In this document: one piece after another, positions 1-32,177 of the stretch
Numbering within the stretch: the stretch's first letter is position 1
How the letters are laid out: every line of letters begins with the position of its first letter
Source: a virus
Length of the DNA: 32,177 nucleotides
Virus record (IMG/VR): IMGVR_UViG_3300037189_012564
Location: 1 to 32,177 of that record
Reading direction: 5' to 3' (one strand)
Made by a program: the position numbers and the translations under genes
Notes under the pieces: generated by a model
Database searches by the model: none
What the model was told of the DNA's origin: nothing
Seen by the model: the letters and a program-made list of their open reading frames with translations, nothing else

Positions 1-87
1 ATCCGGCAGGCCGCCGAGATCAAGGCGGAGCTCGCAGCGATGCGCGCGCCGTCGAAGGCCGCGACCCTTTCGGGCGGGCGCAACCGC
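1..87. repeat. Terminal direct repeat, left copy
   Basis: These 87 bases are identical to 32091-32177. The reading frame of the capsid gene is continuous from the right end through the repeat into 88 onward. The simplest reading is an assembly overlap of a circular or circularly permuted genome, not a biological terminal repeat, because it lies inside a coding region and has no other features. Confidence 0.95.
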
Positions 88-1134
88 TCGGCGTACGAGC
101 AGGGTGCCTTCCTCGGTGCGGTCATGGGCCTTCGGTCCGGCGACCCCGAGGTCTACTCGGCGTCGAAGGCAAAGCTTCAGTCGCTCGGCGGCTGGGCGCA
201 TGCCACCGGCAAGGCCACCCTCGGAACCTCTGACGCGACGGGCGGATGGGAAATCCCCAACGCCATCGTGGACGAGCTGCTCGTGCCGGCCATGGCTGAG
301 TCGCCCTACCGGCGCCTCATGACGGTCGTGCCCGGTGTCACGACCGCGGCCATCGACCTGCCGTTCCGCTCGTCTCGCCGCGCGGCCGCCACCGTCGTCC
401 CGTTCGGCGATGTCAAGACCAATGCCGACCTGGCCTACAACGGCTACACGGCGACCCTGTACACCCTCGCCAAGATCCATGACATTTCGATGCAGTTCGC
501 GCGGCAGTCGCGCGGTGCTGCGGAGCGCGACGTCGTGGGCGAGCTCGCCGCTGCGTTCGCGCAGGGCGAGGCCGACTACATCCGCGAGGGCACCGGCTCG
601 TCTCAGCCCTACGGCTTCATGACGGCTCTGGCGAACAGCCCGTCGACGTTCACCACGAGCTTCACCGCTTCGTCGACGACGCTCGCGGGTAGCATCGCGC
701 GCTCCATCGCTGACGCGGCTGGTGCGCTCGCTGCGCGTGGTGTCCGCCCGAATGGTGCGCTCATGTCGGCGTCGTCCTTCTGGACGATGGCGAGCCAGGG
801 CACCGATACGGCTGGCTTCTTCTTCAACACGGTCAACGGCGCAGGCGGCATCGCGCCCGGTACCCTCATGACGGCCTGGGGCCTTCCGGTCTACCCGGAT
901 GCCACGGCTGACATCAAGGGCACGGGCTCCATCACCGATAACCTCGTCGTCGCCGACTGGTCGAAGTTCAAGATCTTCACCGGCCAGAGCTACCGCGTCG
1001 ATACGTCGGAGATCGCTGGCGAGCGGTGGGACCGCAACCTCATCGGCTTCCGGGCCGAGATGGAGCTGGCCTTCGACGGTCGGCCCGCGGTCTACGCGGG
1101 CTACGCTCAGCTCATCGCTGACATCGTCCCGTAA
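1..1134 (+). CDS. Major capsid protein, HK97 fold (3' part; gene starts at 31845)
   Basis: This is the C-terminal 377 residues of the major capsid protein. Joined across the 87-base overlap to the GTG start at 31845, the full protein is about 459 residues, normal for an HK97-fold capsid protein with an N-terminal scaffolding (delta) domain. Seen here are the family's usual features: a TGGWEIP entry to the mature domain, a GSSQPYGF motif in the middle, and a C-terminal stretch of alternating hydrophobic segments ending in the A-domain-like GFRAEMELAFDGRPAVY. The protease gene lies just upstream (30984-31808), as expected if the N-terminal coiled coil is cleaved off after assembly. The ATG at 40 is internal and is not the start. 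The gene is followed by a hairpin at 1157-1191. Confidence 0.95.
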   Translation: MRQAAEIKAELAAMRAPSKAATLSGGRNRSAYEQGAFLGAVMGLRSGDPEVYSASKAKLQSLGGWAHATGKATLGTSDATGGWEIPNAIVDELLVPAMAESPYRRLMTVVPGVTTAAIDLPFRSSRRAAATVVPFGDVKTNADLAYNGYTATLYTLAKIHDISMQFARQSRGAAERDVVGELAAAFAQGEADYIREGTGSSQPYGFMTALANSPSTFTTSFTASSTTLAGSIARSIADAAGALAARGVRPNGALMSASSFWTMASQGTDTAGFFFNTVNGAGGIAPGTLMTAWGLPVYPDATADIKGTGSITDNLVVADWSKFKIFTGQSYRVDTSEIAGERWDRNLIGFRAEMELAFDGRPAVYAGYAQLIADIVP

Positions 1135-1149
1135 GCGCAAGCCGTCGGG

Positions 1150-1155
1150 TATAGT
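1150..1155 (+). promoter_or_regulatory. -10-like box before the glycan cassette
   Basis: TATAGT stands in the only gap between the capsid gene and the FkbM gene. I see no good -35 at 16-18 bases upstream and no TGn extension, so promoter activity is uncertain. A hairpin starts two bases downstream, and the same pairing of box and hairpin recurs in other gaps of this genome. Confidence 0.35.
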
Positions 1156-1156
1156 G

Positions 1157-1191
1157 GCCGGGTCGGACCGCGAGGTCCGGCCCGGCTTCTT
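1157..1191 (+). terminator. Hairpin terminator after the capsid gene
   Basis: GCCGGGTCGGACC (1157-1169), loop GCGA, then GGTCCGGCCCGGC (1174-1186) form a 13-bp stem with one G-U pair and a GNRA tetraloop, followed by TTCTTT. It probably ends or attenuates the highly expressed head transcript before the glycan cassette. The tail is short and not purely T, so partial read-through is likely. Confidence 0.75.
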
Positions 1192-1215
1192 TGTGCCGGT
1201 CACGTCATCGAGGGG

Positions 1216-1920
1216 ATGATGGAAGAGCGAGAGTTTCGGACCCCGCACGGCGCCACGGTGCGCCTTCTGTGCCGGCCGGGCACCAACGACCATATGATGG
1301 CCCAGTCGTGCCTCGATGAAGACGAGTACGGTCTGGCGGACGTGCCCGTCGGATCGGTCAGCCTCGCGGCCGACATCGGCTCGCATATCGGAATGGTCGC
1401 CATCGGTCTCGCGGTCGACCATCCGACCGCTAGCATCCTTGCGGTCGAGCCGCTCGATGAGAACCTTCACCTCATCGAGGAGAACGCCCGCCTCAGCGGC
1501 GTCCTCGACCGCATCACGATCATCCCTGGCGCCGCCGCGAAGACGAAGGCGAAGGGCGTCCGCATCGCCTGGGATTTCGAGGGTCACGAGCAAGCGGCGA
1601 TGCATCGCTTCGTCGCCAACCAGCCGATGCCCGACGGGACCAGGCAGAAGTTCGCGACCGTCGAGGCCATCACCCTCGCCGACCTTATCCCCGCGGGGAC
1701 GCTCGACCTGCTCGTCACCGACTGCGAAGGCGGCGAGTACGAGCTCCTCGGCAACGCGAGCGCGGCCGGCAAGAACGCGCTGCGCCGGGTCGCCGAGATC
1801 CGCGGCGAGTACCACGGCGGCTACACCCGCCTCGTCGAGCTGCTGGACGCGACGCACGTCGTGGATCGGGTCGGCGGCGACGCGAACGTCGGCGGCTTCA
1901 TCGCGAGGTTCCGCGCTTGA
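1216..1920 (+). CDS. FkbM-family methyltransferase
   Basis: This 234-residue protein has the pattern of FkbM-type SAM-dependent methyltransferases, which commonly O-methylate sugars or polyketides. Visible are SAM-binding motif I (DIGSHIGM, about residues 53-60), an acidic motif II (AVEPLDENLHLIEENARLSG, with E78), and the family's C-terminal DLLVTDCEGGEYELL (about 164-178). It is the first of four genes joined by overlaps, the other three being predicted glycosyltransferases. A sugar-methylating role on a phage-made glycan is therefore likely, but this is inferred from context. GAGGGG lies directly before the ATG at 1216, and the next ATG at 1219 would have slightly better spacing, so the start is uncertain by one codon. 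Confidence 0.88.
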   Translation: MMEEREFRTPHGATVRLLCRPGTNDHMMAQSCLDEDEYGLADVPVGSVSLAADIGSHIGMVAIGLAVDHPTASILAVEPLDENLHLIEENARLSGVLDRITIIPGAAAKTKAKGVRIAWDFEGHEQAAMHRFVANQPMPDGTRQKFATVEAITLADLIPAGTLDLLVTDCEGGEYELLGNASAAGKNALRRVAEIRGEYHGGYTRLVELLDATHVVDRVGGDANVGGFIARFRA

Positions 1921-2960
1921 GCCGCATCGTCTTGATGCTCGCCCATTCCATCGAGGAATACATGCAGGTCCGGCTCCTCTCGGAGCTCGGCCATGACGTC
2001 CTCTCCATCGGCGCGTACCTCGACCCCGCGCATCCGGGCGACGACAAGCGGCCCGCCCTGCCGGGCGTCCCGTTCCACGCCGACCTTGCCGCCGCGGTGT
2101 CGGCCGCGCCCTGCTCGCCGGACATGCCCGACGATCATCTGTGGGGCGCGAAGGATTACCTTCCGGACGCGGTCCTTGAGTGGGGCGATATCTTCATCGT
2201 CCATCATTGCGAGTGGCGCTGGCTCGCGGGCGGCAACTTCGAGCGTCTGCGCGACGCGGGCAAGCGGATCATCTGGCGGACCGTGGGCCAGTCGACCCAC
2301 GAGAACGAGGCCCGGATGACGCCGCTTCGGGCGCAGGGCCTCCAGATCGTCCGCTACTCGCCGAAGGAGCGGAGCATCCCCTACTACGCCGGGTCCGACG
2401 CGCTCATCCGGTTCTGGATGGATCCCGCCGAGTACACCGACTGGGTGGGCACGGACATCCGAGTCGGCAACGTCACCCAGGACATGCGCGGTCGGGCCGC
2501 GTGGACGGGCTGGGACTGGTGGCAGGAGGTCGCCCGCTACGTGCCGACGTACCCGGCCGGGCCGCGCTCCGACGAATGGGGCGGCCTCGGCGCACTCGGC
2601 TACGACGCGCTCAAGGCCTACCTGCGGACGATGCGCGCCTACCTGTACACCGGCACGTTCCCCGCCTCCTACACGCTCGGCTTCATCGAGGCCGCGATGA
2701 CCGGCGTGCCTATCGTCGCGGCCGGTCCCGGCCGTTGGGGCCGCGACTTCTCCGGATTGCCGTACGGACACCTGCTCTACGAGGCTCACGAGCTGGTCCC
2801 GCTTTGGTCGGACGATCCGTACAAGGCCGCGCAGATGCTGAACCGGCTCCTTCACGACGAAGACTGGGCGAAGGCGGTCAGCGTCAAGCAGGTCGAAGTC
2901 GCGACCGCCCTGTTCGCGAAGGACAAGATCGCCGCTGAGTGGAGGGAGTTTCTTCGATGA
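1917..2960 (+). CDS. Predicted glycosyltransferase (GT-B type), first of three
   Basis: The 347-residue protein begins at a TTG overlapping the stop of the FkbM gene (TTGA). The N-terminus (SRIVLMLAHS, then LLSELGHDVLSIG) looks like the first Rossmann unit of a GT-B enzyme. Near the C-terminus, YTLGFIEAAMTGVPIVAAGPG matches the donor-binding region where GT-B enzymes carry a conserved acidic residue and a GxPVV-type turn. Part of the middle (WRTVGQSTHENEAR) does not look like any family I recognise. Donor and acceptor sugars cannot be read from sequence. Its place between the capsid gene and the neck genes suggests decoration of virions or of host surface glycans. Confidence 0.75.
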   Translation: MSRIVLMLAHSIEEYMQVRLLSELGHDVLSIGAYLDPAHPGDDKRPALPGVPFHADLAAAVSAAPCSPDMPDDHLWGAKDYLPDAVLEWGDIFIVHHCEWRWLAGGNFERLRDAGKRIIWRTVGQSTHENEARMTPLRAQGLQIVRYSPKERSIPYYAGSDALIRFWMDPAEYTDWVGTDIRVGNVTQDMRGRAAWTGWDWWQEVARYVPTYPAGPRSDEWGGLGALGYDALKAYLRTMRAYLYTGTFPASYTLGFIEAAMTGVPIVAAGPGRWGRDFSGLPYGHLLYEAHELVPLWSDDPYKAAQMLNRLLHDEDWAKAVSVKQVEVATALFAKDKIAAEWREFLR

Positions 2961-4033
2961 GGATGCTTGCAGACTTCCACCATCACGCCCTGGCCGAGTC
3001 ACTCGCCATCACCTTTACCGATCATTGGGGCGTCGACCTGTTCTATCCGATGGGGATGGAATGGTTCGATGAAGGCATCTGGCAGTTCGAGCGTGCCTTT
3101 CACGGCGACCGGGTCGCGCGCCAGTACCTCGAAGGCATCTGGGTTGGCGCTCACGTCGTCGACGGCATCGGGCGCCTTGAGGATCGTCGCCATCCGGGCC
3201 GCATCATCTGGGGCGTCACGCTCGAAGCTGCGCGCGCGTCTCATTGGGACATCGTCCTCTCGACCCTGCCGCACAATGACGAAGGCTTCCACCGTTTCGC
3301 GACCGAGCGAGCCGCGCGCTTCGGCGTCCAGGTCGGGAACACCATGCAGGACAGCCGCTTCGATCTTGCGAGTTTCATCCTCGCTTCATCGACGATGCCC
3401 GGCTACACCGACGCTTCAACGTGGGGCCGCGTGGTCGACTACCGCGGCGCGCCCATGGTCATCTATCACCAGGCATTCGACACGGAACGCAACTTCTTCC
3501 CGTCGACGGCGCCGGCGCTCTGGTCGGGCGAAGTCGCATCGTGGGTCAACTGCTTCCCCGAGACATCGCCCTATCCGTCCTTCCTGGGCTTCGCAAGGCG
3601 GACGCGCGACGAGTTCGACTGGCGCGTTTACGGCTCCTACGGCTCTGCCGCGACCGACGAGTTCGCCGCGGGCGACATCTCGCTCGTCCCGCAGATCGGC
3701 GACCGCATGCGCGAGGCCCGCATCGGCTTCCATATGAAGTCGTGGTCCGACGGCTATGGGCACGTCATCCACAACTGGGCCGCCATCGGGCGCCCGCTTA
3801 TCTGGGTGGCGCCCTACTACCGCGACAAGCTCGCTGCGCCGCTCTGGGTCGATGGCGTCAACGCCTGGGACATCACGACGCGCAGCGAAGACGAGATCGT
3901 CGAGGTCATGAAGCGCCTGCGCGACGACGACGAGTTTTGGCAGGCGGCTTGCGAGTCGAGCGCCGCGCGCTTCCGCGAGATCGTCAACTTTGAGCATGAG
4001 GCCAACGTCATCGGGGAGATGCTTGGGCTATGA
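2957..4033 (+). CDS. Predicted glycosyltransferase-like protein, second of three
   Basis: The protein has 358 residues from the ATG at 2957, which overlaps the stop of the previous gene (ATGA). GGAGGG nine bases upstream fixes this start over the earlier in-frame GTG at 2939. It has no textbook EX7E motif. It ends with a GT-B-like donor-binding region (FHMKSWSDGYGHVIHNWAAI, then GRPLIWVAPYYRDK) and a C-terminal helix typical of GT-B closure. The N-terminus (ADFHHHALAESLAITFTDHWG) could be a substrate loop or metal-binding stretch. I call it a glycosyltransferase from the fold pattern and the cassette context; the exact family is unknown to me. Confidence 0.65.
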   Translation: MRMLADFHHHALAESLAITFTDHWGVDLFYPMGMEWFDEGIWQFERAFHGDRVARQYLEGIWVGAHVVDGIGRLEDRRHPGRIIWGVTLEAARASHWDIVLSTLPHNDEGFHRFATERAARFGVQVGNTMQDSRFDLASFILASSTMPGYTDASTWGRVVDYRGAPMVIYHQAFDTERNFFPSTAPALWSGEVASWVNCFPETSPYPSFLGFARRTRDEFDWRVYGSYGSAATDEFAAGDISLVPQIGDRMREARIGFHMKSWSDGYGHVIHNWAAIGRPLIWVAPYYRDKLAAPLWVDGVNAWDITTRSEDEIVEVMKRLRDDDEFWQAACESSAARFREIVNFEHEANVIGEMLGL

Positions 4034-5271
4034 GAGTGCTATTCCTCGGCGACCTCGCCGCGACCGGTTTTGGATCGGTCACGACCGACCTCGGCCGGGC
4101 CATGCTCGACCGCGGCCTCGACGTCCGCTTCCTCTCCCAGAATGAGATCGGCAAGCTGCCGGAGCCGTTCGCGAGCCGGACCGTCGACCTCGCCTTCTAC
4201 GAGTACCAGGCGGGTACCGCGGGCGTCACCGGCGTCCGCTCGCTCATCGGCGACATCATCGACGGCGTGCCGGTCCACCTGCTCGCCAACGGCGAGGCCT
4301 TCGGCGATTGGAAGCCGGATGCCGTTCTGCTCCTCTCCGACTTCGCCGCCGCGCGCCTGCTCTGGACCCGCTTCGAGTCCGAGCTCCGACGCGTGCCGAC
4401 CTATCACTACGTGCCCATCGAAGGCATCGACCTGCCACCGCTCTGGGGCGCGCTCTGGTCGGTCGTCAAGCCTATCGCCATGTCTTCCTTCGGACAGGAT
4501 GAGATCGAGAAGGTCACCGGAAAGCGGCCGGCGCTTGCCTACCACGGCGTCGACACGGACGCCTTCTTCCCCGTCAGCCCGAGCCGACCGCTCAAGGTGC
4601 CCATCGACGACAGCCCGGATTCCGCGATGGTCACCATCACGAGCAAGGAGGGCGCAAAGCGGTTCTTCGGTTTCGATCCGAAGTGGACTATCATCGGACG
4701 TGCCGACCGCAACATGCCGCGCAAGCGATACGGCTCGCTCTTCCGGGCGCTCGACCCCGTCCTCGCAGACCGGCCAGACGCGCGCTTGGTCGTGCATGCG
4801 TCGGCCTTCGACCAAGGTGGCTTCCTGCCCGATAGCGTCAGCAAGATGAGCCAGGCCGGCGGCTCGCGGGTCATCGTGACGGATCGCCCAGGCCTGCCGC
4901 GCTCTGTTCTCTGCGCGCTTTACAACGCCTTTGACGTCTACGCCACCACATCCGCCGAGGGCTTCGGCCTTTGCATCGCCGAGGCGATGGCGTGCGGCGT
5001 GCCCGCGGTCGGCATGGATTACTCCGCCGTGCCCGAGGTCATCGGGCCGGGCGGCATATGGGCGCCCGTCGCCTACACCTACGACAACGAATACGATCAC
5101 AAGTGGGCGGTCCCGCAGGAAGACGAGTTCGGCCGCGCGGTCGCCCGCCTCATCGACCATCCGGCCCGCCGTCGTGAGCTTGGCACCCTCGCGCAGCGCC
5201 ACGTGGCAACGACCTTCCGCTGGTCGAAGGCCGCCGAAGTCGTCGCAAACGTTATGCACGACAACGCTTGA
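4030..5271 (+). CDS. Glycosyltransferase, GT4-like
   Basis: This 413-residue protein starts at an ATG overlapping the previous stop (ATGA). It is the clearest glycosyltransferase of the set. The N-terminus (RVLFLGDLAATGFGSVTTDL) is the GT-B glycine-rich loop, and AEGFGLCIAEAMACGVPAV (residues 309-327) carries the retaining GT4 EX7E motif with E310 and E318, followed by SAVPEVIGPGG. Such enzymes use nucleotide-sugar donors in the cytoplasm. It is the last gene of the cassette and is followed by a strong hairpin at 5305-5334, so the four genes form one unit bounded by hairpins. Confidence 0.92.
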   Translation: MRVLFLGDLAATGFGSVTTDLGRAMLDRGLDVRFLSQNEIGKLPEPFASRTVDLAFYEYQAGTAGVTGVRSLIGDIIDGVPVHLLANGEAFGDWKPDAVLLLSDFAAARLLWTRFESELRRVPTYHYVPIEGIDLPPLWGALWSVVKPIAMSSFGQDEIEKVTGKRPALAYHGVDTDAFFPVSPSRPLKVPIDDSPDSAMVTITSKEGAKRFFGFDPKWTIIGRADRNMPRKRYGSLFRALDPVLADRPDARLVVHASAFDQGGFLPDSVSKMSQAGGSRVIVTDRPGLPRSVLCALYNAFDVYATTSAEGFGLCIAEAMACGVPAVGMDYSAVPEVIGPGGIWAPVAYTYDNEYDHKWAVPQEDEFGRAVARLIDHPARRRELGTLAQRHVATTFRWSKAAEVVANVMHDNA

Positions 5272-5304
5272 CACGGTAATGTGCGGCCTTAGTTCGGCCC
5301 GCAA

Positions 5305-5334
5305 AGCCCCCAGCCGAAAGGCTGGGGGCTTCTT
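5305..5334 (+). terminator. Rho-independent terminator after the glycan cassette
   Basis: AGCCCCCAGCC (5305-5315), loop GAAA, then GGCTGGGGGCT (5320-5330) make a perfect 11-bp stem with a GNRA loop followed by TCTTC. This is the most convincing stem in the late region and closes the glycan cassette. A 13-base stretch TTGACACGGTAAT just before it (5268-5280) also occurs in the main early promoter at 13631, but here it lacks a usable -10. Confidence 0.85.
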
Positions 5335-5371
5335 CGTGTCTGTATCATTGAAGGGCACCAAAGGAGGCATC

Positions 5372-6019
5372 TTGTCGCTCTGGGTCACGGCCGCGCAGGT
5401 CCGCACGTTTGCTAACCTCGATGGCACGTCCGGCCGCTACAGCGACGCATCCATCGGGTCCAACATCCTCGCCGCGCAGGCGCTCATCGAGCAGCGGACC
5501 GGCCGCCAGTTCGACTCGACTACGGGAACGCGCTACTTCACGACCGAAGGGCGCGCGCAGCTCGCCATTCCCGACTTGCGCTCGGTGACGTCGGTGACCA
5601 TCAACGGCTCGACGCTCGCGGCGAACGAGACCTACTACCTCCTCTCCGATCCGCGATGGCCGAGCGTCTACGTCGCCATCCAGTTCCGCTCCTTCAGCCG
5701 CGGGCGCCAGCCGTGGTACCTCTCGGTGCCGGATTGGTGGGACCGCGGCCTGGACATGTCCAACGGCTACGCCGACTCGTCGATGCCCAACGATCTCGCC
5801 ATCGCGTCGAACGAGTGGGGATGGGCGACGCCCCCGGCAGACGTTCTCCATGCCACCAAGGCCACGGCGGCCTGGCTGACCAAGCGAGCCGACGCGATGC
5901 TCGGCAATGCGGTCTCGATGCCGGACGGGTCCGTCTACGCCTATGACCGCCACCCGCCCGAGCTTGACGCGGTCGTCGCCACCTATCGCATCGGCGAGCA
6001 GGCGGTCGGCATCGTATGA
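5372..6019 (+). CDS. Head-tail connector (adaptor), gp6-like
   Basis: A TTG at 5372, preceded by AAAGGAGG four bases away, gives 215 residues. A longer in-frame reading from 4931 would run through the glycosyltransferase gene and the terminator and is not credible. The start LWVTAAQVRTFANLDG, followed by a helix ending in LIEQRTGRQF, is the usual opening of HK97 gp6/SPP1 gp15-type connectors, which dock under the portal. The protein is longer than the roughly 100-residue minimum, with a Trp-rich loop (about residues 105-160) that may be an insertion. The neck gene follows with an ATGA overlap. Confidence 0.8.
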   Translation: MSLWVTAAQVRTFANLDGTSGRYSDASIGSNILAAQALIEQRTGRQFDSTTGTRYFTTEGRAQLAIPDLRSVTSVTINGSTLAANETYYLLSDPRWPSVYVAIQFRSFSRGRQPWYLSVPDWWDRGLDMSNGYADSSMPNDLAIASNEWGWATPPADVLHATKATAAWLTKRADAMLGNAVSMPDGSVYAYDRHPPELDAVVATYRIGEQAVGIV

Positions 6020-6528
6020 ACGACCTGGAAGGCGCGGACGAGCTCAATCGCAAGCTGAAGGCGCTGCGCGATGGGACCGCCTCGCGGGCGCTGCTCCTTG
6101 AGCTTGGCAACGAGGTCGTGAGGAACGCCACCGTCAACCTTCAGCCGCACGACAAGACGGGCAACCTCTCGCGCTCGATCCGCGTGGCCGAGGTCGACGA
6201 GAACGCGCAGACCATCCGGGTGCGCGCGGGCGGCACGCAGGGCGTCAACTACGCGGCCTACCTTGAGTTCGGCACCGGCATCTATGGCCCCAATCGTCGG
6301 CCCATCGTGCCGGTTCGTGCCAAGGCGCTCCGCTTCCCCGCAAGCGGCGCGGCGACCCGACTGTCCGGAAACCTCACCAGCGCGCAGCAACGAGCTGGCG
6401 GCGGGTGGCAGTTCCGCAAGTCGGTCCGCGGCGTCAAGCCGGTCAAGTACATGGAAAACGCCATCAACGACACGGCGCGCGGCATCAACCTCGCGCCGAC
6501 GTTCACCGCGGTCTGGAACAAGGCATGA
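6016..6528 (+). CDS. Neck / head-tail joining protein, HK97 gp10-like
   Basis: This 170-residue protein starts at an ATG overlapping the previous stop. It shows the HK97 gp10 family pattern: an N-terminal helix beginning with LEGADELNRKLKAL, the segment DKTGNLSRSIRV, and the hallmark YAAYLEFGTG (about residues 77-86). The C-terminal VKYMENAIND helix is also typical. Proteins of this family complete the neck or head-tail joint. Order and overlaps with the adaptor before it and the tail terminator after it support this. Confidence 0.88.
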   Translation: MNDLEGADELNRKLKALRDGTASRALLLELGNEVVRNATVNLQPHDKTGNLSRSIRVAEVDENAQTIRVRAGGTQGVNYAAYLEFGTGIYGPNRRPIVPVRAKALRFPASGAATRLSGNLTSAQQRAGGGWQFRKSVRGVKPVKYMENAINDTARGINLAPTFTAVWNKA

Positions 6529-6935
6529 GCGTCACCGCCGATCTCCGCAACGGAGCCAAAGCCATCCTCGATACCGTGCCGGCCATCGTTCAGACATACT
6601 CGGCTCGGCCCGGCTCCATCGGTTCGACGCCTGCCGCGTGGGTCGACCAAGTCCGCGTTGATCTCACGCACGACGCCGGTACGCGCCAATGGTCGGCTGA
6701 GGCGGACGTCCTTGTCGTCTGCGGCGGCTTTGACAATGAGGAACAGCAGGCCAACGCCGACACCATCCTCGATGCCGTGGTCGATGCGTTCTCGGACGCT
6801 CCACATATGGCCGGCGCCAACACGGTCAGCGAGCCGGTGCGGGTCCGTAGCACGACCGTCGATAATGGAAACGGCATCGTGTATGCCGCTTGGATCGTCA
6901 CCATCGGGCGCTTCGTCTTCGCCGAAGGCCGTTAG
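6525..6935 (+). CDS. Tail terminator / tail completion protein
   Basis: The 136-residue product begins at the ATG at 6525 that overlaps the neck gene's stop; the longer in-frame reading from 6405 is rejected. Length and alternating strand-helix pattern (DLRNGAKAILDTV, then an acidic FDNEEQQANADTILDAVVDAF helix, then AAWIVTIGRFVF) fit the small tail terminator family that caps the tail tube. There is no sharp motif, so the call rests largely on position between the neck protein and the tail tube. Confidence 0.72.
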   Translation: MSVTADLRNGAKAILDTVPAIVQTYSARPGSIGSTPAAWVDQVRVDLTHDAGTRQWSAEADVLVVCGGFDNEEQQANADTILDAVVDAFSDAPHMAGANTVSEPVRVRSTTVDNGNGIVYAAWIVTIGRFVFAEGR

Positions 6936-6959
6936 CCCAGAAGGGCAGGAGGATCGACA

Positions 6960-7985
6960 ATGCCCATCCAGGGCTTTAGCCGCTACCGTCTCTGGCAGTT
7001 CGGCAAGCAGACCGTTCACGGCACCGCCGTCGCGACCACGCGGCGCTATGCCGCGCGTGGCGTCCCGACCGTCGAGCCTAACTGGACCGCGCAGGATAAC
7101 GTCGACGTCGGAAGCATCGACCCCGTGCTTCCCGATTACCGGACCGCGACCGACATCACCGCGTCGCTCACCGGCAATCTCACCTATGACGACATCCCCT
7201 GGCTGATGTCTGCGGCTGTCCGAGGTGGTCAGTCGGCGGTGACGTCCTCGTCTACCTACCAGTGGACCCACCAGGCGCTGAGTCTCACGGCGACCACGCT
7301 TGACGAGTGGACCGCGGAGTTTGCCGATGACGTCAGCTCCGACGGCTGGAAGTTCAAGGACGGGCTGGTCGAGTCGCTGGAACTGTCATTCGATGAGTCG
7401 CTCGGCCCGTGGCAGTTCACCTCGGGCTGGCGCTGGGGATCGGCTGACTATGGCGTCACCCCGACCGCCAACCTCGCCGTCGGCTCGAACCTGCCACTCG
7501 TGTTCGGCGCCGATACCAAGCTCTTCATCGACTCGACGTCCGGCGGCATCGGTGGCACGCAGATCAGCGACGCGCTGCATCGGGCGACCATCACCATCAC
7601 CAATACGATTGATATCAAGCGATACGCGAACGGCTCCAATAGCCGGTTCGCCGTCGGCGGCTACGGTGTCGCCGGACGCGAGATCACGGCTTCCTTCACC
7701 TTTGCGAAGCAGTCCAATACGGTCGGCATCGCGGGCGAGGCGGCCAAGTGGCTCACCGCCGATCCGACCAATCGCTTCCTCAAGCTGAACGCGACGTCGC
7801 CCAGCATCATCTCGGGCGCCATCCCCTACTCCTGGGACCTGTTCCTCGCCGGCGCCTGGACCGCACGCACGGATGAGGAGATCGGCGGCAATACGGTCGT
7901 GACGCTTGAGTGTCGGGGCAGGTACGACGCAGGGCTGGGGTACATCCTCAAGTCCTACGCCGTCAACAACCGCTCGACCCTGTGA
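6960..7985 (+). CDS. Major tail tube protein
   Basis: The gene encodes 341 residues with AGGAGG upstream of the ATG at 6960. It sits between the tail terminator and the chaperones, the fixed place of the tail tube gene. The sequence is almost all beta strands with Ser/Thr/Gly-rich turns. It contains two similar blocks, TYDDIPWLMSAAVRGG early and a later ITNTIDIKRYANGSNSRFAV followed by ITASFTFAKQ, consistent with a tail tube beta-sandwich carrying an extra domain. It is longer than the minimal tube proteins (about 200 residues), so a surface domain is likely. Confidence 0.85.
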   Translation: MPIQGFSRYRLWQFGKQTVHGTAVATTRRYAARGVPTVEPNWTAQDNVDVGSIDPVLPDYRTATDITASLTGNLTYDDIPWLMSAAVRGGQSAVTSSSTYQWTHQALSLTATTLDEWTAEFADDVSSDGWKFKDGLVESLELSFDESLGPWQFTSGWRWGSADYGVTPTANLAVGSNLPLVFGADTKLFIDSTSGGIGGTQISDALHRATITITNTIDIKRYANGSNSRFAVGGYGVAGREITASFTFAKQSNTVGIAGEAAKWLTADPTNRFLKLNATSPSIISGAIPYSWDLFLAGAWTARTDEEIGGNTVVTLECRGRYDAGLGYILKSYAVNNRSTL

Positions 7986-8410
7986 GCTGGCTGGCACCGG
8001 CTAGCGACCGCATCGCCGTCGAGCTCGGGGAGTGTCTGTGCCCAGGCGCTCCCCACACCGGCGGCGATACCGTCTGGCTTCGCAAGGCGCTGGACGTGGA
8101 TGGTGGCTTCGCCATCATCGGCATCATCAGCACGCCGGATGAGCGACCGCTCATCGAGCGGCTCGGTCGCGCCTATCTTCGGCATGGCATCGTGGCCTGG
8201 ACCTTCCTCGATGAGGATGGCCCGATTGCCTGCACGACCGAGAACATCGACCGGCTTGCGTGGAACGCATCCCTCCTCATGATCGCCAACGCGGCGGCCG
8301 ATGCATACGCGGAGAAGGTGCTTGGCCCTTTAGTGGAGACGGCGAGCGGGTCCTCGCCGAGTGGGCAGTCGGACGAGTCGACCTCAGCAACCCCGCCATC
8401 CTCGGAGTAG
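7982..8410 (+). CDS. Tail assembly chaperone, short (unshifted) product
   Basis: The GTG at 7982 overlaps the stop of the tail tube gene (GTGA) and yields 142 residues. It fits the lambda gpG-like tail assembly chaperone: a mostly helical body, then NIDRLAWNASLLMIANAAAD followed by AYAEKVLGPL, then a low-complexity Ser/Pro/Thr tail (about residues 118-142). A -1 slippery heptamer lies exactly at the junction of body and tail. Such proteins hold the tape measure protein until the tube polymerises and are usually absent from the virion. Confidence 0.82.
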   Translation: MSWLAPASDRIAVELGECLCPGAPHTGGDTVWLRKALDVDGGFAIIGIISTPDERPLIERLGRAYLRHGIVAWTFLDEDGPIACTTENIDRLAWNASLLMIANAAADAYAEKVLGPLVETASGSSPSGQSDESTSATPPSSE

Positions 8411-8601
8411 CACCGGAGGCCGTCATGGCTATTCACGACGCGACATATGCGACGCGGCCGGCGAGCTATACCGAGCTGCGGTGGCGCCTTCAGTTCCTGT
8501 ATGAGGAGCGCGTCGGCAAGCGCATCAGCGAGGCCCACCTCGCCGAAGAGGCGCAGGAAGAAGCCGCCCTTAGCCGTCTTCGCCATGTGACGGTCGCATG
8601 A
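7982..8601 (+). CDS. Tail assembly chaperone, frameshifted long product (gpG-T-like)
   Basis: A -1 slip at 8326-8332 joins the first 117 codons of the short product to the overlapping frame that ends at 8601, giving about 206 residues. The extension (SGDGERVLAEWAVGRVDLSN onward, then ELRWRLQFLYEERVGKRISEAHLAEE) has the Trp and coiled features of the T-like half in siphophage chaperones. It ends overlapping the tape measure start, as usual. An alternative is a separate 58-residue gene from the ATG at 8425, which has GGAGG five bases upstream. Both could be used. The slippery site makes the fusion more likely. Confidence 0.78.
8326..8358 (+). promoter_or_regulatory. -1 ribosomal frameshift site with hairpin
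   Basis: C-CCT-TTA (8326-8332) is a perfect X-XXY-YYZ heptamer in the reading frame of the chaperone gene. Eight bases further, GGCGAG (8341-8346) and CTCGCC (8353-8358) form a 6-bp stem with a six-base loop, a suitable stimulator at a suitable distance. Shifting by -1 enters exactly the frame that stays open to 8601. I infer function from this fit; efficiency cannot be read from sequence. Confidence 0.82.
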
Positions 8602-10361
8602 GCGCGCTGGCTCAGAGCGCAGAGCTCGTCGCGACGATCCGCCTCAAGGATGAGTTCACCGCCACCGGCAAGAAGGCCGAAGGCGAGATGAAGCGCCTTG
8701 AGAAGCAGACGTCTAGCCTTCGCAAGTCGACCGAGCGGCTTCAGCGCGCTGCGGGCACGACACTCAAGAACTCCTTCAAGGTCGCCGGCGTCGCCGCGGC
8801 CTTCCTCGCGTACAACATCAAGCAGGGCATCAACGAGCTCGTCGAGTGGGAAGACGCGCAGCTCCAGGTCACCGCCGCCATCAAGTCGACGAATGGCGCC
8901 GCGCACGTCTCGTCGCAGATGGTCGAAGACCTCGCGAAGAAGTACGCCGAGCTTGTCATGGCCGAAGACGACGTCATCCTCTCGGCCGAGTCGATCATCC
9001 TGCGCTACCCCAACGTCACCAAGAAGGCTTTCGAGCCTGCGCTCAAGGCGGCGCTCGACCTCGCCGCGGCTACCGGCAAGGACGTCACATCGGCCGCGCG
9101 CGATATGGCCCGGTCGCTCAACGATCCGGTCGCCGGCCTCTCGCGGCTCACGCGCCAGGGCGTCACCTTCACCGAAGGCGAGAAGAAGAAGATCGCCGCG
9201 CTCGTCGAGTCCGGCAAGCGGTTCCGAGCGCAGACCATCATCCTCGACAAGGTCAATCAGCAGTTCGGCGGCACCGCGCAGAAGGCGAGCGAAGGCTACC
9301 GCGGCTCGATGGTGCGGCTCAACAAGGCCATCAAGAACCTACAGCAGGCGCTAGCAGCACCGCTTATCAAGCCGCTTGAGCGGATCGCTCGGGCGCTTGG
9401 TGACTTCGCCAACAAGCCCGAGATCGCGCAGGGGCTAACTGACTTCGGCAACGCCCTGGCGTCCTTCGTCACCGACGAGAACCTTACCAAGGCGACCGAC
9501 GCGCTCAGCGAAGGCTTCCAGTTCGTCAAGAATCTCGACTGGAAGGCAATCGGCACCGGCTTCCAAACGACCGCCGACATCGCGAGCAAGTCTGTCGCGC
9601 TCTTCAAGAGCCTCCCGCCCGGCGTCCAGTCGGCGCTCGTGACGCTCCTCGCCGCGAACAAGCTCACCGGCGGTCTCGTTGGCGATGTCTTCAAGGGTCT
9701 TGGCGGCCTCGTCCTCAACAACCTCAAGACGATCACGGCGGCTAACGTAACGGTCATCGGGACGAACGTGACCAATAGGCCTGATGCCGCGACGACACCA
9801 TCGGTCGCCGCAGCCGTGACCGCAGTCATCCCAGTTATCGCGTGGGACCTCTTCTTCCGCAAGCCGGTTGAGGATGCCGTACAAGGCGCGCTCGGCAAGC
9901 GGGGACCGTTGGACCTCGGCGGCGAGTCGCTCATGGGACCGGGAAAGACGCTATCGAGGCGAGATGTGCGCCGTGCCTTCCTCGGCTTCGATAATCCGTT
10001 CTTCAACTCGCCGACGCGCCAAGGCGGAACGTTTGGCGGGTCAACCCTTGCGCCCTCGTTCCCCAACTCCAACGCCCTGCGCGACCAGTTCACGACGCTC
10101 GCGAACACCCTTTCGAGGCAGGGCAAGCTTACGGATGATCATTACGTCGACCTTGCCAACTCGGTCGCCAATGGGACCAAGACGTACAGGCAGGCGGTCA
10201 AGGAGCTTCGCGGCATCAAGGGTGCGCAGGGAGAGGTCAAGGACGCTATCAAGGGCATCAAGTACCAGTTCACCCTCAAGCCCTCGGTGACCATCTCCGC
10301 GTCTGCTACGGGCAACGCCATCACCTTTGCCGCTAACGGGCAGCGGCTTGAGATTCGCTAG
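8598..10361 (+). CDS. Tail tape measure protein
   Basis: This 587-residue protein starts at an ATG overlapping the chaperone frame. It opens with a long charged helix (KDEFTATGKKAEGEMKRLEK onward), then a hydrophobic segment (FKVAGVAAAFLAYN) and a central alpha-rich region with RLTRQGVTFTEGEKKKI, a pattern common in tape measure proteins. A second hydrophobic stretch (VAAAVTAVIPVIAWDLFF) lies near residue 410. At about 0.15 nm per residue it would give a short tail, near 90 nm. No peptidase or lysozyme domain is apparent. Confidence 0.88.
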   Translation: MSALAQSAELVATIRLKDEFTATGKKAEGEMKRLEKQTSSLRKSTERLQRAAGTTLKNSFKVAGVAAAFLAYNIKQGINELVEWEDAQLQVTAAIKSTNGAAHVSSQMVEDLAKKYAELVMAEDDVILSAESIILRYPNVTKKAFEPALKAALDLAAATGKDVTSAARDMARSLNDPVAGLSRLTRQGVTFTEGEKKKIAALVESGKRFRAQTIILDKVNQQFGGTAQKASEGYRGSMVRLNKAIKNLQQALAAPLIKPLERIARALGDFANKPEIAQGLTDFGNALASFVTDENLTKATDALSEGFQFVKNLDWKAIGTGFQTTADIASKSVALFKSLPPGVQSALVTLLAANKLTGGLVGDVFKGLGGLVLNNLKTITAANVTVIGTNVTNRPDAATTPSVAAAVTAVIPVIAWDLFFRKPVEDAVQGALGKRGPLDLGGESLMGPGKTLSRRDVRRAFLGFDNPFFNSPTRQGGTFGGSTLAPSFPNSNALRDQFTTLANTLSRQGKLTDDHYVDLANSVANGTKTYRQAVKELRGIKGAQGEVKDAIKGIKYQFTLKPSVTISASATGNAITFAANGQRLEIR

Positions 10362-11923
10362 TGCCGCTCGAATGGACCATTGGCGGGGTGGACAAGTCCG
10401 ATAGCGTCCGCTATGAAGGCTGGACGCTCGCCGAGATGGCGCAGCGCGGGCAGGTCGGCGCCGCGACCACGATCATCGACGATGTCCTCGGCACGTATCT
10501 TCCTCCCGCCCAGAAGGCGGTGACGGTCAACGAGTCGAGCGCCACGCCTAACCGCGTCTTCACCGGCTACGTCGCCGAGCGCACGACCTCGGATTTCCAG
10601 ATGCCGCCGGGTCAGCGCCAATGGACGGTGACCTTCGAGGATCTGAACGTCCTCCTTGACGACCGCATCGTCGGCCCGAACGGCAACCGTCCCGCGGAGT
10701 CGGACCGCGAGCGCATCCTATGGCTTCTCTCCGACCTGTCGATGGGGCCAATCACCTCGGGCGTCATCCACGCGGCGAGCGACAACGTCGACATGGATGC
10801 GGTCGACTACCGAGGCAAGCGGCCGCGCGACGTCCTCGAAGATTGCTCGCAGAAGTCGGGATGCAACTACTTCGTCTATGACCATAGCGCGAGCGGGACC
10901 ACCCTCGCGCCCAAGCTCTTCTACGATCTCGGCAGCAACGGGACGCTACCGTCGACGCTGTACCTCTCCGACAGCGCGGCAGACGTCGACAGCACGACCG
11001 TCTTCGGCGTCCAGGGCGTCGAGTACTCGTACGACCCCAGCCGCGTCTACTCGCGCGTGCGCGTGCGCTACAAGCAGGGCAGCACGACTCAGGTCAACGA
11101 CATCACCGGCTCAAACTTCCGCGTCCGCGAGGTGTACAAGCGGTACATGCGGACCAAGACCGAGCCGAAGGCCATCCAGCAGGCGACCAAGTGGTTGAGC
11201 CATGCGGCGACCGAGCAGCGGTCGCTCCATGTGTCGGTCGTCTTGCCGGCCGCGTCGGTCAACCTCATCCGCGCGGGCATGAGCATCGGCATCAAGCTCA
11301 CCCGCCACGGCATGACGGGCTACGAGTCCTGGCGCATCACGGGCCGCTACGTCCGGCCGCTCAACGACGTCACCTACGTCGTCGACCTTGACCTCAAGGA
11401 CAAGATCAAGCCGACGCGCTGGCAGGAAGGGCCGGACGTCTCGGTCGACGAAGAGTTCAGCAACGCGACCAACGTCTCGACCCCGGACGCCGCGGGCGTC
11501 ACCATCGACGCCGACAGCATCACCGTCCGCAACGGCTCCGGCACGGTCGTCATCGACGGCTCATCCGCCTTCTGGTCGATCCTCGCAAGCGGCTCGATCA
11601 CGCTTCCCGAGGCGCGCAACAACAAGGGCGTCCAGAAGAAGTCGCTGGAAGTGACCATCCCCAACGTCACGACCGATCCGGTGACGTGGTTCGCGGCCAG
11701 CGGGCCGATGCGCGACGGCACGGGCAACTGGGGCCAGTTCCTGCCGATGCTAGAGATGAGCGCCAGCGGCGTCATCCTGCGCGCCATCCAAGGCCGCTCA
11801 CGCTATGCGTCCGGCACCGGCTCCAACATCCGCATCGCCATCCAGGTCACGCGCTTCAGCACCACGACCGTCGAGCCGACCCAGACCGTGAAGTATTGGG
11901 TCATGGACAAGAGGAGCATCTGA
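10361..11923 (+). CDS. Minor tail protein, tail hub/baseplate-like
   Basis: A GTG sharing its first base with the stop of the tape measure gene starts a 520-residue protein. The first 350 residues (PLEWTIGGVDKSDSVRYEGW, later FTGYVAERTT, TVTFEDLNVLLDD, RPRDVLEDCSQKSGCNYFVY) resemble the hub proteins that follow the tape measure in siphophages (Tal or gp27-like fold, with repeated beta barrels). From about 375 the protein becomes Ser/Gly/Thr-rich (ITVRNGSGTVVIDG) and ends in a beta-rich domain like those of tip proteins. No enzyme motif is seen. Function as the tail hub is inferred from position and fold pattern. Confidence 0.72.
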   Translation: MPLEWTIGGVDKSDSVRYEGWTLAEMAQRGQVGAATTIIDDVLGTYLPPAQKAVTVNESSATPNRVFTGYVAERTTSDFQMPPGQRQWTVTFEDLNVLLDDRIVGPNGNRPAESDRERILWLLSDLSMGPITSGVIHAASDNVDMDAVDYRGKRPRDVLEDCSQKSGCNYFVYDHSASGTTLAPKLFYDLGSNGTLPSTLYLSDSAADVDSTTVFGVQGVEYSYDPSRVYSRVRVRYKQGSTTQVNDITGSNFRVREVYKRYMRTKTEPKAIQQATKWLSHAATEQRSLHVSVVLPAASVNLIRAGMSIGIKLTRHGMTGYESWRITGRYVRPLNDVTYVVDLDLKDKIKPTRWQEGPDVSVDEEFSNATNVSTPDAAGVTIDADSITVRNGSGTVVIDGSSAFWSILASGSITLPEARNNKGVQKKSLEVTIPNVTTDPVTWFAASGPMRDGTGNWGQFLPMLEMSASGVILRAIQGRSRYASGTGSNIRIAIQVTRFSTTTVEPTQTVKYWVMDKRSI

Positions 11924-13158
11924 TGCCCGACATCGACGACCCGTTCCTCGAAGAGCTCGAACCAGTCGCCACGCAACAGGGCATCGACGTTCCTGGCTCG
12001 CGCTCCGGATTCAGCGACTTCATCAACTTTGGCATCTTCAACGGCAACTTTCGCGTCGGTCCGCCGCAGGCCGCGAGCAACATCGACGTCGCGTCATCGC
12101 TCGCTGGATCGAACTTCCTGCCCGGTTGGCGCTTCGTCCAGTCGTCAAACACGACCATTACGGGCAGCGTGGTTGCATCGACGATGACCGCGTCTGGGTC
12201 CAACTTCCGCTTTACCATCGACCCGTCGGCCACGGTCGGCGATAAGGCCTATCTCGAACAGATCGTCGATATCGGCGGCAGCGCGACCGGCGACGCCGGC
12301 GGATTGCTTCGCGTCACTGGACGCTCTTCCTACACGACGAGCGGCGCCATCTGGGTCGCCACGCAGTACCTCGCCGGCGATGGATCGGTTCGCGGCATGC
12401 CTGCGGAGCAGGTCAAGGTAGGTACGTTCAGCACGCTTGAGACGCTTATCCCTACCGGCTATCAGGCGTGGTCATTCGATACGACGCCAGACGAAGACCC
12501 GCCACCGGCAGGAGCGCGGTACATGCGCTACCGCATCGTCAGCTCGCCATCCACCGCGTCGGCTGGTAGCACGGTCGACATCTACGATGTGCGCCGAGAG
12601 CGTGCGGTGACCAACCTCCGGCTGACGGATCGTGGGCGGACCGGCATCAACGCGCTCTTCGACGTCTACTCGTCCGGCTCCAATCTCTTCTGGCAACCGA
12701 CGTCGACCACAACCGGCGCAACCACGGTCAAGCGGCTCCTCAACGCGCAGCTGGTTCCGGTGATGTTCTCGCTGGTCAACGTGCCGGCCAATGCCACGAC
12801 CGATATGCAACTGTGGGGCGACACCGCGCTCGGTCTTGCGACGCCGCGCATCGGCGTTCCATGGGGCGGATGGATCGTCGGATGCAGCTACCGCACGTCA
12901 GCCGTCCCGACCGCTGGCGGTGGCACGGCGCTGCGCATTCGCGTCCAGCTTGGCGGCACGACCCAATGGACGCCCTTTACCCTCTCCGGTAGCGGCCTGG
13001 AAGCGACCAACGATGCCAAGAGCGTCGACGTGGGAACCTACACCTACACGGCGAACCAGCAACTCGGGGTAGCCATCGAAACGAGCGCGGGCTATACGCC
13101 GACGACCGCGGACATGGCCGTTGTCGTGTGGGTCGCCGTGAAGTACGACGGAGCGTAG
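11923..13158 (+). CDS. Tail tip protein, possible receptor-binding protein
   Basis: The ATG at 11923 overlaps the previous stop and has GAGGAG upstream; the longer in-frame reading from 11686 is rejected. The 411-residue product starts acidic (PDIDDPFLEELEPV), then IFNGNFRVG and NFLPGWRFVQSSNTTITG. That layout of asparagine followed by a jelly-roll resembles carbohydrate-binding or discoidin-like modules found in tail tips and adhesins. The C-terminal half (VPVMFSLVNVPANATTDMQL onward) is another beta-sandwich-like domain. Receptor binding is inferred only from position and domain type. Confidence 0.6.
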   Translation: MPDIDDPFLEELEPVATQQGIDVPGSRSGFSDFINFGIFNGNFRVGPPQAASNIDVASSLAGSNFLPGWRFVQSSNTTITGSVVASTMTASGSNFRFTIDPSATVGDKAYLEQIVDIGGSATGDAGGLLRVTGRSSYTTSGAIWVATQYLAGDGSVRGMPAEQVKVGTFSTLETLIPTGYQAWSFDTTPDEDPPPAGARYMRYRIVSSPSTASAGSTVDIYDVRRERAVTNLRLTDRGRTGINALFDVYSSGSNLFWQPTSTTTGATTVKRLLNAQLVPVMFSLVNVPANATTDMQLWGDTALGLATPRIGVPWGGWIVGCSYRTSAVPTAGGGTALRIRVQLGGTTQWTPFTLSGSGLEATNDAKSVDVGTYTYTANQQLGVAIETSAGYTPTTADMAVVVWVAVKYDGA

Positions 13159-13160
13159 GC

Positions 13161-13559
13161 ATGGCCGTTTCCTTCATGCTCGCCTGGGATGAGTTCGGAC
13201 ACGTCATCGCGACGTGCGAGCAGCTCGTCGGCACGTCGCCGGAAGGCGTGCGCGGCTTCGTCGACGCCGAGGCGCACGAGCGCGGCGGCGAGCGCATGCG
13301 GCGGCTATGGAACGTCAATGGCGCGGTCGGCTCGGGATCGTGGCCCGAGTTCCTCGGCGGCAAGGCGCACGACTTCGACGTCATCCTTGATGGCGATGGA
13401 CTGCCGCTTATCACGGCGCTCGTTCACCGGCGCAGCGGCCACATCCGCGAACGATCCGCCATCGAGGCGGCGCTCGCCGTGGAAGGCGCTTCACGGTGGC
13501 GCATCTGCGGCACGCCGTCGGAGCCGTTGCAGGTCGACGACGAGGGGCGTACAATCTAG
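13161..13559 (+). CDS. Unknown protein at the end of the tail operon
   Basis: The 132-residue product begins at the ATG at 13161, two bases after the previous stop. I do not recognise it. It is soluble and mixed alpha/beta: a helix around SPEGVRGFVDAEAHERGGER, then KAHDFDVILDGDGLPLITAL and RSAIEAALAVEGASRW. Being the last gene before the late terminator, it may be a tail accessory or a moron-like gene. Its stop codon overlaps a TACAAT box (13550-13555). Confidence 0.65.
   Translation: MAVSFMLAWDEFGHVIATCEQLVGTSPEGVRGFVDAEAHERGGERMRRLWNVNGAVGSGSWPEFLGGKAHDFDVILDGDGLPLITALVHRRSGHIRERSAIEAALAVEGASRWRICGTPSEPLQVDDEGRTI
13550..13555 (+). promoter_or_regulatory. -10-like box before the late terminator
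   Basis: TACAAT directly precedes the stop codon of the last tail gene, about 26 bases before the terminator stem. No clear -35 is visible. It is another instance of the -10-like box plus hairpin pattern of this genome. Confidence 0.3.
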
Positions 13560-13580
13560 GAGCTTCTCCTCCTCGCTCTG

Positions 13581-13612
13581 ACGACCCCGGCTTCGGCCGG
13601 GGTCGTTGGTTT
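13581..13612 (+). terminator. Rho-independent terminator ending the late operon
   Basis: ACGACCCCGGC (13581-13591), loop TTCG, then GCCGGGGTCGT (13596-13606) form a perfect 11-bp stem with a very stable UUCG loop, followed by TGGTTT. It separates the structural block from the consensus promoter at 13631. Confidence 0.88.
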
Positions 13613-13625
13613 CTGCGGCGCGCGC

Positions 13626-13641
13626 TACCGTTGACACGGTA
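13626..13641. promoter_or_regulatory. Inverted repeat over the -35 box (operator candidate)
   Basis: TACCG (13626-13630) and CGGTA (13637-13641) flank the TTGACA hexamer exactly, giving TACCG-TTGACA-CGGTA. A protein bound here would block the main promoter. The small HTH gene directly downstream is one candidate binder. This is inference from symmetry and position. Confidence 0.45.
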
Positions 13642-13659
13642 ATCGTGGGCGTGTATAAT
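13631..13659 (+). promoter_or_regulatory. Consensus sigma-70-type promoter of the early operon
   Basis: TTGACA (13631-13636), a 17-base spacer, then TATAAT (13654-13659) match both consensus hexamers at the ideal distance. Transcription would start near 13666 and read the helix-turn-helix gene and the replication block. It lies just after the late terminator. It is the only perfect promoter I find in the window, so it is probably the main early promoter, used by host polymerase on entry. Confidence 0.9.
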
Positions 13660-13667
13660 GCACCCGT

Positions 13668-13684
13668 ACCGGCACGTCGCCGGT
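13668..13684 (+). promoter_or_regulatory. Leader hairpin / second inverted repeat before the HTH gene
   Basis: ACCGGC (13668-13673) and GCCGGT (13679-13684) form a 6-bp inverted repeat near the likely transcript start and just before the AGGAGG site (13688-13693). It could be an operator or a 5' mRNA hairpin that tunes translation. Function unknown. Confidence 0.4.
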
Positions 13685-13700
13685 CCCAGGAGGTGCGTGA

Positions 13701-13883
13701 ATGGTCACGCTCAAGGAAGCCGGTGAGGCGCTCGGTATTTCGGCCGGGACCCTTCGGTCGCAGATCCGCAATGGTGCCATCCAGGGCACCAAGGTCGGCC
13801 CGGTCTGGACGCTTGATGAGCAGACGGTCGAGGCTTACCGCACCCGCTCGCTCGGCCGGCGCTTCGGCCGAGACCCGAAGTAA
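13701..13883 (+). CDS. Small helix-turn-helix DNA-binding protein (excisionase/MerR-like)
   Basis: This 60-residue protein has AGGAGG seven bases before its ATG. MVTLKEAGEALGISAGTLRS followed by QIRNGAIQGTKVGPVWTL is the short winged HTH typical of excisionase and MerR-like HTH_17 proteins: helix, recognition helix, then a two-strand wing. The basic C-terminus is GRRFGRDPK. It is the first gene of the early operon, so it may regulate the phage switch or its own promoter. As no integrase is present, a role in excision is unlikely. Confidence 0.82.
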   Translation: MVTLKEAGEALGISAGTLRSQIRNGAIQGTKVGPVWTLDEQTVEAYRTRSLGRRFGRDPK

Positions 13884-13899
13884 GGGGAGGAGGAGAAGC

Positions 13900-14172
13900 A
13901 TGGAACCCCGAACCGAGGCAGGCCGCGAGGCGGTCGCCCGCTTGCTGCATCTCATCGAGCTCGCCAAGGCAGACGCCGACCAGGCGCTCATCGAGCATGG
14001 CGCCGAGTCGCCTTCCTATCTCGTCTGCCGCGGCATCATCGTCGGCTACGAGTCGGCGCTCTGGTCGGTCCGCTTCGACCTGCAGCTCGTCGAGATCGAG
14101 GCGGCATCATTGGGCAGCGACATCTACAAGGCCGATCCGCGCCGCGTCATCATCATCAACGGTGCCGCATGA
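13900..14172 (+). CDS. Unknown small helical protein
   Basis: GGGGAGGAGGAG before the ATG at 13900 gives a strong ribosome site and a 90-residue product; the longer reading from 13606 is rejected because it crosses the promoter. The protein is nearly all helical (REAVARLLHLIELAKADADQ, then a second helix around residues 58-70) and ends in RRVIIINGAA. I do not recognise a family. It overlaps the next gene (ATGA), so it may be a partner of the recombination nuclease that follows. Confidence 0.7.
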   Translation: MEPRTEAGREAVARLLHLIELAKADADQALIEHGAESPSYLVCRGIIVGYESALWSVRFDLQLVEIEAASLGSDIYKADPRRVIIINGAA

Positions 14173-14996
14173 GCCGGGCCGAGCAGTCCGCGGCGCTCGC
14201 TGCGCGCGATCCGCGGCAGTTCCTCTCGAAGTCCTTCATGGTCGGCGCCGAGCTCTGCGGCGAGCGGGCGCATCTCGACCTCAACCGGCCGCGCCCGTTC
14301 CGCATGAATGAGGCGGTCCTCTTCGGCAAGGCCATCGACGTCGGCGTCGAGGCGCTCATCGAGTCGGCGCGCAAGGGCACGCCGAGCGTCGCCTTCGCCG
14401 CGCACGAGGCCGAGCTGGTCATGCTGGATCACGACGAGGCGCTCTGGCCAGCCATCGAGGATGTCGACCTCGCGCTCAAGGCGTTCCTGCCCTATATCGA
14501 GCAGTTCGACATGGTCGACATGGTCACCCAGCCGCACATCCGCGCGGACGTGGCGGGTATCGACTTGACGCTCGACTGTCACCCGGACGTCATGGGGCGG
14601 GACGGTTCCATCATCGATATCAAGACCGCCAGGCGGGCCAAGGAAGCCGACGCAGCGGCCCGCTCCTACCTTGAGCTTGGCGCCTACGTCCTCGCCGCGG
14701 AAGCCGCGAGCGATACCCGCGTCGGCTGGGTCGCTTACATGACGTGGGTGCGGACGAAGACGCCCTACTGGCAGGTCGTCGACTTCGAGGTCACCGACGA
14801 GTTTCGGCGCCGTGCAAAGGAGCGCATCCGGCGCTACGCTGACGCGGTCAAGGCTGACGTGCGGGCCAATGCCGAAAGGGCGGCAGACCCGATCAACGTG
14901 AGCTTCCCCAATGGTCCGGCGTTCCCGAGCCTGTGCGGCGGATGCGCCCACGCTCCGAAGAACGGCGGCGCCTGCACCATCACCGAGGAGGTCTAG
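14169..14996 (+). CDS. Cas4/RecB-like PD-(D/E)XK exonuclease with Fe-S cysteines
   Basis: The 275-residue protein shows a PD-(D/E)XK core: HPD (138-140), then IIDIKTA with D150 and K152. Four cysteines are placed as in Cas4 and AddB, one near the N-terminus (C30) and three at the C-terminus (C256, C259, C269), the known arrangement for a 4Fe-4S cluster that closes the nuclease. Such enzymes resect DNA ends. The next gene is a DdrA/Erf-like annealing protein, so the two probably form a phage recombination pair comparable in role to lambda Exo and Beta. Residues are read directly; the iron-sulfur cluster is inferred. Confidence 0.85.
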   Translation: MSRAEQSAALAARDPRQFLSKSFMVGAELCGERAHLDLNRPRPFRMNEAVLFGKAIDVGVEALIESARKGTPSVAFAAHEAELVMLDHDEALWPAIEDVDLALKAFLPYIEQFDMVDMVTQPHIRADVAGIDLTLDCHPDVMGRDGSIIDIKTARRAKEADAAARSYLELGAYVLAAEAASDTRVGWVAYMTWVRTKTPYWQVVDFEVTDEFRRRAKERIRRYADAVKADVRANAERAADPINVSFPNGPAFPSLCGGCAHAPKNGGACTITEEV

Positions 14997-14998
14997 CA

Positions 14999-15613
14999 AT
15001 GGCAAAGGAGTTCGCGAGCGACTACATCGACGTCGCCACGCGCATCAACGAGGCGAAGGCGGTCTACCCGGAGCTCACGCTCCAGGCCGAGATCGTCGCC
15101 ATCGACGACAACCGCGTCGTCATGCGTGCTTTCGCGTATCGCAGCGCCGACGATCCGCGGCCCGGCATCGGGCACGCCTGGGAGGTCATCCCCGGCCGGA
15201 CGCCCTACACCCGCGGGTCGGAACTGATGGTCTGTGAGACCAGCGCATGGGGTCGCGCTCTGGCCGCTCTGGGCATCGCGACGAGAAACGGCATCGCCAG
15301 CCGCGAAGAGGTCGAGGCGGCCCAGTCACGCCAGTCCGCGCCTATCGAGGCGCCACGGCCCGCAAATCGGCCTCAGACGGTCACCGGCGACGGTCTGACG
15401 GTCGGGCAAGCGATGGATGCGCTGAAGATGGCCGGCATCGAGCGCAACGCCGTCTCGGAAGCGGGCAAGCGGATCGCCGGAACCTGGTCGCTCAAGGAGA
15501 TGACGCCGCAGCAACGCGCCGCGGTCGTCGCCGAGCTCACCGGCCTTGTGCCGGTCGAGTCCGAGCCGGTCGCCGGGTCGTCCGCGGCCGACTTCGACGA
15601 TGTGCCGTTCTGA
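14999..15613 (+). CDS. Single-strand annealing protein, DdrA/Erf-like, with SSB-like tail
   Basis: GAGGAGG precedes the ATG at 14999; the product has 204 residues. The N-terminal domain (YIDVATRINEAKAVYPELTL onward) and the motif CETSAWGRALAALG (79-92) match the Rad52-superfamily annealing proteins of the DdrA/Erf type found in many high-GC phages. A Pro/Ala-rich linker (about 106-130) leads to a small helical domain, and the last residues ADFDDVPF copy the acidic, Phe-ending tip of bacterial SSB, which recruits repair proteins. It probably anneals strands made single by the Cas4-like nuclease upstream. Confidence 0.82.
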   Translation: MAKEFASDYIDVATRINEAKAVYPELTLQAEIVAIDDNRVVMRAFAYRSADDPRPGIGHAWEVIPGRTPYTRGSELMVCETSAWGRALAALGIATRNGIASREEVEAAQSRQSAPIEAPRPANRPQTVTGDGLTVGQAMDALKMAGIERNAVSEAGKRIAGTWSLKEMTPQQRAAVVAELTGLVPVESEPVAGSSAADFDDVPF

Positions 15614-15774
15614 TGGTCATTTGGTGCACCGGGGGCCGCGCTCGCTGCGCGGTCCTCGTCGCCCACGATTGCCGGGTCAAGGCTCGGCAGCGTCGGGCGA
15701 CTGCCATGGCGTTCATCGCCGCGCAGGCCATCGTGGTCGGTCTCGCGGTCATCATCGGGAGCGCGCGAGCATGA
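15613..15774 (+). CDS. Small membrane protein, unknown
   Basis: A 53-residue product starts at the ATG sharing a base with the previous stop. It has three cysteines and a very basic stretch (RVKARQRR) before one hydrophobic helix (MAFIAAQAIVVGLAVIIG). This looks like a single-pass small membrane protein. Overlaps on both sides (TGATG, ATGA) support real translation. Function unknown. Confidence 0.55.
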   Translation: MVIWCTGGRARCAVLVAHDCRVKARQRRATAMAFIAAQAIVVGLAVIIGSARA

Positions 15775-16004
15775 AGGTCGAGACGGTCAGCGCGGATCTG
15801 TTCCCCATCGAAGGGCAGGCGCGCGTCGGTTCGCTGGCCATCGTGGCGCCGGCGGTCATCGAGGATGTCGCGTACATCGACGGGATGACCTGCCTCGGAT
15901 GTACGGGCACGTTCCAGGTCGGAGATGTGGTCATGCTCGTCCGCGACCGGAAGGGCGTCGCCTACATCCATGATCACGACATCCGAAGGGAGAGGATGGC
16001 ATGA
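15771..16004 (+). CDS. Unknown small protein with a CLGC motif
   Basis: The 77-residue product starts at the ATG at 15771 overlapping the previous stop. It is beta-rich (IVAPAVIEDVAYIDGMTCLG, then a strand around VVMLVRDRKGVAYIHDHD). One CxxC and a HDHD pair could bind a metal. I do not recognise a family. It overlaps the next gene by four bases. Confidence 0.6.
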   Translation: MKVETVSADLFPIEGQARVGSLAIVAPAVIEDVAYIDGMTCLGCTGTFQVGDVVMLVRDRKGVAYIHDHDIRRERMA

Positions 16005-16471
16005 AGCAGCTTCAGGCATTCCGAATGAAGCGGTCCCGCCAGACCGGCCACCGCCTTTACGATCAGTACGCGATCCTTGCTCACGATGAGCTCGTGGTCG
16101 CTGACTTCGTCAAGCAGTTTCAGCCGGTCAACATCTCCGCGACGCGGGCCAGGGCGAGCCGGGCGCATGGATGCGTCTTCTCTCATGGATCGGTCGTCGT
16201 CTGCCGAAACTCCGACCGGAGCCATCGCGAGGCTATCGCGAAGATCGACCCATCCGGCGAACTGTACGATCAAGACATCATCCTTGCGACGGGAGCGCGG
16301 TCACTCGCCGACATCCCGCTCGGCTACGAAGAGGACGAGGTCGGCTACATCACCGTTCGGATCTACCGAGACTGGGCCAAGTGCCTTCGCAAGCATCACG
16401 GGCACCTCTTTCCGAATGAAGCGGTCATGGCGCTCATCGACCGCTACTGCAAGGATGGAGTAAAGCTGTGA
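16001..16471 (+). CDS. Unknown protein of the replication block
   Basis: The 156-residue product starts at an ATG overlapping the previous stop. It is basic at the N-terminus (KRSRQTGHRLYDQY), with FSHGSVVVCRNSDRSHREAI in the middle and a C-terminal IYRDWAKCLRKHHGHLFPNE followed by MALIDRYCKDG. No family recognised. Tight overlaps with both neighbours show it belongs to the early operon. Confidence 0.6.
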   Translation: MKQLQAFRMKRSRQTGHRLYDQYAILAHDELVVADFVKQFQPVNISATRARASRAHGCVFSHGSVVVCRNSDRSHREAIAKIDPSGELYDQDIILATGARSLADIPLGYEEDEVGYITVRIYRDWAKCLRKHHGHLFPNEAVMALIDRYCKDGVKL

Positions 16472-16686
16472 GCCTGGCCGACGACATCCTCGCCTATCCC
16501 ACCCAATCTGCGATCCGCGAGGAACCGTGCGCCTGCGGCGGTGCTATCACGCTCGCCTGGCCGGCGACCGACGAGCAGCTCGCCCGAGCCGTCTGGCAGC
16601 ACATCAACCGGCCGCGCCACCTCGCCTGGCGCGAGCGCGAGGAACACCAGCCGAAGCGCGACGCCTACGAGGACCGCCTTCGGTAG
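16468..16686 (+). CDS. Unknown small protein with paired cysteines
   Basis: A GTG overlapping the previous stop (GTGA) begins a 72-residue protein. It contains PCACGG (residues 20-25) and a charged C-terminal helix (HLAWREREEHQPKRDAYEDR). It may be a half zinc ribbon. The stop is followed within five bases by an extended -10 box that begins a regulated leader. Confidence 0.6.
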   Translation: MSLADDILAYPTQSAIREEPCACGGAITLAWPATDEQLARAVWQHINRPRHLAWREREEHQPKRDAYEDRLR

Positions 16687-16687
16687 G

Positions 16688-16696
16688 TGCTATACT
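16688..16696 (+). promoter_or_regulatory. Extended -10 promoter
   Basis: TGCTATACT contains the TGn extension and a 5-of-6 match to TATAAT. No good -35 is visible, which extended -10 promoters can tolerate. Transcription would start near 16703, right at the first arm of the RNA-switch candidate. Confidence 0.55.
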
Positions 16697-16701
16697 GGTC
16701 C

Positions 16702-16782
16702 AGACGGTCAGATCGTCTAATCATGAGGCCCGCTGGTGATCTGACCACCTGCGGGCTTCTCCATTGGGGGTCAGATCCCTTG
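16702..16782 (+). promoter_or_regulatory. Candidate three-armed RNA switch (attenuator / start-site control)
   Basis: GGTCAGATC occurs twice (16706-16714 and 16769-16777), and its exact complement GATCTGACC lies between them (16738-16746). The middle arm can pair with either copy. It also overlaps a terminator-like hairpin (GCCCGC-T-GGTG at 16728-16738 with CACC-T-GCGGGC at 16746-16756, then TTCTCC). A further small stem AGACG/CGTCT (16702-16706/16714-16718) competes with the first arm. The last copy abuts GGGGG and the TTG start at 16780. Mutually exclusive folds of this kind are typical of attenuators or riboswitches. Ligand and function are unknown. Confidence 0.55.
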
Positions 16783-17124
16783 AAGTGCGAAACGTGCGGT
16801 AGGCTACCAATCCATTCCGACCCGGACGCTGCGCGGGAACTTTTGGCGCAGGTTCGCCTGGCGAGTCGCGAGCGGATGCACCGTACCGAGTCAGTCGTCT
16901 TCGGCGTCAATGAGGAAGCGCGGCTACAGATGGCGGCCTTTCTCGGCAAGATGCTTGAGCGTCCGCCGCTGTCGCGTCCAACGGCCGCGTACCAGGCCAT
17001 CGCCGATCTCATCTCCGCGGTGTGGTGGGACGTAGCCGATGCGACCCCGGACCCGCTCGACGCCAACTTGAGTCATCCTGCGCTCAACGAGCATCACCCA
17101 TGGGGATCGCGCGATGAAGGTTGA
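16780..17124 (+). CDS. Unknown protein with CxxC motif, behind the leader switch
   Basis: From the TTG at 16780, preceded by GGGGG, the product has 114 residues beginning MKCETCGRLPIHSDPDAARE. An in-frame ATG at 16723 would place the start inside the hairpin region and has no ribosome site, so TTG is preferred with moderate confidence. A CxxC near the N-terminus is followed by helices (ELLAQVRLASRERMHR, then an amphipathic helix around ARLQMAAFLGKMLER). No family recognised. It overlaps the helicase ATPase gene by 11 bases, so its leader could also control replication. Confidence 0.6.
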   Translation: MKCETCGRLPIHSDPDAARELLAQVRLASRERMHRTESVVFGVNEEARLQMAAFLGKMLERPPLSRPTAAYQAIADLISAVWWDVADATPDPLDANLSHPALNEHHPWGSRDEG

Positions 17125-18346
17125 GCGAGTCGGTCTTGGCTATCGGGCGGACATCGTCGAGGAAGGCATCGCCATCGGTATCGACCGTCTTACCGAGGCG
17201 CGTGGCGAGATGACCGGCGAGGTGACCGTTCAGCGGGCGCCCGAAGGTCACATCATGCGCTCGCGGCTCAACCTGACGTCGAGCTCCGCGCGCAAGCAGG
17301 CGGCGAACTTCTGCCGCGAGCGTTCCCCGGGAGCGGATTGGATCGAGCTGTTCGAGCGGTTCGCGGTCGGCGTTCTCGACCAGGAGCGCGATGGAGCGCC
17401 GGCGCGGCTTATCGGCGACCTTCCGTTGCGGCCGGGTATCGACTGGTTGCTTGAGCCGATCCTCATTCGCGGCACGGCGACGATGCTGTACGGCGAGGGT
17501 GGGGTCGGCAAGTCCACGATGACAGCCGCTATCGCGCTATCGGTGGCCTGCGGCCGGAGCATCATGGATGGTTGGTCGGTGAAGTCGCAGACGCCGGTGC
17601 TCGTCATCGACTGGGAGTCCGATAGCGACGACTGGAACGACCTGTTTCAGCTCCTGCGTGCCGGGATGGGTTATGAGCCGCCCGCGGTCCACTACATGGA
17701 AGGGAAAGGGTCGCTTCCTGGGATGATCCATAGAGTCGCTCGCGAGATCGACCGGACGGGCGCAGGCTTGGTCATCATTGATAGCGTGGGCCTTGCGACG
17801 CCCGCTAGTCGTGAGGGAAGCGACGCGAACGATAGCGCTTTGCGGCTGTTCGCCGCGCTTCGTACGCTCGGCGTGACATCGCTGCTCATCGATCACGTCA
17901 GCAAGGCGCAGGTCGCCAGCGACTCGTCTGCGCAGGGACCGTACGGTTCGGTGTACAAGACGAACAGCGCACGAAGCGTGTATGAGCTCCGCGCTGGGCC
18001 GGAGACCGAAGACGGTGCGCGAACGATCATCATGCACCATCGCAAGGCGAACAGGACGCGACGGCAGGAGCCGGTGGCGATCCGTGTGACGCGTGACGAC
18101 CGCCACATCCACCTCGAGCGTACCGAGATGCCCGCGACGACGCCGGCCATCGGACGCGAGACGGATAGGGCGTCGGATCGTGTCCTTGCTGCCTTCGAGG
18201 CTGGTAGGCCGATGAGCCGGAAGGAGCTTGCCGAGGCATCCGGTGTAAGCCCTAGCCAGGTCGGCGTTTATCTCAGCCGGGAACTTTCAGGAAAGGTCGT
18301 CCGGGTCGGTGGAGAGGGTCGCGAGGCCCTCTACGAGCGTCTGTAA
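17114..18346 (+). CDS. RepA-like replicative helicase/ATPase (AAA_25 type)
   Basis: This 410-residue protein carries Walker A GEGGVGKST (127-135), Walker B LVIID (219-223), and a sensor-like SLLIDHVSK (256-264), the RecA-core layout of RepA-like hexameric helicases and AAA_25 ATPases found in phages and plasmids. The N-terminal 100 residues are a separate domain. The C-terminal 55 form a winged helix (RPMSRKELAEASGVSPSQVG). It is probably the replication initiator or helicase loader. Its stop codon lies within the first palindrome of the TGTTACAG cluster, the candidate origin. Confidence 0.86.
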   Translation: MKVERVGLGYRADIVEEGIAIGIDRLTEARGEMTGEVTVQRAPEGHIMRSRLNLTSSSARKQAANFCRERSPGADWIELFERFAVGVLDQERDGAPARLIGDLPLRPGIDWLLEPILIRGTATMLYGEGGVGKSTMTAAIALSVACGRSIMDGWSVKSQTPVLVIDWESDSDDWNDLFQLLRAGMGYEPPAVHYMEGKGSLPGMIHRVAREIDRTGAGLVIIDSVGLATPASREGSDANDSALRLFAALRTLGVTSLLIDHVSKAQVASDSSAQGPYGSVYKTNSARSVYELRAGPETEDGARTIIMHHRKANRTRRQEPVAIRVTRDDRHIHLERTEMPATTPAIGRETDRASDRVLAAFEAGRPMSRKELAEASGVSPSQVGVYLSRELSGKVVRVGGEGREALYERL

Positions 18347-18478
18347 CAAGTTGTTACAGATGGCTGTTACAGATGCGAAGGGTGTGTGTAACAACACACT
18401 CCCCCTACGGGGGAGGGTGTGTGTTGTTACAGCCACCCTGAGGCCTACGGAGGAGATCGTGCGGAAGTCTTGTTACAG
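18341..18478. other. TGTTACAG repeat cluster, candidate replication origin
   Basis: TGTTACAG occurs four times exactly on the + strand (18352, 18365, 18425, 18471) and once inverted (CTGTAACA at 18341), with a near copy inverted at 18386. Two copies form the perfect palindrome CTGTAACAAGTTGTTACAG (18341-18359). Two others form the arms of a large hairpin: 13 bp (18387-18399 with 18419-18431) around an inner CTCCCCC-TAC-GGGGGAG. The cluster directly follows the RepA-like ATPase gene. Repeats of this kind are typical of iterons or operator arrays. Origin function is inferred. Confidence 0.65.
18387..18431. repeat. Long interrupted inverted repeat within the origin candidate
   Basis: The arms TGTAACAACACAC (18387-18399) and GTGTGTTGTTACA (18419-18431) are exact complements. 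The inner CTCCCCC (18399-18405) and GGGGGAG (18409-18415) make a second stem with loop TAC, separated on one side by a short bulge. The cruciform or hairpin could be an initiation or priming structure, or a terminator for the ATPase transcript, although no T-run follows. Confidence 0.8.
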
Positions 18479-18569
18479 TTCCGGCCATGCCTGGCGGCTC
18501 CGTCATCGAGACGCACTCGACGGGTGTGTCTACTGGTTGCTCTGTCTTCGATGTGGTGACGTTCGATGA
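18459..18569 (+). CDS. Tiny zinc-ribbon-like protein
   Basis: A GTG at 18459 with GGAGGAG three bases upstream begins a 36-residue protein: VRKSCYSSGHAWRLRH, then GCVYWLLCLRCGDVR. The CxxxGHxW start and the C-terminal LRCGD match the tiny zinc-ribbon proteins common in phages of high-GC bacteria. It overlaps the next gene (ATGA). The last TGTTACAG repeat lies inside its coding sequence. An upstream in-frame reading from 18309 runs through the palindromes and is less credible. Confidence 0.62.
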   Translation: MRKSCYSSGHAWRLRHRDALDGCVYWLLCLRCGDVR

Positions 18570-18736
18570 AGCGACAGACCGCCCACACCGTCTACCTCTA
18601 CGAAGACGAGGCGAAGATCGCGGAGCAGCTTCGCGACGAGGGGAACTACGTCAGCGTCGGTTATTGCATCGAAGACATCGTCCGCGACCATCTGCGGCGA
18701 GAGAAGGCACGGCTTGACGCCGAGGATGGAAAGTGA
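18566..18736 (+). CDS. Small possible ribbon-helix-helix protein
   Basis: The 56-residue product starts at the ATG at 18566 overlapping the zinc-ribbon gene's stop. HTVYLYEDEAKIAEQLRDEG, then NYVSVGYCIEDIVRDHLRRE, has one short strand and two helices, like ribbon-helix-helix regulators, but the match is weak. It overlaps the next gene (GTGA). It may act on the nearby repeat cluster; that is speculation. Confidence 0.55.
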   Translation: MKRQTAHTVYLYEDEAKIAEQLRDEGNYVSVGYCIEDIVRDHLRREKARLDAEDGK

Positions 18737-19113
18737 CCGACGAGCGCAGGGCACGCGGCCGGAAGGCGCGAGCCAGGGGGAACGCCTACGAGCGGTCGGT
18801 CGCCGAGCGGCTCGGCGCACGGCGCGTAGGGCAGTACGGGGGGAAGGCGGATGTCGAGTCCGAGTGGATCGCGGTGCAATGCAAGACGGGCAAGTCATAC
18901 CCGGAACGGCTCGACGGCTGGCTCCGTAGCATCCCGTTCCGTGCCGGCCAGCTTCGCGCCGTCGTCGTGAGCGACTCGCCCGGGCCGGGACACCGCCGCC
19001 GCGAGCTCATCGTGCTGGATCTCGGCGACTTCATCGACTGGTACGGCCAGCCGCAGGAAGGCGACGAAGAGTGGTCGCCCTGGGTCGGCGATAGAAAGCG
19101 GGAGCAGCGATGA
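18733..19113 (+). CDS. Holliday-junction-resolvase-like PD-(D/E)XK nuclease
   Basis: A GTG overlapping the previous stop gives 126 residues. The basic N-terminus (RRARGRKARARGNAYERSVA) with the conserved ERSVAERLG helix, then YGGKADVESEWIAVQCKTG, follows the E...D...(E/Q)xK pattern of small Hjc-like and phage resolvase nucleases. Here the usual ExK is QxK (AVQCK), a variant also accepted in this superfamily. It probably cuts branched replication or recombination intermediates before packaging. Confidence 0.72.
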   Translation: MTDERRARGRKARARGNAYERSVAERLGARRVGQYGGKADVESEWIAVQCKTGKSYPERLDGWLRSIPFRAGQLRAVVVSDSPGPGHRRRELIVLDLGDFIDWYGQPQEGDEEWSPWVGDRKREQR

Positions 19114-19610
19114 CCCCGAAGCAATGGGCGGACCGGATGCGCCGGACCGCGTGGTCGCAGGGCTGGACGCTAGAGAAGCTCGCCGACGAAGTCCCGATGG
19201 CCCGCAGCGCCATCTACCGCTACGGCAAGGGCGACCGGATGCCGACCATCCAGACCGCCGAGGCAATCGCGCGCATCCTGGACGCGCCGTACCTCGCCGA
19301 GGAAGTCGTCAATTGGCGGCAGAAGCAATGCATCGTCTGCGGCGCCACCTACGTCGACAAGGGCACCAACCATGCGGCCCGCTTCTGCGGCGTCCCGTGC
19401 AGCCGCACCTATCGGTCACGCATTGATCGCGCCATGCTCACCGAGTCCAACGCGCACGCTGCCATCATCGCGAAGCGTCGACTCAAGAAGTACAGCCTCG
19501 CGGTCGTGGCCTTCTGCCGGGCGTGCGAGCCGGAAGGCATGTGCCGCACCCAGGCGTGCGAGCTGCGGAAGGTCAGTCCGCTTCCGCTGGTCGTCCGGAA
19601 GGTCGGGTAG
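19110..19610 (+). CDS. XRE-type HTH protein with two zinc clusters
   Basis: The 166-residue product starts at an ATG overlapping the resolvase gene's stop. Residues 10-60 form an XRE-like HTH (GWTLEKLADEVPMARSAIYR, then YGKGDRMPTIQTAEAIARIL). A first zinc site follows (CIVCGATYVDKG, then RFCGVPCSRTYRSR; C-x2-C...C-x3-C), and a second at the C-terminus (FCRACEPEGMCRTQACELR). This is likely a transcription regulator or DNA-binding replication factor. I see no matching divergent repressor gene, so lysogeny control is unlikely. Confidence 0.75.
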   Translation: MTPKQWADRMRRTAWSQGWTLEKLADEVPMARSAIYRYGKGDRMPTIQTAEAIARILDAPYLAEEVVNWRQKQCIVCGATYVDKGTNHAARFCGVPCSRTYRSRIDRAMLTESNAHAAIIAKRRLKKYSLAVVAFCRACEPEGMCRTQACELRKVSPLPLVVRKVG

Positions 19611-19621
19611 CGCGACGGGCG

Positions 19622-19627
19622 TATCAT
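19622..19627 (+). promoter_or_regulatory. -10-like box
   Basis: TATCAT lies in the 40-base gap before the small gene at 19651. No good -35 is seen, so this is a weak promoter candidate. A GAGGTG ribosome site follows at 19642-19647. Confidence 0.25.
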
Positions 19628-19650
19628 CGTCCGGCACGCTTGAGGTGACC

Positions 19651-19842
19651 ATGCCGGACCCGCGAAACGCGCAGGAGCTCGCCACGGTCGCGGATCGTGT
19701 GGCCGATAGCGAGGTGACATGGCGTCCAGCCGTCGCAGGGCAGGAACCGATGGCCCGAGTGAGACGGCGCGCCTACAGGGAGGGGAAGCCCGTATGGGAA
19801 TGCTGGATCGACGGCAGGTGGCTACCGTGCCCTGCCCGATGA
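19651..19842 (+). CDS. Unknown small Trp-rich protein
   Basis: From the ATG at 19651, with GAGGTG upstream, the product has 63 residues. A helix (NAQELATVADRVADSEVTW) is followed by a compact beta region, ARVRRRAYREGKPVWECWID then GRWLPCPAR. The C-terminal part looks like a small substrate- or nucleic-acid-binding beta fold. Function unknown. Confidence 0.55.
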   Translation: MPDPRNAQELATVADRVADSEVTWRPAVAGQEPMARVRRRAYREGKPVWECWIDGRWLPCPAR

Positions 19843-19964
19843 TGTGGGCGGTCGGCCCGTTCCGCGAGCGCGGCACGACCGAGCGCGCGACCCGCGAGGA
19901 TTGCCCGGTCTGCGGCACGGCCGGCGTCGCGTCGACCGACAACGTGACCCGGTGGCACCCGTGA
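19839..19964 (+). CDS. Tiny zinc-binding-like protein
   Basis: An ATG overlapping the previous stop gives 41 residues: MMWAVGPFRERGTTERATRE, then DCPVCGTAGVASTDNVTRWH. The single CPVCG and a C-terminal His suggest a half zinc ribbon. An alternative start at 19794 with GGGAGGGG upstream would add 15 residues but overlap the previous gene by 49 bases. It overlaps the next gene's GTG start. Confidence 0.5.
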   Translation: MMWAVGPFRERGTTERATREDCPVCGTAGVASTDNVTRWHP

Positions 19965-20614
19965 GGTCATTTCAGCTGATAGCCAACGTCATCGGGGGCG
20001 TCATCGCCGCCGCGATGCTCTGGCCCGCGACCGCTGCGGCGCCGGCGACCGCCGCGGCCGGATGCCAGCCTGGAGCGCATAGCCGCCACCGCCCGCCCGC
20101 CATGATCCGCGTCTGGGTGCCTCATCTCCACAAGGTATGGCGCCCGACCCTGCGCGAATACACGCTCCGCGTCATGTCGGCCGGCGCCGCCCCGGCCTAC
20201 CTCCCCGATGCGTCGCTTCGGGTGATGGCCCTCGTCGTGAGCCAATACGCCTGGTACGAGGCGCTCCACCCGAGCGAAGACAAGCGATCCCCGCGGGCAG
20301 GATGCTGGGACATCAAGAACGGCGGCGCCGAAGGCCAGTACGTCTGGCCTTACTCCGGTTTGCGGCCATACACGAAGCGCCAGGAAGCCGCAGTCGACGA
20401 CGTCCTGGGCTGGACGCTATGGAAGCCCCGCGATGGACGTCATTGGTTCTTCCGGCCTGGCTGGCGCGACGGCTACGGCGGCCGATGCGGCACCGCCATC
20501 GACCGATGGCACATCCCCGAGGATGAGGTGACCGACTGCGCCAAACGCGGCTGGTCATGGCAACGGATCGTCCGCGCGTATCTCGGCCCGGTCAAGCTTG
20601 AGGCGCCGCGATGA
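19961..20614 (+). CDS. Secreted SpoIID-like protein
   Basis: The GTG at 19961 overlaps the previous stop; the product has 217 residues. The N-terminus is a signal peptide (hydrophobic 5-23, Ala-rich 24-33, possibly cut near ATAAA). The rest resembles the SpoIID/LytB fold: TLREYTLRVMS (63-73), DASLRVMALVVSQYAWYEAL (83-102), QYVWP (126-130), RPGWRDGYGG (165-174), and a final CAKRGWSWQRIVRAYLGP. SpoIID proteins are lytic transglycosylases that cut peptidoglycan glycan strands. The acidic residue expected shortly after the REYTLRVM segment is not obvious here (it reads SAGAAPAY), so activity is uncertain. It may assist lysis or bind cell wall. Confidence 0.6.
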   Translation: MRSFQLIANVIGGVIAAAMLWPATAAAPATAAAGCQPGAHSRHRPPAMIRVWVPHLHKVWRPTLREYTLRVMSAGAAPAYLPDASLRVMALVVSQYAWYEALHPSEDKRSPRAGCWDIKNGGAEGQYVWPYSGLRPYTKRQEAAVDDVLGWTLWKPRDGRHWFFRPGWRDGYGGRCGTAIDRWHIPEDEVTDCAKRGWSWQRIVRAYLGPVKLEAPR

Positions 20615-20847
20615 GCTTTATGACACGGGCGCAGGATGCCCAGCGCGGACGCAAGGGCGGGCAATGCACCGCTGGCCAGGCGCTCGACTCCTTCCTCCCC
20701 GACTACCGCGCACAAGTCACGGCCGCGCTCGCGGACCTCACCATCTACTCGTCGGTCATCGCTTCCATCCTCGCGGAAGATGGTTATGAGATCGCCGCGG
20801 AGACCCTCAACCGGCACCGTCGCGGCCGGTGTAAGTGCGATCGATGA
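20611..20847 (+). CDS. Small HTH-like protein
   Basis: This 78-residue protein overlaps the previous stop (ATGA). The C-terminal half, SSVIASILAEDGYEIAAETL followed by NRHRRGRCKC, is the pattern of small phage HTH proteins that end in an HRRGxCxC basic tail, in which the recognition helix precedes the arginines. It may be a DNA-binding regulator acting with the metallophosphoesterase downstream, whose gene it overlaps. Confidence 0.65.
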   Translation: MSFMTRAQDAQRGRKGGQCTAGQALDSFLPDYRAQVTAALADLTIYSSVIASILAEDGYEIAAETLNRHRRGRCKCDR

Positions 20848-21872
20848 GCAACCTCGACGACCGCGTCCGCGACGAGCAGCGAGCCGCCGAGCTTCGGCAG
20901 TCGCTCGACCGGACGCTCCGCCAGCTCGAGCGCGCCAAGGTCAGCCGAGACGATCTCGTCGACGCGGTCTACCGCGCTGCCAGGGATGCCGCCGCGGTCA
21001 TCGACGTCCCTCCCGTCAAGCCGCCGAAGCCGCGCAAGACGGCGGATGAGAAGCCGCAGACCGCCATCCTCATCGCCGCCGATTGGCAGCTTGGGAAGGT
21101 CACGCCCGACTACGACAGCGAGACCGCCGCGGCCCGCGTCAGCGCCTACGGCAGGAAGTGCGCCGAGATCATCGCGGGCCAGCCGCATCCGGTGAGCGAC
21201 GCCCGGCTCCTGGTCGTCGGCGACCTTGTCGAAGGCGAACTTATCTTCCCGTCGCAGTCACACCGCATCGATGCGAGCCTTTACCGGCAGGTCTTCGAGG
21301 TGGCCCAACTGCTCGCGGAGCTCGTCCGCACGATCCTTACGGTCGTCGAGCGCGTCAAGGTCACGAGCGTCATCGGAAATCATGGCGCGATAGGCGGCCC
21401 GGTCCGCCAGCAATCGCACCCCGAGACCAACGCCGACGCCATGGCTTACAACGTGGCGAGGCTCCTCCTGCGCGACGAGCCGCGCGTCGAATGGCCCGAG
21501 CCGGTGACGGCCGGCGAGCGCCACTGGTTCGCCACCGATGAGGTCCGCGGTCGCACTTGGTTCATCTTCCACGGCGACCAGATCAAGTCGGCGTCCTTCG
21601 GCATCCCGTGGTACGGCTACCACAAGCGCCTGCTCGGCTGGGCCACCAGCGTCGCGCCGTTCCACTACTCCGCGTCCGGCCATTGGCATACCGCGGTCCG
21701 CATGCAGGTCAACGCCATCACCCATTGGGGCGCCGGGTCGACCGAGTCCGCGAACACCTACGCGCAGGAATGGCTGGCTAGCGGCGGGCAGGAACCGAGC
21801 CAATGGCTCCTCTTCCAGGGCGACGATGGCGTCACCAGCGAATGGTTGATCCGAGTGCGCGAAACCGCTTGA
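20844..21872 (+). CDS. Calcineurin-like metallophosphoesterase
   Basis: An ATG overlapping the HTH gene's stop gives 342 residues. The metal-binding motifs are in order: AADWQLGK (78-85; DxQ in place of the usual DxH), VVGDLVEG (124-131), VIGNHG (176-181), FHGD (242-245), and SGHWHT (278-283). A charged coiled N-terminus (about 1-50) precedes the enzyme domain. Phage enzymes of this group may be DNA nucleases or phosphatases; substrate unknown. It is followed by two tandem terminators. Confidence 0.85.
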   Translation: MSNLDDRVRDEQRAAELRQSLDRTLRQLERAKVSRDDLVDAVYRAARDAAAVIDVPPVKPPKPRKTADEKPQTAILIAADWQLGKVTPDYDSETAAARVSAYGRKCAEIIAGQPHPVSDARLLVVGDLVEGELIFPSQSHRIDASLYRQVFEVAQLLAELVRTILTVVERVKVTSVIGNHGAIGGPVRQQSHPETNADAMAYNVARLLLRDEPRVEWPEPVTAGERHWFATDEVRGRTWFIFHGDQIKSASFGIPWYGYHKRLLGWATSVAPFHYSASGHWHTAVRMQVNAITHWGAGSTESANTYAQEWLASGGQEPSQWLLFQGDDGVTSEWLIRVRETA

Positions 21873-21903
21873 CAATCTGCGCGGGCGCGTCATGCCGATG
21901 CGG

Positions 21904-21909
21904 TAAACT
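21904..21909 (+). promoter_or_regulatory. -10-like box before tandem terminators
   Basis: TAAACT lies 16 bases before the first terminator stem. A TTGACA at 21869-21874 is too far (29 bases) to serve it. Promoter activity is doubtful. It is another case of the box-plus-hairpin arrangement. Confidence 0.25.
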
Positions 21910-21924
21910 AGTCCGGCCCCACTC

Positions 21925-21955
21925 AGACCCCGGCAGCGATGCCGGGGTCTTTCCC
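21925..21955 (+). terminator. Rho-independent terminator, first of two
   Basis: AGACCCCGGCA (21925-21935), loop GCGA, then TGCCGGGGTCT (21940-21950) form a perfect 11-bp stem with a GNRA loop followed by TTCCC. It ends the early transcript after the metallophosphoesterase. Confidence 0.85.
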
Positions 21956-22002
21956 TGTCCGCTAGACTTGACGCATGACAGTCACGGTCTGTCTCGGCGC
22001 GT

Positions 22003-22046
22003 CGCGGCGGATGGGGTCCCCTTACCCATCCGCGCCGCGTCTTTCC
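22003..22046 (+). terminator. Second tandem hairpin terminator
   Basis: CGGATGGG (22008-22015) pairs with CCCATCCG (22025-22032), extended by CGCGG (22003-22007) with CCGCG (22035-22039) across a two-base bulge, then TCTTTCCC. Its tail shares the 12-mer GTCTTTCCCTGT with the first terminator (21947-21958 and 22039-22050). It stands directly before the GTG of the lysis-region gene and could also modulate that start. Confidence 0.7.
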
Positions 22047-22048
22047 CT

Positions 22049-22333
22049 GTGATCGACCCCGGTATCGCCGCGCAGGTGGCGATGGTCGCCGTTGCTGCCG
22101 TTGTCGGCGGCTCCATCGGAGGGTTTCGCGCCTTGGCCCGTGGAAGGAAGATCGACGGCGAGGAAGTCGACCTAGCGATGGCCGCGCAGCGCGAGCGCAT
22201 CGAGCTCCTGGAGACCCAGAACAGGGAACTGACGACAAAGGTCATCCTCCTCGAAGGACAGGTTCGCGCGCTTCGCGAGGAGCTCGACATCGAGAAGCGG
22301 ATCACCGCCCGCCTTAACGGCGGACAGCCGTGA
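22049..22333 (+). CDS. Membrane-anchored coiled-coil protein (holin or spanin-like)
   Basis: From the GTG at 22049 the product has 94 residues: one N-terminal hydrophobic helix (IAAQVAMVAVAAVVGGSIGG), a basic turn (RALARGRKI), then a long coiled coil (about 40-88). This shape is common in lysis cassettes, for example holin-like or i-spanin-like proteins. I see no good ribosome site before the GTG, which follows a hairpin, so the start is uncertain (ATG at 22081 is an alternative but would shorten the membrane helix). It overlaps the C39-like gene. Confidence 0.62.
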   Translation: MIDPGIAAQVAMVAVAAVVGGSIGGFRALARGRKIDGEEVDLAMAAQRERIELLETQNRELTTKVILLEGQVRALREELDIEKRITARLNGGQP

Positions 22334-23109
22334 CCTATCTCGTCCCCCAGCTCGGCTACGGCACGCCGCACGACGGCGACAACTGCGGTCCGGCGTCGGT
22401 CGCCATGGCCCTGCGCTGGTCGACGCAGCACGACGTGATGCCGATGCCGCCGGAAGTCCGCAAGGCGTTCGGCGATCCCATCGGCGGGACGCAGATGAGC
22501 GACCATCCGAAGGCCTACGCTTCATTCTCCGGAGCCGCGACCCGCGCAGGCTGGACGCTAAAGCCGCTCAAGTTCCACGATGCCGACCCGTGGGACCGCT
22601 TCCTCGAAGACATCTCATCCGGCCACGGCGCGACGATGGCGATCGACTACAGCCGCGTTCCCAAACACCTCAAGGGCGACCCGCGCTTCGATGGCTTGCA
22701 TGCCGTCTTTGTCTCGCGCATCCGCACCCGAGCCGAGACGACGGAACTGCGCGTCTGGGACCCGTTGTGCGATGGCCGCCGGCCGGGCATCCCGCGCGGT
22801 CCTCTCTGGTACCCGAAGCTCACGCTCAAGGCCGCGGCGGCCGGATACGCGGGCGCCGGTAAGGCTTCCTGGTGCCGCGTCACGAAGGCCGATGGCATCT
22901 ACGATCCGCCGCTTGACCCGTGCGATGCCGCCATCCGCGAGTTGACGACCGAGCGCGACGCCTACCGCGATGTCCTCATCGAGGCGCGGTCCGCGATGGT
23001 CAACGCCGTTTCCGAGATCGGACCGGTCATCGCCGATATCGACGAGCTCATCCCCCAGCCCGCCCATGGTGACGGCACCGTCGGCGAGGGCGTCATCCCG
23101 CGCGGATGA
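22330..23109 (+). CDS. C39-like cysteine peptidase, probable endolysin
   Basis: A GTG overlapping the previous stop gives 259 residues. The papain-like C39 signature is present: DNCGPASVAMAL with C19, GLHAVFV with H124, and RVWDPL with D144. The C-terminal 60 residues are a helical region (AAIRELTTERDAYRDVLIEA) and could bind a partner or cell wall. C39-like domains occur at the N-terminus of endolysins in phages of Actinomycetota, where they cut stem peptides. Its place between small membrane proteins supports lysis. A role in precursor processing is the alternative. Confidence 0.75.
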   Translation: MTYLVPQLGYGTPHDGDNCGPASVAMALRWSTQHDVMPMPPEVRKAFGDPIGGTQMSDHPKAYASFSGAATRAGWTLKPLKFHDADPWDRFLEDISSGHGATMAIDYSRVPKHLKGDPRFDGLHAVFVSRIRTRAETTELRVWDPLCDGRRPGIPRGPLWYPKLTLKAAAAGYAGAGKASWCRVTKADGIYDPPLDPCDAAIRELTTERDAYRDVLIEARSAMVNAVSEIGPVIADIDELIPQPAHGDGTVGEGVIPRG

Positions 23110-23228
23110 TGCGCCTGATCGTCGCCTTCCTTGTCGGGCTGGCGCTAGGATGGATGGCACGCGAGCCGGACGAGACCGAGCCGGACGTAGCGCAGGGCGC
23201 CGGCGACTACGGGCGCTACATCCACTAG
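23106..23228 (+). CDS. Tiny single-pass membrane protein
   Basis: An ATG overlapping the endolysin stop gives 40 residues: one hydrophobic helix (RLIVAFLVGLALGWMA), then an acidic tail (REPDETEPDVAQGAGDYGRY). The position between endolysin and holin suggests a lysis accessory such as a small holin or antiholin. AGGAGG for the next gene follows its stop. Confidence 0.6.
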   Translation: MMRLIVAFLVGLALGWMAREPDETEPDVAQGAGDYGRYIH

Positions 23229-23236
23229 GAGGCAGC

Positions 23237-23437
23237 ATGGAAGGCACAACCGTCTTTGGCCGGAACCCGGTCCTCATCCTCGCGCTCGTCCAGGCGGCGG
23301 TGGCGCTTGCGGTCGGCTTCGGGCTGAACCTCAACGGGCAGCAGGTCGCGCTTGTCATGGGCTTCAGCGCGGCGGCGCTCGGCGTCATCGCGAACCGTCG
23401 CGTCACGCCTAACGTCTACCTCGAAGAGGCCGAGTGA
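23237..23437 (+). CDS. Holin-like two-helix membrane protein
   Basis: AGGAGG precedes the ATG at 23237. The 66-residue product has two hydrophobic helices (PVLILALVQAAVALAVGFG and QVALVMGFSAAALGVIA) separated by a short polar turn (LNLNGQ), then a basic turn (NRR) and an acidic tail. This fits a class II-type holin seen in phages of high-GC bacteria. It lies right after the endolysin group and overlaps the next gene (GTGA). Confidence 0.78.
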   Translation: MEGTTVFGRNPVLILALVQAAVALAVGFGLNLNGQQVALVMGFSAAALGVIANRRVTPNVYLEEAE

Positions 23438-23613
23438 GCGGTAGCCTCGCGGACGTCCTGCCGCGCGTGGAGAAGCCCGAGCGGCGGGACATCCATACGG
23501 TCGAGTACCACGAAGGTGGCTACACCTGTCAGGCCGATTGGTGCGGCTTCCGCACCGACGATCTCGGCGAGGTGGCCGCGCACGTTGTGAGGAACCAATG
23601 GCAGTCGAGATGA
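23434..23613 (+). CDS. Small zinc-finger-like protein
   Basis: A GTG overlapping the holin stop gives 59 residues. GGYTCQADWCGFRTDDLGEV followed by AAHVVRNQ has C-x4-C and a later His, like a C2H2-type single finger. It overlaps the terminase small subunit gene by 16 bases. Its role is unknown; small zinc proteins next to terminases are common in phages of high-GC hosts. Confidence 0.58.
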   Translation: MSGSLADVLPRVEKPERRDIHTVEYHEGGYTCQADWCGFRTDDLGEVAAHVVRNQWQSR

Positions 23614-23930
23614 TGCCCGGCCGCAACGGCGGCGCGCTCCGCCGAGGCGGCGGCAACATCGTCAAGAAGGAGCAGGCGGAAGTCCGCGCGGCGCTCCGGG
23701 CCGGTTCCATGGAAGTCGCCGAGAAGCTCCTTGAGAAGGCCCGCGGTGGCGACTTGCGCGCAATCGAGCTCGTCCTCGCCTACGGCATCGGCAAGCCGAC
23801 GGAGAAGCTCGAAGTGAGCGGTCCCGAGGGTGGCGCCATCACCATCATCAGCGAGCTCGACGACCACGAGAAGCGCGCCTTGCGCGATGCCATCCGGGCA
23901 CACCTGGCGACGGTCGAACAGCCCGCATGA
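23598..23930 (+). CDS. Terminase small subunit (predicted)
   Basis: From the ATG at 23598 (AGGA five bases upstream) the product has 110 residues; an ATG at 23610 is an alternative. A basic Gly-rich N-terminus (PGRNGGALRRGGGN) leads to helices: EVRAALRAGSMEVAEKLLEK, then RAIELVLAYGIGKPTEKLEV and a C-terminal acidic helix. The region RAIELVLAYGIGKP is typical of one small-terminase family. The adjacent large subunit (4-base overlap) supports the role of recognising phage DNA for packaging. Confidence 0.78.
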   Translation: MAVEMMPGRNGGALRRGGGNIVKKEQAEVRAALRAGSMEVAEKLLEKARGGDLRAIELVLAYGIGKPTEKLEVSGPEGGAITIISELDDHEKRALRDAIRAHLATVEQPA

Positions 23931-25219
23931 TCGGCGCGCTCGCCGGGCTTGACCCGGAGCGCCTGCGCGCTATCGACGAGGCGCTCGGCTGGGTGCCGGA
24001 GCCGCACCAGATGGCGCCGGCCGGGGAGTGGACCTACTGGCTCTTCGTAGCCGGCCGCGGCGCGGGCAAGACGGACGCAGGCGCCCACTACGTGACCCGC
24101 CACGTCGACGGCCCCCCGTGCCTTGATGGCCCGGTCCCTCACCGAGTCGCCATCGCCGCGCCAACGCTGGGCGACGCGCGTATGACCTGCGTCCGCGGCG
24201 ACTCCGGCTTGCTATCGCACGATCTCACCGCCCGCTTCGTCCTCATGGATGGCGAGGTCGTGTGGGCAAACGGATCGACCGGCCGCATCTTCGGCGCCTA
24301 CACGCCCGAGGATGTCGAGCGGTGGCGCGGTCCGCAGCACTGCCTCGTCTGGGCGGACGAGCTCGCCGCATGGCGGTACCTCGACGAGTGCTGGGACATG
24401 ATGCGGCTAGGCTTGCGCCTTGGGCAGCGTCCGCGCGTCGTCGTGACCACGACCGGCAAGCCGCGCAAGATGCTCAAGCAGCTCATGGCGCGGTCGGATG
24501 CGGTCGTCTCTCGCGCCACCACGAATGACAATCCCCACCTATCGCAGGGCGTGCGCGACGCGCTTTACGATCTGTACCGAGGGACGCGCCTTGAGCGTCA
24601 GGAGCTCGGCGGCGACATCGTCGAGAACGTCGAGGGCGCGCTGTGGAAGCCCGAGATGCTCGACCGCACGCCACCGCCGCAGGCATGGGGCGCCGATGGG
24701 CAGGTGCCGGCCATGCGCCGCATCGTCGTAGCCATCGACCCCGCGGTCACCAGCCGCGCCGATAGCGACGAGACCGGCATCGTGGTCGCTGGCATCGGCG
24801 AAGACGGCTACGCCTACGTCCTCGCGGATGAGTCGATGCGCGGTAGCCCGCACGCATGGGCGTCGGCCGCGGTCACCGCCTACCATCGCTGGTCGGCGGA
24901 CCGGATCGTCGTCGAGACCAACAATGGCGGCGAGATGGTCAAGCTCACTCTCGGCACGGTCGATGGCACCGTACCCGTCAAGGAAGTTCACGCGAGCCAG
25001 GGCAAGCGGACACGGGCCGAGCCGGTCGTCGCCAAGTACGAACAAGGCCGGGTACGCCATCCGTACCCGTTGCCAGCCCTTGAGGAGCAGATGATGACCT
25101 GGGACCCAGCCCGCGACGCCGATAGTCCGGACCGCGTGGATGCGCTGGTCTGGGCGCTCACCGAGCTCATGCTCGCTAATCCGTGGGCGGCATCCAAGTC
25201 GATGTCGGGTGTCGCATGA
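23927..25219 (+). CDS. Terminase large subunit
   Basis: The 430-residue packaging motor has Walker A GRGAGKT (43-49), Walker B CLVWADE (139-145), and a coupling-motif-like VVTTTGKP (172-179). The C-terminal RNase H-like nuclease has acidic residues at D271 (VVAIDPAVTS), E330 (VVETNNGG) and D405 (SPDRVDALVWAL). It translocates DNA into the procapsid at the portal and cuts concatemers. The length is normal. Whether packaging is cos or headful cannot be told from this sequence. The next gene overlaps by four bases. Confidence 0.95.
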   Translation: MIGALAGLDPERLRAIDEALGWVPEPHQMAPAGEWTYWLFVAGRGAGKTDAGAHYVTRHVDGPPCLDGPVPHRVAIAAPTLGDARMTCVRGDSGLLSHDLTARFVLMDGEVVWANGSTGRIFGAYTPEDVERWRGPQHCLVWADELAAWRYLDECWDMMRLGLRLGQRPRVVVTTTGKPRKMLKQLMARSDAVVSRATTNDNPHLSQGVRDALYDLYRGTRLERQELGGDIVENVEGALWKPEMLDRTPPPQAWGADGQVPAMRRIVVAIDPAVTSRADSDETGIVVAGIGEDGYAYVLADESMRGSPHAWASAAVTAYHRWSADRIVVETNNGGEMVKLTLGTVDGTVPVKEVHASQGKRTRAEPVVAKYEQGRVRHPYPLPALEEQMMTWDPARDADSPDRVDALVWALTELMLANPWAASKSMSGVA

Positions 25220-26370
25220 GCGTCCTGCGCGGCGACTGCGTCGAGGTCATGGCGGGCATGGAGCCGGACAGCGTGGACGCCATCGTCTGCGACCCGCCGT
25301 ATGGGATGGGCTTCATGGGCAAGGAGTGGGACCGCCTGGACGGTGCAGGGTTCCACGCGCCGAAGGACGAGGGGCGGACGTTCACGAACGACTCCGGCCA
25401 TATGTTCGACAACCTCAAAGCCCTGCCGCAGTACGGCCCGGCTCGGTCGATGCAGGCGTTCCACCACGCATGGGCCGCCGCCGCCTACCGTGTCGCCAAG
25501 CCCGGCGCATACCTGCTGGCGTTCGGTGGCACGCGCACCGTCCACCGGATGACGTGCGCGCTGGAGGACGCTGGCTGGGTCATCCGCGACATGCTGGTCT
25601 GGGCCTACGCGCAGGGCTTTCCCAAGTCCCGCGCGTCGCTGAAGCCCGCCTGGGAGCCGATCGTGATGGCCCGCAAGCCCGGAGCGTCGCGCGACCTGAA
25701 CATCGACGCGGCACGCATCCCGAGTAACGGCGAGACGATCCCCCGCGTCACCGGATCGGGCATCGTGGTCGGCGGCAAGACCAACGGCGGCTACGACAGA
25801 CCGTGGAATCACGACGCGGATGCGGTAGCGCGGCGACAGGAGCGGGCCGACGCCGCGATAGAAGCGGCGAACACCCTCGGTCGCTGGCCCGCTAACGTCA
25901 TCCTCACCGACCCCATCTTCGACGGCGGCTGGGACGGCGTGGTGGGCGGGGGCGAGAGCGCAGGCATGGGCCGCGTTGACACCCTGCGCAGAGGTCACAC
26001 GACGGGCGCAGGCATGGGGTACGGCAGCAGCAGCCCAGCAGAGGCGCGCGACACCGGGTACGACGACCAAGGCGGGTACAGCCGCTACTTCATGGTGCCC
26101 AAGGCCCCGACCCGTGAACGCAAGCTGTCCGATGGTCGCCGCAGCCCGCACCCCACGCAGAAGCCCGAGGCCCTGATCCGTCACCTGGTGACGCTGGTGA
26201 CGCCACCCGGCGGCGTAGTCCTCGACCCGTTCCTCGGAAGCGGAACCCTCGGCGTCGTCTGCGACGGGCTGGGCATGAAGTGGCTGGGCATCGAACGCGA
26301 GGACGAGTATGCCGACTGGTCCGAGGACCGCATCGCGGATGGCAAGGCGAAGTGGGAGGTCACCGCGTGA
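25216..26370 (+). CDS. Beta-class DNA methyltransferase, solitary
   Basis: An ATG overlapping the terminase stop gives 384 residues. DPPY (26-29) comes first, and the SAM-binding LDPFLGSGT (336-344) near the C-terminus, after HPTQKP (about 313-318). This order marks a beta-class amino-methyltransferase; DPPY favours N6-adenine over N4-cytosine. The long middle (about 140-300) would hold target recognition. No restriction gene is adjacent, so it probably protects phage DNA from host restriction. By hand count, about 16 of 22 leucine codons are CTG, while the terminase uses mainly CTC and CTT, which suggests recent acquisition. Confidence 0.9.
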   Translation: MSVLRGDCVEVMAGMEPDSVDAIVCDPPYGMGFMGKEWDRLDGAGFHAPKDEGRTFTNDSGHMFDNLKALPQYGPARSMQAFHHAWAAAAYRVAKPGAYLLAFGGTRTVHRMTCALEDAGWVIRDMLVWAYAQGFPKSRASLKPAWEPIVMARKPGASRDLNIDAARIPSNGETIPRVTGSGIVVGGKTNGGYDRPWNHDADAVARRQERADAAIEAANTLGRWPANVILTDPIFDGGWDGVVGGGESAGMGRVDTLRRGHTTGAGMGYGSSSPAEARDTGYDDQGGYSRYFMVPKAPTRERKLSDGRRSPHPTQKPEALIRHLVTLVTPPGGVVLDPFLGSGTLGVVCDGLGMKWLGIEREDEYADWSEDRIADGKAKWEVTA

Positions 26371-26519
26371 AGCCGTCGCCGTCCAATGCCGCCTTCGGCG
26401 TCTTTGCCGTTCTCCTCATCCTCGGTCTGGCGATGATCTGGTTTCCGCTTGCCATGCTCGCGGGCTCTAGCGTGGCGCTGGTATTCTCATTAGCGACCGC
26501 TCGGACAGGAGACCGCTAG
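26367..26519 (+). CDS. Small membrane protein, unknown
   Basis: A GTG overlapping the methyltransferase stop gives 50 residues, almost all hydrophobic (FGVFAVLLILGLAMIWFPLA, then MLAGSSVALVFSLA) with short polar ends. It is likely a two-helix membrane hairpin. It sits between the methyltransferase and portal genes. A lysis or superinfection-exclusion role is possible but unproved. Confidence 0.6.
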   Translation: MKPSPSNAAFGVFAVLLILGLAMIWFPLAMLAGSSVALVFSLATARTGDR

Positions 26520-26522
26520 CCC

Positions 26523-28919
26523 GTGGACATCGCCAGCCTCTTCCTGCCTACCCGTGCCGCAAAGGCAGAGTCGGGCGTGGGCGCGGTCATGATGTCGCAT
26601 AGCCCGGCGGTCAGCCTCTTCCAGCGGTCGCCCCAGGCGATGATGAAGGACGCGCAGGCGGTCGCGACCAGCGACGTCACCATCCGCGCGGCCGAGCGCG
26701 TCATCGCCAACCGCGTCAGCACGACGCCATGGAAGCTCGAAGACGCCGAGGATGTCACGGTCGGCGACGGGCCGGACGACAACAGCGACCCGGCCTACCT
26801 CGCCGTGCAGTCGCTCCTTGAGAAGCCGTACAGGCCGATCCCAGGCGATCCGCAGTCGACGACCCCGCGGACGTGGTCGCAGCTATCGGCCATCACGGCA
26901 CGCCACATCGGCATCTGCGGCTCGGCATTCTGGTACCTCGACCAAACCGATGCGCTGGCCGGCACGCCCCTTTCCATCCTGTACATCAATCCGGCCAGAA
27001 TGACGCCGGATTTCGACGACAATGGCGCCCTGTGCGACTGGATCATCGACGGCGACTCTCGCAGCGGCGGCTCGCGCCTCGGCCTGCGGAACGTCCTTCA
27101 TTTCACCCTTGAGCCTGCGGATGTCGGCGTCTTCCCCGCCGGTCTCGTCGAGACCGCCCTTGCCAAGGTCGAGATCGGGAAGTTGAGCGACCGGCACGTC
27201 TCGATGATGCTGGCCGCCGGCGGCCGTCTCTCCGGCATCATGGCGCCGAAGGAAGGCTACCTCGACGACGCCGTTTACCGGCAGCTCGTCCGCGACATCC
27301 GTACGATCTCCGAGGCGCCCGACGCGGCGAAGCGGATGCTCATCCTGCGCGGCCCGGTCGAGTACAAGGAAGCCGCCGTTAGCCCGTCCGACCTTGACCT
27401 CGTCGCGCTCAACACCCTCACCCGCGATGACAAGCTAAGCCTGTGGGGCGTGCCGCACAGCATCCTCGGCATCCCGACGCCGGGCGGTCTGGGCGGTGGC
27501 GCGAGCAAGGACAGCGACGTCGCCATCTTTTGGCAGAACGCCGTTAGCCCGCGCCTGCGGACGATGGCGGAAACGATCCAGTTTGAGCTGCTCGACCGCT
27601 TCGCGGAGCTTGGCGTCGTCGTCGAGATCGAGTTCGAGGAACCCGAGTTTGACGATGAGATGCCCGCCTTCGACATGGCGAGCAAGGCCGCCAACCTCCC
27701 GCTGACCAACCGCGAGCGGCGAGACCTCATCGGGCTTGACCCGTTCGGCGATACCCGCGACGACGAGGTCTGGCTCCCCGCCGGTCTCATGCCCGCCTAT
27801 GACGTCACCGGCGCGCCTCGGCCGATGAGCCAGGAGACCTACGCCACGAACTACGCCGACCCGTTCGAGTCGGAGCAGTCGCTGTACGCCAAGGCCGGAC
27901 CGGTCGGGCAGCGGCGCGACGCCATCGCCGAGATGACCGACGCGCTCAAGCGCGCCATCCGGCAGGTCGCCCGCGACACCGCGGAGAAGATCGACAAGCA
28001 CTATTCTCACATCGTTGCCCGCCCCAATGACCTCTCGGTCTGGTGGAACGAGGCGCAGGTCCAGGCCACGATCCTTGAGGCGATGCGCCCGAGCATCCGC
28101 ACCATCGCCGCCGAGACGCTCGCCGCGCCGGCCAAGGCGGACGCGCTGGACGTCATCCTGCCGCGCCTCATGGATCGCGTCGGCGTCCGCATCGTCACGG
28201 TCCCGTCAACCCTGTTCGGCGTCATCCGCAAGACGGTCGAAGAGGGTATCCGCGATGGCCTATCGGCGCGCGACCTCGGGAAGCTGGTTGAGACTCGCCT
28301 ACGCGAAGACGAGTACATCGCTGAGCGCATCGCCCGCACCGAGGTCATGCGCGTTCAGAACTGGACGCGCGTCGAAGGCCTGCGCGAGGCTGGCATTACG
28401 CAGGTCCGCATGGTCGACGGCGACGACGACGAAGTCTGCAAGGAGCGGGATGGTCAGATCGTCGACCTTGAGACCGCCCTTGCCGAGGTGGACGCCGAGC
28501 ATCCTAACGGCACCCTGCGCCTCGAACCGATCACGAGCTTCGCCGCGCTGGGCGACGCGGCCCGCGCCGAGCGCCTCGCCAACCAGGCGGGCGGCATGAA
28601 GGCGACCGTCGGGAGTATCACGATGCCGGAGATCCGACTGGAACCGATCATCAATATCACGATGCCGGAACAGCCCGCGCCCGTCGTCAACGTGGCGCCG
28701 GCCGACGTCCACGTCGCCGCGCCGGTCGTCAACGTCGCCGCGGCCGAGGCGCCGGTCGTCAACGTCACGACGCCGGACGTCACGGTCAACTTGCCCGAGC
28801 AGAAGGCGACCCTGCCGCAGGACATCCGCATCATCTCGATGCCCGAGCGGACGGTGTCGCAGGTCGTCGTCCGCGATCCGCAGGGCCGCGTGGCAGGCCT
28901 TGAGACGGTCACCGACTGA
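26523..28919 (+). CDS. Portal protein fused to a MuF-like domain
   Basis: This 798-residue protein starts at a GTG with AGGAG about 11 bases upstream. Residues 1 to about 440 are a portal protein: an AVATSDVTIRAAERVIANRV helix early, then GICGSAFWYL, and a middle GVPHSILGIPTPGGLGGG followed by WQNAVSPRLRTMAE. Residues about 480-690 resemble MuF minor head proteins (IARTEVMRVQNW near 600, DDDEVCKERDGQIV near 636). The usual HPNCRC ending reads HPNGTLRLEPI, so two cysteines are missing. From about 690 a beta-repeat tail holds three APVVNV copies (719, 733, 743). Fusions of portal and MuF are known in phages. Confidence 0.88.
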   Translation: MDIASLFLPTRAAKAESGVGAVMMSHSPAVSLFQRSPQAMMKDAQAVATSDVTIRAAERVIANRVSTTPWKLEDAEDVTVGDGPDDNSDPAYLAVQSLLEKPYRPIPGDPQSTTPRTWSQLSAITARHIGICGSAFWYLDQTDALAGTPLSILYINPARMTPDFDDNGALCDWIIDGDSRSGGSRLGLRNVLHFTLEPADVGVFPAGLVETALAKVEIGKLSDRHVSMMLAAGGRLSGIMAPKEGYLDDAVYRQLVRDIRTISEAPDAAKRMLILRGPVEYKEAAVSPSDLDLVALNTLTRDDKLSLWGVPHSILGIPTPGGLGGGASKDSDVAIFWQNAVSPRLRTMAETIQFELLDRFAELGVVVEIEFEEPEFDDEMPAFDMASKAANLPLTNRERRDLIGLDPFGDTRDDEVWLPAGLMPAYDVTGAPRPMSQETYATNYADPFESEQSLYAKAGPVGQRRDAIAEMTDALKRAIRQVARDTAEKIDKHYSHIVARPNDLSVWWNEAQVQATILEAMRPSIRTIAAETLAAPAKADALDVILPRLMDRVGVRIVTVPSTLFGVIRKTVEEGIRDGLSARDLGKLVETRLREDEYIAERIARTEVMRVQNWTRVEGLREAGITQVRMVDGDDDEVCKERDGQIVDLETALAEVDAEHPNGTLRLEPITSFAALGDAARAERLANQAGGMKATVGSITMPEIRLEPIINITMPEQPAPVVNVAPADVHVAAPVVNVAAAEAPVVNVTTPDVTVNLPEQKATLPQDIRIISMPERTVSQVVVRDPQGRVAGLETVTD
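28677..28766 (+). repeat. APVVNV coding repeat in the portal-MuF tail
   Basis: Three in-frame copies encode APVVNV at residues 719, 733 and 743, with GCGCCGGTCGTCAACGTC nearly identical between the last two. The surrounding residues alternate hydrophobic and small, as in a beta-helix or beta-solenoid. It may form a stalk or a binding surface at the portal. Confidence 0.7.
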
Positions 28920-29713
28920 TGGCGGATAACGTCACCTTCCAGAAGACGGAGCTTGCCACCCCGGCGAGCGGTACCAAGGTCTCGACCGACGAAGCGGCGA
29001 GCGGGCACATCCAGCGAGTCAAACTGGCCTACTCCGCCGATGGCGTCGACACGCACGTCCAGGCCGACGCCGACGGTCTGCTCGTCTCGCTGGGGACGCA
29101 CAAGGACGTCGTCTCGGCGCCGATGTCGACGACCGACATCGCGACCGCAACGAAGGCCGCCATCTTCGGCTACACGACGAGCGGCGGCGGATCGTTCCAG
29201 CCGGTGAAGGTCACGCCATCCGGCGCGCTCACGGTCGAGGCCACGATCACCGATGGCTCCGGGCCGGTGACCGTGGACGGCACGGTCGCTGCTACGCAGT
29301 CCGGCACCTGGAACATCAACAACGTCGCGGGGACCGTGAGCCTGCCGACCGGCGCCGCGACCGAGACGAGTCTTGCCGCCGTTGCTGCGACCGCGTCCGG
29401 GTCCAACCTGCGGGTCACCCCGGTCAACCAGACACCCATCGGATCGTCGGCTGCGATGGTCGCGAGCGTCGCCGCATCCGCCACCAACGTGACGCTACTT
29501 TCCGCCAACACGGAGCGGGTCGGGTTCGCGGTGTATAACGACAGCACCGCAGTCTGCTACCTAAAGTTCGGCGCGACCGCGAGCTCGACGTCGTTTACCG
29601 TGCTTCTGTCCGGCGGCTCATATTACGAATACGCCGGCCATGGCATTTACGAAGGCCAGGTCGACGCCATCTGGGCCACCGCCACCGGGTCGGCCCGCGT
29701 CACGAGCTGGTAG
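28919..29713 (+). CDS. Probable virion surface protein (beta-rich)
   Basis: The ATG at 28919 shares a base with the portal gene's stop; the product has 264 residues. It is rich in Ala, Thr, Ser and Val with repeated short strands (VTVDGTVAATQSGTWNIN). The C-terminal domain RVGFAVYNDSTAVCYLKFGA followed by FTVLLSGGSYYEY is one that I recognise from other phage virion proteins. Lying between portal and capsid genes, it may decorate the head or be a fibre. Function is inferred. Confidence 0.6.
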   Translation: MADNVTFQKTELATPASGTKVSTDEAASGHIQRVKLAYSADGVDTHVQADADGLLVSLGTHKDVVSAPMSTTDIATATKAAIFGYTTSGGGSFQPVKVTPSGALTVEATITDGSGPVTVDGTVAATQSGTWNINNVAGTVSLPTGAATETSLAAVAATASGSNLRVTPVNQTPIGSSAAMVASVAASATNVTLLSANTERVGFAVYNDSTAVCYLKFGATASSTSFTVLLSGGSYYEYAGHGIYEGQVDAIWATATGSARVTSW

Positions 29714-29717
29714 CGCG

Positions 29718-30260
29718 ATGCCCAGTAACTGGATCAACGCCCAGCGCCTCATGCCGCTATCGGTCTGGGTCGGGTCTCCGACGAGTCTGAACACCGCGCA
29801 ATCGCAAGGCTCATTTGCTGGCGGGTCCTCCACAATCGGCGCGTCCAATGTGATGCTGTATCCGGTAGCGGTCACCGAGCCATACCGGGTGCGGCGCCTA
29901 TGGTGGCTCAACGGGACGTCGGTGGCCGGCAACGTGGACGTCGCCATCTACGACGCGAGCGGCGTCAAGCTTGTGTCGACTGGCAGCACGGTGCAATCTG
30001 GCACGAGCACTATTCAGTCTGTCGCGGTGGACTACACCCTCGGTATCGGATCGTATTGGCTCGGTCTGGCTACGTCATCGACCGGCACGTTCCAAAGCTT
30101 CTTGACGCAGGCGAACACGATCCGACAACGCGACTCGTTCGGCATCGCGCAGCACTTCACCGTCGGGTCAGCGATCCCGCTACCCACGCAACTCGTGTTC
30201 GGCTCGAACTTGTGCTATGCGTTTCCGTACTTCGGCTTCAGCCGTCTGACGAGCATCTGA
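29718..30260 (+). CDS. Probable virion surface protein, paralog A
   Basis: The ATG at 29718 gives 180 residues; the longer in-frame reading from 29640 is rejected. The segment YRVRRLWWLNGTSVAGNVDV, then AIYDASGVKLVSTGST, matches the next gene's VYRLWWMSIGTAAGNYDMGI, then YTETGTRLASLGST, so the two are tandem paralogs. Both are beta-sandwich-like. They might bind sugars or decorate the head. No signal peptide or enzyme motif is seen. Confidence 0.6.
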   Translation: MPSNWINAQRLMPLSVWVGSPTSLNTAQSQGSFAGGSSTIGASNVMLYPVAVTEPYRVRRLWWLNGTSVAGNVDVAIYDASGVKLVSTGSTVQSGTSTIQSVAVDYTLGIGSYWLGLATSSTGTFQSFLTQANTIRQRDSFGIAQHFTVGSAIPLPTQLVFGSNLCYAFPYFGFSRLTSI

Positions 30261-30796
30261 TGCCTGCGTTCACGCCTTCTCCGGCGCTACTGCCGATCAC
30301 CCGTGTATCGGTCAGCGACATGGACCAGCACGGCTCCGCTCTGTGGACCTACAACCGGGGCGCATCCCTCGGCAGCGGCGCGCTGGGCACCAACCTCATC
30401 ACCTACATCCCCTTCCTCATCCCTGCAACGGTCACGGTCTATCGTCTCTGGTGGATGTCGATCGGCACGGCGGCGGGGAACTACGACATGGGTATCTACA
30501 CGGAAACCGGCACGCGCCTGGCATCCCTTGGGTCCACGGCGTCGACACTCTCCGGACAACAGATGGTCTACGCCGATATTCCGGATACGACCATCGGGCG
30601 CGGCGTTTACTTTGTCGCGCTCGCACTATCGAGCGGGTCGCAGTCAGTCATGCGTTGGGCGCTTGCAAACGGCATGCAGCGGTCCTTGATCCTGTATGTA
30701 CAAGCGACCTTCACGCTCCCTGCGACGGCGACGTTCTCGACGAACAACACGACTACCGCCCTTCCGATGGTCGGCATGGACCTGCGCGGCTACTAG
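30260..30796 (+). CDS. Probable virion surface protein, paralog B
   Basis: The ATG sharing a base with the previous stop gives 178 residues. It aligns by eye along most of its length with the previous protein (WW core, GNYDMGIYTETG, and a second half with strands around RGVYFVALALSSGSQ). Divergence outside the core suggests an old duplication or different targets. Beta-sandwich fold and surface role are inferred. Confidence 0.6.
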   Translation: MPAFTPSPALLPITRVSVSDMDQHGSALWTYNRGASLGSGALGTNLITYIPFLIPATVTVYRLWWMSIGTAAGNYDMGIYTETGTRLASLGSTASTLSGQQMVYADIPDTTIGRGVYFVALALSSGSQSVMRWALANGMQRSLILYVQATFTLPATATFSTNNTTTALPMVGMDLRGY

Positions 30797-30979
30797 ATGC
30801 TCCTTCTCTTCCTCATCGGCGCGTCCGTACCGTCTGCGCCCGCCGGCCATGCCGGCCGAGAACAGCCGCGTCGTCGCCCGCGGCAGGTCGTGGTGGACGA
30901 CACCGCTAGACTGGTTGAGGAGGAGGATGAGCTCGTCATCCTTCTAGCAGCGGCACAGGCCGCCGAGGATTGGAACTAG
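30797..30979 (+). CDS. Small unknown protein
   Basis: An ATG directly after the previous stop gives 60 residues. A short hydrophobic start (LLLFLIGASV) is followed by a basic patch (GREQPRRRPRQVVV) and a very acidic helix (ARLVEEEDELVILLAAAQAA). No ribosome site is obvious, so translation would depend on coupling. It may be a real small gene or chance. Confidence 0.45.
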   Translation: MLLLFLIGASVPSAPAGHAGREQPRRRPRQVVVDDTARLVEEEDELVILLAAAQAAEDWN

Positions 30980-30983
30980 CCCG

Positions 30984-31808
30984 ATGCCCTGGCACGTCGC
31001 AGAGTCCACCGCCTGCCCGTCCTCGCGCCCGTGGGCCGTCGTCAAGGATGAAGACGGTTCCATCGAGGGATGCCATCCGTCGCAGGAAGCCGCCGGACGC
31101 CAGCTCACCGCGCTCAACATCGCCGAGTATGCGATGCCCGCGAAGGCCACGATCCTCGATGATGATGCCTTCCGCCTGCTTGCCATCCCCTTCGGCGGGC
31201 CGATCCCGTCGCCCCATAGCCGCCGCGGCGTCGACCTTGACGGCGAATGGTTCAGCGAGCGCACCGACATCCGGCCGGATTGGCTGAAGTCGCGCGCGGT
31301 CGACTGGCACCACGGGGCCGACCAGACGCTCGGACGTGAGGTCATCGGCAAGGCCATCGACCCGACGATGGATGAGGATGGCTGGTGGGTCACGGTCTGG
31401 CTCGACCACGGCTCGCGTCGCCTGGGGCTCATCAAGAAGCTTGCCGAGCGCGGGGCCGCCCTCTTCGGATCGTCCGAGTCGGTCGCGGGCCTTGTCAAGA
31501 AGGCCGATACCGGAGAGATCCTCGCGTGGCCCTATTGGCGCCAGACGCTCAGCACCTCGCCGCAGAACACGCATAGCGTCATCCGCCCGATGAAGGCGAT
31601 GCTTGGCGGCCTTGACTACTCCACCACGACGCCCGCCTTCTGGGCAGATATCGCACCCGCCCTCGCGGACCTCGCCGCGGACCTGCGCCCGACCTTGGCA
31701 GCGATGCCCGGCAAGAGCGCGGCTACCGATGACGGGCTACTCGATGCGGTCGCGATGCTCGACCGCGCGACGGCTGACGCCCTCGCCAAGGTGCGGCGAA
31801 ACCGCTAA
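30984..31808 (+). CDS. Capsid maturation (prohead) protease
   Basis: The product has 274 residues. The N-terminal part (WHVAESTACPSSRPWAVVKD, then GCHPSQEAAGRQLTALN) is a small module often fused to phage proteases. The enzyme core has HHG (H109/H110) and, after DGWWVTVWLD, FGSSESV with serine candidates 163-166, the layout of HK97-type S78 serine proteases. The C-terminal helices may be a scaffold-like region. It cleaves the delta domain of the capsid protein whose gene follows. Confidence 0.88.
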   Translation: MPWHVAESTACPSSRPWAVVKDEDGSIEGCHPSQEAAGRQLTALNIAEYAMPAKATILDDDAFRLLAIPFGGPIPSPHSRRGVDLDGEWFSERTDIRPDWLKSRAVDWHHGADQTLGREVIGKAIDPTMDEDGWWVTVWLDHGSRRLGLIKKLAERGAALFGSSESVAGLVKKADTGEILAWPYWRQTLSTSPQNTHSVIRPMKAMLGGLDYSTTTPAFWADIAPALADLAADLRPTLAAMPGKSAATDDGLLDAVAMLDRATADALAKVRRNR

Positions 31809-31844
31809 CCCCATACGCCGGAACATCCGGCAGGAGACCTAGAC

Positions 31845-32177
31845 GTGAGCAACGAGTTTGTGACCCAGGTGGTCACGGGCGGCACCTCGCCGTCTGTGAA
31901 CATCCAGGACACCATCGGCAAGGCGGTCCACCGCCTCGACGAGATCGCGACCGAGATGGCCGCGGCCCGCGATGAGGATACCGCCCGGTGGCAGGCGCTC
32001 AATGAGGAGCGCAAGGCGCAGGCCGACACGCTGTCGGCGCTGAAGGCGCAGTACGAGACCACGTACCGCCAGGAGCAGACCGACGCTGCCATCCGGCAGG
32101 CCGCCGAGATCAAGGCGGAGCTCGCAGCGATGCGCGCGCCGTCGAAGGCCGCGACCCTTTCGGGCGGGCGCAACCGC
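31845..32177 (+). CDS. Major capsid protein, 5' part (continues at 1)
   Basis: The GTG at 31845, with GGAG nine bases upstream (caggagacct), begins the capsid gene: SNEFVTQVVTGGTSPSVNIQ, then helices DTIGKAVHRLDEIATEMAAA and ALNEERKAQADTLSALKAQY. This coiled region, about 100 residues in all, is the scaffolding delta domain removed by the protease. The frame enters the terminal repeat in phase with position 1, so 82 residues lie before the repeat and the full protein has about 459. Confidence 0.93.
   Translation, partial: MSNEFVTQVVTGGTSPSVNIQDTIGKAVHRLDEIATEMAAARDEDTARWQALNEERKAQADTLSALKAQYETTYRQEQTDAAIRQAAEIKAELAAMRAPSKAATLSGGRNR
32091..32177. repeat. Terminal direct repeat, right copy
   Basis: Identical to 1-87. 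Removing one copy gives a circular genome of 32,090 bp and an intact capsid gene. Confidence 0.95.

Follow-up and report, generated by a model that had tools for sequence, protein, structure and literature searches.

A predicted glycan-gene cassette at a constant place between the capsid and adaptor genes of an almost wholly uncultured phage clade

The window, by which we mean the whole stretch of DNA analysed, is a single virus record (32,177 bases) with an exact 87 bp repeat at its ends; joined at this repeat, the genome forms a circle of about 32,090 bp. By predicted gene content it is a typical long-tailed phage (siphovirus), since terminase, DNA methyltransferase, portal (with a Mu F-like part), capsid, adaptor, neck and tape measure genes are present. 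The features at and around the slot between the capsid and adaptor genes are as follows, with the basis of each assignment in brackets.

31845 to 32177, plus strand: true 5' end of the major capsid protein gene, with a GTG start at 31845; it continues from 88 to 1134 across the 87-bp end repeat (460 aa)
40 to 1134, plus strand: major capsid protein (HK97 fold family), 3' part, left flank of the slot (PF05065, 7e-22; PHROG 10, major head protein)
1157 to 1191, plus strand: GC-rich hairpin with TTCTT after the capsid gene (folding)
1216 to 1920, plus strand: FkbM-type SAM methyltransferase, 234 aa (PF05050, 1.2e-6; PHROG 8156)
1917 to 2960, plus strand: GTa, predicted divergent GT-B-fold glycosyltransferase, 347 aa, with a TTG start within TTGA (AF2/Foldseek)
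2957 to 4033, plus strand: GTb, divergent GT-B-fold protein and probable glycosyltransferase, 358 aa, ATGA overlap (AF2/Foldseek)
4030 to 5271, plus strand: predicted GT4 glycosyltransferase, 413 aa, ATGA overlap (Pfam Glyco_trans_1_4)
5305 to 5334, plus strand: hairpin after the cassette (folding)
5372 to 6019, plus strand: head-tail adaptor, right flank of the slot (PHROG 442, 2.9e-13)
6016 to 6528, plus strand: neck1/tail completion protein, HK97 gp10-like (Pfam and PHROG searches; PHROG 5)

The major capsid gene does not begin at 40: the open frame crosses the contig ends and begins at 31845. The preliminary description had placed four overlapping reading frames between the major capsid and neck genes, and both their coordinates and their TTGA and ATGA overlaps hold. 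The 4-base overlaps are not a product of chance, because the same −4 junctions recur among the loci of relatives (FkbM/GTa in 21 loci, GTa/GTb in 27 and GTb/GT4 in 26). A RES match of the adaptor fell under the Pfam cutoff and was dismissed as chance.

Two of the four cassette proteins pass Pfam gathering scores. The 1216–1920 protein matches FkbM (PF05050) at 29.2 bits against a cutoff of 22.7, which bears out its earlier assignment as an FkbM methyltransferase, and the 4030–5271 protein matches Glyco_trans_1_4 at 51.4 bits against a cutoff of 27. The latter carries the canonical E310-x7-E318 (EX7E) motif and the donor-binding residues R231/K232, both of which are found in 9/9 sequences, that of Pontimonas phage phiPsal1 included. 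For GTa and GTb, encoded from 1917 and 2957, no Pfam family scored above its cutoff and no PHROG family matched. Among the relatives of GTa, 12/36 match Glyco_trans_1_2 at E<=0.01, the window GTa itself being without a Pfam match. A patatin match of the 2957 protein lay under the Pfam cutoff and was likewise set aside as chance.

AlphaFold (AF2) models were built from alignments of 36 GTa and 40 GTb sequences, and mean pLDDT was 95.9 for the GTa model and 95.1 for the GTb model. The best Foldseek matches of GTa in the PDB were BshA, PimA, methylmannose polysaccharide mannosyltransferase and other GT4-type enzymes (1e-11 to 1e-9; TM (TMq) 0.64–0.70). Those of GTb were 7qsg, SdgB, GtfA and MshA (6e-10; TM (TMq) 0.5–0.63), with methylmannose polysaccharide mannosyltransferase among the best matches of both proteins. 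In profile searches against the PDB, GTa matched GT4 chains by sequence and GTb matched one. On these models, GTa and GTb are predicted to adopt the GT-B fold, with GT4-type glycosyltransferases as their nearest relatives. Structural matches of the 1917 and 2957 proteins outside the glycosyltransferases were looked for, and the best matches were glycosyltransferases. All three transferases predicted in the preliminary description are thus glycosyltransferase-like, the GT4 protein by Pfam and the other two by AF2 and Foldseek.

The canonical EX7E motif of CAZy GT4, present in the GT4 protein, is absent from GTa and GTb. In GTa it is replaced by A250-x7-E258, and A-x7-E stands in 36/36 sequences. 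In GTb it is replaced by D265-x7-N273, with the aspartate in 40/40 sequences and the second residue N in 32/40 and D, S, Q or G in the remainder. GTb also has an invariant block, H-x-K-x-W-S-D-G-[FY]-G-H-x-x-H. We class GTa and GTb, from their sequences and models, as putative separate, divergent glycosyltransferase-like families with an altered EX7E motif.

Because the canonical EX7E residues are missing, one or both of these proteins could be non-catalytic partners, such as some protein glycosyltransferases have. GT4 and FkbM alone would then be active, and GTa and GTb would be inactive GT-B paralogues serving as scaffolds or acceptor binders. The replacement of EX7E in 36/36 GTa and 40/40 GTb sequences favours this variant; against it, many polar residues are invariant, as they would be in active enzymes (H259, K261, D265, H269 and H272 in GTb; R121, R146, R165, R193 and E258 in GTa). 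We consider it rather unlikely, and it would be compatible with the main reading given below.

Among 50,697 phage records, megablast with 25 kb of sequence found no match, and neither did tblastn with the GTa, GTb, FkbM and capsid proteins. A search for GTb in 84,980 prokaryote genomes confirmed no relative, so that GTb has so far been found in viral contigs only. Scanning 2.9 million viral contigs with the GTb alignment identified 55 loci. Where these contigs extend far enough, the cassette genes lie together at the capsid–adaptor place; the exceptions are altered gene orders, additional genes and one contig (L047) that yielded no GTa. Since this first set of loci had been chosen by GTb, the scan was repeated with the tail protein and with the capsid protein.

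The capsid protein selected 80 loci, of which 47 show both capsid and adaptor, and GT4 lies between the two in 47/47. Its scores in slots without GTb were 412–510 bits, with a model built leaving those loci out. All four genes are present in 30 of the 47 slots and FkbM is missing from 2, while 15 hold GT4 without the other three. In these 15 slots the space is taken up by two to about eight other genes, mostly other glycan genes; representative fillers are GT2s, a cytidylyltransferase, a MobA-like nucleotidyltransferase, a hexapeptide transferase, an asparagine synthase and KAS III. Some four-gene slots add a GDP-mannose 4,6-dehydratase or further methyltransferases. In two loci selected by the tail protein (L100 and L101), GT4 is the sole called gene in the slot. 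One capsid relative (L184) has a different gene order, with GT4 absent downstream.

Judged by predicted gene functions, slot content across the relatives is that of an oligosaccharide locus. A glycan as the predicted product of the cassette is strongly supported, since the slots of relatives hold GT2s, GDP-mannose dehydratase, cytidylyltransferase, hexapeptide acyltransferase and methyltransferases. Two earlier points are revised by this comparison. The cassette had been described as oddly placed in the window phage; it is instead a normal feature of a large clade, and phiPsal1 uses the same slot too. The question had also been raised whether the cassette comes and goes as a unit; it does not, as the genome comparison shows GT4 fixed and the other genes exchanged.

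Pontimonas phage phiPsal1 (MG835450), an actinophage, has the order capsid, GT4, SAM methyltransferase, GT2, neck, and its GT4 is 23–26% identical to the window GT4. Unlike in the window, GT4 comes first rather than last and the methyltransferase is on the other strand; GTa and GTb were not found in phiPsal1 by tblastn. This gene order means that the place of the glycan genes is not unique to the clade of the window. The paper on the phiPsal1 host leaves the phage genes undiscussed (PMC6106888). Synechococcus phage S-CBS4 and Tetrasphaera phage TJE1 likewise have a GT4 gene accompanied by a methyltransferase gene and by more transferase or sugar-nucleotide genes, but those of S-CBS4 lie just after the portal gene and those of TJE1 upstream of the terminase genes, neither set being between capsid and neck.

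On a capsid tree of 57 rows, slot type needs 5 changes, against 16.1 in shuffles; slot types are therefore inherited in groups, yet they do change. Pairwise divergence was then correlated among 34 four-gene loci. GT4 divergence follows that of the capsid (r 0.84) and of the adaptor (r 0.88), capsid and adaptor themselves correlating at 0.84. The other three genes follow the capsid less closely (FkbM 0.21–0.22, GTa 0.37, GTb 0.48), though they are sited between capsid and GT4. Within capsid type A, GT4 and capsid correlate at 0.66 among the four-gene loci and at 0.49 when all slots are taken, and the other genes reach 0.12–0.28; within capsid type B, GTa and GTb come close to GT4 in how well they follow the capsid. 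With the adaptor held constant, the GT4–capsid partial r is 0.34. The GT4–capsid correlation is thus partly linkage with the adjacent adaptor and partly the deep capsid split. We read the pattern as one of a fixed GT4 with exchangeable companions, among which FkbM is the most mobile.

The preliminary description had the cassette bounded by a hairpin on each side. Both hairpins exist by folding, with predicted energies of −31 kcal/mol (1157–1191) and −26 kcal/mol (5305–5334), and the upstream one recurs: a strong hairpin is predicted within 110 nt 3' of the capsid gene in 45/60 slots, the mean best energy on the capsid side being −25.8 kcal/mol versus −16.6 kcal/mol in shuffles. The sequence of this capsid-side hairpin differs from slot to slot. 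Such a hairpin might reduce the read-through of transcripts from the abundant capsid gene to the enzyme genes. The downstream hairpin is no conserved boundary: it was found in the window phage only and is not conserved 3' of the cassette among the slots of relatives. In most of these, the adaptor match starts so near the GT4 stop codon (offset of the stop about −13 to +18 nt) that no room is left for such a hairpin. As GT4 ends at the adaptor in most relatives, the cassette belongs to the head–neck operon.

Taken together, we propose, with a probability of about 0.6, that the slot is a modular virion-glycosylation island making an O-methylated glycan for a head protein. Under this proposal, three GT-B glycosyltransferases would build a short glycan from host sugar-nucleotides, and FkbM would O-methylate it, presumably on a sugar. 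The likeliest acceptor would be a head protein, with the major capsid protein as the leading candidate. GT4 would be the enzyme that works on the acceptor protein, perhaps attaching the initial sugar as an anchor or priming transferase; such a role would account for its permanence in the slot and for its divergence in parallel with capsid and adaptor. Chain extension and capping would fall to GTa, GTb and FkbM, which are exchanged or give way to other sugar genes, so that related phages would wear different glycans. The benefit may lie in shielding or in tuning host contact. The activities, the donor and the order of action given here are those that we infer for enzymes of these predicted families.

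The cassette might instead glycosylate another part of the virion, such as tail tube, fibre or adaptor, its position being merely a convenient late-operon site. Two papers (PMC12363180, PMC12619734, citing Freeman 2023) report glycans of mycobacteriophages on the capsid as well as on the tail tube. GT4, moreover, adjoins the adaptor with which it co-diverges, and its correlation with the tail protein is 0.82 in the type A set. Over all four-gene loci, however, GT4 tracks the capsid better than the tail protein (r 0.54). Five relatives that share the tail module (L072, L086, L088, L099 and L105) have a different head, with a fused protease-capsid protein of PHROG 2263, and no cassette was found between capsid and neck in any of them. 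Since these tail-sharing relatives lack the cassette there, the slot goes with the head type, and we hold a target elsewhere on the virion to be rather unlikely. Sugar genes as such are not confined to the head type of the window: in L086 and L099, the capsid gene is preceded by a gene for a rhamnosyltransferase-like protein or a cytidylyltransferase.

A target on the host surface, with seroconversion or superinfection exclusion by a Gtr-like cluster, appears quite unlikely. Methylated sugars occur in bacterial envelopes, which would suit such a target, and phage glycosyltransferases have been proposed to change cell-wall glycosylation against superinfection (PMC10202952). The four proteins, however, have no membrane segment (no 19-residue hydropathy window above 1.6), which weakens this reading: by hydropathy, the hallmarks of Gtr seroconversion, the membrane flippase GtrA and the membrane-bound GtrB, are absent from them. 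The genes also lie inside the head–neck operon, usually abutting the adaptor gene. Glycosylation of the phage DNA is very improbable: virus-encoded glycosyltransferases that hypermodify DNA are reported in PMC12619734 (citing Pyle 2024), but the cassette sits among structural genes, the nucleotide-sugar, acyl and amide chemistry found in relatives would fit an oligosaccharide, and the genome lacks a thymidylate-synthase/hydroxymethylase homologue (PF00303 absent, controls matched in the same search). A search for Tet/JBP-type oxygenases matched neither the genome nor its controls.

Virion glycosylation by phages is a known principle, though to our knowledge it has been demonstrated in only a handful of tailed-phage isolates. 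Bacterial O-antigen or flagellin glycosylation islands share with the proposed locus a fixed slot with constant and exchangeable sugar genes; they target lipid or flagellin, whereas the window genes sit in a phage head operon. Phage-encoded glycosyltransferases and virion glycans are described in mycobacteriophages, among them Che8, Corndog and Myrna, in PMC12363180, PMC12619734 and PMC11256854 (all citing Freeman 2023). Che8 gp110 and Corndog gp38 are presented there as essential for capsid glycosylation (PMC12363180, citing Freeman 2023), and the glycans as located at the C-termini of capsid and tail tube proteins (PMC12619734, citing Freeman 2023). Phage-encoded glycosyltransferases, predicted ones in the window, are common to both systems. 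As in Che8 and Corndog, a phage-encoded glycosyltransferase is associated with the head, in the window cassette by slot constancy and co-divergence. In the Che8-related Maravista, the transferases lie near the 3' genome end (PMC11256854), unlike the fixed capsid–adaptor slot of the window, and the consulted portions of this paper, PMC12363180 and PMC12619734 describe no exchangeable multi-enzyme set. Within a partial coverage of the literature, we found no paper describing a glycan gene set in the capsid–adaptor slot.

Three contigs binned as Chloroflexota carry capsid relatives, two of the matches being fragments and none showing the cassette, and the window terminase is nearest to that of a Streptomyces phage (46%). 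No host is claimed.

The comparison reveals a multi-enzyme glycan set at one constant head-operon position across a diverse, almost wholly uncultured clade. A fixed enzyme with swapped companions suggests that the viruses of this clade dress their own particles in changeable sugars. A more specific form of the proposal, possible though somewhat short of probable, is an O-antigen-like viral locus, with a capsid-matched priming GT4, exchanged assembly genes giving serotype-like coat diversity, and GTa and GTb as new families with altered catalytic motifs. If virion glycosylation is the function of the slot, a common group of environmental phages would as a rule have glycosylated particles, whose glycans would vary by gene exchange. 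Two glycosyltransferase families, GTa and GTb, would be added for characterisation, and the purpose of phage glycans, whether shielding, adhesion to host or matrix, or particle stability, would become testable by comparison.

The window carries an exact direct repeat of 87 bp at its ends (1-87 = 32091-32177), and the genome therefore closes to a length of approximately 32,090 bp. The capsid gene starts at 31845 and crosses this end junction. Two further regions of the window were annotated:

25183-26370, N6/N4 DNA methyltransferase gene, flanked by terminase and portal
10361-13158, two large genes 3' of the tape measure, both with no family match

Of the 60 capsid-adaptor slots, 45 have a strong hairpin directly 3' of the capsid gene, including those of the window (hairpin at 1157-1191) and of the related viral loci L008, L015, L021 and L067, among others. 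The hairpin sequence varies among slots, and a T run is often absent. At L100, a strong hairpin is present in the interval of about 1 kb (6152-7170) separating the capsid gene from the glycosyltransferase gene GT4; no genes were called in this interval.

Further genes were found inside the slots of relatives:

L180:14632-15570, 3-oxoacyl-ACP synthase III (KAS III) gene
L159:12585-13448, asparagine synthase-like gene, with others in L170 and L175
L008:5593-6183 (L008 and L004 lie on one contig), additional short genes separating GT4 from the adaptor gene

The asparagine synthase-like genes perhaps act in amino-sugar or amide chemistry. The short genes of L008 are missing from the window.

Three contigs with capsid-protein relatives (L203, L204 and L205) are binned as Chloroflexota, providing a weak host clue.

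Five loci (L072, L086, L088, L099 and L105) share the window's tail module, from neck1 to the tape measure, but have a different head, in which protease and capsid are fused in one protein. Two of them carry a gene upstream of the capsid gene:

L086:5476-6213, rhamnosyltransferase-like gene
L099:2681-3433, cytidylyltransferase gene

These five loci represent head-tail mosaicism, with the exchange located at the adaptor.
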